A stretch of 64,000 nucleotides of DNA from Paenibacillus sp. yr247 (GTDB taxonomy: Bacteria; Bacillota; Bacilli; Paenibacillales; NBRC-103111), in NCBI RefSeq assembly GCF_900103825.1, contig NZ_FNIF01000002.1:639566-703565 (forward strand). The letters run 5' to 3'. Numbering within the stretch: position 1 is the first letter of the stretch; each line of letters begins with the position of its first letter. Position numbers and translations under genes: made by a program. This document shows, one piece after another, positions 1-64,000 of this stretch. Below the pieces are notes generated by a model. That model saw only the letters and a program-made list of their open reading frames with translations. It did not search any database and was not told the origin of the DNA.

Positions 1-1
1 G

Positions 2-106
2 AGTCAGACGATCGATGAAGCTGAAGCATTGGCAAAAAGCATTCGCCCCAAAGTAAATATTAAACCTCCACAACGTGAAGCTCTTGAAAAACTGTTTGAA
101 AAATGA
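2..106 (+). CDS. C-terminal end of an unidentified protein (partial)
   Basis: An open frame runs in from the left edge and stops at TGA 104-106, giving 34 visible residues. The tail is charged and probably helical (it contains IDEAEALAKSIRP and ends in EALEKLFEK). A strong hairpin terminator follows about 100 bp downstream, which fits the end of a transcription unit. No family can be recognised from so short a tail, and its function is unknown. It is the only plus-strand coding candidate before 6.9 kb. Confidence 0.5.
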   Translation, partial: SQTIDEAEALAKSIRPKVNIKPPQREALEKLFEK

Positions 107-210
107 GCATGCCGTATTTTAAATGAAAAAAATGGATATAGTAAAAAAGTGAATTCAGAATGCATATCATTTTGGAGGTCCACCAAATGACTCTTGTAGG
201 TCTGAAATAA

Positions 211-247
211 AAGAAGTGCTAACTGCAGTCAGTTAGCACTTCTTTTA
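211..247. terminator. Bidirectional intrinsic terminator
   Basis: A near-perfect hairpin (AAGAAGTGCTAACT paired with its complement) has a short loop around GCAGTC and a T-rich tail. It sits between the convergent plus-strand partial gene and mnmH, whose TAA stop overlaps its right edge, so it probably ends both transcripts. Confidence 0.85.
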
Positions 248-1294
248 TTTCATTACAACCGACTGAACCTGTGACAAATAAGTCTTCACAGCCTCCACAG
301 CTTCTTCCTTATTTCGAGCTTTGATAACGACTCGGTCTTGTTCATATTGCTTCATTGCATACTCATAGCGCGGGTCATAATAATGCAGCAAGAGAAGCTT
401 GACGGCATTCTCATAGTGCTGAGCATGAAGATTATTCTCAATCTCTTTGGCTATAGGTGTATGGATGCGGCTTTTAATATGCTTAAAAGCATGTAAAATG
501 TCTGGCTGATTTTCAAAAGGTTTGTAATCCTCGATAATATGCTGAACGCGTTCTTCTATCGGCATTTCGATAAAAATCTGCGTTGCGGCTTCTTTTTTTT
601 GAACCATAAATTCAGGAAGAACGACTTTACCTATCCGCTTGCTTTCTCCCTCTATTAAAACGTAAGGAGCAGATTCAAGCTTCAAGAGTTGTCCGACGAG
701 TAAGGATTCAAACGTCTTTTGGTTATGAGATTTTAAACCTATCTCACCGAAAATGGAGCCCCTGTGACCCGCCAACCCTTCAAAATCCAACACGGGATAG
801 CCCTCTTCCTGAAGGCGGCGCAAAATAGCCGTTTTCCCCGTTCCTGTATTTCCTTGAAGAACGTGCGCTGGAGGCTTAAAATCACCAAACTGTTCTAGTC
901 TACTTACGACCCATTTCCGATAAGCACGAATCCCTCCAGACAAACGATAGACCCGAATCCCCATGAGTGATAAAACGGTTGCTGTGGTTTTACTGCGCAT
1001 TCCTCCGCGCCAACAGAAAACGACCTTCGGTTCTTTGATTTGCTCGAATAACTTCACAAAGGCGGGGAGCTTCGCAGAAACGATCTCGAGTCCTCGGTCC
1101 TTAGCAGCTTGTACGCTCACTTGTTTATAGATTGTGCCTATTTCTGCACGCTCGGCATCCTGAAAGATGGGAATATTCAAGCTGCCGGGAAACGTTCCAT
1201 CTGCAAATTCAGATTGAGAACGGACGTCGATCATAACAAGCTCTTTTTTATCTTTCAACGTTAGCAACTCTTCAATGGTGATGTCTTGAAACAA
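245..1294 (-). CDS. mnmH: tRNA 2-selenouridine synthase (MnmH/SelU)
   Basis: This 349-residue protein is predicted to replace the sulfur of 2-thiouridine at the wobble position of certain tRNAs with selenium, using selenophosphate. It has an N-terminal rhodanese domain (about residues 5-130) with the catalytic cysteine in VVFCWRGGMRS (Cys94). A P-loop domain follows, with Walker A GNTGTGKT at residues 148-155. Length and domain order match bacterial SelU/YbbB. It lies 15 bp downstream of selD on the same strand, so the selenium donor enzyme and its user are probably co-transcribed. The ATG start is used; the end abuts a terminator. Confidence 0.95.
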   Translation of the reverse strand: MFQDITIEELLTLKDKKELVMIDVRSQSEFADGTFPGSLNIPIFQDAERAEIGTIYKQVSVQAAKDRGLEIVSAKLPAFVKLFEQIKEPKVVFCWRGGMRSKTTATVLSLMGIRVYRLSGGIRAYRKWVVSRLEQFGDFKPPAHVLQGNTGTGKTAILRRLQEEGYPVLDFEGLAGHRGSIFGEIGLKSHNQKTFESLLVGQLLKLESAPYVLIEGESKRIGKVVLPEFMVQKKEAATQIFIEMPIEERVQHIIEDYKPFENQPDILHAFKHIKSRIHTPIAKEIENNLHAQHYENAVKLLLLHYYDPRYEYAMKQYEQDRVVIKARNKEEAVEAVKTYLSQVQSVVMK

Positions 1295-1309
1295 TTGATT
1301 TTCGCTCCT

Positions 1310-2359
1310 TTAGAGTACGACAATGCGTCCCGGATGTTCGGAAGTAATTTCACCAATCAAGTTCGCTTCGACTCCGGCATCCTTCAGTTTGTGAAGCAAT
1401 TCGTCCGCTTGCTCCCCGGCAACCGAGATAAGAAGACCGCCTGAGGTAACAGCGTCACACAAAATCCACTGGCTAATTTGATCCAAAGATTCAGCAAAAG
1501 TGATTGCTTCTTGCACATGAGCAAAGTTGTTTTTCGTACCCCCAGGAACGAATCCCTCTTCGGCAAGCTCTCGGACTCGCGGCAAAACAGGCACATCTTG
1601 CGCAGTTATACGTATTCCAACCCCGCTTCCTTTGGCCATCTCTAGCGAGTGGCCCATTAGACCGAAGCCCGTCACATCTGTGCACGCATGAATGTCATAC
1701 GGTTCCATGGTTTCCGCAGCCGTTTTGTTTAAAGTTGCCATCACCTGTGTTACTCGTTGAATTTCTTCCTCATTCAGTCGATCCTTCTTAATCGAGGTTG
1801 TCAGTATACCTACACCAATCGGCTTCGTTAAGATCAACTTATCTCCGGGCTTAGCTCCTGCATTGGTGCGTATTTTCCCTGGGTGCACCAATCCTGTGAC
1901 GGCGAGTCCAAACTTCGGCTCGTTATCATCAATGGAATGACCGCCGACAAGTGTAATGCCTGCCTCCATCATCTTATCCCCGGCGCCTCGTAAAATATCG
2001 GCAAGAACTTGCTTGGGAAGCGTTTTAATAGGAAAAGCGACAATATTTAATGCCGTTAATGGCTTTCCACCCATCGCATAAATGTCACTAATAGCATTCG
2101 CTGCGGCTACTTGCCCGAACGAATAAGGATCATCCACAATTGGTGTGAAGAAATCTACGGTTTGAACGAGCGCAAGCTCTTCACTTAGTTTATAAACACC
2201 TGCATCATCACTTGTATCTATACCAACGAGAAGATTTGGGTTAGGTACAGCAAGAGGCAGAGATTTTATCACTTGAGAAAGATCCCCCGGACCGATTTTA
2301 CATCCGCATCCACCTTTTGTGGAGTAAGAGGTTAGTTTAATTTTATCCGTTGTTGACAT
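1310..2359 (-). CDS. selD: Selenide, water dikinase (selenophosphate synthetase)
   Basis: SelD makes selenophosphate from selenide and ATP. The glycine-rich N-terminus GGCGCKIGP carries Cys18 and Lys21, which match the essential Cys17 and Lys20 of the E. coli enzyme, so this is the cysteine rather than the selenocysteine form. VGIDTSDDAGVY and later GGHSIDD and TDVTGFGLMGH are the expected AIR-synthase-type ATP-binding motifs. The 349-residue length is normal. It is the first gene of the selD-mnmH pair. No selA, selB or tRNA-Sec is visible here, so a tRNA-modification role is the direct reading. Confidence 0.96.
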   Translation of the reverse strand: MSTTDKIKLTSYSTKGGCGCKIGPGDLSQVIKSLPLAVPNPNLLVGIDTSDDAGVYKLSEELALVQTVDFFTPIVDDPYSFGQVAAANAISDIYAMGGKPLTALNIVAFPIKTLPKQVLADILRGAGDKMMEAGITLVGGHSIDDNEPKFGLAVTGLVHPGKIRTNAGAKPGDKLILTKPIGVGILTTSIKKDRLNEEEIQRVTQVMATLNKTAAETMEPYDIHACTDVTGFGLMGHSLEMAKGSGVGIRITAQDVPVLPRVRELAEEGFVPGGTKNNFAHVQEAITFAESLDQISQWILCDAVTSGGLLISVAGEQADELLHKLKDAGVEANLIGEITSEHPGRIVVL

Positions 2360-2416
2360 CTGGCATCTATCCCTTCATTTGTCTTTATCTATCATGATAA
2401 CCGATTTGGTTCAAAA

Positions 2417-2475
2417 TAAAAACGAACATCTCTTTTCTATGAGCTGAATCATAGAAAAGAGATGTTCGTTTTTTG
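2417..2475 (-). terminator. Intrinsic terminator of the ring-cleaving dioxygenase gene
   Basis: A very long perfect stem (CGAACATCTCTTTTCTATGA with its complement, loop GCTGAA) is flanked by A-runs on one side and T-runs on the other. It lies between selD and the 2479 gene. Reading on the minus strand it follows the dioxygenase stop codon and ends in a T tract. Confidence 0.9.
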
Positions 2476-2478
2476 TCA

Positions 2479-3447
2479 TCAACGTTTCGTATGCAGCCAT
2501 TTCAAATTTGCTTCAATAGATTTACGTTGGCTCTCCAAGAATGGCGGGAGGGAAAGAGATTCACCCAACGTTTCAAGGGGTTCATCCGTAGCGAAGCCCG
2601 GACCATCAGTCGCTAATTCAAAGAGAATGCCGTTCGGCTCACGGAAGTACAAGGAACGGAAATAAAATCGTTCTACAAAACCGGAGTTAGGTAATCCTGC
2701 TTTATTAAGAATTTCAATCCAAGCCAGCAATTCTTCTTTATCTTCAATACGGAAAGCAACGTGGTGAACGCCACCGCCGCCTTGACGTGTAACCGATAGA
2801 TCGCTTCTCGGCTCAACATGTACTTCCGCACCCGATCCCCCTGCTCCTACTTGCATCACAATGATAGCTTCTTGCCCTTCGACCAGCGCCGGAATACGTT
2901 CTTTCTCCGTGAAGCCTAGAAGACGAAGAGCTTCAATAGTCGATTCCGGCTTCCGTACGGTAAGCTTCACAGGGCCTAGTCCGGTGATACCATATGGGAC
3001 TGGAACGGGGCTTTTATCCCAAGGAGTTCCACCTGTGACACCTGTATTATTCTGATCGGAAACGATCGCTAGCTGCTGACCTTCCGGATCCTCGAAGAAA
3101 ATGACACCGCGCCCCGCAAATGCCTTAACAGGTGAGTGCTTGACGCCGTGTTCCTTGAAACGGTCTAACCAGTACTGAAGTGAGTCGTCATTAGCTACTC
3201 GAAGAGATGTACCTGAAATACTGCTTACCCCTGCTACATTGGGTCCAACTCCCGGAAAATCAAAGAAGGTAAGTTCTGTTCCCGGATTCCCCATTGCATC
3301 CCCATAAAACAAATGATAAGCACTTGTATCATCTTGATTGACTGTTTTCTTGACGAGCCGCATGCCAAGCACCTCGGTGTAGAAATGGAAATTCTCCGAT
3401 GCATTTCCGGTCATGGCGGTTACATGATGAATGCCTTTTACGTTCAA
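2479..3447 (-). CDS. Ring-cleaving dioxygenase, glyoxalase fold (MhqO/MhqA type)
   Basis: This 322-residue protein has two vicinal-oxygen-chelate modules. The first begins at residue 4 with KGIHHVTAMTGNASENFHFYTEVLGMRL; the second begins near GITGLGPVKLTVRKPEST and includes GGVHHVAFRI and a late PNGILFELATD that supplies the usual acidic metal ligand. This arrangement is typical of the Bacillus MhqO/MhqA/MhqE proteins, which act on hydroquinones and related aromatics and are usually induced by quinone stress. It is monocistronic with its own terminator. The substrate cannot be told from sequence. No MhqR-type regulator is adjacent. Confidence 0.88.
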   Translation of the reverse strand: MNVKGIHHVTAMTGNASENFHFYTEVLGMRLVKKTVNQDDTSAYHLFYGDAMGNPGTELTFFDFPGVGPNVAGVSSISGTSLRVANDDSLQYWLDRFKEHGVKHSPVKAFAGRGVIFFEDPEGQQLAIVSDQNNTGVTGGTPWDKSPVPVPYGITGLGPVKLTVRKPESTIEALRLLGFTEKERIPALVEGQEAIIVMQVGAGGSGAEVHVEPRSDLSVTRQGGGGVHHVAFRIEDKEELLAWIEILNKAGLPNSGFVERFYFRSLYFREPNGILFELATDGPGFATDEPLETLGESLSLPPFLESQRKSIEANLKWLHTKR

Positions 3448-3555
3448 ATCTATCCATCCTTTCTAAATGTTTGGATCTTTGATAACACATAGAAAGTAGT
3501 TTAACCTTAACCTATTCGTTATATGAACTTCGTTGGATTATGGATTTACCAAAAT

Positions 3556-4281
3556 TTACGAAGTACCAAGTATCTTCTTCCCGCGTGGCTGCAGACCATT
3601 GGGATCCGGTTCAAGCGTAACGCCAAAGGAGTCAATTTGGAAATCCTTCACCTTCACAGGAATACTGTATGTCAGCACGCCAGTGCCTTTCTCGTCTACG
3701 TGGAGCGTCCCGCAATTGTATCGCTTCCCGCTTCGATTGAACCAAACCTGATAGGCCCAATCGCCTTCTGTTTCCTTGAGACCTTGCAGATTAATAACCA
3801 CGTTGTGGATGTCGCCATTTTGCAGCACCCAAGCTGTACCGGAGGCTGTTGGCATCGTACTTTCTACCGATTTCAATTGGAACGTATGCACGATTTCCGC
3901 AGGTTGTTGTAATCCGGGATTCGCTGACAGGGTCGTATTATTGGGTTGATTATTCCACCATATGCCTACGGCGAGGCCTAAGATAATGGCAGCAGCTCCG
4001 CCATACACCCATTTGAACGAACGCTTCTTTTTTTTCTTAATCGCCTTCAGTTGGGGCGGGATAATGGACTGCATAACCTGTTGTTTCAAATCCGAAGGTA
4101 CTTCCACTTCTTCCATCTCGAAAGGAAGCGCCTGCCAGACCGCCTGCAATTCACTTAATTCTTCACGGCAGGTGACACAAGTTCGCAGATGCCGTTCGAA
4201 AGCAGCGCGATCCAACTCCGTACAATCGCCTGTCAAATAATTGACAAGATAACTGCAATCCACAGTCTCATGTTCTTTCAT
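3556..4281 (-). CDS. Membrane anti-sigma factor (zinc-finger plus RskA-type C-terminal domain)
   Basis: The protein is predicted to hold the neighbouring ECF sigma factor inactive at the membrane. Its cytoplasmic N-terminus carries the zinc anti-sigma motif H31-x3-C35-x2-C38 (HLRTCVTC). A basic stretch (IKKKKKRSFK) then precedes one membrane helix at about residues 91-109. The extracytoplasmic part (about 120-241) resembles anti-sigma-K/RskA domains, including the GTAWVLQNGDIHNVVINLQGL and YQVWF patterns. The start lies 4 bp after the sigma gene stop, so the two are co-transcribed. The signal that releases the sigma factor is unknown. Confidence 0.9.
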   Translation of the reverse strand: MKEHETVDCSYLVNYLTGDCTELDRAAFERHLRTCVTCREELSELQAVWQALPFEMEEVEVPSDLKQQVMQSIIPPQLKAIKKKKKRSFKWVYGGAAAIILGLAVGIWWNNQPNNTTLSANPGLQQPAEIVHTFQLKSVESTMPTASGTAWVLQNGDIHNVVINLQGLKETEGDWAYQVWFNRSGKRYNCGTLHVDEKGTGVLTYSIPVKVKDFQIDSFGVTLEPDPNGLQPRGKKILGTS

Positions 4282-4285
4282 TACG

Positions 4286-4852
4286 TCATCCCTCCCTCAG
4301 TGATGTCAGATGCTTCCGAAGTATTTTCAAACATTGATGCAAACGGCTTTTAATCGTTCCAAGCGGTTCGTTCGTTTGGGACGCAATTTCGCTTAAGGAA
4401 TAGCCCTGCCAGTACATCATATCGATCAATTGAATTTGGCTTTCAGTTAAATGTACGTATGCCTCATGAATTTGCTCTCCTATCCATTTACGTGACATAA
4501 CAGATTCTGGATCAGGATCGTTGGAAATAAGCGCATGCTCCCACTCTCTAGGCTCTAACCGTATGACTTGGTCGAGTCTGCGCTTCTTGCGTAAATAATC
4601 AATTGTGATATTGCGGGTCACGGTAATAATCCAGTTTACGAATCCGCCTTTGCTTGCGTCATAGCCTTTCTCCGTAGTCCAAAGCCGTGTGAAAACAAGC
4701 TGGACAATTTCTCTGGCCGCTTGCTCTTCCTTCATGGATTTCAGCGCAAATGAATATACAAGCTTTGCATATCGATCGTAGAGCTCTTCCAAGGCCGGAT
4801 GATGTTTCCCCAAGACCAGCTTCATAAGCTCCCCATCTGTTCGATTTCGCAT
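4286..4852 (-). CDS. ECF-family RNA polymerase sigma factor
   Basis: The protein is about 188 residues with sigma region 2 (LEELYDRYAKLVYSFALKSM, then EIVQLVFTRLW and FVNWIITVTRNITIDYLRKKRR) and sigma region 4 (LTESQIQLIDMMYWQGYSLSEIASQ, GTIKSRLHQCLKILRKHL). The ATG at 4852 is preferred because GAGGTG lies 9 bp upstream; the longer GTG reading at 4864 would overlap that site. It sits immediately upstream of its RskA-type anti-sigma factor. The gene for a COG4315-repeat secreted protein is next upstream on the same strand but behind its own terminator, and is a plausible target. Confidence 0.92.
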   Translation of the reverse strand: MRNRTDGELMKLVLGKHHPALEELYDRYAKLVYSFALKSMKEEQAAREIVQLVFTRLWTTEKGYDASKGGFVNWIITVTRNITIDYLRKKRRLDQVIRLEPREWEHALISNDPDPESVMSRKWIGEQIHEAYVHLTESQIQLIDMMYWQGYSLSEIASQTNEPLGTIKSRLHQCLKILRKHLTSLREG

Positions 4853-4935
4853 ATTTCGGCACACCTCGACTCGAAATAAAGTTTATTACTTCATTCTACC
4901 TTATCGCCAGCAAGAAGTCTTGGCAATAGATTTGT

Positions 4936-4985
4936 AGAAAAAGAACGCCCCAACACAACTGAAAGTACCAGCATGTTGGAGCGTG
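4936..4985 (-). terminator. Intrinsic terminator downstream of the COG4315 repeat gene
   Basis: On the minus strand CGCTCCAACA pairs with TGTTGGGGCG (one G-U pair) across an 18-base loop and is followed by TTCTTTTT. It separates the 5013 gene from the sigma/anti-sigma pair. Confidence 0.75.
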
Positions 4986-5012
4986 CAATAAACCTATAGA
5001 GCGAATAGCCAA

Positions 5013-6695
5013 TTATCTCGCTGCGGTTTGAGCCGGATCAAGAACGAACCAGACTTTTCCTACATTTTGTCCCGTGGTGTCGCCGGGATTATGATCTTTA
5101 ATCCAGTAGTAAAGCGGCCAGCCTTTATATGTGCTTTGCTTAGTGCCATCTTTGCGAATAAGGACATCGAAATCACTGGCAGTAAGGTCCGTCGAAACCG
5201 TAAGGTTCTCGTCGTAGAAGATCGGCCAGTTAACCAAACATTGGCCTACACAGGAGTTGGGGTCCGCTTTATCCTTTGTAAACAAGTACAAAGCCATGCC
5301 GTTCTGATCTACCAAATACGTGCCAAGAGCGTCGGATTTGCTTGTTTTTACGGAAGTATTCATGGCCTTGGTCCCACTGAATTTAGCAGGATCAACAACG
5401 TACCAGACATGGCCGACATCCTGACCTGTGGTATCGCCCATTTTCTTGTCGTCTACCCAATAATAAAGGGGAAAGCCTTTGTAGGTTGTTTGCATTTTGC
5501 CATCTGCACGAATAAGTGTGCCGAAATCCGATGAATTGACTCCTGTTGGAGGTGCAATATTCGATGCGTAGAATAATGGCCACTTCTCCAAACATTTGCC
5601 TGAGCAATTGCTGACGCCCTTCGTATCTTTATCATAATAATAGAGCGTCATGCCACTTGCATCTGTCAAATAATTACCAAGCTCGGCTTTGGTGCCTAAC
5701 GCCACGCCGCCGTTTGAGGGTTTAATCACAAACCAGACCTTGCCTACGTTATCGCCTGTGGCATCCCCGGCTTTTTGATCCTTGTTGAAGTAATATAGAG
5801 GCCAGCCTTTATACGTCAGTTGTTCTTTGCCGTCAGCACGAACGAATACATTGAAATCCGCAGCGCTAAATTCCGCAGGAACCGTGAAATTATTGGCACT
5901 GAAGATCGGCCAGTTGACCAAACATTGACCCACACAAGAGTTAACGTCCGCGGCGTCCTTGGTAAAATAGTAAAGGGTCATACCTTTAGCATCAGTTAGA
6001 TAACTGCCTAAAGCATCGCTTTGTTTCAAACTCAATGCTGAATTCCCGAGCACATCAAGCTTACTGGCACTGATTTTACCCTTATCTGTCAAATCAGCGG
6101 CTAGCGTTTTGGTAGTGCCTTTGGTTGTCACCTTCAGAGCTTCGATGGTTGCTGTTGCGATATTTAAGTTCTTGAATTGCTTTACGTTAGCAATCTTGGA
6201 CAAGCCATTTTTCGCGGCAAACGTAAATACGCTATCGTACTCGAAGTCCGTACCTTGTATGTAACCCAGCGATTCTAACAGAACCTTATAGTACTGCTGT
6301 GCCGTAATTCCTGCCATTGGTTCAAATTTATCGTCACCGGTTCCCTGCCAGCCTAACCCAGGATGCGCTTTCAAATAACTAAGAATCGCTTGGTTTTCTT
6401 TGGAAACGCCGCTTACATCCTTAAAGTTAGTAGTCCCAGTGAAAGCTAGCGCTTCAGCTTCCAATCCTTTTAATCTTAGAGACATCACCGCAGCTTGCAG
6501 CCTGGTTGTTGGCTTATTCAAGTACTCAGCTGTCAGCCCACTGCCTTCCCCTTGCAGAATTCCAAGATCCCCCGCAATATCCGTTTCGGATTTAACCTTT
6601 AGAGGTTCAGCTGCAACCGCTGATAAAGCCGTCACTCCTGCCATAATGCCTAATAACACTAGGGAAGATACGATTACTTTCTTAAATTTAATCAT
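5013..6695 (-). CDS. Secreted protein with three COG4315/PF03640 repeats
   Basis: This 560-residue protein has an N-terminal signal peptide (hydrophobic residues 8-28, likely cleaved near SAVAAE). Residues about 40-210 form a helical region loosely like the S-layer-homology-style segments of Bacillales exported proteins. Three repeats of about 105 residues follow (about 228-330, 338-440 and 455-555). Each begins LGxYLxDxxGMxLYxxxKD, carries a C-x3-C pair (SCVGQC, NCSGKC, SCVGQC) and ends in TYKGxPLYYW/F...VGxVWxV. Such repeats are of unknown function and are usually extracytoplasmic. The strong GGAGG before the ATG fixes the start. Its position upstream of an ECF sigma/RskA pair is suggestive of shared regulation, but that is inference. 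Confidence 0.88.
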   Translation of the reverse strand: MIKFKKVIVSSLVLLGIMAGVTALSAVAAEPLKVKSETDIAGDLGILQGEGSGLTAEYLNKPTTRLQAAVMSLRLKGLEAEALAFTGTTNFKDVSGVSKENQAILSYLKAHPGLGWQGTGDDKFEPMAGITAQQYYKVLLESLGYIQGTDFEYDSVFTFAAKNGLSKIANVKQFKNLNIATATIEALKVTTKGTTKTLAADLTDKGKISASKLDVLGNSALSLKQSDALGSYLTDAKGMTLYYFTKDAADVNSCVGQCLVNWPIFSANNFTVPAEFSAADFNVFVRADGKEQLTYKGWPLYYFNKDQKAGDATGDNVGKVWFVIKPSNGGVALGTKAELGNYLTDASGMTLYYYDKDTKGVSNCSGKCLEKWPLFYASNIAPPTGVNSSDFGTLIRADGKMQTTYKGFPLYYWVDDKKMGDTTGQDVGHVWYVVDPAKFSGTKAMNTSVKTSKSDALGTYLVDQNGMALYLFTKDKADPNSCVGQCLVNWPIFYDENLTVSTDLTASDFDVLIRKDGTKQSTYKGWPLYYWIKDHNPGDTTGQNVGKVWFVLDPAQTAAR

Positions 6696-6775
6696 GCTCG
6701 TTTACTCCTCCTTAAATTTTCTACTTAAGGTAACGATGCGGAGACACGGGCGGTTTGATTGTCGTGTAAATTAAA

Positions 6776-6791
6776 TATCGGTCGACCGATA
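6776..6791. promoter_or_regulatory. Perfect 16-bp palindrome, operator-like
   Basis: TATCGGTCGACCGATA is a perfect dyad between the divergent COG4315 repeat gene and germinant-receptor operon 1. Its form and length resemble TetR-family operators. No regulator gene is adjacent, so the binding protein is unknown. Confidence 0.5.
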
Positions 6792-6901
6792 CAGCCTCAT
6801 TTCGCATTTGAATAATTTCAGAAGGTAATGCGAATAATTCCTTTATTATGAAAAGTTTTCCGTTGGGGCCTAAGATCATTTCACTTTAAGGGGATTGGAA
6901 A

Positions 6902-8416
6902 ATGGAACTAAGACCGGAACCGATCAGTACCTCCGTTTCCCACAACCTAGAAAAACTACTTCAACGCTTTAGTCACAATGAGCATTTAGTTGTCAGAAAC
7001 TTCACCAAAAAAGACGGTCAATCGTTAGCGTCTATTATTTACTTGAATATCCTTGTTGATGAAAACATCTTAAATCAACAAATCATCCGTAAAATGTCGG
7101 AAGATCTTCTTTACCCAAAGGGACAAGTTGATGAGGCAATTACAGGATCATTATACTCTCTAGGCGCAGTTAGACTTCTGCCTCATTTAGATGCTGTCGT
7201 AAACATGATTACGGATGCAGGTTTCGTTATTTTTGTTGAAGGCCGCTCCGAGTCATACGGAATGGTTTTACCCGGATATGAGACACGCTCGATAGAAGAA
7301 CCAAAGCTCGAACCTAACGTTCGTGGACCGCGCGAGGGGTTCACCGAAGATTTGCAGATAAATTTGGGTATGGTTTATAGAAGACTGAAGACAGCGGATT
7401 TGAAATCGAAATCCTATCTAATCGGACGACGAAGTCAAACGAAAGTGACGATCCTGTATCTCGATAATCAGGTTGATCCTGCTGTTTTAGATAAACTGAT
7501 GAGAAAACTCGATGCTATAGACCTGAATGTTCTGGGAGATAGTGCCCAAATAGAGGAATGGATTCAAGACAATACGTTTTCACCATTCCCTCAGATCTTA
7601 AATACGGAACGTCCCGATCGCGTCGTCACAGCCTTGAACAGAGGGAAAATTGCGATCATTACGGACGGGACCCCGATAGCCTTAATTGCCCCCAGTTCAT
7701 TTTTTGAAATGATGCATCCCAGCGAAGATCTATACGAAAGGTTTTATTTTGCTAACTTTTTGCGCTTAATAAGGTTGATCACACTGTTCACTTCCTTGTT
7801 TGGACCTTCTTTATATATCGCCTTGACTACCTTCCATCTGGAAATGATCCCTACGCCGCTAATGATGGCCTTCGTTTCTGCAAAAGCGGGGATCCCATTC
7901 CCGAGTTTTGTTGAAGCTTTCATCATGGAGGTGGCTTTCGAAGTGCTGCGTGAAGCCAGCCTGCGGCTGCCTCGCACTCTCGGTCAATCAGTCAGTATCG
8001 TTGGTGCTCTCATCATCGGAGAAGCAGCGGTACAATCGGGAATAGTTTCCCGTCCGGTTGTGATCGTGGTTGCAATGACAGGAATTGCTTCCTTTACAAT
8101 TCCTTCATTTAGTACCGCCATTGCTTTGCGGATGCTGCGGTTTCCTCTTATGCTGCTTGCAGCTTCGACAGGTGTCTTTGGGCTTTCTCTGGGACTGCTC
8201 GCTATCATTTTACATCTGTGTTCCTTACGATTCTGTGGAGTACCTTTCCTAGAACCTATAGACTCTGGAAACTGGAGAAGTTCATTGAAGAAATTTTTCC
8301 TCCTTCCGGTCCGATATAGAAGTGCCTCAACGTATGAGAAGAAGTTTGTAAGTACGCCACCGGTGAAGGGAAGTTTTCTTCTTGGAAATGAAGGGGAGGA
8401 GTATGAAGAACGTTAA
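6902..8416 (+). CDS. Spore germination receptor A subunit (GerA family), operon 1
   Basis: This 504-residue protein is the A subunit of an inner-spore-membrane germinant receptor. It has a large N-terminal cytoplasmic domain (about 1-275) with the family hallmarks RGPREGFTEDLQINLGMVYRRLKT and YLIGRRSQTKVTILYLDNQVD, then NTFSPFPQILNTERPDRV. A C-terminal membrane domain (about 280-440) contains PSFVEAFIMEVAFEVLREASLRLP and GALIIGEAAVQSGIVS. AAGGGGATT upstream of the ATG supports the start. It leads a four-gene operon (A, C, small D-like, B) with overlapping or abutting genes. Forespore (sigma G) expression is expected for the family, but no convincing promoter was identified. Confidence 0.95.
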   Translation: MELRPEPISTSVSHNLEKLLQRFSHNEHLVVRNFTKKDGQSLASIIYLNILVDENILNQQIIRKMSEDLLYPKGQVDEAITGSLYSLGAVRLLPHLDAVVNMITDAGFVIFVEGRSESYGMVLPGYETRSIEEPKLEPNVRGPREGFTEDLQINLGMVYRRLKTADLKSKSYLIGRRSQTKVTILYLDNQVDPAVLDKLMRKLDAIDLNVLGDSAQIEEWIQDNTFSPFPQILNTERPDRVVTALNRGKIAIITDGTPIALIAPSSFFEMMHPSEDLYERFYFANFLRLIRLITLFTSLFGPSLYIALTTFHLEMIPTPLMMAFVSAKAGIPFPSFVEAFIMEVAFEVLREASLRLPRTLGQSVSIVGALIIGEAAVQSGIVSRPVVIVVAMTGIASFTIPSFSTAIALRMLRFPLMLLAASTGVFGLSLGLLAIILHLCSLRFCGVPFLEPIDSGNWRSSLKKFFLLPVRYRSASTYEKKFVSTPPVKGSFLLGNEGEEYEER

Positions 8417-9560
8417 ATGGTTCCTGACTTTGTGTTCATTCCTGTCATTATTAGCAGGCTGTTCACCGGATATTAAGGAAATCAGCGATATTGCTTTAGT
8501 TATGGCAACGGGAATTGATTATGACAAGGAAAGCAATAAATATATATTTACTTCCTACTGTGTTTTGCCCGCAACCACAAGTACGGAGAAAACAGGTAAA
8601 CTCTCGGAGTGGGTTGCTAGTGCACAGGGAGATTCGATTTTGGACGCCGCTAGAAATTTGCGTAACCGTGCAGGTAAATCCTTGATATGGCAGCATAATA
8701 AATTATTTATTGTGGGAGAAGCCGCAGCACGTTACTCCCTTTATAATGTGGTAGATTTCCTAACAAGGAATCGTCAAATCCGCATTACAAGTTACCTGCT
8801 TGTTAGCGATGAAAAAGCGGAAGATATACTGAATTTGAAATCCGATATTAGTGAACTGGCTTCGAATGTGTTGCTCGGGATCATCCGGAATGAAAAAGAG
8901 TGGGGCAAGAGCTACAGCCTGATGATACAGAAAGCTGCAGACCGCTACTCCAGTCCTTACAGAGGCTTTGTTTTAGGCAAATTAAGTACGTCTCCTAAGT
9001 CTGAAAATTCTCCCTCATCGCTTGTTTTAAAAGGCGGTGCTGTTATTAACAAGGGGAAATTCGTTGACTGGTTGAATGGAAATGATATACGGGTTGTCCA
9101 TTGGTTGTCTGAGAAAAGCCAATGGAAAAACTATGAATTTACTGAAACCTTGGATTACAAATCCACGAAAGTGACATTTTTTTTTCGAGTCGCACAAAGT
9201 GAAATTCACAGTGATTACGTTAAGGGCAAGCCTAAATTGGATATCCAGTTGAATTTGAAAGCAACTTTGACTGAAATAAATCATCATCTTCCACTCTCCG
9301 ATCCGGACACACTTAGTCAATTGGAACATGAGGTTTCCAAGCGCGTGGAGAAACAAATTCACGATAGCCTAAAACATTTTCAAAAAGATTTGAAAGTAGA
9401 CCTTCTTGGGTTTTCTGATTATTTCATCCGTCATCATCCAAAGGGGTGGGAGGAGTTAAAAAATGAATGGGATGATGTTTATCCGACAATATCAATTCCT
9501 GTTCATGTTGATGTCAAGATTGAAAAACTGGGGATGACCCAAACCATAGGTGACCAATGA
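8403..9560 (+). CDS. Spore germination receptor C subunit, Ger(x)C lipoprotein, operon 1
   Basis: This is the lipoprotein subunit of the receptor, 385 residues from the ATG at 8403. That start follows GGGGAGGAG and overlaps the end of the A gene by 14 bp; the TTG at 8382 is rejected because it lies upstream of this ribosome binding site. The signal sequence MKNVKWFLTLCSFLSLLAGC ends in a lipobox with Cys20. The body has GerAC features such as DIALVMATGIDYDKESNKY and, near the end, IHDSLKHFQKDLKVDLLGFSDYF. It is predicted to sit on the outer face of the inner spore membrane. Confidence 0.94.
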   Translation: MKNVKWFLTLCSFLSLLAGCSPDIKEISDIALVMATGIDYDKESNKYIFTSYCVLPATTSTEKTGKLSEWVASAQGDSILDAARNLRNRAGKSLIWQHNKLFIVGEAAARYSLYNVVDFLTRNRQIRITSYLLVSDEKAEDILNLKSDISELASNVLLGIIRNEKEWGKSYSLMIQKAADRYSSPYRGFVLGKLSTSPKSENSPSSLVLKGGAVINKGKFVDWLNGNDIRVVHWLSEKSQWKNYEFTETLDYKSTKVTFFFRVAQSEIHSDYVKGKPKLDIQLNLKATLTEINHHLPLSDPDTLSQLEHEVSKRVEKQIHDSLKHFQKDLKVDLLGFSDYFIRHHPKGWEELKNEWDDVYPTISIPVHVDVKIEKLGMTQTIGDQ

Positions 9561-9806
9561 ATGATTAATGCCGCGCTCTGTTTATTAGCCATTTGTTTGG
9601 GGCTCAAGGGATCAATTCGTATTTGGAAACAACATGCCAAAAAGGATGCCATTGTTCTCTTGTTGTTCTATATCATTTTTATAGTCTATTTATATCCTTT
9701 CATGGGTTCTTCGAGGCTTAGTGTGGAGTCCTTATGTAGGTTTATTTATAGTCCTATCTCAGATTACATGATGGACCTGCTAAAAATACGATTGGAGGAA
9801 TTATGA
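9561..9806 (+). CDS. Small two-helix membrane protein, candidate germinant receptor D subunit, operon 1
   Basis: The 81-residue product has two hydrophobic segments (about 2-18 and 30-47) separated by a basic linker (IRIWKQHAKKD). It starts directly after the C-subunit stop and overlaps the B-subunit start (ATGA). Small two-helix D subunits encoded within or beside ger operons are known in Bacillus species and modulate receptor function. Assignment rests on size, topology and position, not on a sequence motif. Operon 2 carries a counterpart at the same position. Confidence 0.75.
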   Translation: MINAALCLLAICLGLKGSIRIWKQHAKKDAIVLLLFYIIFIVYLYPFMGSSRLSVESLCRFIYSPISDYMMDLLKIRLEEL

Positions 9807-10912
9807 TGACCGATCAGGAACAAATCACTCATGGACAATTGGGATTTCTCTGTTTTAGTTTTTTGTCAGGATTCTCAACTTTGTTTCTAATCGAAGCGAA
9901 GCTGGTCAAGCAGGATGTATGGATATCAGATCTTTTTGCTATTGGAGTTTCTGTAGGGGTGTTATGGCTTCTGTGCTATGTTCAAGGGCAGCATCCTCAA
10001 TTAAGCATGGCGGAAACTTGCGAAAAATTGTTGGGAAAATGGTTTGCCAAACTCGTACTTGTCATCTATCTTGTCTATTTTCTTGACCTTGGTGTGGCGG
10101 CTTATCGTGCCATATCTTGGTTCTATACGACGGCTATCCTTCCAAATACCCCCCCTAACGTGTTAATTTTACTCATTGTGTTGCTTAGTTCCTATGCTGT
10201 TTATCTAGGTTTGGGTACCTTAGTCCGCACCGTTCAACTGATCCTTCCATTTTTCATACTGACAATCAGCATAGTTAGTGTGTTTATTTTGCGCGAGGTG
10301 GAGATCAATCCTTTCCTTCCCATGTTTCAAAGTAAAATATCAGAAGTCGTATACGGAGGGATGGTCTCTTTCGGTTTTCCATTTGGCAAAGTCGTTGTTT
10401 TCGGTTTTCTTCTATCGCAAGTAAAAAACACAAAAAAAATATTTGTTAGTTCTGCGGCCGCAATTGCTTTATCAGGTGTTTATTTGTTAATGGCGAGTTA
10501 TTTGACTTTCGGTTCACTAGGCATGAATTTGACTAAATTGTCTGCGTTTCCCTTTTTCAGTGCCATTCAATTAGTTAAATTTGGAGAATACATGGAAAGG
10601 CTAGAAATTCTAATCATCGCAATCTGGACCATTTTCACGTTATTCGAACTTATTGTGCTTCAATACGTGTTTATACTTGTGATTAAACAAGTTTTCAAGA
10701 TCAAAGAGGCGAAACCATTTATTTTGCCCATTGGATTATTGTTCTATGCTTTGAGCCAGATTAGCCATACAACGATTATGGATTTGGCTGCGTACGACTT
10801 CAAAATTCTTCCATTCTCCACACTAATTCCTTCAGCAATCATACCTGTCCTTTTAGCCATTATAACTTTGGTAAAAAAGCGGCAGCGTTCCTTGCAAGAT
10901 CTAGTCAGTTGA
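9803..10912 (+). CDS. Spore germination receptor B subunit (GerB permease family), operon 1
   Basis: This 369-residue integral membrane protein has about ten predicted helices and belongs to the amino acid/polyamine/organocation-like GerB family, thought to bind the germinant. The early QITHGQLGFLCFSFLSGFSTLFL segment, an ILPNTPPNV loop and a late hydrophobic LPFSTLIPSAIIPVLLAIITLVKKRQ end are typical. GGAGG precedes two consecutive ATGs (9803 and 9806); the second has better spacing. It is the last gene of operon 1 and is followed by a terminator. Confidence 0.93.
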   Translation: MMTDQEQITHGQLGFLCFSFLSGFSTLFLIEAKLVKQDVWISDLFAIGVSVGVLWLLCYVQGQHPQLSMAETCEKLLGKWFAKLVLVIYLVYFLDLGVAAYRAISWFYTTAILPNTPPNVLILLIVLLSSYAVYLGLGTLVRTVQLILPFFILTISIVSVFILREVEINPFLPMFQSKISEVVYGGMVSFGFPFGKVVVFGFLLSQVKNTKKIFVSSAAAIALSGVYLLMASYLTFGSLGMNLTKLSAFPFFSAIQLVKFGEYMERLEILIIAIWTIFTLFELIVLQYVFILVIKQVFKIKEAKPFILPIGLLFYALSQISHTTIMDLAAYDFKILPFSTLIPSAIIPVLLAIITLVKKRQRSLQDLVS

Positions 10913-10959
10913 ATATGGTGCTTTGAAAACAACAATCACTTTTAACTTAGCCTTAACAA

Positions 10960-11001
10960 GAAGCGACCCCATCGTCTAATGACGAATAGGGTCGCTTTTG
11001 T
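10960..11001. terminator. Intrinsic terminator, likely bidirectional
   Basis: The stem AAGCGACCC/GGGTCGCTT has a loop of about 20 bases and is followed by TTTTG on the plus strand. It lies between germinant-receptor operon 1 and the convergent nitroreductase gene. Confidence 0.8.
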
Positions 11002-11014
11002 TTAAGGTTATTAT

Positions 11015-11614
11015 TTATTGGAAGAATCTCACACGGCCTTCAAGCGGTTGGAACTCTTTGTCGCCCGGAGTAAAGGTTGGCTTGCCGAACGGCATTTGTG
11101 CCAGCAGCTTCCACTCACCTGGAATGTTCCATGTTTGTGCAACTTCCTCGTTAATCAACGGATTGTAGTGCTGTAAGGATACGCCAAGACCCTCTTGTCC
11201 CAGCGCTGTCCAGATGACGAATTGCAGCATGCCCGAGGATTGGTTGGACCAAATCGGGAAGTTATCAGCGTAAGCGGCGAATTGGGACTGCAGATGCTCA
11301 ATAACGCTTTGGTCTTCGAAGAATAGTACAGTACCATAGCCGCTGCTGAAGCTATTGATTCTTTCTTCTGTTGGCGCAAAGTTATCTGCGGGTACGATCT
11401 TTCTCAGTGTTTCCTTCGTAATGTTCCATAATTTATCGGATTGCTCACCGAATAATACAACAACTCTTGAGCTTTGTGAATTGAAGGCTGACGGTGTATG
11501 CTTCACAGCCTCGTTCACAATTTCTTGAATGCGTTCATTCGAAACGACCGCGTCTTTGCTCAGTCCATAATACGTACGTCTTTCTTTTACTGCAGCTAAA
11601 AATGAGTTACTCAT
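11015..11614 (-). CDS. Nitroreductase family protein (HBN1-like subfamily)
   Basis: This 199-residue FMN-dependent oxidoreductase is probably dimeric and cytosolic. It shows the nitroreductase pattern VKERRTYYGLSKDAVVS at the N-terminus, HTPSAFNSQSSRVVVLFG for FMN binding, and GLGVSLQHYNP and PFGKPTFTPGDKEFQPLEGRV near the end. These sequences fit the small HBN1/fatty-acid-repression-like subgroup. It is monocistronic. Two similar 16-bp elements upstream (11662 and 11698) suggest control by a stress- or redox-responsive repressor. The physiological substrate is unknown. Confidence 0.88.
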   Translation of the reverse strand: MSNSFLAAVKERRTYYGLSKDAVVSNERIQEIVNEAVKHTPSAFNSQSSRVVVLFGEQSDKLWNITKETLRKIVPADNFAPTEERINSFSSGYGTVLFFEDQSVIEHLQSQFAAYADNFPIWSNQSSGMLQFVIWTALGQEGLGVSLQHYNPLINEEVAQTWNIPGEWKLLAQMPFGKPTFTPGDKEFQPLEGRVRFFQ

Positions 11615-11660
11615 ATCTCTTCTCCTCCACTTTCTATCGATTAGTATAGAATTTCTATTA

Positions 11661-11713
11661 GTTACTAAAAAGTATTACCTTGTGCATATATTGTAACTTA
11701 CTAAAAGTCATTA
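11661..11713 (-). promoter_or_regulatory. Pair of related operator-like elements upstream of the nitroreductase gene
   Basis: TTACTAAAAAGTATTA at 11662 and TTACTAAAAGTCATTA at 11698 agree at 13 of 16 positions and lie 36 bp apart. The first is an imperfect dyad (TTACT-N4-AGTA) and would overlap the -35 region of a plausible promoter with -10 TATACT. The pattern resembles operators of the YodB/HypR type of DUF24 (HxlR) regulators that control nitroreductases in Bacillus. The regulator itself is not in the window. Confidence 0.45.
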
Positions 11714-11840
11714 ACTTTTATTATTGTAATTTGAAATTAGCTTTTTGTCAATCACTTTGCCCCACATTTCACAGCAAAGTTTGAGAATCGTCTCTAGAGG
11801 GAATAATCGGAAATAAACCGAGATCAGGAGGATGATTCCC

Positions 11841-12728
11841 ATGGCGGTCACGACTAAAGGAACGCTGCTTGTGGAAGGACACGAGCTTACCATCACTAAT
11901 CCCAACAAGCCTTTATGGCCCGAAATGGGCATAACCAAAGCGGACTATCTCGCTAAATTAACCGAGCTGTCTCCTTTCCTCCTGCGCTATTGCCGCAACC
12001 GGCACTTAACTACCATTCGCTTCCCTAACGGATACAATCATAAGTCCTTTTATCAAAAAAATGCCCCCGATCCGGTACCTAGCTTCGTGAAGCTGGCGCC
12101 GCTGGATGGCATTAATTACGTCAATATGGACTCCTTGTCCACACTAATTTGGCTGGGAAATCTGGCTTGTTTGGAGTTCCATCCTTCCTTTCACCTCATT
12201 GGCGAGACGCTTCCAGCGGAATGGGTGATCGATATCGACCCTACGCTAGAGGAAGAACCGCGTATTATGGAGGCTGCGCACATCATTGGAGAAGTGCTGG
12301 ATTCTTTGCAAATTCGATCGATTGCCAAAACTTCAGGAGCCACAGGTGTACAAATCTATATCCCGATTCAGCATGGCTATACGTTCGAGCAGCTGCGAAA
12401 GATTGGCTATTTTATCGCTTCCTATGTGGTCAAGATATATCCTAATTTGTTTACCATTGAACGGTTCAAGAAGAACCGTGGAGATAAAATTTACATCGAC
12501 TACCTACAGCACTGGTACGGAAAAACACTTTCCGCTCCCTATACACCTCGCGCCAAAAAAGACGCCTCCGTCTCCACTCCCCTGTTGTGGAATGAAGTTG
12601 AGCTGCGCCCAAGTCCTCGTGAATTCAATTTACATACAGTCCTGGACCGATTGAAAACGTATGGCGACCTCATTGAGAGAGTGCCTCTACAAAATCTAGA
12701 CGCCGTCTTAGCGCGCCTTACACAGTAG
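11841..12728 (+). CDS. Stand-alone LigD-type polymerase/primase domain protein
   Basis: This 295-residue protein corresponds to the polymerase module of bacterial NHEJ LigD, an archaeo-eukaryotic primase-fold enzyme that fills gaps and adds nucleotides at double-strand breaks. Metal-binding aspartates are in VIDIDP (Asp131, Asp133), the KTSGATGVQIYIPI segment carries the substrate-binding strand, and IDYLQHWYGKTLSAPY holds the third acidic residue. No ligase or nuclease domain is attached. The start at 11841 is chosen because AGGAGG at 11826-11831 directly abuts the ATG at 11832, too close to use it. Ku and ligase are not nearby. Confidence 0.92.
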   Translation: MAVTTKGTLLVEGHELTITNPNKPLWPEMGITKADYLAKLTELSPFLLRYCRNRHLTTIRFPNGYNHKSFYQKNAPDPVPSFVKLAPLDGINYVNMDSLSTLIWLGNLACLEFHPSFHLIGETLPAEWVIDIDPTLEEEPRIMEAAHIIGEVLDSLQIRSIAKTSGATGVQIYIPIQHGYTFEQLRKIGYFIASYVVKIYPNLFTIERFKKNRGDKIYIDYLQHWYGKTLSAPYTPRAKKDASVSTPLLWNEVELRPSPREFNLHTVLDRLKTYGDLIERVPLQNLDAVLARLTQ

Positions 12729-12748
12729 CCCCCTATAGAGCTACTTTT

Positions 12749-14203
12749 TTAGAACAAGGGAGATAGTAATCGCGCAATGACTTCCTTGCCCTTTTCCATG
12801 CGTGACCTTTGCTCAAATTCGGCCAATTTCAACTCGTCACATTCCTTCAAATCCATTAAGTAATCGACCTCTAAACGCTTAATAACGTCCTTATTAAACA
12901 TGACAGCATTCAATTCAAAGTTGCTGAAAAAGCTGCGCATATCTACATTCGCTGTACCTACCGTAGCCATCAAGTGGTCGATGATCATAACCTTGGCATG
13001 CATGAACCCCTTGCGATACAAATAGAACTGAACACCTGCCTGCATAAGCTCCAGTAAATAGGATCGTGATGCGTACTGAACAATGCGGGAGTCTGCTTTG
13101 TAAGGAAGAATAATGCGTACATCAACACCGCTAATTACCGCCGTTTTGAGTGCCATTGTGATGCTTGGATCCGGAATAAAGTAGGGTGTGGTCATGTAAA
13201 TTCGCTTCTTGGCCGCAACAATACCTGCAAAGAACATCTCCTGGATGGCATCCCAGTGGGCATCTGGACCACTTGAAATGACCTGAACCAGCGAAGCTTT
13301 CGGTTCATTATGCTCAGGAAACAACGAGTCATCGCCCAATCGCTCCCCGCTAACGAACAACCAGTCTGTCATAAACGTCTGCTGCAAGTAGTATACAGAA
13401 TCCCCATACAGCTTAAGATGAGTATCACGCCAGAAGCCTAGCTTAGGATCCCTTCCCAGATATTCATCTCCGATATTGATACCGCCAACAAAGCCTACCA
13501 ATCCGTCAATGACAATTATTTTACGATGATTGCGATAGTTCATTCGTTTATCGAAGAAAGCGATGAACGGCTGCAGAAAGGGATACACTTGAACACCAGC
13601 CTGCCTTAACTTGTTTATGTACGCTGAAGAAAGCGTATAACTGCCTATCCCGTCATAAATAACTCTGACCTTGACACCCTCCTTGGCCTTCCGGATCAAC
13701 GTTTCTTGAAATTTCACACCGATTTCATCATGTCTTATCGTATAAAACTCAAAATGAATATGGATTTTCGCCGTTTCGATCGCATTCAGCATCGCTTCAT
13801 AGGTTACACCCCCATTTGTTAGCACCTCAACCCGATTGTTCGACGTGATCGGTGAACCCGGAATGTTATGCAGCAGTCCACAAAGCCGCGGCTCCGCATA
13901 AAGCTGATAAATCTCCTCTTTCATCGCAAGATTAGAAACTTCGCTATCCATCCATTGATGTTTGATCTCTGCCATTTTACGGCGTCCTTTGCGGCGTACC
14001 ATTTTGCGTTGTGAATATTCCTTTGCTAAGAAATAGTACATGATAAATCCGATAATTGGAAAAATAAACAAAACGAGCAGCCAGGCTACCGTTTTAGCTG
14101 GTCGTTTGTATTCACCGACTAGAATGGTGGCGGTCTGAAAGATGAACAAAAGCAGTACAATCACAACCCACAGCATTAGCTTCATCTCCTCTGCCCAATG
14201 CAC
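12749..14203 (-). CDS. cls: Cardiolipin synthase (phospholipase D family)
   Basis: The enzyme joins two phosphatidylglycerols to make cardiolipin at the membrane. It is 484 residues with two N-terminal helices (about 10-30 and 38-60) and two HKD active-site motifs: H226-x-K228-x4-D233 (HRKIIVID) and H402-x-K404-x4-D409 (HAKVMIID). Each is followed by the expected GG or GT-x-N motif. The GTG start at 14203 has GGAGG at good spacing; an ATG six codons later is an alternative. In some spore formers cardiolipin enriches at spore membranes, but the position between two ger operons does not prove a link. Confidence 0.95.
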   Translation of the reverse strand: MHWAEEMKLMLWVVIVLLLFIFQTATILVGEYKRPAKTVAWLLVLFIFPIIGFIMYYFLAKEYSQRKMVRRKGRRKMAEIKHQWMDSEVSNLAMKEEIYQLYAEPRLCGLLHNIPGSPITSNNRVEVLTNGGVTYEAMLNAIETAKIHIHFEFYTIRHDEIGVKFQETLIRKAKEGVKVRVIYDGIGSYTLSSAYINKLRQAGVQVYPFLQPFIAFFDKRMNYRNHRKIIVIDGLVGFVGGINIGDEYLGRDPKLGFWRDTHLKLYGDSVYYLQQTFMTDWLFVSGERLGDDSLFPEHNEPKASLVQVISSGPDAHWDAIQEMFFAGIVAAKKRIYMTTPYFIPDPSITMALKTAVISGVDVRIILPYKADSRIVQYASRSYLLELMQAGVQFYLYRKGFMHAKVMIIDHLMATVGTANVDMRSFFSNFELNAVMFNKDVIKRLEVDYLMDLKECDELKLAEFEQRSRMEKGKEVIARLLSPLF

Positions 14204-14390
14204 AAAAAATCCTCCAGTCTCCTTGTCACGATAGCTTTTGCCAACGCCTTCTCGTCTATACCCTTCATCTTATCTGGACCCGTCTCAATAAAATTTTCCA
14301 ACTTTCGTAATAAAATCCTTCTTTTAGAGAAAAATAACAAACGCATTCCTATGTTCTTCATCCCGAAGCCAGACAGGAGGTGCCATTCGC

Positions 14391-16067
14391 ATGGTCAAGA
14401 CATCCAAACAATTGATGAAAAGTATCCTGCGCAAGCGCACATCAGACAAGCACGATGAGACCGATGAACTATCTGAGCTTAGTGATTCGCTAGACTATCA
14501 CTTCATCGAAGAGCTGAAGATGACCAAAATATCACTCCTTCTGGATGAAAATCATGATTTCATTAAAGAAATATTCCAAGACTGCTCCGATGTTGTCGTT
14601 CGCGAATTCGAGATCGAGCCGAACATTCCGGCACTGCTTCTCTTCGTCGACGGACTCACCAACACCCAGCTGCTTAACGATACAATGAAATCGTTAATGC
14701 TCCTGGGTGGCGGCGAAACAGCGATTGACCGCATCGTAGGTACGATACTGCCGGTGTCCCAGACACAGATCTCCACTAATTATGGAGACCTGCTCGTTTC
14801 AGTTCTGGGCGGAGATACCGCCCTGCTCGTAGAAGGCAACGCGAAAGCCATCCTGCTCGGCATCCGCGGAACAGAAAAGCGCTCCGTCGGTGAGCCGGAG
14901 ACGGAAACTGTCGTACGCGGACCGAAAGAGGGGTTCGTTGAGAGCATCCGCACGAACACCTCGATGATCCGCCGCAAACTAAAGACGCCTAGGCTGAAGA
15001 TGAAATCCATGAGCGTCGGCAAAGAGAGCAACACCAGTCTCGTCCTTTGTTATCTCGACGACCTGGCAATGCCATCCCTTGTCGAAGAAGTGGTCAAGCG
15101 GCTGGAACAAATCAAGATTGATGGCATTTTCGAATCAGGCATGATTGAAGAACTCATCCAAGATGATGCGTATTCGCCCTTTCCACAGATCCAATACACG
15201 GAACGTCCAGACGTTGTAGCCAGTGCTCTTCTGCAAGGACGCGTGGCCATCCTTGTTGATGGCACACCCTTTGCACTAATCGTCCCGTTCGTGTTCATAC
15301 AGGTTATGCAAGCGAGTGAGGATTATTATGAACGATTCCAAATCGGCTCACTGTTACGCTTGCTCCGTTACATCTTCTTGTTTCTTTCGCTCACTGCGCC
15401 AGCTTTGTATGTCGCAATAACGACGTATCACCAAGAACTACTACCAACAACACTGATGTTAAGCATTGCCGCCGCCCGCGAAGCGATTCCGTTTCCTGCC
15501 GTTGTTGAGGCGTTCATCATGGAAATTACATTCGAGGCCTTACGCGAAGCCGGCATTCGATTGCCCAAAGCGGTCGGCTCCGCTGTCTCCATCTTGGGTG
15601 CGCTTGTAGTTGGACAAGCCGCTGTTCAAGCCGGCATCGTATCCGCACCGATTGTCATCGTCGTATCCGTTACCGGGATTGCTTCGTTCACCATCCCCCG
15701 CTATAACGGCGCTATCGCCATTCGGATGCTGCGTTTTCCCATTCTTATCGTTGCTTCTGTATTCGGCTTCTACGGAATCATCTTCTGCATGCTGATTTTG
15801 TTCGGACATATGGCGAATTTACGTTCTTTCGGAGTTCCCTATTTGTCCCCATTAGGACCGTTATCTGCTGGAGACTTACAGGATGCGCTGATTCGCTCTC
15901 CTTTGTGGAAGATGGAGAAACGTCCTGCATTTATGGCGATTCAAGACACACAGCACATGGATGACAAGCTGCCTCAGCAAATCATGGAGGACGGAGGCGT
16001 AGACGGAAGCAGAATTCAGCATAAGCATAAAGCGAGTGAGGAGGGCAAGTCAGATGGCACATCGTAG
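14391..16067 (+). CDS. Spore germination receptor A subunit (GerA family), operon 2
   Basis: This 558-residue A subunit has a longer, charged N-terminus than the operon 1 protein (KHDETDELSELSDSLDYHFIEELKM) and a C-terminal tail of about 40 hydrophilic residues. The family core is clear: VRGPKEGFVESIRTNTSMIRRKLKTP, DDAYSPFPQIQYTERPDVV, PFPAVVEAFIMEITFEALREAGIRLP and GALVVGQAAVQAGIVS. AGGAGGTG lies 10 bp before the ATG. GC content is visibly higher than in operon 1, so the two receptors are probably old paralogues rather than a recent duplication. The C-subunit gene overlaps its end. Confidence 0.95.
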   Translation: MVKTSKQLMKSILRKRTSDKHDETDELSELSDSLDYHFIEELKMTKISLLLDENHDFIKEIFQDCSDVVVREFEIEPNIPALLLFVDGLTNTQLLNDTMKSLMLLGGGETAIDRIVGTILPVSQTQISTNYGDLLVSVLGGDTALLVEGNAKAILLGIRGTEKRSVGEPETETVVRGPKEGFVESIRTNTSMIRRKLKTPRLKMKSMSVGKESNTSLVLCYLDDLAMPSLVEEVVKRLEQIKIDGIFESGMIEELIQDDAYSPFPQIQYTERPDVVASALLQGRVAILVDGTPFALIVPFVFIQVMQASEDYYERFQIGSLLRLLRYIFLFLSLTAPALYVAITTYHQELLPTTLMLSIAAAREAIPFPAVVEAFIMEITFEALREAGIRLPKAVGSAVSILGALVVGQAAVQAGIVSAPIVIVVSVTGIASFTIPRYNGAIAIRMLRFPILIVASVFGFYGIIFCMLILFGHMANLRSFGVPYLSPLGPLSAGDLQDALIRSPLWKMEKRPAFMAIQDTQHMDDKLPQQIMEDGGVDGSRIQHKHKASEEGKSDGTS

Positions 16068-17232
16068 GCGTCTTTTCGTGCTTGGGATAACGATCACCCT
16101 CGCGCTGACAATGCTGACAGGCTGTTGGGATCGTACCGAAACCAACGATATCGCCTTTGTGCTCACCTCCTCCGTGGATCTGGAGGACGACGGCAAGTAT
16201 CGCCTCACCTATATGTTACCTCTTCCCGGTAACATGGGGGGCGCCAGCGGGGGGGGCGGCGGTACGGGCGGAAACAAAAGTTACTATATTGACTCGGAGG
16301 TCGGAACAACGTTACGCGAAGCGGCGAGCAAGCTGCAGATGCGAATGTCACGCAGACTTTTTCTGTCCCATCGGCGTACGATCGTCATTGGCGAAAAGTT
16401 TGCCAAGTCAGGCATGGGCATCATATTTGACGTTACGCCGCGCTCACCAGAGAATCGACTGACCTGCTTTCTCGTCGTGACGAAGGGCAAAGGCTACGAT
16501 CTGCTCAACGCGGAGCCCAAGTTTGAACGTTTTCCCTCCGAAGTCATTCGGGAAATAACCAAATCGCACCGCGCGATGGCGACATCCACGAAGGAAATAG
16601 GCCTTGCGCTTAGCTTTAACAGTGATCCTATTTTGAGTTACCTCGAAGCCAAGGAAACCCAAGGTAGTAAGCAGCCCTCTCAAGAAATTCAGTTAGTCGG
16701 CTATGGTCAGTTCAAAGGAGACCGAATGGTTGGCATTTACAAGAACCAGGAGGCGAATGGGCTCATGTGGCTGAGAAACAATGTTAGAGAGCATCTTCTC
16801 ACCTTTCCATTGGAATCAGGCAAAGATATCTCCATTCTCGTTAAGGAAGGACATACCGCTATCAAACCTGATCTGCAAGGAGACAAGGTCATCTTTCAAG
16901 TTACGCTAGAGGCTAAAGGGGTAATTGGTGAAGATTTATCCGAACAAGATCTCAACAAGTCGGAGTCCATACACAAGGTAGAGCGTAAATTCGCAGAACA
17001 AGTGAAGAAATGCGTCCAAGCCGCCATCAAGCAAATGCAAAAGGAAGGGACCGATTCAGCGCAACTGGGCTTACTCGTTTGGCGTAGTCATCCGAATGTG
17101 TGGAACAACAGTTTAAAAACGCAGTGGCGAGACGTGTTTAAAGAAGCTGAATTCCGCATCAAGGTTGAAGCCTCCATCACCGAAACCGGTCTTATCAATC
17201 AGAATGTGATCAAGGATGGGAGCTCGCGATGA
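16054..17232 (+). CDS. Spore germination receptor C subunit, Ger(x)C lipoprotein, operon 2
   Basis: The 392-residue lipoprotein starts at ATG 16054 because GAGGAGGG lies just upstream; the GTG at 16036 lies immediately 5' of this site. The signal sequence ends in TMLTGC followed by WDRTETNDIAFVLTSSVD, the standard GerAC beginning. A glycine-rich insert (GGASGGGGGTGG) at about residues 63-74 is unusual for the family. The ending QMQKEGTDSAQLGLLVWRSHPNVWN matches the conserved C-terminal helix region. It overlaps the A gene by 14 bp and the small gene by 4 bp. Confidence 0.94.
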   Translation: MAHRRRLFVLGITITLALTMLTGCWDRTETNDIAFVLTSSVDLEDDGKYRLTYMLPLPGNMGGASGGGGGTGGNKSYYIDSEVGTTLREAASKLQMRMSRRLFLSHRRTIVIGEKFAKSGMGIIFDVTPRSPENRLTCFLVVTKGKGYDLLNAEPKFERFPSEVIREITKSHRAMATSTKEIGLALSFNSDPILSYLEAKETQGSKQPSQEIQLVGYGQFKGDRMVGIYKNQEANGLMWLRNNVREHLLTFPLESGKDISILVKEGHTAIKPDLQGDKVIFQVTLEAKGVIGEDLSEQDLNKSESIHKVERKFAEQVKKCVQAAIKQMQKEGTDSAQLGLLVWRSHPNVWNNSLKTQWRDVFKEAEFRIKVEASITETGLINQNVIKDGSSR

Positions 17233-17459
17233 ACAGCATATTTATACTGAGTTTTCTATTCATTATGATTGCCAGTCTTTTGATTGACCGCAAGGCGCTT
17301 AAGCATCAGAAAGGCAGCGTAAAGGCAACTTATGGGCTAATTACCTTTGTCACACTTGTTCTATTCATTACCAAATATTTCAACGTACACATTCCCATGC
17401 CTTCGCGCTTCTTTATCCATACGGTTTCTCCTTGGTTTAGTCGTTTAATGGGCATTTGA
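17229..17459 (+). CDS. Small two-helix membrane protein, candidate germinant receptor D subunit, operon 2
   Basis: This 76-residue protein has two hydrophobic helices (about 4-18 and 32-48) separated by the basic linker DRKALKHQKGSVKA. It overlaps the C-subunit stop by ATGA, so translation is coupled. It occupies the same operon position as the 81-residue protein of operon 1 and shares topology rather than clear sequence identity. The most likely role is a receptor D subunit. Confidence 0.72.
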   Translation: MNSIFILSFLFIMIASLLIDRKALKHQKGSVKATYGLITFVTLVLFITKYFNVHIPMPSRFFIHTVSPWFSRLMGI

Positions 17460-17504
17460 TCGCAAATTAGCAAATTAACCAATCAATCATTCAGTGATCA
17501 GCCA

Positions 17505-18905
17505 TTGAAGCAATCGGAAAAGGCGGTGTCTTTCTTGGATAGAAAACAAGTGATCAACCAAAGACAGCTGGCGTGGCTGGCCTCTTCCGTCATTACTAGC
17601 GGAGGCATCCTTACGTTGCAAAATGTACTGATTCGAGTAAGTGAGATGGATGCGTGGTTTAGCTACATACTATCCATCTTCTATATATTTGTGATTGCAG
17701 CCTTTTTCGGATATTTAGTGAAAATGTTTCCCCAGCGGAATATTTTCGAAATATCCATGCTGTTGCTGGGGCGCTGGGGCGGTACTGTCGTCAATCTGTT
17801 GATTTTGTTCCACTTCTGGCAAATTCTCGTGCAGGATATGTCTTCCGCGTCGAAATACAATTCCACTTTGTTGCTGCACAACACACCCTTGGAAATCTTA
17901 GTTCTGGTGCCCTGTTTGTATCTGATTTATTTTGGGAGAAGCAGCGTGGAAATCGTCGCCCGCGTCAACGATATGTTCTATCCTCTCTTCGTCATCGCAA
18001 CTTTGTTGATGCCGCTCTTGCTTTCGAACGAATTCAATCTTCAGCTCTCTATGCCCGTTCTCACAATGCCCTTCCAACAATTGGCCTTCAGCAACCTACT
18101 TACCATCGGAAGTGCGGGTGATATTTTCATTCTCGGGGCTTTTCTACACATGCTGTTCAACGCCAATCATATCCGTTCCGCGATCCGATACGGATCACTT
18201 CTCGGTATTTTCCTGTTCACGCTTATCATTTTTTTGATACTTACCGTTTTGGGACCGAAAATGCCAGCTAATTTCATATATCCTTTTTACAATTTGGTGC
18301 AAATGATACATGTGACGGATTTCCTCGATCGGCTTGATATCGTTCTCCTGACCATCTGGTTACCGGTCCTTGCTTGCAAAATGATCGCGATTTATCTGGC
18401 GATTCTCTTAGGTATTAGCTCGATCATCAAGGAGCGCAATTATCCCATCATTAACAAGCAGGTCGCCCTCTTGGTGGGGTTTACGACTATTCTATCGTTC
18501 AAGAGTATCACGGAGCTGCTCGCCTTCGCGAATTTCAGCATGCCGATCATCGTACTTGCCTATCAACCTTTAGTCATCGGCATCCTATTCGCTGCCTCGA
18601 AGATCAAGCAGCGGAAGCAAGCTCATCAAGTAGTGGCAACCGGCGGCAGTGCGAATTCCACTGTAACTCCCACCCAGCAGACGACCAAGATCACTGTGCG
18701 ATTCTCCTACAAACAGTGGGTATGGCTGGGCAATATCCTGATGGTCTTCTCCACATTCTGCATTGCCATCGGACTTGCCTTCGGCAAATATTATCCCATC
18801 ATAGGCACGGCCTGCGCTTTGTGCTTTGGCAGTTGTTTATTCCTTACGCTCCTGACAACTTATATGGAGGTGAACGTTTCGAAGCAATCAGAAGCCGGAA
18901 AATGA
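17505..18905 (+). CDS. Spore germination receptor B subunit (GerB family) with C-terminal extension, operon 2
   Basis: This 466-residue permease-like B subunit is roughly 95 residues longer than usual. The normal GerB body (about ten helices) ends near PLVIGILFAASKIKQRKQ (about residue 365). It is followed by a polar Thr/Ser/Gln-rich linker and two extra hydrophobic segments (VWLGNILMVFSTFCIAIGLAF and IIGTACALCFGSCLFLTLLTTY). The start is uncertain: TTG 17505 lacks a good ribosome binding site, and GTG codons at 17526 and 17550 are alternatives. The 45-bp gap after the D-like gene is the loosest junction of the operon. Confidence 0.88.
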   Translation: MKQSEKAVSFLDRKQVINQRQLAWLASSVITSGGILTLQNVLIRVSEMDAWFSYILSIFYIFVIAAFFGYLVKMFPQRNIFEISMLLLGRWGGTVVNLLILFHFWQILVQDMSSASKYNSTLLLHNTPLEILVLVPCLYLIYFGRSSVEIVARVNDMFYPLFVIATLLMPLLLSNEFNLQLSMPVLTMPFQQLAFSNLLTIGSAGDIFILGAFLHMLFNANHIRSAIRYGSLLGIFLFTLIIFLILTVLGPKMPANFIYPFYNLVQMIHVTDFLDRLDIVLLTIWLPVLACKMIAIYLAILLGISSIIKERNYPIINKQVALLVGFTTILSFKSITELLAFANFSMPIIVLAYQPLVIGILFAASKIKQRKQAHQVVATGGSANSTVTPTQQTTKITVRFSYKQWVWLGNILMVFSTFCIAIGLAFGKYYPIIGTACALCFGSCLFLTLLTTYMEVNVSKQSEAGK

Positions 18906-18927
18906 CTTAGCGGCAAAAACACATAAA

Positions 18928-18958
18928 AAAAACGCACCCGCATAAACGGGTACGTTAT
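18928..18958 (-). terminator. Intrinsic terminator of the ParM-like gene
   Basis: The stem AACGxACCCG/CGGGTxCGTT with a six-base loop ends on the minus strand in a run of eight T residues. It lies just beyond the stop of the 18963 gene. Confidence 0.8.
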
Positions 18959-18962
18959 ATGG

Positions 18963-20054
18963 TTAGACAGGCACTGTCTGGCTTAACCGACTCTTGGCCA
19001 CTTTCAGATAGCCATACATATTTAAAAATTCGCTTTCATTCGCGAATCGCAATTTCAACGAGCCTGCAGCTTCTTGAATGTATGGCTTTAGGGCAGATGC
19101 GCCTCCACCAATCACATAGAAGCATTGAATATCCGGGTATTTCCGCCAGCGTTTTTTGATCATTTCGATCATACGCAAGGCTGCGCGGCGGAAATGTTGA
19201 TCCACGATAGGCCGTATATCGACTTGGCCTTCACCCAGCAGTTGAATCGTGAATTCCCGATTCTTGATACGCTGCACCAGCTTCGCACGGCTTGGAAACA
19301 CATAGCCGTAAGCATCTTCGACATCACGAATGACAGCGTCAAGATAAGTTGCGATGCCAATTTGCTCGCCATGGCTGAAATGATTGTCAATCGTCATTCG
19401 TTTGATAACTGGGAAATCGGTTGTCAGCGCGCCGATCTCACAAACGCCGATACAGCCGTTGTAAATTTCTTCATCCTTGACTTGCAAGCTGTCATGCGTA
19501 GCCAAATGGAACATCGCTGCAGCACCTTCAATGGAAACGGCTACCTTACGAATAGATACCTTGATCTTGCGGTTATGTAATTGCGGCGTGGATAGAAAAG
19601 TTACTTCATGTTCGCCAAGAAGTCTTTGTTCGAATTGCTGATTGTACTTCGCGAATGCGCGTACAGGCAGGCCTGTTCCCAGCGTATACTCAACTTCGTC
19701 CACATTGCCGTACCCAGCATTGAATGCTTGGTTGGCAAGGCCTTGGTAAGCTAGTGCAGTAAGCGCAACAATGAGGGATTGATCCGAAATCGCCTTATTG
19801 TCTGTGTCTTCAAGCTCCAGGTTGTCTTCGTGCTCCAAAGCGAGCTGCCCGACGAAATAACGTTGATTCCTTTGTGAAAGGGAGGGGCTGTAGATCATGA
19901 CATCCAGTGCTTTCCAAGGTGAATCTTCTTCCTGCAAAATATGTCTTTCGTATCCCGGCGCAATGATATTCGGGATGACTAACGGTTCTCTAGAACCATC
20001 CAGCACCAGCTTAATACTATCGTTACCTATATCAATACCTGCAAGCTTTATCAT
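18963..20054 (-). CDS. ParM/StbA-like actin family ATPase
   Basis: This 363-residue chromosomal actin-like protein starts MIKLAGIDIGNDSIKLVLDGS, giving the phosphate-1 motif of the actin/Hsp70 fold. It later has GVCEIGALTTDFPVI (phosphate-2-like) and CFYVIGGGASALKPYIQEAAG (adenosine motif). The ATG at 20054 is chosen because TGGAGG lies 7 bp upstream; the GTG at 20066 is part of that site. Relatives include plasmid ParM/Alp segregation actins, but no ParR partner is adjacent. It has its own terminator and is divergent from an M23 peptidase-bactofilin operon, hinting at a cytoskeletal neighbourhood. Its role is unknown. Confidence 0.85.
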   Translation of the reverse strand: MIKLAGIDIGNDSIKLVLDGSREPLVIPNIIAPGYERHILQEEDSPWKALDVMIYSPSLSQRNQRYFVGQLALEHEDNLELEDTDNKAISDQSLIVALTALAYQGLANQAFNAGYGNVDEVEYTLGTGLPVRAFAKYNQQFEQRLLGEHEVTFLSTPQLHNRKIKVSIRKVAVSIEGAAAMFHLATHDSLQVKDEEIYNGCIGVCEIGALTTDFPVIKRMTIDNHFSHGEQIGIATYLDAVIRDVEDAYGYVFPSRAKLVQRIKNREFTIQLLGEGQVDIRPIVDQHFRRAALRMIEMIKKRWRKYPDIQCFYVIGGGASALKPYIQEAAGSLKLRFANESEFLNMYGYLKVAKSRLSQTVPV

Positions 20055-20123
20055 TAGTGCCTCCACTCCAAATCTGCAACTTCCTGTAATTGTTAAGTAA
20101 ATTCGATTATATCTGACAGTATT

Positions 20124-20178
20124 CCTTCCTACTTTCGACTCATTTTACCTAGGACTAGTAGGTATTAGGAAGGTTTTT
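20124..20178 (+). promoter_or_regulatory. Terminator-like leader structure upstream of the M23 peptidase 1 gene
   Basis: CCTTCCTA (20124-20131) pairs perfectly with TAGGAAGG (20166-20173), followed by five T residues. Inside it TACCTA/TAGGTA (20146-20164) forms a second stem with a 7-base loop. It lies about 70 bp before the peptidase start and downstream of no plus-strand gene, so it could act as an attenuator if the promoter is further upstream. Alternatively it is a control region for the divergent actin gene. Confidence 0.4.
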
Positions 20179-20247
20179 ATCAGAATATGACGAATGATGT
20201 ACATACCTTTACCAAATTCAACCACGACAGGAGACAATTAAGCCTTT

Positions 20248-21273
20248 ATGAAGCTAAAGTGGAAACCCAAAAAGCTGACACTGGTCATTATTCCAGATGC
20301 TAATCAATCGGTCGTCAGGTTTCGTATTCCTCATTTATTCGCTTACATCGCTGCAGCATGCTTAACCATGCTACTGCTTATTTCTATGATCACTTATGTT
20401 ATGCATTCACACACCTTGAAACAGGCTAGCGAATTGCAGACTAAATTGAGTGGAGCCAACCAGCAGTGGAGCGCTACCTTAACTTCTAAAGATAAGACCA
20501 TTGAACAGCTGCAAAATGAGGTCATTCAACTGTCTCAGCAAGCCGATCAGATGAAAACGCAAGTCGAAGAAATGAAAAAATTGGAAAATGATCTCAAGTC
20601 GATTGCCGGTATCGACGCGAAACCAGCTGCCACAGAAGTTGCCAGTACCCAATCTGGCGCCAAAAGTGAACCCGCAGAAAAGCAAACGACTGACGCTTCA
20701 AGCGGTATTGGAGGAAGTCCTAATCCAGCTTCTCAGGAAGCTATTATGAAGCTTGGCGAGCAGACGTTAGCTTCTTTTACGGCACTTCATAGTGAAGTGA
20801 AAGAACTGCAAACCAGCTTCACCGAAACCAAGCAAAAGGTTGCCGACAAGCAGAATTTGCTTCGTATAACCCCTACCTTGTTTCCGACAACTACGAAGGT
20901 CATCACATCGACGTTTGGTTATCGTACCGACCCTTTTACGCATCGTCCAAGCTTTCATTCCGGCATTGATTTCGGTGCCAGAGAAAATGATCCGGTCTTC
21001 GCAACCGCAGACGGTAAAGTCGTCAGTATCGGGACGGATATCTTCCACGGCAATAACATCGTCATCGAGCATTCTAAGGGATTACGTACTTGGTACATGC
21101 ATTTAAATAAAATTTTAGTGAACAAAGGTGATTCTGTGGAAAAAGGCAGTACTATAGGCCTAGTTGGCTCCACGGGACGCAGTACAGGACCTCACCTCCA
21201 CTATGAAGTACTCAAAAATGGGGAAAGCACCGATCCCAAACCTTATCTCAATACGAATCGAAAGGATGAATAA
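20248..21273 (+). CDS. Membrane-anchored M23 (LytM) metallopeptidase, copy 1
   Basis: This 341-residue protein is a predicted peptidoglycan endopeptidase. A short cytoplasmic N-terminus (1-30, with PKKLTLVIIPDANQSVVRF) precedes one membrane helix (about 31-51). A periplasm-facing coiled coil follows (about 55-120, EQLQNEVIQLSQQADQMKTQVEEMKKLE), then a low-complexity linker and a C-terminal LytM domain (about 215-335). Zinc ligands are visible: H237 and D241 in HSGIDFG, and H316-L-H318. It is 5 bp upstream of a bactofilin gene, so the two are an operon. A close paralogue lies at 43904. The ribosome binding site (GGAGA) is unusually distant from the ATG. Confidence 0.93.
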   Translation: MKLKWKPKKLTLVIIPDANQSVVRFRIPHLFAYIAAACLTMLLLISMITYVMHSHTLKQASELQTKLSGANQQWSATLTSKDKTIEQLQNEVIQLSQQADQMKTQVEEMKKLENDLKSIAGIDAKPAATEVASTQSGAKSEPAEKQTTDASSGIGGSPNPASQEAIMKLGEQTLASFTALHSEVKELQTSFTETKQKVADKQNLLRITPTLFPTTTKVITSTFGYRTDPFTHRPSFHSGIDFGARENDPVFATADGKVVSIGTDIFHGNNIVIEHSKGLRTWYMHLNKILVNKGDSVEKGSTIGLVGSTGRSTGPHLHYEVLKNGESTDPKPYLNTNRKDE

Positions 21274-21278
21274 TCAAT

Positions 21279-21731
21279 ATGTTTAAAAGCAAGAAAAATT
21301 TCATGAATCCGAATACGACAGATACTTTGATTGGAGAAGGTACCACCTTTGAAGGTCGTATCAAATCAGAAGCAAGCATTCGTATTGAAGGCGGCATTAC
21401 AGGTGATATCGAATGTGCAGGGGACGTTATTATCGGGGAACGGGGCGTCGTGAAATCCAATATTTCCGCTAGAGATGTTGTACTCGCTGGCAATGTCCAA
21501 GGCAACATAATGACCAATGGCAAACTGACCATTACATCAACGGGTTCACTCCAAGGCAATATTAGCGCTGCTTCCTTTATCATTGAAGAAGGCGGGGTAT
21601 TCCAAGGGAACAGCAAAATGGATACAAAAACAACGACTGCTGCTCCCCAGCAAAACGGCGAGCTTGAGAATGCAAACAAACCCGCTTCCGCAGCAAATGG
21701 CGCATTTAAAGGCAATACAGTTGCAATGTAA
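21279..21731 (+). CDS. Bactofilin, copy 1
   Basis: This 150-residue polymer-forming cytoskeletal protein (DUF583) has a central right-handed beta-helix of about 100 residues made of short repeats such as RIEGGITGDIECAGDVIIGERGVVKSNISARDVVLAGNVQGNI. The N-terminus MFKSKKNF resembles the short membrane-targeting peptides of other bactofilins. The tail is disordered and Asn/Ala-rich. Bactofilins polymerise without nucleotide and often position cell-wall enzymes. The partner M23 peptidase gene is immediately upstream, and a second bactofilin of very similar core lies at 44914. Confidence 0.93.
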   Translation: MFKSKKNFMNPNTTDTLIGEGTTFEGRIKSEASIRIEGGITGDIECAGDVIIGERGVVKSNISARDVVLAGNVQGNIMTNGKLTITSTGSLQGNISAASFIIEEGGVFQGNSKMDTKTTTAAPQQNGELENANKPASAANGAFKGNTVAM

Positions 21732-21762
21732 TTGAGTCCGCCTAGGAGTTGCGATTGGGGCA

Positions 21763-21771
21763 TGGTATAAT
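21763..21771 (+). promoter_or_regulatory. Extended -10 promoter for the HAD hydrolase gene
   Basis: TGGTATAAT is a perfect extended -10 element about 42 bp before the start codon at 21813. No good -35 lies at 16-18 bp, which is acceptable for an extended -10 promoter. Confidence 0.55.
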
Positions 21772-21812
21772 AGTTGGAAATTCATTTCTAACTGATGCAG
21801 GAGATAGGGCAT

Positions 21813-22547
21813 ATGAAAGCACAGTCGATACTTTTTGATCTTGATGATACGTTGGTACATTGTAATAAATATTTTGATGTCGTCATTGAGCAGTTCGTCG
21901 ATCTCATGCTCACTTGGTATTCCGGGCACGGGCTTAAAGCGCAGGATATTAAGCAGAAGCAGCTCCAAATCGATCTTGCTGGCATCCATATTCATGGCTT
22001 TATGCCGGATCGTTTTCCTAAATCGTTCGTTGAAACGTACCAATGGTATGCAGCGCAGTATAATCGCCCAACGAGTGCAAAAGAAGAGTCATGGCTGATG
22101 CAATTAGGCCACACCGTCTATGAGTACACCGTCGAGCCTTATCCGCTTATGAATGAAACACTTGACCAGCTGCAGCAAGCGGGACACCGACTTTTTTTGT
22201 ATACCGGCGGCGACGCTTCTATCCAAATGAAAAAAGTGAAGGATTTGAGCCTAGACACTTACTTTGATGACCGCATCTTTGTAACCGTACATAAGACCAG
22301 GGAATTCATGGAAACGATTATGCACGAGCAGAACTTTGATCGCAAACACACTTGGATGATCGGCAACTCCGTCAAGACGGATGTGCTGCCAGCGCTTCAT
22401 GCAGGTATCCACTCGATTCACATTCCAGTAGACAAGGACTGGGAATACAATACAGGAACGATCGATATCATTCCTCAAGGTGCGTTCTATCAGTTAACCT
22501 CCTTGCAGGAAGTTCCTGCCACAATTCAAGCTTATATTCAGAAGTAG
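21813..22547 (+). CDS. HAD-superfamily hydrolase
   Basis: This 244-residue haloacid-dehalogenase-fold phosphatase has motif I LFDLDDTL (nucleophile Asp and general acid Asp), motif II LYTGGD, and motif IV WMIGNSVKTDV. The helical cap between motifs I and II is about 90 residues, of the C1 type. The ATG at 21813 has AGGAG 9 bp upstream; the earlier ATG at 21795 would overlap that site and is rejected. It probably has its own promoter after the bactofilin gene. The substrate is unknown. Confidence 0.88.
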   Translation: MKAQSILFDLDDTLVHCNKYFDVVIEQFVDLMLTWYSGHGLKAQDIKQKQLQIDLAGIHIHGFMPDRFPKSFVETYQWYAAQYNRPTSAKEESWLMQLGHTVYEYTVEPYPLMNETLDQLQQAGHRLFLYTGGDASIQMKKVKDLSLDTYFDDRIFVTVHKTREFMETIMHEQNFDRKHTWMIGNSVKTDVLPALHAGIHSIHIPVDKDWEYNTGTIDIIPQGAFYQLTSLQEVPATIQAYIQK

Positions 22548-22561
22548 GTGCTGTGTACCAC

Positions 22562-22608
22562 AAAAAAAGGACGATTCCGCTGGTTTGATAACCGAAGGAA
22601 TCGTCCTT
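22562..22608. terminator. Bidirectional intrinsic terminator
   Basis: A perfect 15-bp stem AAAAAGGACGATTCC with its complement flanks a loop of about 17 bases, giving T-runs in both directions. It separates the convergent HAD and ABC permease genes. Confidence 0.88.
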
Positions 22609-22642
22609 TTTCGTAATCGTTTATCACCAGACAAACCAACGG

Positions 22643-23587
22643 TCAGGCCGCTACGTCGCGTCTTCGGAATATTTCCCAAGAAAGCACATTGAACAACAAG
22701 AAGTAGAACAGCAATACGGTAATAGAGAAACCAAGCGTCATCCCTTCTGCGGGTTGTTGTCCCTTTAAATAAGGAGTGAGATCCGTGTTGGCAAACAAGA
22801 AATACTTACCCCAGCTGTATCTCATGAGCAATAGCGTAATCACTTGTCCCGCGAACATAATGAAAATGCTAAGACCGATAGCCAGTGAGGAGCTGCGGAA
22901 TACGGTCGAGATCATAAAAGCGAGCGTCACGATCATCACGAGCTCGATCAGCTTCAGCCCATAAGTGGCAAATACATACACCAGCATACTTCCTTCATGA
23001 ACTTGCCCAGCCGTATTGACTGTCAGGTACGGAAGGCTAAGGCTTTGAAATCCGTAAAGGAACCCATTCACAATCAGAGCACTTATAAACATCACAATCA
23101 GCAAAGTAACTGCAAACAGAAGCGTTGTCGCATACTTAGAAAATAGAATCTTCGCTCGGCTGGCAGGACGTATAAGCAGCAGCTTAATCGTCCCCCAAGT
23201 AAACTCTCCGGCAACCATATCTCCGGCAATAATAACGGTAAATAGCGTAACCAGCGTGATTAATCCCGAAGCATTGAGTACACCACCCCATAAGGTGTAA
23301 GCTGTGGGCGGGTAATTATGATCTAACATGTACTGTTGGAGCTCTATTTCCTCCCTCATCTGCTGTTTAAATTTGGCCGGCACATCCGGATTTTCCAGCT
23401 CTCTTTTATCATGCTCGATGATATCCGCGGCTCGGGTCTTCCAGTTCTCATTTGCGTCATTACCCTGATGTGAGAAAAGTGAAGCTAGTACAACAATTAC
23501 GATCAACAATAGACCTAGGATCCAAGTTCGCAGCCTGCGATAAATTTTCATATGTTCATTTTGAATTAAATTAAGCAATCGGATCAC
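22643..23587 (-). CDS. ABC-2 type transporter permease
   Basis: This 314-residue protein has about six membrane segments: one N-terminal helix (WILGLLLIVIVVLASLF), a large extracytoplasmic loop rich in Glu/Lys/Asn, and five more from ASGLITLVTLFTVIIAGDM onward, including GEFTWGTIKLLLIRPASR, the usual ABC-2 coupling region. Together with the upstream ATPase it forms a BcrAB-like exporter, often for peptide antibiotics. Its start overlaps the ATPase stop by 17 bp. The transported compound cannot be deduced. Confidence 0.88.
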   Translation of the reverse strand: MIRLLNLIQNEHMKIYRRLRTWILGLLLIVIVVLASLFSHQGNDANENWKTRAADIIEHDKRELENPDVPAKFKQQMREEIELQQYMLDHNYPPTAYTLWGGVLNASGLITLVTLFTVIIAGDMVAGEFTWGTIKLLLIRPASRAKILFSKYATTLLFAVTLLIVMFISALIVNGFLYGFQSLSLPYLTVNTAGQVHEGSMLVYVFATYGLKLIELVMIVTLAFMISTVFRSSSLAIGLSIFIMFAGQVITLLLMRYSWGKYFLFANTDLTPYLKGQQPAEGMTLGFSITVLLFYFLLFNVLSWEIFRRRDVAA

Positions 23588-24506
23588 TTCCCGTCATTTC
23601 TAAAAATTGATCTTCCAATGATTTGGTTGCAGCCCGGATACCGTATACCTCAATTCCCGCCTCTACAAATCGTTTGTTCCATGCTGCGATTTCTTGCTTA
23701 TCAAGGATCATGATGAGGTCATCGCCAACCACTTCAACCGGGATTGAAAGGGCTCTGGCCAGTTTCAAAGCTTGATCCATCGATGCCACCTCAAAAGCAA
23801 CCTGCTGCTTGCTATCCGCCTGAACAAACTCTTTGATTAGCCTGACATCCACCAACTTCCCGTTCTGAATGATAGCGACACGGTCGCACATCAGCTCCAT
23901 TTCCGATAGTAAATGGCTGGATACGATAACCGATATCCCTTCCTCACGGGTAAGCTTACGTAAATGATCGCGCAGTTCACGAATACCTGCAGGGTCCAGC
24001 CCGTTAGTCGGCTCGTCCAAAATGAGAACAGCCGGCTTATGCAGCAAAGCTTGAGCAATACCAAGCCTTTGACGCATACCGAGGGAGTACGTTTTCACCT
24101 TGTCGTGAATTCTATTTTCCATACCAACGAGATCAATGACCTCCTGAATGCGGTCCTCCCCAATGCCGGGAAACATCCTCGCATAATGGACCAAATTGTG
24201 ATACCCACTTAGAAATTTATACATTTCCGGATTTTCCACAATAGCGCCAACATGCCGAATAGCTTGCTCAAAATGTGTTCGAATCGAATACCCGCCAATC
24301 CGTATATCCCCTTCCGTGATTGACATGAGTCCGACCATCATACGGATGGTTGTTGTTTTCCCTGCTCCGTTCGGGCCCAGAAACCCAAACACCTCGCCCC
24401 GCGGCACCTCAAAGCTTAATTTATCAATAATCGTCTTAGAACCTATTCGTTTCGTAATCTGCTCGATTTGTACAATCGGCGTATTGGCCTCTGTTATTGC
24501 AGCCAT
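23571..24506 (-). CDS. ABC transporter ATP-binding protein (BcrA-like)
   Basis: This 311-residue ATPase has Walker A GPNGAGKTT, a Q-loop region, signature YSLGMRQRLGIAQAL, Walker B AVLILDEPTNGLDP and the switch histidine in VSSHLLSEME. The C-terminal 80 residues are the accessory domain of BcrA-like ATPases. The ATG at 24506 is preferred (GGGGAG 8 bp upstream) over the ORF maximum at 24545. It is divergent from a histidine kinase gene, the common layout for a two-component-controlled exporter. Confidence 0.92.
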   Translation of the reverse strand: MAAITEANTPIVQIEQITKRIGSKTIIDKLSFEVPRGEVFGFLGPNGAGKTTTIRMMVGLMSITEGDIRIGGYSIRTHFEQAIRHVGAIVENPEMYKFLSGYHNLVHYARMFPGIGEDRIQEVIDLVGMENRIHDKVKTYSLGMRQRLGIAQALLHKPAVLILDEPTNGLDPAGIRELRDHLRKLTREEGISVIVSSHLLSEMELMCDRVAIIQNGKLVDVRLIKEFVQADSKQQVAFEVASMDQALKLARALSIPVEVVGDDLIMILDKQEIAAWNKRFVEAGIEVYGIRAATKSLEDQFLEMTGSDPIA

Positions 24507-24704
24507 CCCATTCACTCCCCTCATTTTGACCCATATAAACCACATGGTACCTTACCTGAACTGCTATACCTAGTAATCTTTCTACGAATAAGTCATACGG
24601 AAAGTCATAAAGCCAAGCGCCAACAATTATGACTGGATTCACTATGGATTTTGCCTGATTTTAGGTACAATGATTTCATAGATCTCGTATAAAGGAGTCC
24701 TTCT

Positions 24705-25907
24705 ATGATCCAAAGAAGACCGTGGCATGGTGTGGAGTGGTCACTATTTATCGTACTGACCGGTTCTGTCCTGCTCAGCCTGTTCTACGTCCTGCTCCAT
24801 ATGAACGAAAATGTGCATGTTTCTACTTTCCTAACGATATTTGCCATTATCCTTTCCTATGGCGTTCCTTTTCTATTCTGGAGGCCTAATTACATCCATA
24901 CAACTTGTTATCCAATTTCCGTTCTACTGACAGGGATTCCTCTACAAATCTATCTATCATGGATGCAGGAGGATGCCTACCTTACTATTAATTGCCCATT
25001 AATGGTTATTGGATTCCTGACGGATCGAAAAAATGCTTGGTGGACCGCTCCCATTTTTATGGTAGCTATGCCAGTCGCCTATTTTTTCATCCTTCCCAGG
25101 GGAATGGGTGTTGGCGAACTGTTTAGTATTATCTTAAATGCCGTGCTATTCTTCGCTATAGGCCTTAGTTTACAGCGTGTCGTAACCTCAAACGAGAAGA
25201 CCGAAAAACTGCTAGCCGAGAACCAACGTCAATACCAGTTAATCCATGAGCAAAATAACGCTTTGGAGCAATACGCCAACCAAATCGAACAGCTTACGCT
25301 GCTCGAAGAACGTAACCGGATGGCAAGTGAACTGCATGATACCGTAGGGCATACATTTACTATTGTCATCATGGGAATGGACGCTGTTTCCTACCTGATC
25401 GAAACCGCGCCGGACAAAGCCAAAGAAAAGCTAGACGTGCTGCGCAGTGTAACCCGCAATGGATTAGAAGAAGTACGCCGCAGCATTCATCAAATGGTTC
25501 CCAAAGAAGGTGATATGCTGCTCTCCCAGCAACTGACCAGACTCGCCAACGAGTTTGCCCTTCATACCGGGACCCAAATACAGTTCACCACGGTTGGTGA
25601 GGAATTCGACATTCCGAAGCAAACTAAGCTCTCCCTCATTCGCTGCCTGCAGGAATCACTGACCAATGCCAAGCGGCATGGCCGGGCCGTCTCCGTGGAG
25701 GTCGTGTTAAACTACGCTGATGATCAGGTCGTCATTCGCATCGAAGACGATGGAATTGGTACTGAGCAGCTGAAAATCGGTTTTGGAATCAATGCCATGC
25801 AGGAACGCATATCTGCGCTGCAGGGTACGCTGCAGGTAAGTTCCGCGTTAGGCCAAGGTACTGTCGTCCATTGTTCCATTCCTGTGAAACGATTACCATC
25901 ATTCTAA
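24705..25907 (+). CDS. Sensor histidine kinase, NarL/DesK-type (HisKA_3)
   Basis: This 400-residue membrane kinase has about five or six helices in residues 13-157, a short coiled coil (about 165-200), then a HisKA_3 dimerisation domain with the phospho-acceptor His211 in ASELHDTVGHTFTI. A HATPase_c domain has ESLTNAKRHGRA (N box) and IRIEDDGIGTEQLKIGFGINAMQER (G boxes). AAGGAG lies 7 bp before the ATG. It is paired with the LuxR-type regulator 210 bp downstream. The many helices with no large sensor domain suggest sensing at or in the membrane. Confidence 0.92.
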   Translation: MIQRRPWHGVEWSLFIVLTGSVLLSLFYVLLHMNENVHVSTFLTIFAIILSYGVPFLFWRPNYIHTTCYPISVLLTGIPLQIYLSWMQEDAYLTINCPLMVIGFLTDRKNAWWTAPIFMVAMPVAYFFILPRGMGVGELFSIILNAVLFFAIGLSLQRVVTSNEKTEKLLAENQRQYQLIHEQNNALEQYANQIEQLTLLEERNRMASELHDTVGHTFTIVIMGMDAVSYLIETAPDKAKEKLDVLRSVTRNGLEEVRRSIHQMVPKEGDMLLSQQLTRLANEFALHTGTQIQFTTVGEEFDIPKQTKLSLIRCLQESLTNAKRHGRAVSVEVVLNYADDQVVIRIEDDGIGTEQLKIGFGINAMQERISALQGTLQVSSALGQGTVVHCSIPVKRLPSF

Positions 25908-25982
25908 ATCCTTTCCTTTCCCGTTGAAAGCACCAAATGATACAATGTGGATAACTTAACGCCGTTAACCTTTAGTTGCGCT

Positions 25983-26105
25983 TAGCGCTTACGATGCCAG
26001 TTTTTCTGGCGAAAAACTCACAGTAGCGCTTACGATGCCAGTTTTTCTGGCGAAAAACTCATAGTAGCGCTTACGATGTCAGTTTTTCTGGCGAAAAACT
26101 CTGAG
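25983..26105 (+). repeat. Three tandem 41-bp hairpin repeats
   Basis: Three consecutive 41-bp units (25983, 26024, 26065) each begin TAGCGCTTACGATG and contain CCAGTTTTTCTGGCG and AAAAACTC. Each unit can fold as AGTTTTT/AAAAACT or as GCCAG/CTGGC. The units differ at only a few bases. The third abuts the Shine-Dalgarno sequence of the response regulator gene. Related units occur at 30403-30519 before gltD. Confidence 0.9.
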
Positions 26106-26117
26106 GAGGAGTCATGC

Positions 26118-26807
26118 ATGACACCAACCCCGCTCAAACTACTCCTGGTTGATGATCAGGATTTAATAAGAGAAAGCTTGCACATCGTGCTCGATATGGA
26201 CCCTGACATTCATGTCGTCGGTTTGGCTGAGAACGGTCACATCGCTTTGAAAAAGTGCGAAGAGCAGCAGCCTGACGTTGTTCTTATGGACATTCACATG
26301 CCCGTCATGGACGGAGTCGAAGCAACTCGTCAAATCAAGGCCGTTTGGCCTCAGATTCGCGTCATTATCCTGACCACCTTCCAGGAAATCAGCTATGTCG
26401 TTGATGCCCTAGGTGCAGGAGCCGAAGGGTATTTGCTCAAAGCGATTCATCCGAAGGACCTTGCGTCCGGTATCAAATGGGTCCATCAAGGCGGCACACT
26501 CATCCCGCAGGATATCGCCAGAATGCTCGTACAGCAAGCTCGAGGCGCGACAGAACCACCCACTCGTGATAGCGATGCGAAGCCTGCTGCCGAGGAGCCC
26601 GCTCGCATAGATGCTTACGGACTGAGCGAACGCGAAGTGCAAGTGCTGCACTGCATCGCTGATGGCCTTAACAACAAGGAAATTGCCGAAAAGCTGTTCT
26701 TATCCGAAGGTACCGTGAAAAACTACATTTCAAGCATTTACTCGAAAATGGATGTCCGGGACCGCATTCAAGCGTCAAAGAAGGCTCATGAAGAAGGGAT
26801 GCTATAA
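26118..26807 (+). CDS. Response regulator, NarL/FixJ (LuxR HTH) family
   Basis: This 229-residue regulator has a receiver domain (about 5-125) with the phospho-acceptor Asp58 in VVLMDIHMPVMDG, followed by a linker rich in Pro/Ala/Asp and a LuxR-type helix-turn-helix (about 165-228, LSEREVQVLHCIADGLNNKEIAEKLFLSEGTVKNY). The ATG at 26118 follows GAGGAGGAG; the earlier in-frame ATG at 26076 lies inside the repeat. It is the cognate partner of the upstream kinase and probably controls the divergent ABC exporter, which is inference from context. Confidence 0.94.
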   Translation: MTPTPLKLLLVDDQDLIRESLHIVLDMDPDIHVVGLAENGHIALKKCEEQQPDVVLMDIHMPVMDGVEATRQIKAVWPQIRVIILTTFQEISYVVDALGAGAEGYLLKAIHPKDLASGIKWVHQGGTLIPQDIARMLVQQARGATEPPTRDSDAKPAAEEPARIDAYGLSEREVQVLHCIADGLNNKEIAEKLFLSEGTVKNYISSIYSKMDVRDRIQASKKAHEEGML

Positions 26808-26829
26808 ATTTTTACTGCACACAAAAACG

Positions 26830-26871
26830 GAAAGACAGCTCTTCTACTTGGAAGATGCGGCCTTTCTACTT
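26830..26871. terminator. Probable imperfect terminator hairpin
   Basis: GGAAAGACAGCTCTTC pairs with GAAGATGCGGCCTTTCT with mismatches around a TACTTG loop. The flanking T-runs are weak. It lies between the convergent response regulator and the 26877 gene. Confidence 0.45.
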
Positions 26872-26876
26872 TTCAT

Positions 26877-27335
26877 CTATTCAAAGAGCTTCTCCAGAAA
26901 CCCCTTTTTTCTTTTCCTAATCTTACCATAGCTTTTCACTCTAGAATAGGTTGGAGGCTCCTCCACCGGTAAGTCAGAATAAAGCTTCAACTGTGATTGA
27001 ACCTTATGCGAGTCCTGCAGTTCGATTGTTTCATCATTATCCGTCGACTGCTGCACCACGACCCTATTTAATATCTGCTCATAGAGTTTATTTTCCATTT
27101 GAAATTTAAATTGCCTGAGCAGCTGCTCTTGCTGCTTGTTATGGATTTCAAAATGCTCGTGAAGCTGCGATTGAAGCTCTGCCACCTGCTCGGAGAGGAG
27201 CACGACCGCTTTTTGCAGAGAAATAAGATGTTGTGATCCCATCGGTTCGTCCAATTCAATCTTCTGAATGTCCTCTCCATTCTCGGCTAGCAGTGCATTC
27301 AGTTCCATCGCCGAAATGAGATTCTCTTTCTTCAT
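26877..27335 (-). CDS. Hypothetical coiled-coil protein
   Basis: This 152-residue soluble protein has a central coiled coil (about residues 38-90, SLQKAVVLLSEQVAELQSQLHEHFEIHNKQQEQLLRQF) and a basic tail (SYGKIRKRKKGFLEKLFE). The strong GGGGGAG ribosome binding site 5 bp before the ATG supports expression. No enzymatic motif is seen and no family is recognised; the basic tail could contact membrane or nucleic acid. It is transcribed alone, convergent with the response regulator. Confidence 0.75.
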   Translation of the reverse strand: MKKENLISAMELNALLAENGEDIQKIELDEPMGSQHLISLQKAVVLLSEQVAELQSQLHEHFEIHNKQQEQLLRQFKFQMENKLYEQILNRVVVQQSTDNDETIELQDSHKVQSQLKLYSDLPVEEPPTYSRVKSYGKIRKRKKGFLEKLFE

Positions 27336-27521
27336 GTGCTCCCCCCGAATCCGTTCAATTCTAGGCTAACGCAGCATCGCGAGTTAACCTGATCCTTCTA
27401 TTGTACATGAAGCGTACGAATTGTTCACCTTTTGATTCTATGATTGACTTCCCAGAGGTTATCAACTATTCTCATCTATTATCTAATGACCTATGAAAAT
27501 TTTCCCAAGGAGTAAACTCGA

Positions 27522-28793
27522 ATGCAAATCGAATCCCATTTCAAAAAGAAGCAAAGTGTTCTGGATAACTTCCTGATTCCTTTTGTAAAGTCGCGTTCCT
27601 TCCCTTATTTATGGCTTAGCCAACTCATTTCTATGCTCGGCGGTTCGGTCACGACCGTTATTTTGCCCATGGTTGTTTATTCCCTCACAGGCTCAACCAC
27701 GATGATGGGTATCATCATGGCCGCCTATATGCTTCCCTATGTCCTCATGCTTCCCCTTTCGGGTTGGATTGTCGATCGTTATGATCGCGTTAGGATTATG
27801 ATGCTTTCCGATATCATCCGATTCATTGTTATGTTGGCTATTGCTGTACTAATTTTTACTAACACCTTGTCCATTCCGGTTTTGTTCGTACTGATGGGCA
27901 TCTATGGCCTCATGGAAGGGCTCTTTCAACCTGCGTATTCAGCTGTACGCGCCACAGTGTTCACACCAGAAATTCGCAATGCCGCTAACGCATTGACACA
28001 AATCAGCAATCAAGGCGTCCGCCTTATTGGCCCGGTCCTGGGAGGACTGCTGATTTCCTCCTTATCTGCCAGTTACGGATTCGGATTAGATGCGCTGACC
28101 TATCTACTCTCCTTTTTCTGTCTCCTGTTTTTATTGAAAAAATCGCTGTATTCAAAACACATCAAACAATCGGAAACCAAGCCATCGACATCATGGATGA
28201 GTGAATTTCTAGAAGGCATTACTATCCTCAAGGGTCATCCCTGGCTATGGATAACGATCCTTGCCTTCTCGTTCATTAATATTAGTTATAGTGGAATTAT
28301 TGTCATTCTTGTCCCTTGGTTATTCAAAGTACATCTCCACTTGGATCCATTCATTTATGGTATCGGGATTACGTGCTCGGGAGCTGGGGCCATTGTTGCT
28401 GCACTCATTTTTGGTTCTAAATCAAAATGGCCTCATCGAGGTATACTTGCCTATGGTTCTGTACTGCTCGCCGGTGTTGCCTTGCTGCTCACGCCTTTCA
28501 CAACTTCGACGGTCATTCTGGCTCTGCTCATGGCGGTAGAAGGCTTTGGGCTTATGATATTTGGACTTATCTGGGAGACTAGCTTACAGGAGCTTGTTCC
28601 AGAAGAAGCCTTTGGCCGTGTGGTCAGTCTTGATCTGCTAGGCTCTTTTGCTCTGCTGCCACTGAGCTATTTCCTAATCGGCTGGATTGCTGATCAGATC
28701 GGTGGTGTAATAACCATAACGATTTTTGCTTCGATTGGCATCGCCATTGTTGGAAGTGTGCTTTGCGTGCCAGCTATTCGTCGGTTTCAGTAA
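27522..28793 (+). CDS. Major facilitator superfamily transporter
   Basis: This 423-residue protein has about twelve helices. The loop between helices 2 and 3 has the MFS signature GWIVDRYDRVRIMM, and a second-half repeat includes IADQIGGVITI. The size and the pattern MLGGSVTTVILPMVVYSLTGSTTMMG fit the efflux-type MFS group related to macrolide or siderophore exporters. AAGGAG is upstream of the ATG. It is a single gene with no regulator beside it, and its substrate is unknown. Confidence 0.88.
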   Translation: MQIESHFKKKQSVLDNFLIPFVKSRSFPYLWLSQLISMLGGSVTTVILPMVVYSLTGSTTMMGIIMAAYMLPYVLMLPLSGWIVDRYDRVRIMMLSDIIRFIVMLAIAVLIFTNTLSIPVLFVLMGIYGLMEGLFQPAYSAVRATVFTPEIRNAANALTQISNQGVRLIGPVLGGLLISSLSASYGFGLDALTYLLSFFCLLFLLKKSLYSKHIKQSETKPSTSWMSEFLEGITILKGHPWLWITILAFSFINISYSGIIVILVPWLFKVHLHLDPFIYGIGITCSGAGAIVAALIFGSKSKWPHRGILAYGSVLLAGVALLLTPFTTSTVILALLMAVEGFGLMIFGLIWETSLQELVPEEAFGRVVSLDLLGSFALLPLSYFLIGWIADQIGGVITITIFASIGIAIVGSVLCVPAIRRFQ

Positions 28794-28853
28794 CGGGGTT
28801 GGGACATATTGGGGACCCCCTGCCCTATAGTTCAACGACAACGAAATCAAGGA

Positions 28854-28891
28854 AAAAAAGGAAGAAGCCCCAAGAGGTTCCTTCCTTTTTA
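28854..28891. terminator. Bidirectional intrinsic terminator
   Basis: AAAAAGGAAG pairs with CTTCCTTTTT around an imperfect inner stem (AAGCC/GGTTC) with loop CCAAGA. It serves the convergent MFS and gltD transcripts. Confidence 0.75.
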
Positions 28892-28897
28892 CATACG

Positions 28898-30382
<1,485 letters not shown>

Positions 30383-30402
30383 TAACGTTTAGTCCCTCCT
30401 AA

Positions 30403-30519
30403 GAGTTTTCGTGAGAAAACTTACTTCGTAAGCATGTGCTGAGTTTTTCGCCAGAAAAACTGGCTTCGGAAGCATCACTGAGTTTCGCTTCAGCAAAACT
30501 TACTTCGTAAGCATCTGCT
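30403..30519 (-). repeat. Three tandem hairpin repeats of 38-40 bp between gltB and gltD
   Basis: Three units (30403-30440, 30441-30479, 30480-30519) read on the minus strand as GCTTACGAAG or GCTTCCGAAG, then an AGTTTT...AAAACT hairpin ending in CTCA or ACTC. The middle unit contains GCCAGTTTTTCTGGCG, identical to the core of the repeats at 25983. The other two carry GTAAGTTTT with compensating changes, and CTTAC/GTAAG is itself a hairpin. The cluster ends 2 bp upstream of AGGAGG of gltD. Confidence 0.88.
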
Positions 30520-30528
30520 CTGAATTCG

Positions 30529-33500
30529 TTAGTTTCCACCGACACGGGAAACATCCTTCATATTCGCCTCGAAAGCAACCATTATGGCTTCTTGTTGGCT
30601 TAGTCCGGAGCGTTTTACCTTCTCGATGGCATCAAACATCCGCTTGTAGTCCTTCGGTATAACCTTCACGAACTTCCAAACGTACTCATCCCAGCGCTTA
30701 ATGACTTGGTGGGCAACGCTGCTATCCGTAAATGTGGCATGATGCTGAATCATCGTTTTCAGTTCGTTCATTTCAAAAGTTTCCTCTACCTGCTCGAGGT
30801 AGACCATCTCTTTGTTCACCTTGCTTGAGAAGTCACCCTTCTCATCAAGCACATAAGCGATACCCCCGGACATACCGGCAGCAAAGTTACGGCCTGTCGG
30901 ACCAAGTACAACCACACGTCCGCCCGTCATGTATTCACAACCATGGTCGCCTACGCCTTCAACAACAGCACGAACGCCGCTATTTCTTACGCAGAAACGC
31001 TCGCCTGCAATACCACGGATGTAAGCATCCCCATCGGTAGCACCGTAGAAAGCCGTATTTCCAATAATCACGTTTTCCTCTGGTACAAAATTGGACTCAC
31101 TGGAAGGGAAAATGGCCAGTTTACCACCGGATAATCCTTTACCAACGTAGTCATTGGCATCGCCCTCAAGCGAAAGCGTAATGCCTTTCGGCACGAAAGC
31201 ACCAAAGCTTTGACCGGCAGAGCCGTTAAAGTGTAAACGAATCGTATCGTGCGGCAAGCCCTCCGCACCATAGCGGCGAGTCACTTCACTACCTACAATC
31301 GTACCGACAACACGATTAACGTTCTTAATTGGCAGGATGGCATGCACATGCTCCTTACGTTCAATCGCAGGCTCACAAATTTCGAGCAGCTTGGTTACGT
31401 CCAGAGAGCGATCCAACCCGTGATCCTGCGTCATTTGGCAGAATCGGCCAACTTCTTCACCCATATCCGGTTGGTGCAGAAGCGGCGACAAATCGATGCC
31501 TTTGGCTTTCCAATGCTCAACCGCTTTGCCCGCTTCCAAAATATCCGTGCGCCCGACCATCTCTTCGATGGTGCGGAAGCCCAGTGCCGCCATCTGCTCA
31601 CGCACATCCTGAGCGATGAAGGTCATGAAATTGACTACATGCTGCGGATCCCCGGCAAATTTCTTGCGAAGCTCCGGATTTTGCGTAGCAACCCCAACCG
31701 GACAAGTATCCAGATGGCAGACGCGCATCATCACGCAGCCAATCGTAATCAACGGAGTTGTCGCAAAGCCGAATTCCTCAGCTCCGAGCAGCGCCGCAAC
31801 GATAACGTCGCGTCCTGTCATTAGCTTGCCGTCCGTTTCGACGACGATACGGCTGCGCAGATTGTTCAGCACGAGTGTCTGATGCGTCTCCGCCAGACCG
31901 AGCTCCCACGGCAGTCCTGCGTGGCGGATACTCGTCTGCGGTGACGCGCCTGTTCCTCCGTCGTAGCCGGAGATGAGGACCACGTCCGCTTTCCCTTTAG
32001 CTACGCCGGCAGCGATCGTGCCAACACCGACTTCGGATACCAGCTTGACGCTGATCCGTGCCCGCGGGTTGGCATTCTTGAGATCGTGGATCAGCTCCGC
32101 TAGATCCTCGATCGAATAAATATCGTGATGCGGCGGCGGTGAAATTAAGCCTACGCCTGGCGTCACACCGCGAACCTCGGCGACCCAAGGGTACACCTTG
32201 GGTCCCGGAAGCTGACCGCCCTCGCCGGGCTTCGCGCCCTGCGCCATCTTGATCTGAATCTCGTCCGCGTTGACGAGATAATTGCTCGTGACGCCGAAGC
32301 GGCCGGACGCCACCTGCTTGATTGCGCTGCGGCGAAGGTCGCCGTTCGCATCCGGCGTGAAGCGTTCCGGATGCTCGCCTCCCTCGCCGGTATTGCTCTT
32401 GCCGCCGATGCGGTTCATCGCAATCGCCAAGGTCTCGTGCGCTTCCTTGCTGATGGAGCCGTAGGACATGGCTCCGGTCTTGAAGCGCTTAAAGATCGAT
32501 TCGATCGATTCGACTTCTTCGATCGGGATCGGTGCGCGGCCTTCCTTGAAGCTGAGCAGTCCGCGCAAAGCCATATATTTCTTATCTTCTTTTTTGATCA
32601 GTTTAACGAAGTTCTGATACATGCCGTAATTGTTCGTGCGGACAGCGGATTGCAGGGCATGGACTGTTTCCGGTGTGTAGATGTGCTCTTCCCCATCTTT
32701 GCGCCACTGTAAGTCGCCACCGGTATCCAATACACGGTCGCGGCCTTCCTGCTCCGAATACGCCCGGTTGTGGCGGATGAGCGCTTCTTGTGCCACGACA
32801 TCGATGCCAATTCCGCCAACAGGGGTGTGAGTCCATGTAAAGTAAGAATCGACAAGCTCTTGGCTAAGTCCGATTGCTTCGAAAATCTGGGCCCCACGGT
32901 AGCTTTGAATCGTGGAAATCCCCATTTTCGCAAGGACTTTAACTACACCCTTGGTAACCGCTTTGATATAGTTATAAGTCGCTTTCTCGTGATCGATGCC
33001 GACCAACTGATTGCGGCGAATCATGTCATCCAGCGTTTCTAAAGCTAGGTAAGGGTTGATAGCCCCAGCACCGTAGCCGAGAAGCAGAGCAAAATGATGC
33101 ACTTCACGGGGTTCTCCGGACTCCACAAGCAAGCTAACCTTCGTCCGCGTGCCTTGGCGAATCAAATGATGATGCAGACCCGAAGTTGCCAGCAGCGCCG
33201 GAATCGGCGCTTTCTTGCTATCCACGCCGCGGTCCGAAAGAATCAGCAGCGAAGCGCCATCCACAATGGCTTGATCCGCAGCCGCATACAACGTTTGCAT
33301 GGCGCTTTCAAGACCTGCAGTACCTAGAGCTGCTTCAAACAGCGTAGGCAATGTTACGGTCTTAAAGCCATCCCGTTGGATATAGCGAAGCTTTGCGAGC
33401 TCATCATTGGACAGAATCGGCGACTTCAGACGAATTTGACGGCAGCTTTCCGGCTCCGGATGAATCAAATTGCGTTCAGGCCCAATCGTCGTGCCTTGAG

Positions 33501-35121
33501 CCGTAATAATCTCCTCAAAGTTTGCGTCAATGGGTGGATTCGTTACCTGCGCAAACAATTGTTTGAAGTAGTTATAAAGCAGTTGAGGGCGATCCGAAAG
33601 CACCGCAAGCGGCGTATCCGTCCCCATCGAGCCGATCGGGTCAACGCCGGTTTTCGCCATCGGCTCAAGTGTCTTGCGCAGCTGCTCAAATGTATAGCCG
33701 AACGCTTGCTGACGCTGCAGCACGGTATCATGGTCGGAGCCAAGAACAATCTCCCCATCTTCCAGCTCTTCCAAGCTGACCAGATGCTTATCGAGCCATT
33801 CACGATATGGCTGTTCGCTCGCAATGCGGCTTTTGATTTCCTCATCGGCAACGATTCGGCCTTCAATGGTATCAACTAACAGCATACGTCCCGGTCTCAG
33901 ACGCTCTTTGTGCAAAATTCGTTCAGGAGCAATATCCAGCACGCCTACTTCGGATGCTAGTACAATGAAGTCATCCGTTGTTACATAATAACGGGATGGA
34001 CGCAAGCCATTACGGTCAAGAACAGCGCCAATGATGCTGCCATCCGTAAAGGCAATTGCGGCGGGCCCGTCCCATGGCTCCATTAATGTACTGTGATATT
34101 CGTAGAACGCCTTTTTCTCATCATCCATTGTTTCATGCTTGGACCAAGGCTCCGGAATCATCATCATGGCAGCATGCGGCAGCGAACGACCGGAGAGCAT
34201 GAGAAATTCCAGTGTATTATCAAACATTTGAGAATCGGATCCATCGGTATCAATAATAGGAAGAATGCGTTTGAAATCTTCGCCGAAAAGGTCCGAATCA
34301 CACATTGCTTGTCGCGCATGCATCCAATTCACATTCCCGCGAAGCGTGTTAATTTCACCGTTATGAATGAGGTAGCGGTACGGATGCGCACGTTCCCAAC
34401 TTGGAAATGTATTCGTACTGAAACGGGAGTGAACCAGCGCAAGCGCGGAGTCCACCTTCTCGTCCTGCAGTTCAACGTAGTAAGCATCCACTTGCTCAGG
34501 CGTTAACATTCCTTTATATACGATCGTTCTGCTAGACAAGCTAGAATAGTAAAACTGCTCGTCACGATGCGCTAATTTGATAGCGTTTTCAGATAATTTA
34601 CGTATAACATAAAGCTTCCTTTCAAAATCGAGATTGCTCGTCACATTCGCACTTTGTCCGATAAATACTTGGCGTACAAAAGGTTCAGCCGACTTTGCGG
34701 ACTCTCCCAAAGAGCTGTTATCCGTAGGAACAGTTCGCCAGCCCAGGAATTGCTGCCCTTCCTCTCTAACAATGCGCTCAATGATATTTTCGCATGCTTG
34801 GCGAGCCTCCAAATCTTGAGGCAAATAGACCATACCTGCACCATAGTGTCCCGCTGCCGGAAGCTTGATGTTAACTCCAGCACAAGCGCCTTGGAGATAC
34901 GTATCCGGAATTTGCATCAAAATACCTGCTCCGTCTCCCGTATTCTGCTCAAAGCCTTGACCACCTCGATGATCTAAATTGCAAAGTACACGAAGCGCTT
35001 GCTTGACGATTTCATGAGACTTAACACCTTTAATATTAGCTACAAAACCAATACCGCAGGCATCATGCTCGAACTGAGGATCGTACAATCCTTGCTTGGG
35101 AGGTAACCCTTTTTTAGTCAT
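30529..35121 (-). CDS. gltB: Glutamate synthase (NADPH) large subunit
   Basis: This 1530-residue enzyme makes glutamate from glutamine and 2-oxoglutarate. The class II glutamine amidotransferase domain begins after a short propeptide, with the catalytic cysteine in HDACGIGF (Cys22, which becomes the N-terminus on maturation). The central and FMN-binding domains follow ([28 protein letters not shown]). Cysteines in [15 protein letters not shown] bind the 3Fe-4S cluster, and a C-terminal beta-helix ([30 protein letters not shown]) ends the protein. The ATG at 35121 is chosen because it gives the normal length; the upstream frame to 35220 lacks family similarity. Confidence 0.97.
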
Positions 35122-35268
35122 GTTGTGCAACCTTTCTTTTCTGGTTTTTGGACACACTTTGCCCAATGTACGCTTTAAAGTATTAAATTGTCGAAACGTA
35201 GCGACGCGTATTTCATCCATTTGTAGAAGAATAGGAATTGTTGAAATAGTCGCAATATTTTTTATATT

Positions 35269-35297
35269 ATATTAACACTTGGAATCATATAGTTCAA
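35269..35297 (-). promoter_or_regulatory. Possible sigma A promoter of gltB
   Basis: On the minus strand TTGAAC is followed after 17 bp by TAATAT in a very AT-rich stretch about 150 bp upstream of the gltB start. Each element matches consensus at four of six positions. The 35122-35449 gap otherwise holds only the terminator-like hairpin at 35357-35408 and no recognisable gene. Confidence 0.4.
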
Positions 35298-35356
35298 TTC
35301 AAAAAATTATTATAGTGAACAGGTTTTTATTTTAATATATTCGCATGTCCACATAA

Positions 35357-35408
35357 GGGGAAAGGCCTCCTCTCCATTTACCCTATAGAAAGGAAGCCTT
35401 TTTTCTTT
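35357..35408 (-). terminator. Intrinsic terminator of the DUF218 gene
   Basis: AAAGGCCTCCTCTC and GAAAGGAAGCCTTTTTT form an imperfect stem around an ATTTACCCTATA loop. It follows the stop of the minus-strand 35450 gene; the longer T-run is on the plus side, so direction is less certain. Confidence 0.6.
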
Positions 35409-35449
35409 TAGACAAAAATAAACCTTAGTTCTGGACTAACCGAATGTAG

Positions 35450-36007
35450 TCAGATGCCAGTTTTCCCTACTGCCCATTCAAAAGCAAATGCGGCAATACC
35501 TGCACATTCACGCAAGGTGTAGTAGGTTAGCGCCAGCGGTCGGATCTGCACCGGTTCGACAGTGGAGGGAATGCCTAGGCTGCGCGCCATCAGGGATGCT
35601 CTGTAGGCATGGAAGCCATGAGTTACAATGACCGCAGTGTGAAATCCTTTTTCCTTCATCAACACTTGGCTGTTTCGTAAGTTCTCCATTGTGCTATGCG
35701 ACTTGTCCTCAAGGAGGATGGCATCTGCCGGAATGCCTTTCAGGGTGAGGAAATGCTTCATCGTCTCGGCTTCGGAAGGCTCGTTGCCCCCTACTCCGCC
35801 CGTGACGATGATTGCTGGTGCCAGGCCCTTCCGATAAGCTTCTACGGCAATATCCAGACGTTCACGCATCGCCGGGCTGGGCTTGCCATCCCATACGGCA
35901 GCGCCTAAAATAATGAGGCAATCGCTGGGAGTTCCATGCGAATGTTTCCAAGTATAGATAACTTTCCAACTCATCAGGGAAAAGTAAAGCAGGGTAATCA
36001 GGAACAA
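35450..36007 (-). CDS. DUF218 (YdcF/SanA-like) membrane protein; 5' end possibly frameshifted
   Basis: This 185-residue protein has an N-terminal membrane helix and an extracytoplasmic DUF218 domain with CLIILGAAVWDGKPSPAMRERLD, VTGGVG, EAETMK and VIVTHGFHAYRA. Relatives affect envelope integrity, and the molecular activity is poorly defined. Only a TTG at 36007 without a ribosome binding site opens this frame. The hydrophobic segment continues upstream in frame (LWILVTLFLITLLYF) without an ATG. One extra A in the run at 36041-36045 would join it to ATG 36048 as MKKETQPSLW. A real frameshift, a sequencing error or an unusual start are all possible. Confidence 0.72.
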   Translation of the reverse strand: MFLITLLYFSLMSWKVIYTWKHSHGTPSDCLIILGAAVWDGKPSPAMRERLDIAVEAYRKGLAPAIIVTGGVGGNEPSEAETMKHFLTLKGIPADAILLEDKSHSTMENLRNSQVLMKEKGFHTAVIVTHGFHAYRASLMARSLGIPSTVEPVQIRPLALTYYTLRECAGIAAFAFEWAVGKTGI

Positions 36008-36147
36008 GGTGACGAGTATCCAAAGCGATGGTTGAGTTTCTTTTTCATAGTCTCATGATAGCAAACTTTCTATGTTTCATGCTATGATAGCTTATACCGC
36101 TGCAATAAACATACATCCAGATTCCACAGCCTAGGAGGAACTCTGTT

Positions 36148-37125
36148 TTGAGTATACAGCATACTTTTTCGACCGGAATGATTTGGGAGCCTCTATACCA
36201 ATGGCACATGAAGGCCCACCCGGTTGAAGTTGAGCTTTTCCGGTCGCAGCCGGTACGCCGTCTGAAGTTTCTGCATCACTTCGGGGCATCTGCGCTATTT
36301 TCACCGATGACACATTCTCGTTTTGAACATACGGTAGGCGTTTGGTCATTAATGGCTCATTTTTGCCCGGATGAACCCCTGCTCCGTCTTGCTGCGCTTT
36401 TACATGATATTGGACACCTGCCGTTCTCCCATGCGGTGGAGAGAACCCTTGGATACGATCATCATCAGCATACCGAGCAGTTGATTAGACATGGCGTCGT
36501 TGCTGATATTCTGATTAACCATGGCCTATCGCCAACGTCAATCGTGGATATTTTGAAGCAGGACAGCCCCTTGACTAATAAAACAACTTTACTAGGGCTC
36601 GACCATCTTGACAGCTTTCTCCGAGATACTTATTATGCCGGACAACAAGTGCTGCCGCCCTCCGTTCTTGTGAAAGAGCTCCGATTACGCAATCATTATT
36701 TGGAAGCTGATGAAGATACGGCTGCGGCACTCGTTCATGCCGTCGTCGAAGACCATCGTCTTTTCCTGGATCCGCAATTTCTTGCGATGGATGCGCTGCT
36801 GGCCAAAGCCGCTGCTCATCACTGCGAAACTAACCCGAACATGAAGGAACGTATTCCTTCGCTTATGGACCATGAATTAATCCAGGAGTTGATGCAAAGC
36901 AATAACGCGACTTCTAGGGAAATCATCCATGTGCTGATGAACGAGCCCCATCGGATTCAAATTACAAGTGAACCTGTTCCAGGCAGTATTCAAGTGAATA
37001 TCGGAAAGATTTACAAAAAACAGCCTCTGATCGGCGATAAGCCTGCCTCAGAAGTGAGCTTTCAAGCCGCTATCAAACTAGCAGAGCTCGACAGTATGAC
37101 CGCTACTTATTTTTTCACCATATAA
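36148..37125 (+). CDS. HD-domain phosphohydrolase (COG1078 type)
   Basis: This 325-residue metal-dependent phosphohydrolase has HD motifs in THSRFEHTVGVW (first His), LLHDIGHLPFSHAVER (His-Asp pair) and LLGLDHLDSFLRDTYYAG (late Asp). The architecture resembles dGTPase-like HD proteins such as YwfO. The TTG start has AGGAGG 8-9 bp upstream. It is followed at 41 bp by thymidine kinase; both may act on nucleotide pools, which is inference. Confidence 0.85.
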   Translation: MSIQHTFSTGMIWEPLYQWHMKAHPVEVELFRSQPVRRLKFLHHFGASALFSPMTHSRFEHTVGVWSLMAHFCPDEPLLRLAALLHDIGHLPFSHAVERTLGYDHHQHTEQLIRHGVVADILINHGLSPTSIVDILKQDSPLTNKTTLLGLDHLDSFLRDTYYAGQQVLPPSVLVKELRLRNHYLEADEDTAAALVHAVVEDHRLFLDPQFLAMDALLAKAAAHHCETNPNMKERIPSLMDHELIQELMQSNNATSREIIHVLMNEPHRIQITSEPVPGSIQVNIGKIYKKQPLIGDKPASEVSFQAAIKLAELDSMTATYFFTI

Positions 37126-37166
37126 ATTCATACATTTATTACATCCGCAGAGGGGACTGGCCCAGT

Positions 37167-37742
37167 TTGGCAAAATTATATTTTCGTTATGGCACGATGA
37201 ATAGTGGTAAATCGATTGAAGTCTTGCGTGTTGCACATAATTATGAAGAACAAGGCAAGAAAGTTCTGCTCCTGACATCCGTTATGGATGATCGATTCGG
37301 GGTTGGCAAGGTCGTCTCCAGAATTGGGATGCACAAGATGGCTACCGTTGTAGATGAGAACTTGGACATGATCGAACTCGCCCGCATAGAGCGCCCCAAC
37401 TGCATTTTGGTCGATGAAGCGCAGTTTTTGAATAAAGAGCAAGTTGCTCAATTGATTGAAATTGTCGACGATTTGGACATTCCTGTTATCGCCTATGGGC
37501 TCAGAGCTGATTTCATGGGGCAATTATTCGAAGGAAGCGACGCTCTCCTCGCTGCAGCTGATACCATTGAGGAGATCAAAACCGTTTGTTGGTACTGCGA
37601 CAAGAAAGCGATTATGAATATGCGCTGCAAAGACGGGGAGCCGATCTTTCACGGTGAGCAGATTCAAATTGGCGGTAATGAAAGCTACGTGCCTGTTTGT
37701 CGAAAATGTTATGCATCTAAACGAAAATCTACAAGCATTTAA
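37167..37742 (+). CDS. tdk: Thymidine kinase
   Basis: This 191-residue type II thymidine kinase phosphorylates thymidine with ATP for salvage. It has P-loop GTMNSGKS near the N-terminus, the catalytic-acid segment ILVDEAQFL, the lasso/thymidine-binding region AYGLRADFMGQLFEGS, and a structural zinc site with CWYC and CRKC pairs. The start is TTG, since MAKLYFRYG matches the family beginning. The stop overlaps the ATG reading of the next gene (TAATG). Confidence 0.94.
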   Translation: MAKLYFRYGTMNSGKSIEVLRVAHNYEEQGKKVLLLTSVMDDRFGVGKVVSRIGMHKMATVVDENLDMIELARIERPNCILVDEAQFLNKEQVAQLIEIVDDLDIPVIAYGLRADFMGQLFEGSDALLAAADTIEEIKTVCWYCDKKAIMNMRCKDGEPIFHGEQIQIGGNESYVPVCRKCYASKRKSTSI

Positions 37743-37768
37743 TGGTTATACAAAGAAAGGTGAATTCC

Positions 37769-38950
37769 TTGCGAAAAAAACGGATTTTGCTCTTATCCGA
37801 AGGCTTTGGGAAAGGACATACACAAGCTGCTCATGCGCTTTCGGTGGAGCTTCGACAAAGCTCATCTGAAGTTATTACACGTGTGATTGAGCTTGGCGCT
37901 TTTTTGCATCCTACCATAGCACCTTGGATCTTCTCGGCATACCGCCGCACGGTTACTTCACAACCCAAACTATATGGTATGCTTTACCGGAATCAATATG
38001 AAAAGTCATTAAATCGCTTTGCAGGGCTTGCACTGCATCGTATTTTCTACTCGCAAACGAAAGCGATCATCGAGCAGCTAAAGCCCGATATCATCGTTTG
38101 TACGCATCCTTTTCCGAGCATTATCGTCTCTCGTCTGAAACGTGCTGGACTAGCCGTCCCCCTCTTCACCGTCATCACAGATTACGACGTTCATGGTACC
38201 TGGATTGATCCGGCCGTGGACAAATATCTGGTTTCTACTCCAATGGTGAGGGAGCGTATATTGGACCTTGGCGTGCCGGAAACGCAAGTTGAAGTCACGG
38301 GGATCCCTGTTCACCCTAATTTCCGCTTGGAGCATAGCAAAGAGCAAATCCGTCAACAATTCGGGCTTAACGCCATGCCCACCGTCATGGTTATGGGCGG
38401 CGGATGGGGTGTCTTTAAAAAGGAAGAAAAGGAAGAACTGTTGACCTACTTAGCAAGCTGGAGCAAGGATATTCAGCTTCTAATCTGTTTGGGAACGAAT
38501 GAGAAAGCTCGCCAACAATTGCTGGAGGAAGCTGTCTTCCGGCAGCCGAATGTGCATCTGATTGGTTATACCAATGAGATTAACAAGCTAATGGACATCT
38601 CTGATCTGCTAATTACGAAGCCGGGCGGGATGACCTGTACGGAAGCAATGGCTAAAGGCATTCCGATGCTGTTCTACAGCCCGATTCCGGGACAAGAAGA
38701 GAAGAATTGCCAATACTTTCAGGAACAAGGCTATGGTCAAAAGATTACGTCTCTTGAGATGATCGATCACTGGTTCAAACTGCTGCTTGAACAGTATCCT
38801 GAGCTTTCGAAACGCAGAATGAATATCCGTAACCGTCAAAAATATAGTGCGCAAGACTGCTCCGCATCAATCATTCAGTATTTAAAGTTATCGGAGAAGC
38901 GTCCCTATATACAGGCATCAACAACAACACCGCTCATACAATGGTATTAA
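37769..38950 (+). CDS. Glycosyltransferase, UgtP/MGDG synthase family
   Basis: This 393-residue GT28-type enzyme probably adds a sugar from a UDP-donor to diacylglycerol to make glycolipid anchors or membrane lipids. RKKRILLLSEGFGKGHTQAAHAL is the N-terminal acceptor-side motif, and ITKPGGMTCTEAMAKGIPMLFYSPIPGQEEKN is the C-terminal donor-binding motif. The TTG at 37769 follows AAAGGTGA by 5 bp; an ATG at 37742 overlapping the tdk stop is the alternative. The family peak length is about 380-400 residues. Membrane-associated action at the inner leaflet is expected. Confidence 0.88.
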   Translation: MRKKRILLLSEGFGKGHTQAAHALSVELRQSSSEVITRVIELGAFLHPTIAPWIFSAYRRTVTSQPKLYGMLYRNQYEKSLNRFAGLALHRIFYSQTKAIIEQLKPDIIVCTHPFPSIIVSRLKRAGLAVPLFTVITDYDVHGTWIDPAVDKYLVSTPMVRERILDLGVPETQVEVTGIPVHPNFRLEHSKEQIRQQFGLNAMPTVMVMGGGWGVFKKEEKEELLTYLASWSKDIQLLICLGTNEKARQQLLEEAVFRQPNVHLIGYTNEINKLMDISDLLITKPGGMTCTEAMAKGIPMLFYSPIPGQEEKNCQYFQEQGYGQKITSLEMIDHWFKLLLEQYPELSKRRMNIRNRQKYSAQDCSASIIQYLKLSEKRPYIQASTTTPLIQWY

Positions 38951-38971
38951 CCATGGTATAGGGCGGTGTTT
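38929..38971 (+). terminator. Terminator hairpin overlapping the next gene's ribosome binding site
   Basis: ACACCGCTC pairs with GGGCGGTGT, with an extended ATAC/GTAT inner stem, and is followed by six T residues. Its left arm lies within the end of the glycosyltransferase gene and its right arm contains the GGCGGTG that would serve as Shine-Dalgarno for the 38975 gene. Confidence 0.8.
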
Positions 38972-38974
38972 TTT

Positions 38975-39472
38975 ATGGACCCCATTCAACGATTCGGCAA
39001 GCAGTCCATCTTCGTTTATTTACTTGTATGGTTCGTTGGCAGCCTCTGGATGATGGCTGTACTGGGCAGCGGCACCGTTCAGGGCAAGCTGTTCGGCGTG
39101 GATTTGAATCTGTATCACGAGTATGCCTCCTTTGGATTTGCCGGAGCTTTGGGCGGAGCGCTTTATGGGCTTCGCATGTTTCATGAGCATTACCATGACC
39201 TTACCACACAGTGGGTATACTGGTATTTAATGCGACCGGTGCTCTGCTTTGGCTCGGCGATCATCACCATCGTCTTGTTCGAAAGCGGCATTCTGCTGCT
39301 GCAGGTCGGCGATTCGATGTCTGCTCGCATTAGCGTGGCATTCTTAACCGGATACGGCTACGGCAAATTTATGGAGAAAATAAAGGCGTTGACGACTACT
39401 TTTTTCAATGGGGACGGAAATGGAACCAAAAACGGAAATGGAAGTAACGGAGGGGATCAGCCGCGGCGATAG
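38975..39472 (+). CDS. Hypothetical membrane protein
   Basis: This 165-residue protein has about four hydrophobic segments (about 11-30, 50-65, 88-108 and 116-132) and a polar Asn/Gly-rich tail (NGDGNGTKNGNGSNGG). GHE-like catalytic motifs are absent; HEHYHD in a loop after the second segment is the only notable polar cluster. It starts at ATG 38975 just after a terminator-like hairpin. No family is recognised. A strong terminator follows. Confidence 0.7.
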   Translation: MDPIQRFGKQSIFVYLLVWFVGSLWMMAVLGSGTVQGKLFGVDLNLYHEYASFGFAGALGGALYGLRMFHEHYHDLTTQWVYWYLMRPVLCFGSAIITIVLFESGILLLQVGDSMSARISVAFLTGYGYGKFMEKIKALTTTFFNGDGNGTKNGNGSNGGDQPRR

Positions 39473-39483
39473 CAGCTGGATAA

Positions 39484-39547
39484 GGGGCCTTATAGTTACG
39501 GATAGCGAGCTAATGCTCGGTACCCGCAACTATAAGGCCTTTTTTGG
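39484..39547 (+). terminator. Strong intrinsic terminator
   Basis: A perfect stem GGCCTTATAGTT/AACTATAAGGCC encloses a smaller GAGC/GCTC hairpin and is followed by six T residues. It ends the transcript of the 38975 gene. Confidence 0.9.
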
Positions 39548-39628
39548 GATCTAAAGCAATATATTGAATTGGTTTTGGTTAATTGGAGATTATAATTTTG
39601 TCAACCACTTAAAACTAAAGGAGACATT

Positions 39629-40357
39629 ATGAGAAGAATAATCTTCGTTTTGTGTATTTGTCTATTTTTGATTCCATCTAATGCTAGTGCCGCCCCTAAG
39701 AAAGATCGAGCTTATTATGAGACACGCGGAGAAATCGTTTGGGAAATAACAACCGATCAAAAAGTGATTGCACTAACATTCGACGATGGTCCTCATCCTG
39801 AGTACACTGCGCAAATTCTCGATCTACTCAAACAGTATGAGGCTAAAGCCACTTTTTTCGTTGTTGGCAATAAAGTAAAACTTTATCCTGATGTTCTGTT
39901 GCGAACGTTAAATGAGGGCCACGAGATAGCCAATCATACATATAGCCATGCTTATCTAAGCAAAAAAAACAACATTAAAAAAGAAATTAACAAAACAGAG
40001 GAACTTATTTATGCTACGACAGGAAGTCGGTGTCAATTATTTCGACCACCAGGAGGGTTCTATAACGATCGGCTTGTATCTATTGTCAGGGCAGAAGGTT
40101 ATAAGGTGATTATGTGGAGTTGGCAATTGGATACGAAGGATTGGAGTACACCAGGGGTCAACAAAATTGTAAATCGTGTATTAAACAATTCGAAGAACGG
40201 AAATATCGTGTTATTTCATGATTATATTGAAGGCCCTACACAAACCATTGCTGCTTTGAAGATCATTTTGCCAGAATTGAAAAGAAGGGGATACCGATTA
40301 GTTACCGTATCAGAACTCCTAAACTATAATAAGGCTATTCCTGCAAAAATTCATTAG
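39629..40357 (+). CDS. Secreted polysaccharide deacetylase (NodB domain)
   Basis: This 242-residue protein has a signal peptide (residues 1-22, ending SNASAA) and a complete NodB domain: motif 1 LTFDDGPHPEY with both catalytic aspartates, motif 2 HEIANHTYSHAYL with the metal histidines, motif 3 RPPGGFYNDR, and a DTKDW motif. It resembles peptidoglycan N-acetylglucosamine or muramic acid deacetylases such as the Pda group. It lies 49 bp upstream of a second deacetylase-like gene on the same strand, possibly in one operon. Confidence 0.92.
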   Translation: MRRIIFVLCICLFLIPSNASAAPKKDRAYYETRGEIVWEITTDQKVIALTFDDGPHPEYTAQILDLLKQYEAKATFFVVGNKVKLYPDVLLRTLNEGHEIANHTYSHAYLSKKNNIKKEINKTEELIYATTGSRCQLFRPPGGFYNDRLVSIVRAEGYKVIMWSWQLDTKDWSTPGVNKIVNRVLNNSKNGNIVLFHDYIEGPTQTIAALKIILPELKRRGYRLVTVSELLNYNKAIPAKIH

Positions 40358-40406
40358 ACACAGAAAGTCTAAACATAAAAAGAGATCTGAAAAGGAGTAC
40401 TCTGCA

Positions 40407-41333
40407 ATGGCACGTTTTAAGCTTTGTTACTGCTTGATACTTTGTGCGCTGCCTATTTTGTCCGGATTCACAGTATCCACTGGCGACTCCGTGATGACCG
40501 AGATTATGAATGAAGCACCGAAAAAACGAATCTTACCTATTCCCGCCAAAATAGACCGCCTTGAGGGAGCTATCCCCGGTTACAATGGTCTGGAAGTCGA
40601 TATTCAAAAAACATACGAAATCAATAAGAACAACCTTGGCGGCAAGTCTATTCATTATGTATATAAGCAAATACCACCGACTATTGATCTTAACCAGTTA
40701 GGAGCAGCGCCCATCTATCGCGGCAACCCTCAAAAACCTATGGTTTCTTTCATGATCAATGTTGCATGGGGAAATGAATATATCCCTGTAATTCTCGATA
40801 CTCTGGACAAGCATCATGTGAAAGCAACGTTCTTTCTTGATGGTTCTTGGCTTAAAAAGAATGTGGCTACAGCAAAACAAATCATGAATCGCGGTCATGA
40901 ATTATCCAATCATGCTTATTCTCATAAAAACATGAGCCAATTAAGCAATAGTCAAGCTTACCAGGAAATTTCGAAAACAGAAAAACTGCTCTCTGAGGAG
41001 CTGCAAGTAAAAAACCGATGGTTTGCTCCCCCGTCGGGTGACTTCGATAAAGAAACCGTAGAAGTTGCACAAAGTATGAAACTAAATACGGTGTTGTGGA
41101 CGTTAGATACGGTAGATTGGAGAAATCCAAGCCCGCAGTCCATTATTCAAAAAATAAATACAAAAGTGGACAATGGTTTCTTAATTCTCATGCATCCTAC
41201 CCCATCAGCAAGTACAGCATTGGATGGTATGATTACATCCATTAAGAATAAAGGATTACACATTGGAACTGTTAGCGAAGTGTTGTCTACAAATCGAGTT
41301 CCGATCGGTGAACAATACTTTGGCACAGAATGA
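40407..41333 (+). CDS. YlxY-like polysaccharide deacetylase homologue with degenerate active site
   Basis: This 308-residue exported protein has a signal segment at about 5-20. The NodB fold is recognisable (HELSNHAYSHKNM, RWFAPPSGDFDKE, LWTLDTVDWRNP, LILMHPT). Motif 1 reads MINVAWGNEY instead of the usual TFDDGP, so the catalytic-base aspartate pair is missing; the metal-binding HxxxH in HAYSH is kept. This substitution is the one seen in Bacillus YlxY, a sporulation-associated relative. It may therefore bind rather than deacetylate glycans. AAGGAG lies upstream of the ATG. Confidence 0.88.
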   Translation: MARFKLCYCLILCALPILSGFTVSTGDSVMTEIMNEAPKKRILPIPAKIDRLEGAIPGYNGLEVDIQKTYEINKNNLGGKSIHYVYKQIPPTIDLNQLGAAPIYRGNPQKPMVSFMINVAWGNEYIPVILDTLDKHHVKATFFLDGSWLKKNVATAKQIMNRGHELSNHAYSHKNMSQLSNSQAYQEISKTEKLLSEELQVKNRWFAPPSGDFDKETVEVAQSMKLNTVLWTLDTVDWRNPSPQSIIQKINTKVDNGFLILMHPTPSASTALDGMITSIKNKGLHIGTVSEVLSTNRVPIGEQYFGTE

Positions 41334-41343
41334 CTTGAAAGAA

Positions 41344-41363
41344 TTAGCGCCCTTTTGGGGCGC
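41344..41363. terminator. Probable terminator hairpin
   Basis: AGCGCCC/GGGGCGCT with a short T-rich loop forms a strong GC stem between two convergent genes, but T-runs on either side are weak. Confidence 0.55.
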
Positions 41364-41378
41364 TGCTTCATACATCTG

Positions 41379-42353
41379 TTACAGAACGCGCCTTGCCTCA
41401 ACAAAGCGCTCTTTCCAAGAGCCATTCAGTTCAGATACCGTAACTCCGATGCCCGGGCGGAAAGTATGCAGGATAAGGCCGTTACCTAAGTACACCGCAA
41501 CATGTCCGATATGTTCGATGCCGCTTTTATTTTTTCTATTGGGGGTGGTGAAAAACACGAGATCACCTTCTCGAAGTTGATCGATGGACACCTCTGTACC
41601 TCGCTGACTCTGCTGCCTTGAATCGCGCGGCAGCGACACCCCTTGACTGACAAAGATGTATTTCAAGAAGGATGAACAGTCGAAAGAATCGGTTTGGCCT
41701 GTCTTCGCCCCATATACGTAGGGGGTTCCAAGGAAGCCCAATCCTTTTACAATGAGATGGTCGGCTTCGCGCTTCCAACTCGGCTCATTTTGATCAGAAT
41801 CAGCAAGCTGTTCAAACTGTTTGACGACTTTAGCTATTTCGGCAGCGGATAGATTTACATTCTTCGCATTCGGAACTGGATCATCTCCATCTCGGGGCTG
41901 ATCTAGTGTAGGTGTGCTCTCAGGGGCTTCTGAGACTGGATTAGCTTTAACCATTGGCGCTGGGGCCGCCGTCGGGCTAGGCACTGGGGTCATCGTCGGG
42001 CTAGCTGCAGCGCTCTGAGCATTGCTGGATGACAACTTGGCAGGGGCCGATCTTAGCTCCGAATTGCTCGCTTCAGCCTTTGGTTGGGCTGAAGGTTTCG
42101 CCACTTCGATAGCTGTTTCTTTATCGGTAGCGGTATCCACCTTTTGTGGGGAAACTTGCATATCCGATTGTTTCACTTCAGAAGATGAATTTTGTTCTAT
42201 TGACTGTATAGGTGCAGATGTCACCAGTTCGTTTGGGTTCGTATTTGAGAAAACAGCCGATAATTCCATGTTCTCTGGATTTTTCATGGTGAAACCGAAT
42301 AGGACCAGAAGAGCAATGGCTAGAGCGGCAATCTCATATTTTTTGGCAAGCAT
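41379..42353 (-). CDS. NlpC/P60 family cell-wall peptidase
   Basis: This 324-residue protein has an N-terminal signal or anchor (residues 8-21, IAALAIALLVLFGF) and a long Ser/Ala/Pro/Thr-rich linker (about 25-190). A C-terminal NlpC/P60 domain (about 200-324) carries the catalytic cysteine in DSFDCSSFLKYIF, the histidine in IEHIGHVAVYLG and a third polar residue in ILHTF. It is predicted to cleave peptide stems of peptidoglycan. GGAGGAGG precedes the ATG. A disordered linker of this size could span the wall. Confidence 0.9.
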   Translation of the reverse strand: MLAKKYEIAALAIALLVLFGFTMKNPENMELSAVFSNTNPNELVTSAPIQSIEQNSSSEVKQSDMQVSPQKVDTATDKETAIEVAKPSAQPKAEASNSELRSAPAKLSSSNAQSAAASPTMTPVPSPTAAPAPMVKANPVSEAPESTPTLDQPRDGDDPVPNAKNVNLSAAEIAKVVKQFEQLADSDQNEPSWKREADHLIVKGLGFLGTPYVYGAKTGQTDSFDCSSFLKYIFVSQGVSLPRDSRQQSQRGTEVSIDQLREGDLVFFTTPNRKNKSGIEHIGHVAVYLGNGLILHTFRPGIGVTVSELNGSWKERFVEARRVL

Positions 42354-42452
42354 TTTTGGCCTCCTCCAGATAGCAAGTATACTATATTATTCTATGGCAG
42401 ACCACAAGGTCGGGGGGTATAATAAGTGGTATTTCATGGATGATAAGCAGCA

Positions 42453-42497
42453 AAAAAGCCTTACCGTCAGCATCTCTCTCTGCTTCCGGAAGGCTTC
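42453..42497 (-). terminator. Intrinsic terminator of the YCF48-like gene
   Basis: On the minus strand AAGCCTTCC pairs with GGTAAGGCTT around a loop of about 20 bases and runs into TTTTTT. It follows the stop of the 42502 gene. Confidence 0.75.
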
Positions 42498-42501
42498 TTC
42501 G

Positions 42502-43671
42502 TCATTTAGGCGCATCGAAGGTATGCACCTTTTTCCAGTTAACACCACCGCTGCCGGTGGTGTACATCTCGCTCGGCTGCTCATTGTCATTCGTCAGCAG
42601 CCAGCCTTGGTTCGCGTCTGCCATGGCCAGCAGCAGCTCGCCATAACCCGTGAACGACTCCTTGCCGTTCACCCATGTCTTGCCGCCGTCCTTCGTCCAT
42701 CCGACGGAGTTCGGCTTGTCGCAGCTCGGACACTGCCCACCCATAAAAGCGACGTCTGGACTCACGACGTAAAGAGGTCCGGGCCTAGAGCCCGTGTTCT
42801 TAGGTCCTGTGTTATCGCCCATAGGGAAACCAGGGGCAGGTCCACCTCCGGCGGTGCTATTCGCCAGAACCGTCTGCCAGCTCTTCCCGCCGTCTTTCGT
42901 GTGAAACAGCGAATACGAGGTTTGGGTCATCCCCGATTCACCAATCAACTCGATCCACGCATCGTTGGCACCCGCAGAACGAATAACCACGCCGGTTAGT
43001 GAGGCTGCGGTTTTACGTGACATGACGCTGCGCCATGTTTTGCCGCCATCCTGCGTTCGCTGAACCTCAATGGCATCTTTAACCTGTTTGACAGCCCAGC
43101 CGTTATTTTTATCATGGAAATAAGCATCTCCCGTAATTCCCTCGGGAATCGGCAAGGCAGTCCATTTCATACCTCCATCCACGGTTTGCGCATTCCCGCT
43201 GAATCCTTCCTTCTCCGTAATAAAATGCAGGAACGCACGATTCGGCACCTTACCAAGGGTTGCCCAGTGTTGACCTCCATCCTTCGTACTTAGCAGTTTA
43301 CCTTCATCCCCTACAATCGCCCACACATCATGACCATTCAGCGCAAACAGCTGCCTAATGTCTCCCGGTCCCTCGTATTGAACCTTCCACTTCACACCGC
43401 TGTCATCTGTTCGTGCGATCCACCCTTTGCCGCCGATCCAGCCAGATTTTGCATCAGCCAACCTGACGGCGGTTATCACGCTCATCGTCACCTTCGATGG
43501 TGTGGAATCTGCGGCAGCTGTCTCAGCGGGAGCCGTGGGTTGTGCCGTGACCGTCGCACTCGGTTTCGGCGAATCTGAAGCATTGACAGCTCCGCTTGTG
43601 CTTCCGGATGATTCACACCCTGTAAAAGCGAGTAGTGTAATTGCCAAGAGCGGTATATATTTTCTCAACAT
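42502..43671 (-). CDS. YCF48/BNR-repeat lipoprotein, predicted seven-bladed propeller
   Basis: This 389-residue lipoprotein starts at 43671 (AAAGGAG 8 bp upstream) with signal MLRKYIPLLAITLLAFTGC and a lipobox cysteine at residue 19. A low-complexity Ser/Pro/Thr linker follows. Seven Asp-box-like repeats are visible: TDDSGVKW, TKDGGQHW, TVDGGMKW, TQDGGKTW, TKDGGKSW, TKDGGKTW and TTGSGGVNW. They predict a single seven-bladed beta-propeller related to the YCF48/HCF136 family. Function in Bacillales is unknown; it is divergent from the second M23-bactofilin operon. Confidence 0.88.
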   Translation of the reverse strand: MLRKYIPLLAITLLAFTGCESSGSTSGAVNASDSPKPSATVTAQPTAPAETAAADSTPSKVTMSVITAVRLADAKSGWIGGKGWIARTDDSGVKWKVQYEGPGDIRQLFALNGHDVWAIVGDEGKLLSTKDGGQHWATLGKVPNRAFLHFITEKEGFSGNAQTVDGGMKWTALPIPEGITGDAYFHDKNNGWAVKQVKDAIEVQRTQDGGKTWRSVMSRKTAASLTGVVIRSAGANDAWIELIGESGMTQTSYSLFHTKDGGKSWQTVLANSTAGGGPAPGFPMGDNTGPKNTGSRPGPLYVVSPDVAFMGGQCPSCDKPNSVGWTKDGGKTWVNGKESFTGYGELLLAMADANQGWLLTNDNEQPSEMYTTGSGGVNWKKVHTFDAPK

Positions 43672-43903
43672 AAGCTTGACTCCTTTCACTCTTGAACTTC
43701 CATCATCTACCTTTATAGACGTAACTATCATCGGAAAAGTTGAGTCCGAAGACATACGCTTTTTGGCAAATTTAGTATGTCCCGCAACGTACTGCGCTTA
43801 TTTGGGAGAAAAGCGAATTAATAAATTAGGCATGACTTATCCCATACATGAATACAATCCAATCAAGGAGGGGGGACTTTGTTACGGAAAGGAAGAGGAT
43901 CGG

Positions 43904-44914
43904 TTGAGATTCATATGGGGTAAAAAGGAATTCACCTTAATGATCATTCCGGGCGCCAACCGCCGAACCGTAAGATTCAAGCTTCCGCACAGTAGTCTAT
44001 ATATTGTGCCCAGCTTGATCCTGCTCGTGCTGATTGGATTTTTTGTCACGATTTACTTAATGAATACCTACTCCCTTCAAACGGCAAATAACATGCAGCG
44101 TACGTTCGATGGACAAGAACGCCAACTGGTTGATCAAATTACACTTAAAAATAGTGAACTGGAACAGCTTCAAACCAATTTGATTGACTTATCCCAGCAA
44201 GCGAATGAATTTAAAGCGAAGTTGGAAGAAATTAAGAAACTGGATCATGTTATTCAGCTGATGACCCAAACAGAAGGAACAAACAGGACAAGCAAGAAGC
44301 TGTCTGCGCTAAGTGTTGAACCGCCAAATGGAGCAAGCTCCGATGTCGGTGGCAGCGAGGTTCCGGTTACTTCGCAAGATGTATCTCTTCTGGTCAGCAG
44401 TACTAAACAAGGGCTTTCTTCGTTAGTCGGAGATATTAATGCCTTGCTTTCAAATTTAAACGAATCCGAGTCTAGGCTGCAAGAAGCAGAGCGTCTGCGC
44501 AGCATCACGCCGACACTTTGGCCAACTGTGACTCACAGCATTACATCGGGCTTCGGTATAAGGATAGATCCTTTTACCTCTAAGCCAACGATGCATACGG
44601 GGCTTGACCTTGATGGCGAAATGAACGACCCCGTTTATGTGACAGCAGCAGGTACTGTGGTAGAAGCCAGCTTTGACAATGAACATGGCAATCATATCAT
44701 TGTCGATCATTCCCGCGGGATACAAACCGAGTATATGCATCTGAATAAAATGCTCGTCAAACGCGGAGAATCAGTAACGAAAGGTCAAAAGATCGGCCTA
44801 CTCGGTTCCACAGGACGAAGCACGGGCTCCCATCTGCATTACGAAGTTCATAAGAACGGCGTACAGATTAACCCCGCCCCTTATCTTATTACCGATAGAA
44901 AGGATGAACGCTAA
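43904..44914 (+). CDS. Membrane-anchored M23 (LytM) metallopeptidase, copy 2
   Basis: This 336-residue paralogue of the 20248 protein has the same layout: cytoplasmic N-terminus (KKEFTLMIIPGANRRTVRFKLPHS), a helix at about 31-53, a coiled coil (about 60-120), a linker, and a LytM domain with H231 and D235 in HTGLDLD and H310-L-H312. The start is TTG 43904, after GGAAGAGG, because the sequence beginning there aligns with the first residues of copy 1. The open frame extends further upstream but overlaps the divergent lipoprotein gene. It overlaps the bactofilin 2 start by TAATG, so translation is coupled. Confidence 0.92.
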   Translation: MRFIWGKKEFTLMIIPGANRRTVRFKLPHSSLYIVPSLILLVLIGFFVTIYLMNTYSLQTANNMQRTFDGQERQLVDQITLKNSELEQLQTNLIDLSQQANEFKAKLEEIKKLDHVIQLMTQTEGTNRTSKKLSALSVEPPNGASSDVGGSEVPVTSQDVSLLVSSTKQGLSSLVGDINALLSNLNESESRLQEAERLRSITPTLWPTVTHSITSGFGIRIDPFTSKPTMHTGLDLDGEMNDPVYVTAAGTVVEASFDNEHGNHIIVDHSRGIQTEYMHLNKMLVKRGESVTKGQKIGLLGSTGRSTGSHLHYEVHKNGVQINPAPYLITDRKDER

Positions 44915-45366
44915 TGCTTGGAAGCTCCAAAAATAAGCCCATTGATACTAAAACAACAGACACGTTGATTGGGGGCAGTACCATTTGTGAAGGTAAAATT
45001 ATGTCCGAAGCCAGCCTTCGCATCGAAGGCCAGCTGCACGGCGACATTGAATGCGCAGGAGACATCACCATTGGTGAAAACGCTGTTGTGCAGTCTAACA
45101 TCCAGGCCCGTGATGTTATCGTTGCAGGCAAAGTAAAAGGCAATGTTCAGACCAAAGGCAAGCTCATCGTAACCAGTTCCGGCGTACTTGTGGGCAATAT
45201 CGATGTCCGCTCCTTTATTATTCAGGAGGGCGGGATTTTTCAAGGAAGCAGCTCTATGAACATAGCAGCTGTGAGTGAGAAAGGCGGAGGCAACGGTAAA
45301 GTCATCGATGCCAAAGCACACAAACAACAGAAGAACGAGCAGCAGGCTGCTTCTGGAGGGAATTAA
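44914..45366 (+). CDS. Bactofilin, copy 2
   Basis: This 150-residue DUF583 protein has a beta-helix core that closely follows copy 1 (TTDTLIGGSTICEGKIMSEASLRIEGQLHGDIECAGDITIGENAVVQSNIQARDVIVAGKVKGNV). The N-terminus (MLGSSKNKPID) and the C-terminal tail (Lys/Gln-rich, KAHKQQKNEQQ) differ from copy 1, which could give each filament its own partner or location. Its ATG overlaps the stop of the peptidase gene. A strong terminator follows. Confidence 0.93.
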   Translation: MLGSSKNKPIDTKTTDTLIGGSTICEGKIMSEASLRIEGQLHGDIECAGDITIGENAVVQSNIQARDVIVAGKVKGNVQTKGKLIVTSSGVLVGNIDVRSFIIQEGGIFQGSSSMNIAAVSEKGGGNGKVIDAKAHKQQKNEQQAASGGN

Positions 45367-45371
45367 AATTA

Positions 45372-45411
45372 AAAAAACAGGGAACCCGCGGGTGCGGTTT
45401 CCCTGTTTTTT
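45372..45411. terminator. Strong bidirectional terminator after bactofilin 2
   Basis: AAAACAGGGAAxC pairs with GxTTCCCTGTTTT around a GC-rich loop, with A-runs and T-runs on both flanks. The truncated leucyl aminopeptidase remnant stops 8 bp beyond it on the minus strand. Confidence 0.85.
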
Positions 45412-45418
45412 TGTAAGT

Positions 45419-45691
45419 TCACGAAATCGCCTGAGGATTCACCGCGGCCGCCTCGCGGATTCGTTCCGTATCCAGTTTTGAGGCCTCTCCACAACCGACC
45501 AGCAGCGAGTCCCTCTCTCCAATACGGCCATGGAGCCAAGTCTGCGCTCCTCGCTCTCCCAAGTGCGGCAGAAGTGAATACGCCTGCAGCCATGAAGGAA
45601 GCCGTGTGGTTCCCATCGCTTCGATATCGTTCGAGCAGATGGGAATGATAAGGGTCTCAACCTCACCTTTGCCTCCAAACGTAAACGTCAC
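45419..45691 (-). pseudogene. Truncated leucyl aminopeptidase (M17 N-terminal domain only)
   Basis: The 90-codon frame starts GTG overlapping the stop of the metallophosphoesterase gene (GTGA). It reads like an M17 aminopeptidase N-terminal domain: ETLIIPICSNDIEAMG, then RDSLLVGCGEASKLDTERIREAAAV. It then stops near NPQAIS. The catalytic C-terminal domain of about 300 residues, with all metal ligands, is absent; the bactofilin 2 terminator lies directly downstream. The remnant is therefore unlikely to be an active peptidase. Assignment rests on the short N-domain pattern and is tentative. Confidence 0.6.
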
Positions 45692-46587
45692 TTTAAGACA
45701 CCACCATCTTCTAGTCGCAGCCATGTATCAAAGGAATGCCTTCCCTCTTGCAGACGAATGACGCGAGCGCCCCGAGGTAAGCCTCCATAGGTGTTATAGC
45801 CTGTTACTCGGCCAAAACACAACCGAATATCATGCAGAGTCCCACAGTAATCATTGTCATGATCATGACCGACGAAGGTTCCCATCACATCACCCATTTC
45901 CGTCATTGCAGCAAACAACCCGCTGTTGAGCATTGGACAACATACCTCTTCGTGCTTGATGCCGCTCACTTTGCCACGTTTCCATACATCGTTGTATTCA
46001 GGGAGCGGAATATGAAAAAACGCGAGTCCAGGCAGTATAGCCCCACTTCGTTCGCGAAGCGAAAGCGACTGCTGCTTATACCAATGCACTTGATCGGCGG
46101 CAATCCACGCGTAGCCGCCGACTGATTCCGGCGCCATCGCTCCGGAATCGAGAAAATATAACACAGCAGACGGATCCCCGGATTGTGCACTTTGAATCGT
46201 AAGTGTGTAATTGCCAACGCCACTGAGCTCGGCTGGTCCTGCTTGCGAATAGCAAGTGTTATGCTCCAGAGCAATCGCCATCAATTCCTCGCGAGTCACA
46301 TTCTCCTCCGCATCGTGATTGCCGAATACGTGCGTCCAAGGTATGCCCGATAGGACAGCAGGAGCAATCGCTCGGCGAAAAGATGCCAAAGGGTCGGTTA
46401 CGCCATAGCTTGAAATCAGATCGCCCGTATGAACGATGAGATCTGGCTTCTCTTCCGTAAGCACCGCATTGATCAATTCGAGCGTCCGTAAGTCCTCCTC
46501 ATTGTCCTTGTCGCCGCCAATATGTAAATCCGTGAGTTGTACAATCGTAAAAGTCCCGTCCTCCCGGAACCTAAGATCGTCCGCCAT
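45688..46587 (-). CDS. Calcineurin-like metallophosphoesterase
   Basis: This 299-residue enzyme carries the full metallophosphoesterase motif set: DLHIGG (D-x-H), HTGDL (GD), FGNHDAEEN (GNHD), FFHIPLPEY (His) and VGHDHDNDYCG (GH-x-H). The length and the motif context resemble Icc/purple-acid-phosphatase-like proteins. The ATG at 46587 fits AAGGAG with 8-bp spacing better than the ATG at 46593. No signal peptide is seen, so it is probably cytosolic. It lies within a block of damaged genes but appears intact itself. Confidence 0.88.
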   Translation of the reverse strand: MADDLRFREDGTFTIVQLTDLHIGGDKDNEEDLRTLELINAVLTEEKPDLIVHTGDLISSYGVTDPLASFRRAIAPAVLSGIPWTHVFGNHDAEENVTREELMAIALEHNTCYSQAGPAELSGVGNYTLTIQSAQSGDPSAVLYFLDSGAMAPESVGGYAWIAADQVHWYKQQSLSLRERSGAILPGLAFFHIPLPEYNDVWKRGKVSGIKHEEVCCPMLNSGLFAAMTEMGDVMGTFVGHDHDNDYCGTLHDIRLCFGRVTGYNTYGGLPRGARVIRLQEGRHSFDTWLRLEDGGVLK

Positions 46588-46634
46588 GTGCATTGCTCCT
46601 TTCTAATCGCTGCTAATAAATGCCCGTTACAACG

Positions 46635-47362
46635 TTATATCACGTCGCGATGGTCGGATGCTTGATCTTTGTTTTGCCTGAGAAAAGCTTCCAGTCCTTC
46701 CCGATCGGGGCTGCCTGTGCTGCCGCCGTAAGCTCCGACAGACATGGCTCCGCAAACGTTGCCATACAGCAGGCTCGTCTCGACATTAAGCCCCGTCAAG
46801 AAACCATATATGTAACCGGCATTAAACGAATCTCCTGCTCCAGTCGTATCTACAGCTTCGACCGAGAATCCGGAGTGAGACGTTTGCAAACCGTCTTTCA
46901 TCGCTGCGGCGCCTTTCGCTCCCAGCTTAACTACAACATGACTGCAGAAGCCCGACATATAGCTTAACCTGTCATCTATCTGCTCGAAGCCCGTATAATG
47001 GAGCGCCTCGGTTTCATTCATCAGAAAGAGGTAATAAAAGAACGATCCAGCTCAGGATTAATCGCTATCGTGATGCCTGTATTACTTATTTTGCTAGTCC
47101 GGATTAGACTGGTATCGATACCATATCGCTGAAACTGCTCCCGAATATAATGACCGTAGCCATCATCTCCAAGAACACCGTCAAATGCTACATGCAGCCC
47201 CAACTTGGCTAATGAGATCGTAAATAAAGCCGCACCTCCGCCCACATGCATCATCATATTTTCAACAAAAATTTCCTGCCCTGGTTGAGGGATCTGATTA
47301 CAGCCTATCACTACTAGATCTATATTGGCATCACCGATGACAACCGCATCAAATTTTTTCAT
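46635..47362 (-). pseudogene. PfkB-family sugar kinase disrupted by an internal deletion
   Basis: Residues from MKKFDAVVIGDANIDLVV to NPELDRSFIT form the N-terminal part of a ribokinase/PfkB fold. Translation then hits TGA at 47021. The C-terminal part resumes in another frame as LFLMNETEALHYTG and retains the signature DTTGAGDSFNAGYIYG with the catalytic aspartate. Together about 240 residues remain against about 315 normally, so some 75 codons are missing at about 47030-47036, with loss of frame. The gene overlapped the end of the LacI-type regulator gene, implying a former lacI-pfkB operon. Confidence 0.85.
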
Positions 47363-48413
47363 TCCTCTCTCCCTCTTCCGCTCCGTTCTCAGTCTTTCCC
47401 TCTTTATGATATGCTCTGCAGCTGTCGCGTACGACAAGCTTGTGTCCCAATATTAAATCTTCCCGAGTGCCTCCTGTATGACCTGAAATTAAATCGATCA
47501 GCGTGTTAACCGTGATCTTTCCCATGTCCTGAATAGGCTGCTCCATGGAGGACAACCGCGGACGAACGAGCTCCGTCAGTTGGCTTCCGTCGAATCCGAT
47601 GATGGATATATCATCCGGAACCTTAAGCTGATTGTCGTGAACGCAATTCATTGCTCCCACTGCCATATCGTCACTGACAGCAAATAGGGCTGTAGGACGA
47701 GGCTCACAAGCCAGAAGTTCCTTCATCAAATCATATCCGCTTTGCGTCTTATAGTCGCCGAACCGGATATAGTCATACACAATTTTGACTCGCCGATCGG
47801 TGAGGGCATTGCGATAGCCTACATAACGGTTTTGCCCTGAGGTGATGTCCCTCATATCCCCGCCAATAAAGGCAATTCTCTCATGTCCGAGCTCAATTAG
47901 ATAACGGGTCGCGTCATAGGCCGCCTCGTAATCATCGATAATGACAGAAACAAACTTATGATCTATAGTTCTTACGCTTGAGAAAATGACCGGAATATCC
48001 AATTTATTAATGAAAATGCGAATTTCATCGCTTAATTTTTCATGCATAATAATAATGCCGTCTACGCGCATCTCTTTAAACACATTCAAATATTTAAGTT
48101 CTTTATCTGTATCCTCGATAATGTTGCAGACCAGCAGGTTATAATCATTAAAGCTCGCCGTTTCCTCAATGCTGCTCAATATGGTGGAATAGAAACTGGA
48201 TGTAAGATCGGGAACAATCACGCCAATTAGGTTCGTTTTCTTCCGCACCAAGCTCCTCGCGATGTGGCTCGGCGTATAACCAAGCTCGTCAATCGCACGT
48301 TTTACTTTGTCCTTCAGATCGTCCTTCACGTATTTTTCTCCGTTTAACACCCTGGAAACCGTTGTTACGGATACTCCCGCTTTCTTGGCTACATCTTTAA
48401 TTATGGGCGCCAT
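47349..48413 (-). CDS. LacI-family transcriptional regulator
   Basis: This 354-residue regulator has an N-terminal LacI helix-turn-helix (MAPIIKDVAKKAGVSVTTVSRVLNGEKYV), a hinge region (SHIARSLVRKKTNLIGVIVPD) and a periplasmic-binding-protein-like effector domain to the end (DDMAVGAMN, ISIIGFDGS). The ATG at 48413 lies 9 bp after AGGAAGG; the ATG at 48422 directly abuts it. It looks intact although its likely targets (the sugar ABC permease and PfkB kinase beside it) are damaged. It may control itself or genes elsewhere. Confidence 0.93.
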   Translation of the reverse strand: MAPIIKDVAKKAGVSVTTVSRVLNGEKYVKDDLKDKVKRAIDELGYTPSHIARSLVRKKTNLIGVIVPDLTSSFYSTILSSIEETASFNDYNLLVCNIIEDTDKELKYLNVFKEMRVDGIIIMHEKLSDEIRIFINKLDIPVIFSSVRTIDHKFVSVIIDDYEAAYDATRYLIELGHERIAFIGGDMRDITSGQNRYVGYRNALTDRRVKIVYDYIRFGDYKTQSGYDLMKELLACEPRPTALFAVSDDMAVGAMNCVHDNQLKVPDDISIIGFDGSQLTELVRPRLSSMEQPIQDMGKITVNTLIDLISGHTGGTREDLILGHKLVVRDSCRAYHKEGKTENGAEEGERNEKI

Positions 48414-48471
48414 GATTATCATCCTTCCTACTGCAACATAGACATTTTCCTCTGTTATTCGACAAAAAGCG

Positions 48472-49026
48472 TTACATATTTATACATTTTATCATACAAT
48501 GGGCTCGATCGGAGACCACAAATAAATGATTGAATCCCATCCTATACTTTGCCAAATATGGCTTCCGAACATGAGCGGATAGAAGTATTTGCTTTCCATC
48601 ATGAAAAAGGTGCTTCCGTCTCCGCCCAAAATATCGGATCGCCTCGTTCAGCAGTCCCGTATCAGGAGCAAAAACCCGCTGCATGAGACCGATGACGATA
48701 ACCCAAGAAAGAAAATGAGGTAAATAAGAAATACTTTGCGTGATTCCCCGAAATCTGCGATTTCTGACCTCATTGAACATCAGCGCCAGCAGAATCGGAA
48801 AAGGCAGTCCCAGAAACACTTTAATACTGCTGATAGCAAGTGTGTTCCTGATCAGCTTCCCGCTTTGGTAATCGTTAAAAAAGGCTTTAAAATACGTGAA
48901 TCCTACCCACGGGCTTCCAATAATTCCCTTGTTAAATTGATAATTCTTGAAGGCCAGGATGAGTCCGCACATTGGGATATACGAAAAAATAATTACGTTA
49001 AATGATATTTTCAAGATGAGAATCAT
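48472..49026 (-). pseudogene. LplB-type sugar ABC permease, frameshifted and truncated
   Basis: IIFSYIPMCGLILAFKNYQFNKGIIGSPWVGFTYF and FRGITQSISYLPHFLSWVI match LplB-like permeases of carbohydrate ABC transporters. After NEAIRYFG the frame is lost: removing one G from the CCC run (plus strand, 48625-48627) restores GGDGSTFFMM, YPLMFGSHIWQSIGWDSIIYL, then a stop at 48492. The last 90 or so residues, and the partner permease and binding protein genes, are absent. The N-terminus also lacks about 15 residues. The gene is thus dead by at least two lesions. Confidence 0.85.
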
Positions 49027-49032
49027 GCACGT

Positions 49033-49057
49033 AAGCGTTTTCTGGAATCGCTTTCAT
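49033..49057 (-). promoter_or_regulatory. Possible LacI/CcpA-type operator before the broken permease gene
   Basis: On the minus strand ATGAAAGCGATTCCA nearly matches the catabolite-response consensus, and AAGCG is mirrored by CGCTT 11 bp on. It lies just upstream of the permease remnant, next to a LacI-family gene. Confidence 0.35.
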
Positions 49058-49064
49058 AATACTT

Positions 49065-49274
49065 TTAAATTTTCTGTAAATTCAATTCTGCACCTTGTAT
49101 GATTGAAAAAGAAGCCTGCTTCCATCCAAGATTCGGATCGAAACAAGCTTCTTTCCTCACTTCCCGTGCTTTACTTCTTCGAGCATCAATCGTTAATGTG
49201 ATATTGTCCAACGCCTGGTAGTTGCCGTCTAATCGCTGAACGAACGTCTTACTGACGCCTTTAATCTCGATCAA
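49065..49274 (-). pseudogene. N-terminal stub of an ABC transporter ATPase
   Basis: From a TTG start after GTGGAGG, IEIKGVSKTFVQRL and YQALDNITLTID are the usual first strands of an ABC ATPase. The Walker A loop that should follow is missing. The frame instead runs through ARRSKAREVRKEACFDPNLGW, which is encoded by a terminator-like hairpin (49106-49157), and stops. This is best read as a deletion that fused the gene start to its own downstream terminator. No activity is expected. Confidence 0.7.
49106..49157 (-). terminator. Terminator hairpin inside the ABC ATPase remnant
   Basis: On the minus strand AAGAAGCTTGTTTCGATCC pairs with GGATGGAAGCAGGCTTCTT (with G-U pairs) across GAATCTT, then TTTTTC. 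It is a good intrinsic terminator that lies within the remnant's reading frame. Confidence 0.75.
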
Positions 49275-49315
49275 AAATGCCTGCCTCCACTCGGGCATGC
49301 CCCGTTGTTATTCAC

Positions 49316-50575
49316 TTAAAACAGCATTTTCAACCCTGCTAAGCCAAGCCCGATGATGAATCCGCATATCGCACCGTTAACACGAATCCACTGCAAATCC
49401 TTACCAATCTTATCTTCCATTAACTCAATCAACTTTTCGTTATTCAGCTTGTCCAGGTTTTCTTTGACGAGTTGACCGATTTTACTGTGATTTTGCTCCA
49501 AATAAGAAGCGATTTGCTCTTGAATCCAGTTTTCGCCGCGCTGCAGCATATCCTCGTTTTCTTTGACCGAAGTAAGCATTTTACGAATAACCGGAGCCAC
49601 ATATTGAGGCACAAAATCAGGCTGCTCGACGAAATCCTCTGTCTTCGCCTTCAATCGCTCTAACAGCCCTGATAATTTCTCATCTAGGTCAAAAATCTCC
49701 GGCAGCTTCGTTTTAAAAGCTTCCAGCTCTGCCAAAAGCTGTGGATTATGCTCAAGTTTGCTCAGCTCATTCCGAATAAAGGTAAGTACCGCTTCCCTGC
49801 GAGGATGATGCTTCGAGCGCATTTGCTCGATATAGGAAAGAACGAAGTTCTGAATAATGCCCCCGATCTTCTCTTCATTTACCATACCGATGAACGCATT
49901 AACGGCAAATGCCATGAAGCCATTCGATTGCAGACCCTCGAACGCTTTGATCGCCATAGCGCCCAGCTGATCACGCGTTTCCGCTTTGATCGCCCATGCT
50001 TCCACTTTATCGATGACAAAATCAAACGTTTTGCCGTCATAATCGGCATCGACGATGCTTTCAACAATCGTACGAACGAGTCGACTCGTATCTACGTCTT
50101 GAAGCGCTTTGTGAATTTCCTCTGCTAAAAGCGGCGTCAATTTTTCCAGATCAATGGCGTTGAGGGCTTGTTTGGCTAGTGTCGAGAGACCTTTGTGAAG
50201 AGCCACATTGTCCAAATGGGTCTCCGCCAGCGCAAGCCCACGCTCAAGAAACCGAATTTGCTGCAAACGAGCACGAATCGTTTCTTTGGAAAGCAGCTCA
50301 TTCTCAACGGTTGAGACCAGCGCTTTAGTAATTTTATCGCGATTTTTCGGCAATAGCGCCGTATGTGGGATCGGAATGCCAAGCGGGTGACGGAACAGGG
50401 CACTAACCGCAAACCAGTCTGCCAAGCCACCTACAACTCCCGCCTCAAAACCGCCTTGTAAGAAGGTACCCCATATTGTTGAAGAAACGGGTGAAGGCAG
50501 TGTGGCCAGAAAGCCTGCTCCCATAACCCCCAAGGAGACAGTCGCTATATACTTTGCTTCTCTTTTCATCGTCAT
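49316..50575 (-). CDS. DUF445 family membrane-associated protein (YheB-like)
   Basis: This 419-residue protein has an N-terminal hydrophobic pair (about 8-55) with GGFEAGVVGGLADWFAVSALFRHPLGIPIPHTALLPKNRD, the hallmark of DUF445. A long helical middle region follows (many LxxL/LxxI heptads, about 85-385), and a C-terminal membrane helix is preceded by KIGKDLQWIRVNGAICGFIIGLGLAG. In Bacillus such proteins are linked to sporulation or cell-wall processes, but the activity is unknown. The ribosome binding site is weak (AAAGAGA). It borders the decayed block. Confidence 0.85.
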   Translation of the reverse strand: MTMKREAKYIATVSLGVMGAGFLATLPSPVSSTIWGTFLQGGFEAGVVGGLADWFAVSALFRHPLGIPIPHTALLPKNRDKITKALVSTVENELLSKETIRARLQQIRFLERGLALAETHLDNVALHKGLSTLAKQALNAIDLEKLTPLLAEEIHKALQDVDTSRLVRTIVESIVDADYDGKTFDFVIDKVEAWAIKAETRDQLGAMAIKAFEGLQSNGFMAFAVNAFIGMVNEEKIGGIIQNFVLSYIEQMRSKHHPRREAVLTFIRNELSKLEHNPQLLAELEAFKTKLPEIFDLDEKLSGLLERLKAKTEDFVEQPDFVPQYVAPVIRKMLTSVKENEDMLQRGENWIQEQIASYLEQNHSKIGQLVKENLDKLNNEKLIELMEDKIGKDLQWIRVNGAICGFIIGLGLAGLKMLF

Positions 50576-50710
50576 AACATCTCTTTCTTTGCGAATTTAA
50601 TAAACCATTCCTTCTATTTTACCACAAAATGCAACTAAAGCTGTTTTGCCGTCTATTGAGTGAGGTAAACCCTAATGCATGGGACTTCTAATAGGGCTAG
50701 AAGGCAGCAA

Positions 50711-50743
50711 AAAGACCGCCAAATCATGTGGCGGTCTTTTATC
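50711..50743. terminator. Bidirectional intrinsic terminator
   Basis: AAAAGACCGCC/GGCGGTCTTTT forms an 11-bp stem with loop AAATCATGT. It ends the minus-strand trmB-HD-small ORF unit. The rest of 50576-50832 holds only the small ORF described separately. Confidence 0.88.
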
Positions 50744-50858
50744 GAATTGGGAGATTAACGGGAGGATTTCCTGATAAATAGATCACGAGCACCGATACTA
50801 CAGCAAAAAACGAAATAAGAGGTAAGCTTCCACTATCTCTCGCCTTCCCACTCCGCAT
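50739..50858 (-). CDS. Small single-helix membrane protein candidate (39 residues)
   Basis: This frame begins with an ATG that overlaps the 3' end of the HD hydrolase gene and ends exactly at a terminator. It encodes a basic N-terminus (MRSGKARDSG), one membrane helix (LPLISFFAVVSVLVIYL) and a short polar tail. The positive-inside pattern and the stop placed at the terminator favour a real last gene of the operon. The ribosome binding site is poor, so translation would probably depend on coupling. No family was recognised. Confidence 0.45.
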   Translation of the reverse strand: MRSGKARDSGSLPLISFFAVVSVLVIYLSGNPPVNLPIR

Positions 50859-51513
50859 AAAACTGCTCGAGATACTGCTCCATGAAACGGTGCCGCTCCT
50901 CCGCCAACTGACGGGCATAGGCTGTGTTCATAAGCTCCTTCAACTTCAGGAGCTTCTCGTAAAAGTGATTAATCGCGGTGTCATTCCCGGCGCGATACTC
51001 CGCCTCCGTCATGTGCTCGCGCACCGTGACGGAAGGATCGTGAATCGGGCGGCCTTTCCAGCCCGAGTAAGCGAATACGCGGGCGATGCCCACAGCGCCT
51101 ATGGCATCCAGCCGGTCGGCATCCTGCACGACCTGGCCTTCGAGCGTGCGCATTGGCGGCCGCGCGCCGCCCTTAAACGACATCGTGCTGATGATCTCCA
51201 GCACGTGCTGCACTTGCACACCCGGTGCGCCGCTTGCGGTGAGCCACGCTTCCAGCTCGCGCTGCGCGGCGGCTGGATCGGCGTTCAGCTTCTCGTCGAC
51301 GACGTCGTGAAGCAGTGCCGCAAGCTCGCAGACAAAAGCATCGGCTCCCTCCTGGACGGCGATGCGCTTCGTCGTCTGCACGACGCGATAGATATGCCAC
51401 CAGTCGTGGCCGCTGCTATCTCGCTCCAGCTTCTCTTTCACGAGCGCCTCTGCCGCGAGCGCAATTCTCTCTTGCTCTTCTGTTTTTATGTATGCATCAT
51501 CGCGCAGTATCAT
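50833..51513 (-). CDS. HD-domain phosphohydrolase (YpgQ/YedJ family)
   Basis: This 226-residue protein has HD-domain metal ligands: H in GHDWWHIYRVV, the HD pair in LAALLHDVVDEKL, and a late Asp in VVQDADRLDAIGAVGIARVFAYSG. These are characteristic of YpgQ, which has pyrophosphohydrolase activity toward nucleotides in Bacillus. Its ATG overlaps the stop of the upstream TrmB-like regulator gene (ATGA), so the regulator and enzyme are translated together. GC-rich codons stand out from the flanking genes. Confidence 0.9.
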   Translation of the reverse strand: MILRDDAYIKTEEQERIALAAEALVKEKLERDSSGHDWWHIYRVVQTTKRIAVQEGADAFVCELAALLHDVVDEKLNADPAAAQRELEAWLTASGAPGVQVQHVLEIISTMSFKGGARPPMRTLEGQVVQDADRLDAIGAVGIARVFAYSGWKGRPIHDPSVTVREHMTEAEYRAGNDTAINHFYEKLLKLKELMNTAYARQLAEERHRFMEQYLEQFYAEWEGER

Positions 51514-52379
51514 TTCTTCTTTTTCCTCTTTCCTTCGGGAGACTTTCCTTCACTAGACTTGCCTACACCAGCCGGCTGGGCATCCATCTCATTCACATCC
51601 GTGTACTTCTGAATAATTTTCTTGAAGTTCTTGCCGTATTTATCTTCCAACTTCGCTCCCATATCCTGCTGAAGCTCGTGCATGATCACATCTTGAAAAA
51701 AATGACTACGCAGCAGCTCCACCATCGCGGGATGCTCCGTTAACATCGCCAGAGTCGGCTCATCGCCGCCTCGTGTACCAATAATCGCCAATTTACGGTC
51801 AATCAGCAGCGTGAACTTCCGCCCATTGCGTCCCGGCCAATCCTCCTCGGGTAAGTGCGGGAACTGATGAACTCCGCTCGGCAGCTCTACTTCGCCAATC
51901 GTCGAAACCAACAAGCGCACGCCTTGCGCAGGCACCAGCCGAAGATCCTCCTTCAGCAGCTTCGCTTCTTCCGACCACAGGTCACAAAGCGCCTCTTCCT
52001 TCGCCTTTCTTAGCTCCGTGCGTATACGCTCGATGACCTTCGAGTCCCCCTCCAAGCTGAAATACTCAGAGCGGTGCGCATCCTGCTTCGGCATATTCGC
52101 TTTCACGTAGCGGATCGAGGCTTGCAGCTCCGCTTCAATCCGCTCGCCGATCTCCTCGATCGGCACGCTTTGGTAGTACGTCGGCTCACCGTGACTGGTG
52201 AGAACGGCTCCCTTCTCCGCGAGCTTCTGCAGCGCGGAGTAGACATTCGAGCGTGAGACGCCAAGAGCCTTGGCGATTTCGTATCCCGTCTGTGTGCCGC
52301 ATTCGGCGAGCACGTGCAGGCATTTGGCTTCAAGGTCCGTGAAGCCAAGGTTTTTTAAATGCAGCAAAACGTCCTCCAT
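51510..52379 (-). CDS. TrmB-family transcriptional regulator
   Basis: This 289-residue protein has an N-terminal winged helix of the TrmB type (LKNLGFTDLEAKCLHVLAECGTQTGYEIAKALGVSRSNVYSALQKLAEKGAV). A C-terminal domain follows that could sense a ligand, with a very basic tail (EGKSPEGKRKKKK). The ATG at 52379 follows AAGGGGAG; upstream residues in the longer frame are unlike any TrmB start. Coupling to an HD hydrolase suggests local control. Archaeal relatives bind sugars, but the effector here is unknown. Confidence 0.88.
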   Translation of the reverse strand: MEDVLLHLKNLGFTDLEAKCLHVLAECGTQTGYEIAKALGVSRSNVYSALQKLAEKGAVLTSHGEPTYYQSVPIEEIGERIEAELQASIRYVKANMPKQDAHRSEYFSLEGDSKVIERIRTELRKAKEEALCDLWSEEAKLLKEDLRLVPAQGVRLLVSTIGEVELPSGVHQFPHLPEEDWPGRNGRKFTLLIDRKLAIIGTRGGDEPTLAMLTEHPAMVELLRSHFFQDVIMHELQQDMGAKLEDKYGKNFKKIIQKYTDVNEMDAQPAGVGKSSEGKSPEGKRKKKK

Positions 52380-52504
52380 GCCAACTCCCCTTTTCTTCAC
52401 AGCTATGACTTCATGATCAATATTGTAGCATGATTTGATCCGACAAGTCGTATAGACTTCTCTACAGAGTTTCCACTTCCGCAATCTGCCATTAAACAAA
52501 AAGC

Positions 52505-52543
52505 CTGAGAAGAGTTAGGTACTCTTCTCAGGCTTCAATATTA
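52505..52543. terminator. Strong intrinsic terminator
   Basis: A perfect 15-bp stem AAGCCTGAGAAGAGT with its complement and loop TAGGT follows the response regulator stop on the minus strand and runs into TTTTTG. Confidence 0.88.
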
Positions 52544-53230
52544 TATTCTAAACCGATAACCCGCTCCCCAGATGGTTTCGATATATTGCGGATTAGACGG
52601 GTCCTGCTCAATTTTCTCGCGCAGCTTGCGAATATGAACGGTCACTGTAGCGATTTCCCCCATGGCGTCCATCCCCCATAGAAGGTCAAAAAGCTGTTCC
52701 TTGCTGTATACCCGGTTCGGATTCATCGCCAGGTGGGTGAGCAAATCGAATTCTTTCGTCGTGAAGACGACTTCTTTCTCGTTCACAAAAACGCGACGCG
52801 CAGTTTTATCAATCATCAAACCGCGAATGCGGACTTCGTCATTTTTCGTTTCCCGTCGCCCCATTAGCCGTTCGTAGCGAGCTAAATGTGCTTTAACTCT
52901 GGCCACCATCTCACTTGGACTAAAAGGCTTGATGATATAATCATCAGCGCCAAGGCCGAGGCCGCGAATTTTATCGATATCTTCCTTTTTGGCGGAGACC
53001 ATCACAATAGGAATATCCTTTTCACTGCGAATACGCCGGCAGATTTCAAAGCCATCGACCTTAGGCAGCATCAGATCGAGAATGATCAGATCATAATCAA
53101 TGGAGAGTGCTTGATGGAGGCCCTTATCCCCGCTATTTTCGATATCGACTTCATATCCGCTGATCTCTAAATAATCCCGCTCCAGCTCCGCAATACTTTG
53201 CTCGTCCTCAATGATCAAAATCCGACTCAT
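52541..53230 (-). CDS. Response regulator, OmpR/PhoB family
   Basis: This 229-residue regulator has a receiver domain with Asp52 in LIILDLMLPKVDG, a conserved Lys near IIKPFSPSE, and a C-terminal winged helix (about 130-228) with FTTKEFDLLTHLAMNPNRVYSKEQLFDLLWG and VTVHIRKLREKIEQDPSNPQYIETIWGAGYRF. Its ATG overlaps the kinase stop (ATGA). It is the last gene of a five-gene operon and probably regulates that operon. Confidence 0.95.
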   Translation of the reverse strand: MSRILIIEDEQSIAELERDYLEISGYEVDIENSGDKGLHQALSIDYDLIILDLMLPKVDGFEICRRIRSEKDIPIVMVSAKKEDIDKIRGLGLGADDYIIKPFSPSEMVARVKAHLARYERLMGRRETKNDEVRIRGLMIDKTARRVFVNEKEVVFTTKEFDLLTHLAMNPNRVYSKEQLFDLLWGMDAMGEIATVTVHIRKLREKIEQDPSNPQYIETIWGAGYRFRI

Positions 53231-54702
53231 CCTTCGCTCTCCTTCTGCTGACTAAGCGGTAATGCCATGTACACGGTCGTTCCCCGCCCTATATTGCTTG
53301 ATGCGCTGATTCTCCCGCCGTGCTCTTCCATAATTTGTTTGGCTATCGCCAGTCCAAGCCCGCTTCCACCGGTAGCTGTATTGCGTGAAGGATCTGCCCG
53401 GTAGAACCTATCAAATATATGCGGAAGCGCCTCCTCCGATATGCCCTGACCGTTATCTATTATTTGAATGACGGCATAACCGTCAAGCTCTCTCACCGTT
53501 AATGTAATGCGGCAATTGCCTTCATCACTATATTTTATCGCATTCTCGATAATGTTCAGAAGTACGCGTCTGAGCTTATCACGGTCCGCTGTTACATGCA
53601 GCGGGGACTCCGTCAGCTCGGTGAGCGTGAACTGAACACCCTTTTTCTCCATATCGAACTGTAATTCCTGCGCGCAATCCTGCACAAATTGCCCGAGATC
53701 CACAGTTTCAAACTGAAAAGGGACTTTGCCCAGATCCAGCTTAGAGAACAGAAATAACTCGTCAATTAGCCGATCCATATCAGCTGCTTTATTGTAGATC
53801 GTCCGTATGTACCGATCCAGCTTATCCGGGGAATTCGTTACACCGTCCATAATGCCTTCGACATAACCCTTTATAGCCGTGACGGGAGTTTTGAGATCAT
53901 GGGAAATATTTGAAATAAGTTCCTTGCGGTTCTCTTCGTATAGAAGCTGAACCTCCACGGATTTCTTGAGCCTGCGCCGCATTTCTTCGAATGCTGTGCT
54001 AAGCTCACCGATTTCATCATCGGAATGAGGAACGATCTCGAAGTCGAGATTGCCCTCTTTGATCTCCTCCGCCGCTCGTTTGAGTGCTCTCAAAGGCTTA
54101 ATAATACTTCGTGAAACGAAGTATGTCAGCACCCCATTGGTGGCAACGAGTATGAGAATAAATGTAACGACAACGGATTTTGAAAACTGATGAAGATACT
54201 TCTGAAAGGGACTGCCGTCCAGAAAAACGAATACGGAGCCTTTGCTTTTATCCGAAAATAAAAAATCCTGCTGCCTAGTTATCCACAGGGAACCTTGATT
54301 GCGCTGAAAATGACCCGATGATGTGCCAAATGAAGGCAGCATTGAGGTATTTTCAGCCTCCCCTTGCTTAATATAAGGTGAAATATACGTTATCTCTTTA
54401 TCTTTTCGAATGATGAGACCCATATTAATCTTATGGAATCTCTCCTCCAGATCCTTCACAAACACGGGATCGAGAAAAACATCCGGCTCCGTATCCGTCT
54501 TTGCTTTCATATAAGCGACATTTTCCAGCTCTTGGTCAACGACACGCTTGATCGGATTGCCTTGGGAGAAATCGACTTGAAAGACGGACTTTAGACTCCC
54601 AAACGTTGCGATGCTGATTAAAATCACGGCTAGCCCCGAGAGCACAAGCGGTACAAGCAGCATAGCGATATATGAGAGTACCAGCCGTAAGCGAATCGAC
54701 AT
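53227..54702 (-). CDS. Sensor histidine kinase with extracytoplasmic domain and HAMP
   Basis: This 491-residue kinase has two membrane helices (about 8-35 and 176-199) bounding an extracytoplasmic domain of about 140 residues. A HAMP linker (SRSIIKPLRALKRAAEEI) follows, then a HisKA domain with His268 in ISNISHDLKTPVTAIKGYVEG and a HATPase_c domain with NIIENAIKYS and DNGQGISEEALPHIFDRFYRAD. It is 3 bp downstream of the ABC permease and overlaps the response regulator start by 4 bp. The ligand is unknown; neighbouring exporter genes suggest sensing of an envelope-acting compound. Confidence 0.94.
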   Translation of the reverse strand: MSIRLRLVLSYIAMLLVPLVLSGLAVILISIATFGSLKSVFQVDFSQGNPIKRVVDQELENVAYMKAKTDTEPDVFLDPVFVKDLEERFHKINMGLIIRKDKEITYISPYIKQGEAENTSMLPSFGTSSGHFQRNQGSLWITRQQDFLFSDKSKGSVFVFLDGSPFQKYLHQFSKSVVVTFILILVATNGVLTYFVSRSIIKPLRALKRAAEEIKEGNLDFEIVPHSDDEIGELSTAFEEMRRRLKKSVEVQLLYEENRKELISNISHDLKTPVTAIKGYVEGIMDGVTNSPDKLDRYIRTIYNKAADMDRLIDELFLFSKLDLGKVPFQFETVDLGQFVQDCAQELQFDMEKKGVQFTLTELTESPLHVTADRDKLRRVLLNIIENAIKYSDEGNCRITLTVRELDGYAVIQIIDNGQGISEEALPHIFDRFYRADPSRNTATGGSGLGLAIAKQIMEEHGGRISASSNIGRGTTVYMALPLSQQKESEG

Positions 54703-54705
54703 GGT

Positions 54706-55455
54706 TCAAATCTCCTTTTTATCAAACAAATAAAATCCTGCTGTAAAAAACAATATACTACACGCTACCAGAAACATAAAGATACTACTAATCTTACCTG
54801 TGACCATAGAGCTGCCAATCCACAACATATGCCAATCCGTGTAGGCTGTAGGCGAGTACGTCGTAATTTGCGGAATGAAAAAAGCGGCTACCTTAAACAC
54901 CAAATAAAAGAGAATACTCACGGTTAATGTTGAGCTGCTGCTGGAGAAGAACTGCGCCAGAAATACTGCTGCGATACTGAGCACTAGCAAAGGAATGAAG
55001 GCCGAGCCATAGGCGAGGAACCAGGTAGCTACAGTGCTAATGCCTCCGAAGTGTTGGAAAAACAGGGCAGAAATGATCGAAGCCAGCAAGGCGGCGATTA
55101 AATAAAACGCGAGGTACACGCTCAGCGCAATTTGCTTGGATGCGAAAACCTTGAAGCGAGTGATCGGCCGAGTGAGCGTATTCTTCATCGTGCGTTCACC
55201 CATTTCACCAGAGAATACATCGGCGGCCCCCATGAACACGAACAATGGGAGGAAAATACTTGTAAACAAACCGAGCATCACGATGGGGAAATCACCCGAT
55301 GCAATGGCTCCGATGCCGATGCCGCTTTGAAAACGCGCTAGCAGTAAGCCAGCAATTACCGGGAGAAGCAGCGTAACAGCTAGGAAGAAGATCGTTTTCT
55401 TCTTAGAGGCGAGTTTAATCGTTTCGTTCCAGACGTTGGCGGTTAGGCTATGCAT
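54706..55455 (-). CDS. ABC-2 type transporter permease
   Basis: This 249-residue membrane protein has about six helices, starting with IFFLAVTLLLPVIAGLLLARFQSG. The ABC-2 coupling stretch is MGERTMKNTLTRPITRFKVFASKQIALS. With the ATPase upstream it makes a complete small exporter of the bacitracin or lantibiotic-immunity type. It overlaps the ATPase gene by 8 bp and is followed 3 bp later by the kinase gene. Confidence 0.88.
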   Translation of the reverse strand: MHSLTANVWNETIKLASKKKTIFFLAVTLLLPVIAGLLLARFQSGIGIGAIASGDFPIVMLGLFTSIFLPLFVFMGAADVFSGEMGERTMKNTLTRPITRFKVFASKQIALSVYLAFYLIAALLASIISALFFQHFGGISTVATWFLAYGSAFIPLLVLSIAAVFLAQFFSSSSSTLTVSILFYLVFKVAAFFIPQITTYSPTAYTDWHMLWIGSSMVTGKISSIFMFLVACSILFFTAGFYLFDKKEI

Positions 55456-56185
55456 GTGCGGCGAGCCTCCTGACTTCGTTGATTTCGTGCAAGTACGCTT
55501 CTTCCAGCGTCGCGCTGCCTTTGGCTATTTCAGAGACGAGCCCCTCGCGAACAAGTCGTCCTTGATGAATGATGCCCATCCGATTACACATCAGCTCCAT
55601 TTCATGAATGAGATGGCTGGAGATGAGAAAGGTAATGCGCTCCTCAAGCGCTAGGTGCATGATGATTTCACGAATTTGAACCATCCCTTCGATATCGAGA
55701 CCATTCGTCGGCTCATCAAGAATGAGCAATTCAGGCTTCGACAACATCGCTGCTGCGAGTCCGAGTCGCTGCTTCATACCCAATGAGTAGCCCGCTACTT
55801 TTTCATGCTGAAAAGGGGTGAGCCCGACAATCTCCAGTACTTCATCCATTCGCTGCTTGCCGATCCCAGGATAAAAGCGCGCTGCTTGCTCCAGATTCCG
55901 CCTGCCGCTCATATAGGTGTAAGCTTCCGCTGTTTCAATCAGCACACCAACCTTCGCCATTGCCTGCTCATAATGCGTAGACACATCGTGACCTAAGAGC
56001 TTCACTTCGCCTTGCTGCGCTCGAGTTAAGCCGGTCATGATCTTCATGACGGTCGTTTTACCGGCGCCATTGGGTCCGAAGAACCCATAAATATCGCCTT
56101 GCTGCACCGTTATATTCACTTGATGGATGCCGCGCAAGTTATTGTATATTTTCGTAAGATTCTTAATTTCTACAACTGGTTTCAT
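55448..56185 (-). CDS. ABC transporter ATP-binding protein
   Basis: This 245-residue ATPase has Walker A GPNGAGKTT, signature YSLGMKQRLGLAAAM, Walker B LLILDEPTNGLD and switch histidine ISSHLIHEME. It is shorter than the first ABC ATPase in the window (no accessory C-terminal domain). It lies downstream of the secreted protein gene, beyond a hairpin that may lower read-through, and upstream of its permease. Confidence 0.92.
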   Translation of the reverse strand: MKPVVEIKNLTKIYNNLRGIHQVNITVQQGDIYGFFGPNGAGKTTVMKIMTGLTRAQQGEVKLLGHDVSTHYEQAMAKVGVLIETAEAYTYMSGRRNLEQAARFYPGIGKQRMDEVLEIVGLTPFQHEKVAGYSLGMKQRLGLAAAMLSKPELLILDEPTNGLDIEGMVQIREIIMHLALEERITFLISSHLIHEMELMCNRMGIIHQGRLVREGLVSEIAKGSATLEEAYLHEINEVRRLAAHA

Positions 56186-56205
56186 GACCGGGGCCGCCTT
56201 TCAGG

Positions 56206-56237
56206 AAAATGAGGAGGTCAACTTTCGTTGAAGCCTC
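56206..56237 (-). terminator. Hairpin between the secreted protein and ABC genes (attenuating terminator)
   Basis: GGAGG and CAAC pair with GTTG and CCTCC (GAGGAGGTCAAC / GTTGAAGCCTCCCC) around a TTTC loop, followed on the minus strand by ATTTTCC. It also covers a GGAGG-like segment, so it may act as a partial terminator. Confidence 0.55.
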
Positions 56238-56247
56238 CCCTAGCTTT

Positions 56248-57183
56248 CTATTCGTGCTTCTCGCCCCAGTTTTTGTGGGACTTCTCGTCAAATTTCACAA
56301 TTTCCAGCTGCTTACCGGTCAAATCAACCGTATCTGGCGTTGTCGAATTCAGACTAGACAGTGTCATGTCAACGCTCAACACCACGTCATGCGCTGTACC
56401 TTGAGCATCTTTACCCGAAATATGAATTTGCGCCGTTTGATTCGTAATGTGGTTATCCGCATCCACGCTCGCGTTTACTTCAACCTCATCCATTTTGATG
56501 TCAGAAACAAGCTGAGGCAGGCTGTTTTTGAGTGTCGATACATCAACACCTAGCGTATCTGCTTTCGTCGGCAATGGACGGTGACTGTTCTGTAACGCAC
56601 CGTGTTTTATCACCAGCGAACCGATCGTGTTCACAACAGGGGAAATTTGACTGCCAGACATTTTAAAATGAATCTCCTTCACGTTGCCTGCGGCTTCATC
56701 CATGGTGACATAGTTTTTCAGGTTACCTACCAGTGCATCAACCACATTTTCCACTTCGCTAGTTACTTGCGGGTCAGGTGTATGGTTTAATCGTTCATGA
56801 CCATTGAACTTACCCGGCATGCCTTCACCTTCCAACAACTTATACACATCGGAATCATCTGTTTTGACAATGTGCTTACCATCTTGGTTGTAAAAGTGAA
56901 TGGTTTGCTCATCCGCAGCACTTCTCACCGTTACTTCAGCGCTGCCCGCATGATTGACGCCACTGCTCTTAATGGTCGACCTTACGTTCAGTAATTGGGC
57001 CCCATTATCTTGTAAAGTCACATTCACCTGACGCGTAACATTATCTACCGCTGCTGTTTGTTTAACTGCTGATTTGAACGTCTCATAGCCGGGAGCATTT
57101 CCCACACCTGCATATACTGAAGTCACTAGCATCATGCTGCCTACCGCTACACCTAATCCCATCATCGCTAACTTCTTATTCAT
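56248..57183 (-). CDS. Secreted protein of unknown function beside an ABC/two-component operon
   Basis: This 311-residue protein has a signal peptide (about 1-25, MGLGVAVGSMMLVTSVYAG). The mature part is beta-rich and charged (SAADEQTIHFYNQDGKHIVKTDDSD, KEIHFKMSGSQISPVVNTIGSLV, DEVEVNASVDADNHITNQTAQIHISG). It has no cysteines after the signal and no recognised catalytic motif. Alternating-strand pattern suggests a lipoprotein-carrier-like or YcnI-like fold, which is speculative. It is the first gene of a transcript that continues, past a hairpin, into an ABC exporter, a kinase and a regulator. Confidence 0.75.
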   Translation of the reverse strand: MNKKLAMMGLGVAVGSMMLVTSVYAGVGNAPGYETFKSAVKQTAAVDNVTRQVNVTLQDNGAQLLNVRSTIKSSGVNHAGSAEVTVRSAADEQTIHFYNQDGKHIVKTDDSDVYKLLEGEGMPGKFNGHERLNHTPDPQVTSEVENVVDALVGNLKNYVTMDEAAGNVKEIHFKMSGSQISPVVNTIGSLVIKHGALQNSHRPLPTKADTLGVDVSTLKNSLPQLVSDIKMDEVEVNASVDADNHITNQTAQIHISGKDAQGTAHDVVLSVDMTLSSLNSTTPDTVDLTGKQLEIVKFDEKSHKNWGEKHE

Positions 57184-57323
57184 ATCTTTTTGCCTCCGCG
57201 TATTCGTACGCTTTATCTAATTTGGATGCGTTCCTCGCTTCCATGTATCCATCTTATCCCCCCAGACTTAACTCCCTCTAAAACACCTATTAACCGCGTC
57301 TAAAACAATTCTTAAATTTTTAT

Positions 57324-57372
57324 AAAAAAAGCCTCCAAAACCGCTGCATCAGCGGAGATGAAGGCTGCTATT
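57324..57372 (-). terminator. Intrinsic terminator of germinant-receptor operon 3
   Basis: On the minus strand AGCCT and CCGCTG pair with CAGCGG and AGGCT (nested stems, loop ATG), then seven T residues follow. It lies just past the gerC-type stop at 57387. Confidence 0.88.
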
Positions 57373-57386
57373 TATGGGGTGAACGG

Positions 57387-58550
57387 CTAATACTGCTTTT
57401 CCTTTTCTTTCATCTTGAGCATCCCGGAGTGTGTTAGCCTTACTTCTACCTTAATATCCCCTAATTGATACTCTTCCAGCGGTTTCTCTCCGTTACCGGT
57501 AAGCTTGGACCACTTGGAAAAAGCATGTCTATATAACACATGTTCCAGTTGATACACATCCGTATTGCGGCTTTTCCCCAGCTTAAACGTCTGCTCGATT
57601 TCCTTTGCGATTTGTTTAGCAATCTGTTTTTGCAATGTTTCTTCATCTACCATCTCTAAGATTTCGGCAATGACCGCCTTACCTTTGATGTGAATATCGA
57701 ACAAAAGTTGATCTCCTTTCATCCAAGGTGTAATGCGGGCTTCAGGCTTCTGGATGGAAACGAATTGAGCAGCCTTCCCATTCAAGAAGACGACCAAAGG
57801 CGTACGAGCAGTGCTTTTTTCTACCCATCGCGCTCCTTTGAACTGATCCTCTGACAGCCATTCCACATGATCATTTTTGCCTAACGCATATACGCCACTT
57901 ACTTCTAATTTAGGATCTGGCTTTTCATTCTTCTTCCACACGTCTTTACTAATGGCCAGGGAGGGCATCATGACCGTATTCCCAGGCTCACGAAGCCCAA
58001 CGGTCACTTTAAACAATCTAATCGGGTTAATGAGCGATCGTTGGCGATAATTGTCTACAGGCTGCATAAGAATGGAAGACATCGGGGAGGTATTGAAAAA
58101 AGGAATAACCGAAAAAATAGACTCTATCGGCTCATCCGTACTATAAACCCATTGAGTAAACCTTGTTTCACTATATCTCACGGAACCGTCCATGAATTTA
58201 CCTATGCCTTGCTTAAGTGCCTCACTTGAGAAAATATAAGCACTCACATGTCCCCAAAAGACGCGCTGCTGCGTTGTTTTGTACAAACGATTGAAAGCAT
58301 CACTCACCGTGTCTCCCACTTCACGTCCTACCCAAATCAAGGGCGGTTGCCCTGATTTACCGCCCTCCTGTTTAGCCACGCTGGAGAAGTCTAACATTTG
58401 ACAGTACACAACGTAGTGCCCTTTTTGATAATCGAAGCCTATCGCTGTAACATAATCCGTATCTTGGATCGTCTTCATATCCCAGCAGCCTGTCTGGCTA
58501 ACCAGAAGCAGCAGACCGACAACCAGCCTTCCTAAACCCTTTATGTTCAT
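57387..58550 (-). CDS. Spore germination receptor C subunit, Ger(x)C lipoprotein, operon 3
   Basis: This 387-residue lipoprotein has signal MNIKGLGRLVVGLLLLVSQTGC with a lipobox cysteine, then WDMKTIQDTDYVTAIGFDYQKG, the usual GerAC opening. The end (KQIAKEIEQTFKLGKSRNTDVYQLEHVLYRHAFSKW) matches the conserved tail. It is third in operon 3 and its ATG overlaps the A-subunit stop (ATGA). This operon lacks a small D-like gene, unlike operons 1 and 2. Confidence 0.94.
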   Translation of the reverse strand: MNIKGLGRLVVGLLLLVSQTGCWDMKTIQDTDYVTAIGFDYQKGHYVVYCQMLDFSSVAKQEGGKSGQPPLIWVGREVGDTVSDAFNRLYKTTQQRVFWGHVSAYIFSSEALKQGIGKFMDGSVRYSETRFTQWVYSTDEPIESIFSVIPFFNTSPMSSILMQPVDNYRQRSLINPIRLFKVTVGLREPGNTVMMPSLAISKDVWKKNEKPDPKLEVSGVYALGKNDHVEWLSEDQFKGARWVEKSTARTPLVVFLNGKAAQFVSIQKPEARITPWMKGDQLLFDIHIKGKAVIAEILEMVDEETLQKQIAKQIAKEIEQTFKLGKSRNTDVYQLEHVLYRHAFSKWSKLTGNGEKPLEEYQLGDIKVEVRLTHSGMLKMKEKEKQY

Positions 58551-59998
58551 GAGGATTCCTCATCATGACGCGTGTCATCCTTCGGACTCAACATCTTCGG
58601 TCTTCGCTTCATTTTGATCCAAGGCTTGGCCAATAAAGAAGGAATTATTTCCCTGAAAATAGGTGGAGACACGGGCGACAAGTAAGGAACACCGAACGAT
58701 TCTAATGTCGATAAATATAAAACAAGCCCCATGAGGGATATCATAAATCCGTAAATACCGAAAAACGTGGATACCATCAAAATCATAATCCGCAATACAG
58801 TAACGGTCCCGGCAAGTGATTGATTCACAAGGGTGTACATGGATATGGTCGATATGGAGGTAACCACTAATGTTGTGGGGCTTGTGATGCCCGAACGTAT
58901 CGCGGCGTCCCCAACAATAAGACCCCCAACGACGGTAACGGTTTGACCTACCACTTTGGGTAATCGCGCTCCAGCTTCACGGAACAATTCGAACAACAGC
59001 AGCATCATAATAAAATCCATCGGACCTGATAAGGGTAACCCCAGCCTGGATGAAGAAATAGTGGCAACTAACGGATAAGGAATTTGATCCAAATTAAAGG
59101 CGGATAACGAAATCCAAAAGCCAGGCAATAAGGCAGAAACAACCAATCCACCCAAACGCAATATACGTTCAAATGCTACATAATAGTAAGGGTTGTGTAC
59201 ATCTTCCGGCGACTTCAATATAAAAAGCAGATTCGCTGGCGCAATAAGAACCATAGGGGATCCATCCACCATGACCGCAAAACGCCCACGCAGCAGACTA
59301 TCTGCAACGAAATCGGGTCTACCGGCATAATTCAACATGGGAAAAAATGGATATTTTCGCCCGGACAGCGCTTCCTCTAATTGTGAACTGCTGATCAAGG
59401 TATCCACGTTAATTGCGCTCAAACGCTGCTTTGCTTCCTGAAGCACATCAGAATCGATTATATCGTTGATGTAAAGAAGAGCGACTGTAGTTTGGCTCCT
59501 CTTGCCGATTCGCATCTTCTCACAGCATAGACTGCGTGACAGCAAGCGCTTGCGCACAAGCGCCATATTCGTGATGACACTCTCCGTGAACGCATCTCGC
59601 GGACCTTTGATGGATGTCTCTGTGCTCGACTCTTCTGGTGACCGGTTCGGTGGTGCAGCAATATCTAGGGCATATATCAATTGCGTTTCTTCGAAAAACA
59701 GTATAAGCTCTCCCGCATAGACAGAAACCGTGATCGCATCCATCGTGTTTGAACCGGTAATTTCATTCAACTGCAGCATCGTATTCACATCTAATCTAGA
59801 CGCATTTCCATCGAGCTCAGGATGAAACAGACCTTGAAGCTTAGGCAGTACCAGATTTTCAATATGATCCATATTGGTCATACCTTCACAGTATATAAGT
59901 AATACCTGTTGATTCCGTCGAGCATCCGCTATTTGGTAAGACTTCACAACTACATCGCACGACAATACAAACCATTCTCGCAAATCTTGCTCCTTCAC
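58547..59998 (-). CDS. Spore germination receptor A subunit (GerA family), operon 3
   Basis: This 483-residue A subunit has the N-terminal hallmarks IKGPRDAFTESVITNMALVRKRLLSRSL and KRSQTTVALLYINDIIDSD, a central KYPFFPMLNYAGRPDFVADSLLRGRFAVMVDG, and the C-terminal membrane part PLSGPMDFIMMLLLFELFREAGARLP and GGLIVGDAAIRSGITS. The GTG at 59998 is used, directly abutting the B-subunit stop, with AAAGGAG about 12 bp upstream. It is more divergent from A1 and A2 than they are from each other in the FFPML region. Confidence 0.93.
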   Translation of the reverse strand: MKEQDLREWFVLSCDVVVKSYQIADARRNQQVLLIYCEGMTNMDHIENLVLPKLQGLFHPELDGNASRLDVNTMLQLNEITGSNTMDAITVSVYAGELILFFEETQLIYALDIAAPPNRSPEESSTETSIKGPRDAFTESVITNMALVRKRLLSRSLCCEKMRIGKRSQTTVALLYINDIIDSDVLQEAKQRLSAINVDTLISSSQLEEALSGRKYPFFPMLNYAGRPDFVADSLLRGRFAVMVDGSPMVLIAPANLLFILKSPEDVHNPYYYVAFERILRLGGLVVSALLPGFWISLSAFNLDQIPYPLVATISSSRLGLPLSGPMDFIMMLLLFELFREAGARLPKVVGQTVTVVGGLIVGDAAIRSGITSPTTLVVTSISTISMYTLVNQSLAGTVTVLRIMILMVSTFFGIYGFMISLMGLVLYLSTLESFGVPYLSPVSPPIFREIIPSLLAKPWIKMKRRPKMLSPKDDTRHDEESS

Positions 59999-61090
59999 TT
60001 AAGCATTCTTCTCCTTTCGTCTTATAGGCAGGATGGACATCGCAAGCATGATAAGAAGCAAACCTAGGCCTGTTCCAAACATAAAGGGATAATACCAATT
60101 TTGAATCAGGAGCACTATCCCGTTGTCTGAGGTTGGATACAAGCTTACTGCCAGGAAAAACAGGCTAATACCTGCCATGATTAGGGTCCGTGTACGCTTT
60201 TTTTTAATGCCAATCACATCCACACTAAGAAACATCAGCATCGACGTCCGAACACAAGCACCCGATATCCATTGGAAAATAGAAAAAAAATCCAAATGAG
60301 AGACATATTTCCCCACGGTGACCATACGCCATTGTTCGTATGCCGGATACCTTAAATCAGCCGCTTCAAAGGGACCAAATATGGCAATGGCGCCCGTTAA
60401 CGGTCCTACGGTAAGTCCAATTACACATAATGCGAGAATGCATAAAGAGGACAACCGAATACGCGTATCCACATGATGCTGGAGGAATACGATACTTAAC
60501 AGCTCGAATGAAGCGCCGCAAGTAAGCATGATGGATGTAAGCGTAGGTCCATAACCATGTGTAAATAAAGGGGTAAGCAAGCTGTAATCTTTAAATTGGA
60601 AATTAGAACCCATCACAAAATATCCTAAAAAAATGACTACTGGCAGTAAGATGCCTGAGGTGACCGCAATGGCTCGCATCCCTGCTCGAGCGGCAAAAAA
60701 GCAAAATATCATAAACACAAGGCTAATCATGAGTGGCGGTGTCCGAGGCAAATAGGACACATGTGTCCATGTCACCACATCTTTTAAGGTAATAAAAGCA
60801 TGTATCAAGAATATGGAAATGAGTCCCCATTTGAACAGAAAAACTACCGTCTTCCCAAATCTTTGTTTGATCCATTCCATCATATTCAGCTGTTTAGTAC
60901 GTTTAACAACGATGTAAAGCAGACATACCCAGATGAGCAAAGGAATAAGGGAAGCCGATGCGCCGACCCAGGAATCACGCTTACCGAAATGCAGCAGCAC
61001 GGGAATTAATAAGACATGGTTCGTAATGCCAATTGAGAGGATTAAGACAAAGTACAGTTGAAGTGCAGTAATTTTCCTAGTTACATACAT
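59999..61090 (-). CDS. Spore germination receptor B subunit (GerB family), operon 3
   Basis: This 363-residue membrane protein with about ten helices begins MYVTRKITALQLYFVLILSIGIT and has the TLKDVVTWTHVSYLPRTPPLM loop, both typical of GerB. The end (NWYYPFMFGTGLGLLLIMLAMSILPIRRKEK) is a normal short tail with no extra helices. GGGAGGAAA lies about 11 bp upstream of the ATG. It is the first gene of operon 3; gene order B-A-C differs from the A-C-D-B order of operons 1 and 2. Confidence 0.92.
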   Translation of the reverse strand: MYVTRKITALQLYFVLILSIGITNHVLLIPVLLHFGKRDSWVGASASLIPLLIWVCLLYIVVKRTKQLNMMEWIKQRFGKTVVFLFKWGLISIFLIHAFITLKDVVTWTHVSYLPRTPPLMISLVFMIFCFFAARAGMRAIAVTSGILLPVVIFLGYFVMGSNFQFKDYSLLTPLFTHGYGPTLTSIMLTCGASFELLSIVFLQHHVDTRIRLSSLCILALCVIGLTVGPLTGAIAIFGPFEAADLRYPAYEQWRMVTVGKYVSHLDFFSIFQWISGACVRTSMLMFLSVDVIGIKKKRTRTLIMAGISLFFLAVSLYPTSDNGIVLLIQNWYYPFMFGTGLGLLLIMLAMSILPIRRKEKNA

Positions 61091-61275
61091 AGGCTATAGG
61101 CTTTCCTCCCACATTGGTATTAGGTGGAAACTTTTACAGTTAAGTTATCCAATCCATGTGGATTTATGCAGTGCTGCAGAGTAGATATAGACGCTTGTCT
61201 AAATTAGGTCATGAAGTTGATCTTTATTACATAAAGTAAGTTAATGTGGAACCTTATCTAAGATGGGGTGAAAGG

Positions 61276-61932
61276 ATGTTTACTGAACAAGAAAAGGAAG
61301 CTTTGTACAAGAGCATTTATACAAGAAGGGATGTCCGAACATTTTTATCGGATCCTATTCCGGAAGAAACGATAATGAGATTGTTAAATGCCGCGCACCA
61401 TGGACCTTCAGTGGGGTTTATGCAACCATGGAATTTTATATTAATTTCTACTGATAAAGTTAAAGTGCGTTTGGCTTGGGCGGCAGATAAAGAGAGACGG
61501 GCGTTAGCTATTCATTATGAAGATTCAAGGCAAGACGAGTTTCTAAATCTAAAGATCGAGGGAATCAAGCAGGCCCCTCTTACGATTTGCGTTACTTGTG
61601 ACCCAACTCGTGGCGGTTCTCATGTTTTAGGAAGAAATTCTATACCAGAGACAGATATAATGTCCGTTGCTTGTGCGATTCAAAACATGTGGTTAGCGGC
61701 GTGTGTAGAGGGATTAGCTATGGGTTGGGTAAGTTTCTATAAGAAAAATGATGTACGAGATATCTTAGGAATACCTCCTCATATTGATCCAGTAGCCTTG
61801 CTATCCATTGGATTTACAGATAACTATCCAGAGAAACCTATTTTGGAGACAGCCAATTGGGAAAAACGCAGGAGCTTGAATAAATTGATATTTAGCGAGA
61901 CTTGGGGAAATCCAAAAGTTGACACCGTCTAG
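61276..61932 (+). CDS. bluB: 5,6-dimethylbenzimidazole synthase (BluB)
   Basis: This 218-residue flavoenzyme converts reduced FMN and oxygen to 5,6-dimethylbenzimidazole, the lower ligand of cobalamin. The BluB hallmarks are RRDVRTFLSDPIPEET, AHHGPSVGFMQPWNFILI, and PETDIMSVACAIQNMWLAACVEGLAMGWVSF. General nitroreductases lack this SVGFMQPW motif. The ATG at 61276 follows GGGGTGA; a GTG at 61246 is an alternative. It is a single gene with no other cobalamin gene in view. Confidence 0.9.
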   Translation: MFTEQEKEALYKSIYTRRDVRTFLSDPIPEETIMRLLNAAHHGPSVGFMQPWNFILISTDKVKVRLAWAADKERRALAIHYEDSRQDEFLNLKIEGIKQAPLTICVTCDPTRGGSHVLGRNSIPETDIMSVACAIQNMWLAACVEGLAMGWVSFYKKNDVRDILGIPPHIDPVALLSIGFTDNYPEKPILETANWEKRRSLNKLIFSETWGNPKVDTV

Positions 61933-61963
61933 GTGCCAGAGGAGGCCTAGTCTGAACACAATA

Positions 61964-61995
61964 AAACCGCCCTCCGATCCATCGGAAGGCGGTTC
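61964..61995. terminator. Intrinsic terminator between bluB and yjcZ
   Basis: AACCGCCTTCCGAT pairs with ATCGGAGGGCGGTT around a short loop and runs into TTTTATT on the minus strand, fitting the end of the small yjcZ-type transcript. Confidence 0.82.
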
Positions 61996-62013
61996 CCCTG
62001 CATTCTATTAATA

Positions 62014-62094
62014 TTAGAATGTTGCAAGAATGATGACCAACAGAATGTAAAGTACCAGAACAACAGCTGTGCTAGAATATCCAACGCCTGACAT
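62014..62094 (-). CDS. YjcZ-family sporulation microprotein (26 residues)
   Basis: This tiny gene encodes MSGVGYSSTAVVLVLYILL and a few more hydrophobic residues ending ATF. The Gly-Tyr-Ser-rich start followed by one membrane helix is the pattern of YjcZ-type sporulation proteins common in Bacillales. GGGAGGAAT lies 4 bp upstream of the ATG and a good terminator follows the stop, so the gene is well formed despite its length. It is expected to be expressed during sporulation; its molecular role is unknown. Confidence 0.8.
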   Translation of the reverse strand: MSGVGYSSTAVVLVLYILLVIILATF

Positions 62095-62186
62095 GGTTAT
62101 TCCTCCCTTCTGCTCGCTGAAACCTGATCTTTGTTGTTGCATGATATATCCTATGTCGGGCAGGGCATTTATGTATGGACGGATGT

Positions 62187-64000
62187 CTATCTATTTCGGA
62201 GAAAAGGTGTCAAATCACCTAGATAGAACACATCTAGGTGATGAAGGGCACGGGTGCAAGCAGTGTAGAACAGCTTGCGCTCCTTCGCCTCCGCGTAGAC
62301 GGCTTCCCCGGCATCATAGAGAATAACCGCATCGAACTCGAGCCCTTTGGCGAGGTACGCCGGCAAGATCATGACGCCTGCCTCATAGTGCAGCGTCTCT
62401 TTTGTAATCCGCGCAAGGCCTGGCAGCAGCGGCTTCAATCTGGCGTGCGCTGCCCCAGTCTCGCGCTCGGTCTTGCAAATGATCGCGACGGAGCTTGCGC
62501 CGCCGCCCTTACGGGCTAGTGCCGCCTCAGCCACGAGGCGGTTGAGCTCGGTCTCGTCCGCCGCGCGCAGGAGGCGCGGCGGCTCGCCGCTGCGGCTGAA
62601 CGGCTCAATCGGTTCGCCGTTCGGCAGCACGCGACTAGCGAAATCGACGATTTCGCGCGTCGAACGGTAGCTCTTGACGAGGCGGATCGTCTCCGTCTCG
62701 TCCTCCTTCATCAGCTCGCTAATGGAGGAATACTGGCTCGTTTGCCCCTCGCCATCCATACTGCTCGCGTTCGCGTGCGTGAAGATCCCTTGGTTCCAGT
62801 CTCCCAGCAGGGTAAACCGGGCGCGTGGAAACAGTTTCTTCAGGTACGCGTAGTGAAACGGCGAATAGTCCTGCGCCTCATCCACGAGACAATAGCGGAT
62901 AGTACCTACGCGCAGTTGGCCCTCTACGAGACCTTTCAGATACACAAGAGGTGTTGCATCTTCGTAATGCAGCACCCCTCCAGCAAGCGCATCAGCCGAG
63001 AAGGCGCTTATGGTATCCCAAGCAGCAGGTAGACGCTGCTCGGCTTTGTGTGTAAGCTCTTGGTGTAATTCCCTATTCGTGTAAAGATCTTGGTACATCC
63101 CGAGCACGTCTACGTAGGCGAGCTTTCGCGCCTTTTCCTTGAGAGGGGCAATGGCTTTATGCGCTTTAATCTTACTCATCTTTTTCATCTCAGGCTCGGT
63201 GCCCATATATTTCGGCTCCCGCACCATTTTACGATAAAACCGTTTCTGCGCATCCGCTTGGATCTCATCCAGTTTCTCCAGCATCCACTCCGACAATTGC
63301 TCCATGCGTTCTCCCAGAGCAAGAATGGATGACTTGCCGTAAAACCGTTCGCTGAGCTCGTCCGCAGTAATCAACACTTTCTGTCCAACCGATAGATCGA
63401 GGAAACGGATTCCGCCATGTTTCAGCTTCTCACCGTAGGCCTCAATCACACTGAGGAAGGCTGCGGATGTTTTGTACTGGATGCTTTGCAGACGCGCTGC
63501 ATAGGCGGGATCTTGATCCGTGCCTGTAAGGATGAACTCAAGTTGATCGTACGGATCTTCAATCGTCAGACCCGTGTCGGTTAATTTATGGGTTAAATAA
63601 TCTTGGAATGTCGTTTGCTGCATGGTCGCTTCGCCTAGCTCCGGAAGTACGTGAGAGACGTAGTCGCTGAACAGCGAGTTCGGCGAGAACAGAATCATAT
63701 TGTCGGCGCTGAGCGTCGTCCGATATTTGTAAAGCAGATACGCGATGCGCTGCAGCGCGACAGAGGTTTTACCGCTGCCAGCGGCGCCCTGCACGACAAG
63801 CACCTTATGCCGATCATCGCGAATGATCTGATTTTGCTCGCGTTGAATCGTCGTGACGATGCTGTGCATCTTCTCGTCAGCACTGCGGCTCAGCATCTGT
63901 TGAAGCATTTCGTCCCCAATGGAGATCCCTGTATCGAACACATCCTGGAGCACGCCGGCTTTGATGATGTACTGGCGCTTGAGCATCAGCTCGCCGCTGA
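62187..64000 (-). CDS. helD: RNA polymerase recycling helicase-like motor HelD (5' end outside window)
   Basis: The visible 604 residues cover most of a UvrD/PcrA-like ATPase of the HelD type, which removes stalled or idle RNA polymerase. The frame is open to the window edge (SGELMLKRQY), so the N-terminal coiled coil is missing. Walker A GAAGSGKTSVALQRIAYLLY, Walker B-like CLVDEAQDYSPFHYAYL, motif III GDWNQGIF, and the late motifs VKSYRSTREIVDFA and KGLEFDAVILYDA are present, ending YTACTRALHHLDVFYLG. It is the only transcript from the right side. Normal HelD length is about 750-780 residues. Confidence 0.92.
   Translation of the reverse strand, partial: SGELMLKRQYIIKAGVLQDVFDTGISIGDEMLQQMLSRSADEKMHSIVTTIQREQNQIIRDDRHKVLVVQGAAGSGKTSVALQRIAYLLYKYRTTLSADNMILFSPNSLFSDYVSHVLPELGEATMQQTTFQDYLTHKLTDTGLTIEDPYDQLEFILTGTDQDPAYAARLQSIQYKTSAAFLSVIEAYGEKLKHGGIRFLDLSVGQKVLITADELSERFYGKSSILALGERMEQLSEWMLEKLDEIQADAQKRFYRKMVREPKYMGTEPEMKKMSKIKAHKAIAPLKEKARKLAYVDVLGMYQDLYTNRELHQELTHKAEQRLPAAWDTISAFSADALAGGVLHYEDATPLVYLKGLVEGQLRVGTIRYCLVDEAQDYSPFHYAYLKKLFPRARFTLLGDWNQGIFTHANASSMDGEGQTSQYSSISELMKEDETETIRLVKSYRSTREIVDFASRVLPNGEPIEPFSRSGEPPRLLRAADETELNRLVAEAALARKGGGASSVAIICKTERETGAAHARLKPLLPGLARITKETLHYEAGVMILPAYLAKGLEFDAVILYDAGEAVYAEAKERKLFYTACTRALHHLDVFYLGDLTPFLRNR

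Follow-up and report, generated by a model that had tools for sequence, protein, structure and literature searches.

What are the repeats that lie between the two glutamate synthase genes of Paenibacillus sp. yr247, and why do they stop just short of a ribosome-binding site? In the window, a stretch of 64,000 nucleotides, gltB (large subunit, 30529..35220, − strand) lies upstream of gltD (small subunit, 28898..30382, − strand), both assigned by Pfam match. The initial annotation had claimed that the gap between these genes contains repeat units of the same family as a locus at about 25983, and that they end 2 bp before the Shine-Dalgarno (SD) sequence of gltD. Three units were found at each locus. 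The gltB-gltD array consists, on the − strand, of a distal unit 1 (30480..30512, GCTTACGAAGTAAGTTTTGCTGAAGCGAAACTC), a middle unit 2 (30441..30473, GCTTCCGAAGCCAGTTTTTCTGGCGAAAAACTC), and an SD-proximal unit 3 (30403..30433, GCTTACGAAGTAAGTTTTCTCACGAAAACTC, with the hairpin AGTTTTC-TCAC-GAAAACT), which scored 50.4, 52.0, and 36.5 bits, respectively, with the covariance model described below. Unit 3 ends 2 nt before the SD AGGAGG (30395..30400, − strand), as had been annotated, and 20 nt before the gltD ATG at 30382. The second array, on the + strand, comprises unit 1 (25987..26019, GCTTACGATGCCAGTTTTTCTGGCGAAAAACTC, 55.3 bits), unit 2 (26028..26060, 55.3 bits), and the SD-proximal unit 3 (26069..26101, 53.7 bits), and it precedes the gene of a NarL/LuxR-type response regulator (26118..26807, + strand, Pfam match). 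The listed open reading frame of this regulator starts at 26076, inside unit 3, and we took 26118 as the true start. The two arrays thus have three head-to-tail units each, both stop 2 nt before an AGGAGG (26104..26109, + strand, for the response regulator), and they share a 41-nt match at 88% identity. Within the gltD array, neighboring units differ in stem type. Just beyond the gltD stop there is also a 15-nt inverted repeat with AAAAA/TTTTT ends (28855-28890), which is probably the terminator of the glt operon.

To search the genome for further copies, we used a strict pattern with 21 fixed bases (GCTT, CGA, G, AGTTTT, and AAAACTC) in which the inner stem and the loop were left free. This pattern matched 57 units in the 6.25-Mb genome and its reversed version none, indicating that the repeat of the gltB-gltD and response-regulator spacers is not due to chance. 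With a covariance model trained on 24 distinct units, we obtained 142 matches at E≤1; the 128 units that reached E≤0.11 form 80 arrays of 1 to 5 units. The interspersed RNA-hairpin family that had been proposed from two loci is therefore found genome-wide. It had also been suspected of being undescribed: no Rfam family (riboswitches, leaders, and thermosensors included) scored above its gathering threshold anywhere in the 64-kb window, and we found no description of the repeat in the open literature. By these two sources, the family is undescribed.

The anatomy of the unit was derived from 246 distinct hairpins collected from this genome and from 115 stretches of named Paenibacillus genomes. 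The unit reads AGCNNAT-GCTTACGAWGNN-AGTTTT(stem-loop)AAAACTC and is followed by TNAGGAGG. Among the 246 hairpins, GCTTACGA is nearly invariant (G7 and A8 of the unit almost completely so). W, G, and two unconstrained bases come next, and then a stem that begins with AGTTTT, ends with AAAACT, and encloses a loop of mostly 3 to 4 nt and highly variable sequence. Because AGCNNAT is conserved even ahead of the first unit of an array, we consider it part of the unit. The only palindrome in the unit is the internal stem-loop, and the ends, AGCNNAT and CTC, are not complementary. Features of an intrinsic terminator are absent from the unit: the stem is A/T-rich and is followed by CTCTNAGGAGG, with no run of T.

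The helix AGTTTTnn/nnAAAACT covaries. Its inner pairs switch together (GC/GC, TC/GA, CC/GG, and C/G), 192 of 192 cells were paired, and changes on both sides occurred 11 times versus 3.9 in shuffles, none of 500 reaching 11, and versus 1 in slid controls. At one orthologous locus in nine species, with proteins that are 98% to 99% identical, the proximal stem reads GCAAACGC, GCCACAGC, GCTAACGC, GCATACGC, CCTACGG, or GCTATGGC, a pattern that indicates compensatory change at a single site among related species. The median predicted pairing probability of the stem was 0.93. The initial annotation had inferred compensatory arms, and this holds for the AGTTTT/AAAACT stem but not for the GCCAG/CTGGC pairing that it drew, which is limited to a subfamily: the hairpin GCCAG-TTTTT-CTGGC overlaps the main helix and occurs only in units with CC at positions 11-12 and a TGGC loop. 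CTTAC-GAA-GTAAG in gltD units 1 and 3 is a separate local pairing, again overlapping and present in only some units. GTAAG-type arms do not, as had been thought, replace GCCAG arms; the two are different overlapping pairings, not swaps within one helix. We rejected either one as a general structure. The loop did pair with positions 11-12 more than in shuffles overall, but the excess came largely from the CC/TGGC subfamily, and stem-7 units and GC-stem units showed no excess.

The SD sequence played no part in finding the copies, and the surroundings of all 80 arrays were inspected. In 79 of them, the last unit ends 0 to 3 nt before an SD-like sequence on the gene's own strand, which agrees with the annotated placement before SD sequences and is the opposite of copies mostly unrelated to such sites. 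Of these 79 arrays, 41 have a gap of 1 nt and 35 a gap of 2 nt, and the full AGGAGG was present in 64. A start codon and an open frame follow the SD in 76 arrays, mostly 13 to 18 nt past the CTC, and no array in the set of 80 is antisense to the gene that it abuts. The sole array lacking an adjoining SD (L207, near 9051; G000:C70:17287-17317, + strand) is a single copy located between two ribosomal-protein-like genes and inverted relative to both. These positions bear on the idea of a DNA-level feature, serving chromosome organization or as a transcription-factor site, that happens to precede genes. REP-type palindromes are known to bind DNA proteins in other bacteria (see also PMC2817692), but such a feature would leave the sense orientation and the fixed offset from the SD unexplained, and the G-U pairs and compensatory changes of the stem suit RNA; we regard this explanation as very improbable.

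A preference for sites inside operons, which had also been claimed, was not found. Using a simple ORF-based gene caller and comparison genes from the same stretches, a co-directional upstream neighbor was present for 58 of 74 array genes and 331 of 423 other genes (78% in both cases), and one within 100 nt for 38 of 74 and 193 of 423, respectively, with similar residual gaps. The association of the arrays is with the SD itself and not with the operon interior.

By inspection of their protein starts, the genes behind the arrays resemble ruvB, recJ, purQ, gltD, leuD, aroC, ndk, pyrG, tpiA, folD, nusB, accC, hslU, gpsA, carB, and others, that is, unrelated core genes with no obvious common pathway. 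This lack of a shared pathway, together with the highly variable loop and the rapid shift of locus membership between species (see below), argues against the unit being the binding site of a trans-acting RNA-binding protein or sRNA that would repress or activate the translation of a large regulon, in which tandem units would serve cooperative binding. The conserved single-stranded GCTTACGAWG next to a covarying stem, the fixed distance to the SD, and the tandem copies would suit such a binder, and there is a precedent in the SD- or start-proximal TAACTGA repeats of Beggiatoaceae, which have been proposed as binding sites (PMC4679880). We consider a trans-acting binder rather improbable.

We then compared the arrays across species. 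In named genomes, 59 of 120 SD-anchored arrays precede an orthologue or homologue (>40% identity) of one of the 80 array genes of this genome, which is far above chance for about 80 of several thousand genes. Turnover is nevertheless visible at individual loci. In the gltB-gltD spacer of 30 species, we found three units in 6, two in 2, one in 7, a decayed hairpin in 2, other sequences in 3, and none in 10. The empty gltD sites, with AACTC or TCTC at their ends, may be scars left by deletion. The decayed hairpins (L237 in G018 and L221 in G005) have the unrelated-looking stem GCCAGC..GCTGGC, equally far ahead of the gltD SD, with no recognizable units, and are possibly a decayed middle unit. 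The gltD states had pointed to a polarity in which new units always join next to the SD; we did not retain this idea, since the tree has losses of unit 3 nested within a clade and the remnants in G005 and G018 are unit 2-like. At purS-purQ, close relatives differ in the presence of the unit with no obvious scar, and the response-regulator array is nearly confined to its own clade. Many species that have no unit at a given gene retain a normal SD there, indicating that the unit is dispensable.

The carA-carB junction suggests how a unit comes to lie before an SD. In 19 relatives, outlying ones included, carA overlaps carB and the junction reads CTGT(G/C)AAGGAGGAACTGC or a close variant, with CTGT(G/C)AAGGAGG at the SD. 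In six genomes of two clades it reads CTGTAAGTAAA-GCTTACGAAGCAAGTTTTGCTAACGCAAAACTCTA(A/G)GGAGGAACTGC or a close variant, with the unit exactly before (A/G)GGAGG. On this comparison of junctions, the unit was placed directly ahead of an already existing SD (AAGGAGG). Either several insertions or a replacement by recombination must be assumed, as the unit is missing from close relatives whose flanking bases are identical. The carA-carB unit (L271/L182; G000:C34:514263-514295) also adds, by in-frame translation, a new tail to the C terminus of CarA, whose end is now unit-encoded (SKAYEASFANAKL, tail KAYEASFANAKL) with its stop at CTC-TAA, so that the ancestral overlap with carB has been replaced.

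Units also resemble one another within arrays: GCTTTCGATG is present in both units of G015, and GCTTACGATG recurs in every unit of G000 and of G002, which indicates duplication or conversion inside arrays. We compared the SD-proximal unit with the next one wherever a second unit was detectable. Bit scores (model R1) gave p=0.11 and are biased against 31-nt units, and a length-neutral score was therefore substituted; by this score, the proximal unit of this genome was better in 17 pairs, worse in 4, and equal in 15 (p=0.007), and this supports a stronger sequence constraint on the unit adjoining the SD. The part of the comparison that used named loci is biased, as those loci were picked for an intact proximal unit.

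The repeat is a family of approximately 40-bp DNA modules that occurs chiefly in one Paenibacillus lineage. Of 30 genomes sampled from the genus, 29 had strict matches (1 to 65 per genome), as did several other genera of the family, with 75 in G044; G049, from another family of Paenibacillales, has 4 strict copies. Named records with the repeat are almost all Paenibacillus of the alginolyticus, chondroitinus, phytorum, and periandrae kind. Spread at the family level is patchy and the rest of the class is almost free of the repeat, where a sample of 399 genomes contained only 2 with a match to the SD-anchored pattern. In G037, G041, G044, and G048, every array but one (L262) again stops at AGGAGG or a sequence close to it. 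Two arrays of G044 (L263 and L268; G044:C1:511545-511864 and 1735598-1736050) contain 8 and 11 nearly identical units, much more than any array of the yr247 genome, and end at the SD. Two units of G049 (L251 and L252; G049:C1:1357448-1357480 and 1529750-1529782, − strand) lie inside rRNA operons and end 4 nt (TTAG/TCAG) before the start of the 5S rRNA gene instead of before an SD.

The strongest rival to a functional module is a purely selfish, non-autonomous MITE- or REP-like element, whose insertion machinery would recognize the SD motif (TNAGGAGG), whose hairpin would serve mobility, and which the host would tolerate since the landing site is outside the SD-to-start interval. The unit placed precisely ahead of an existing SD at carA-carB, the presence/absence differences at purS-purQ, the near restriction of the response-regulator array to its own clade, the adjoining of different stem types at gltD, and the unrelatedness of the array genes are all in line with this. 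However, the unit has no gene inside and no terminal inverted repeats beyond its hairpin, and a target-site duplication could not be demonstrated: filled and empty carB sites show a possible AAG duplication, and left and right flanks were not correlated (p=0.44). Y1 transposases (PF01797) gave no match in G001, G002, G015, G016, and G021, which hold 41 to 65 strict units; transposases of the REP type thus do not track copy number, and an association with a mobile-element transposase of this kind, which would have accounted for the repeats, was not seen. Mobilization by a REP/RAYT system is not supported on the same grounds. A phage origin was rejected, since the exact pattern had no match in the viral contigs searched. 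Retention at orthologous genes and the better-kept proximal unit also suggest selection. A purely selfish element is a possibility to be reckoned with, although not the explanation that we prefer, and it is somewhat unlikely that a gene-less mobile hairpin of about 40 bp inserts specifically before ribosome-binding sites and is then kept as a portable post-transcriptional control module.

Known repeat families resemble the module in part. REP elements are extragenic palindromes of 20-40 bp in tens to hundreds of copies, typically in alternating orientation within BIMEs and with Y1 (RAYT, TnpA-REP) transposases. The Paenibacillus unit is likewise a short palindromic repeat in many copies, but its arrays are all head-to-tail in a single orientation, sense, 5' of SDs, and have no Y1_Tnp link. 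The bcr repeats of Bacillus cereus are also interspersed and structured repeats of a Bacillales lineage; they are longer than the unit of about 40 bp, and bcr1 has mobile-element characteristics. They are not known to be locked to SDs. BOX, RUP, and SPRITE of Streptococcus pneumoniae share with the unit a small, modular, interspersed hairpin form, intergenic location, lineage restriction, and possible cis effects on expression, but terminal inverted repeats and target duplications characterize BOX and RUP, for which no SD-locking is described, and SPRITE favors gene 3' ends (PMC3049150). The TAACTGA direct repeats of marine Beggiatoaceae are also short, tandem, mostly sense, and right before the starts of functionally unrelated genes, with a proposed translational role; they are, however, 7-mers with no hairpin that overlap the SD or stand in for it, an SD being present in just about 10% of the regions with repeats (PMC4679880). 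In contrast, the Paenibacillus unit is about 40 nt long, has a covarying stem, lies before an intact SD in 79 of 80 arrays, and does not contain the heptamer.

The hairpin repeat is probably a small mobile or duplicating module that shapes the translation or the message lifetime of the downstream gene. Given its anatomy, orientation, SD-locking, stem covariation, orthologous persistence, gain and loss of units, and placement before an existing SD, we infer that it functions in cis on initiation or mRNA decay. Our preferred reading, held tentatively and at slightly less than even confidence, is a duplicating SD-locked hairpin module that acts in cis as an insulator of the initiation region and as a 5' protector. 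Modules would be placed and re-duplicated directly 5' of SD sequences; once transcribed, the SD-proximal unit would fold into a small hairpin, the 3' side of which ends approximately 3 nt before AGGAGG, and stop upstream RNA from pairing with the SD. If the message is then cleaved immediately before the hairpin, in the conserved single-stranded GCUUACGAAG, the hairpin together with an SD bound by a ribosome would protect the downstream cistron against decay from the 5' side; cleavage and protection together would change how stable downstream cistrons are in relative terms. Units farther from the SD would be remnants of older units, or duplicates that are less tightly constrained. Modeled SD accessibility was 0.41 with native units versus 0.37 with shuffled ones (p=0.002), and in-silico deletion of the unit left the mean unchanged (0.409 versus 0.411). 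In these models, therefore, the hairpin leaves the SD exposed and is at least harmless to it, possibly insulating. RNase Y of Bacillus subtilis has a weak preference for GA with structure further downstream (PMC11780869), which the conserved single-stranded GA a few bases before the hairpin resembles. Several findings count against the insulator and protector explanation: modeled accessibility is no different once the unit is deleted, many species do without the unit at a given gene, the conservation of GCTTACGAAG and AGTTTT exceeds what a plain hairpin needs, and three copies lie off an SD (the inverted L207 and the two 5S rRNA copies of one distant genome).

Interspersed palindromic repeats usually scatter across intergenic space, and SD-locking at this level is an unusual property of the family. 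For 79 of 80 arrays to stop 0 to 3 nt before an SD in the sense orientation, either insertion must be guided by ribosome-binding sites or selection on position must be very strong, and either would be new. For annotation, the module can lengthen upstream proteins, as with the CarA tail KAYEASFANAKL, and mislead start-codon calls, as with the open reading frame at 26076. The 80 loci, with filled, empty, and decayed states across dozens of species, constitute a natural test set for SD-adjacent structure, translation, and decay. If the hairpin is indeed mobile and SD-directed, one lineage would carry a control module before scores of unrelated core genes.
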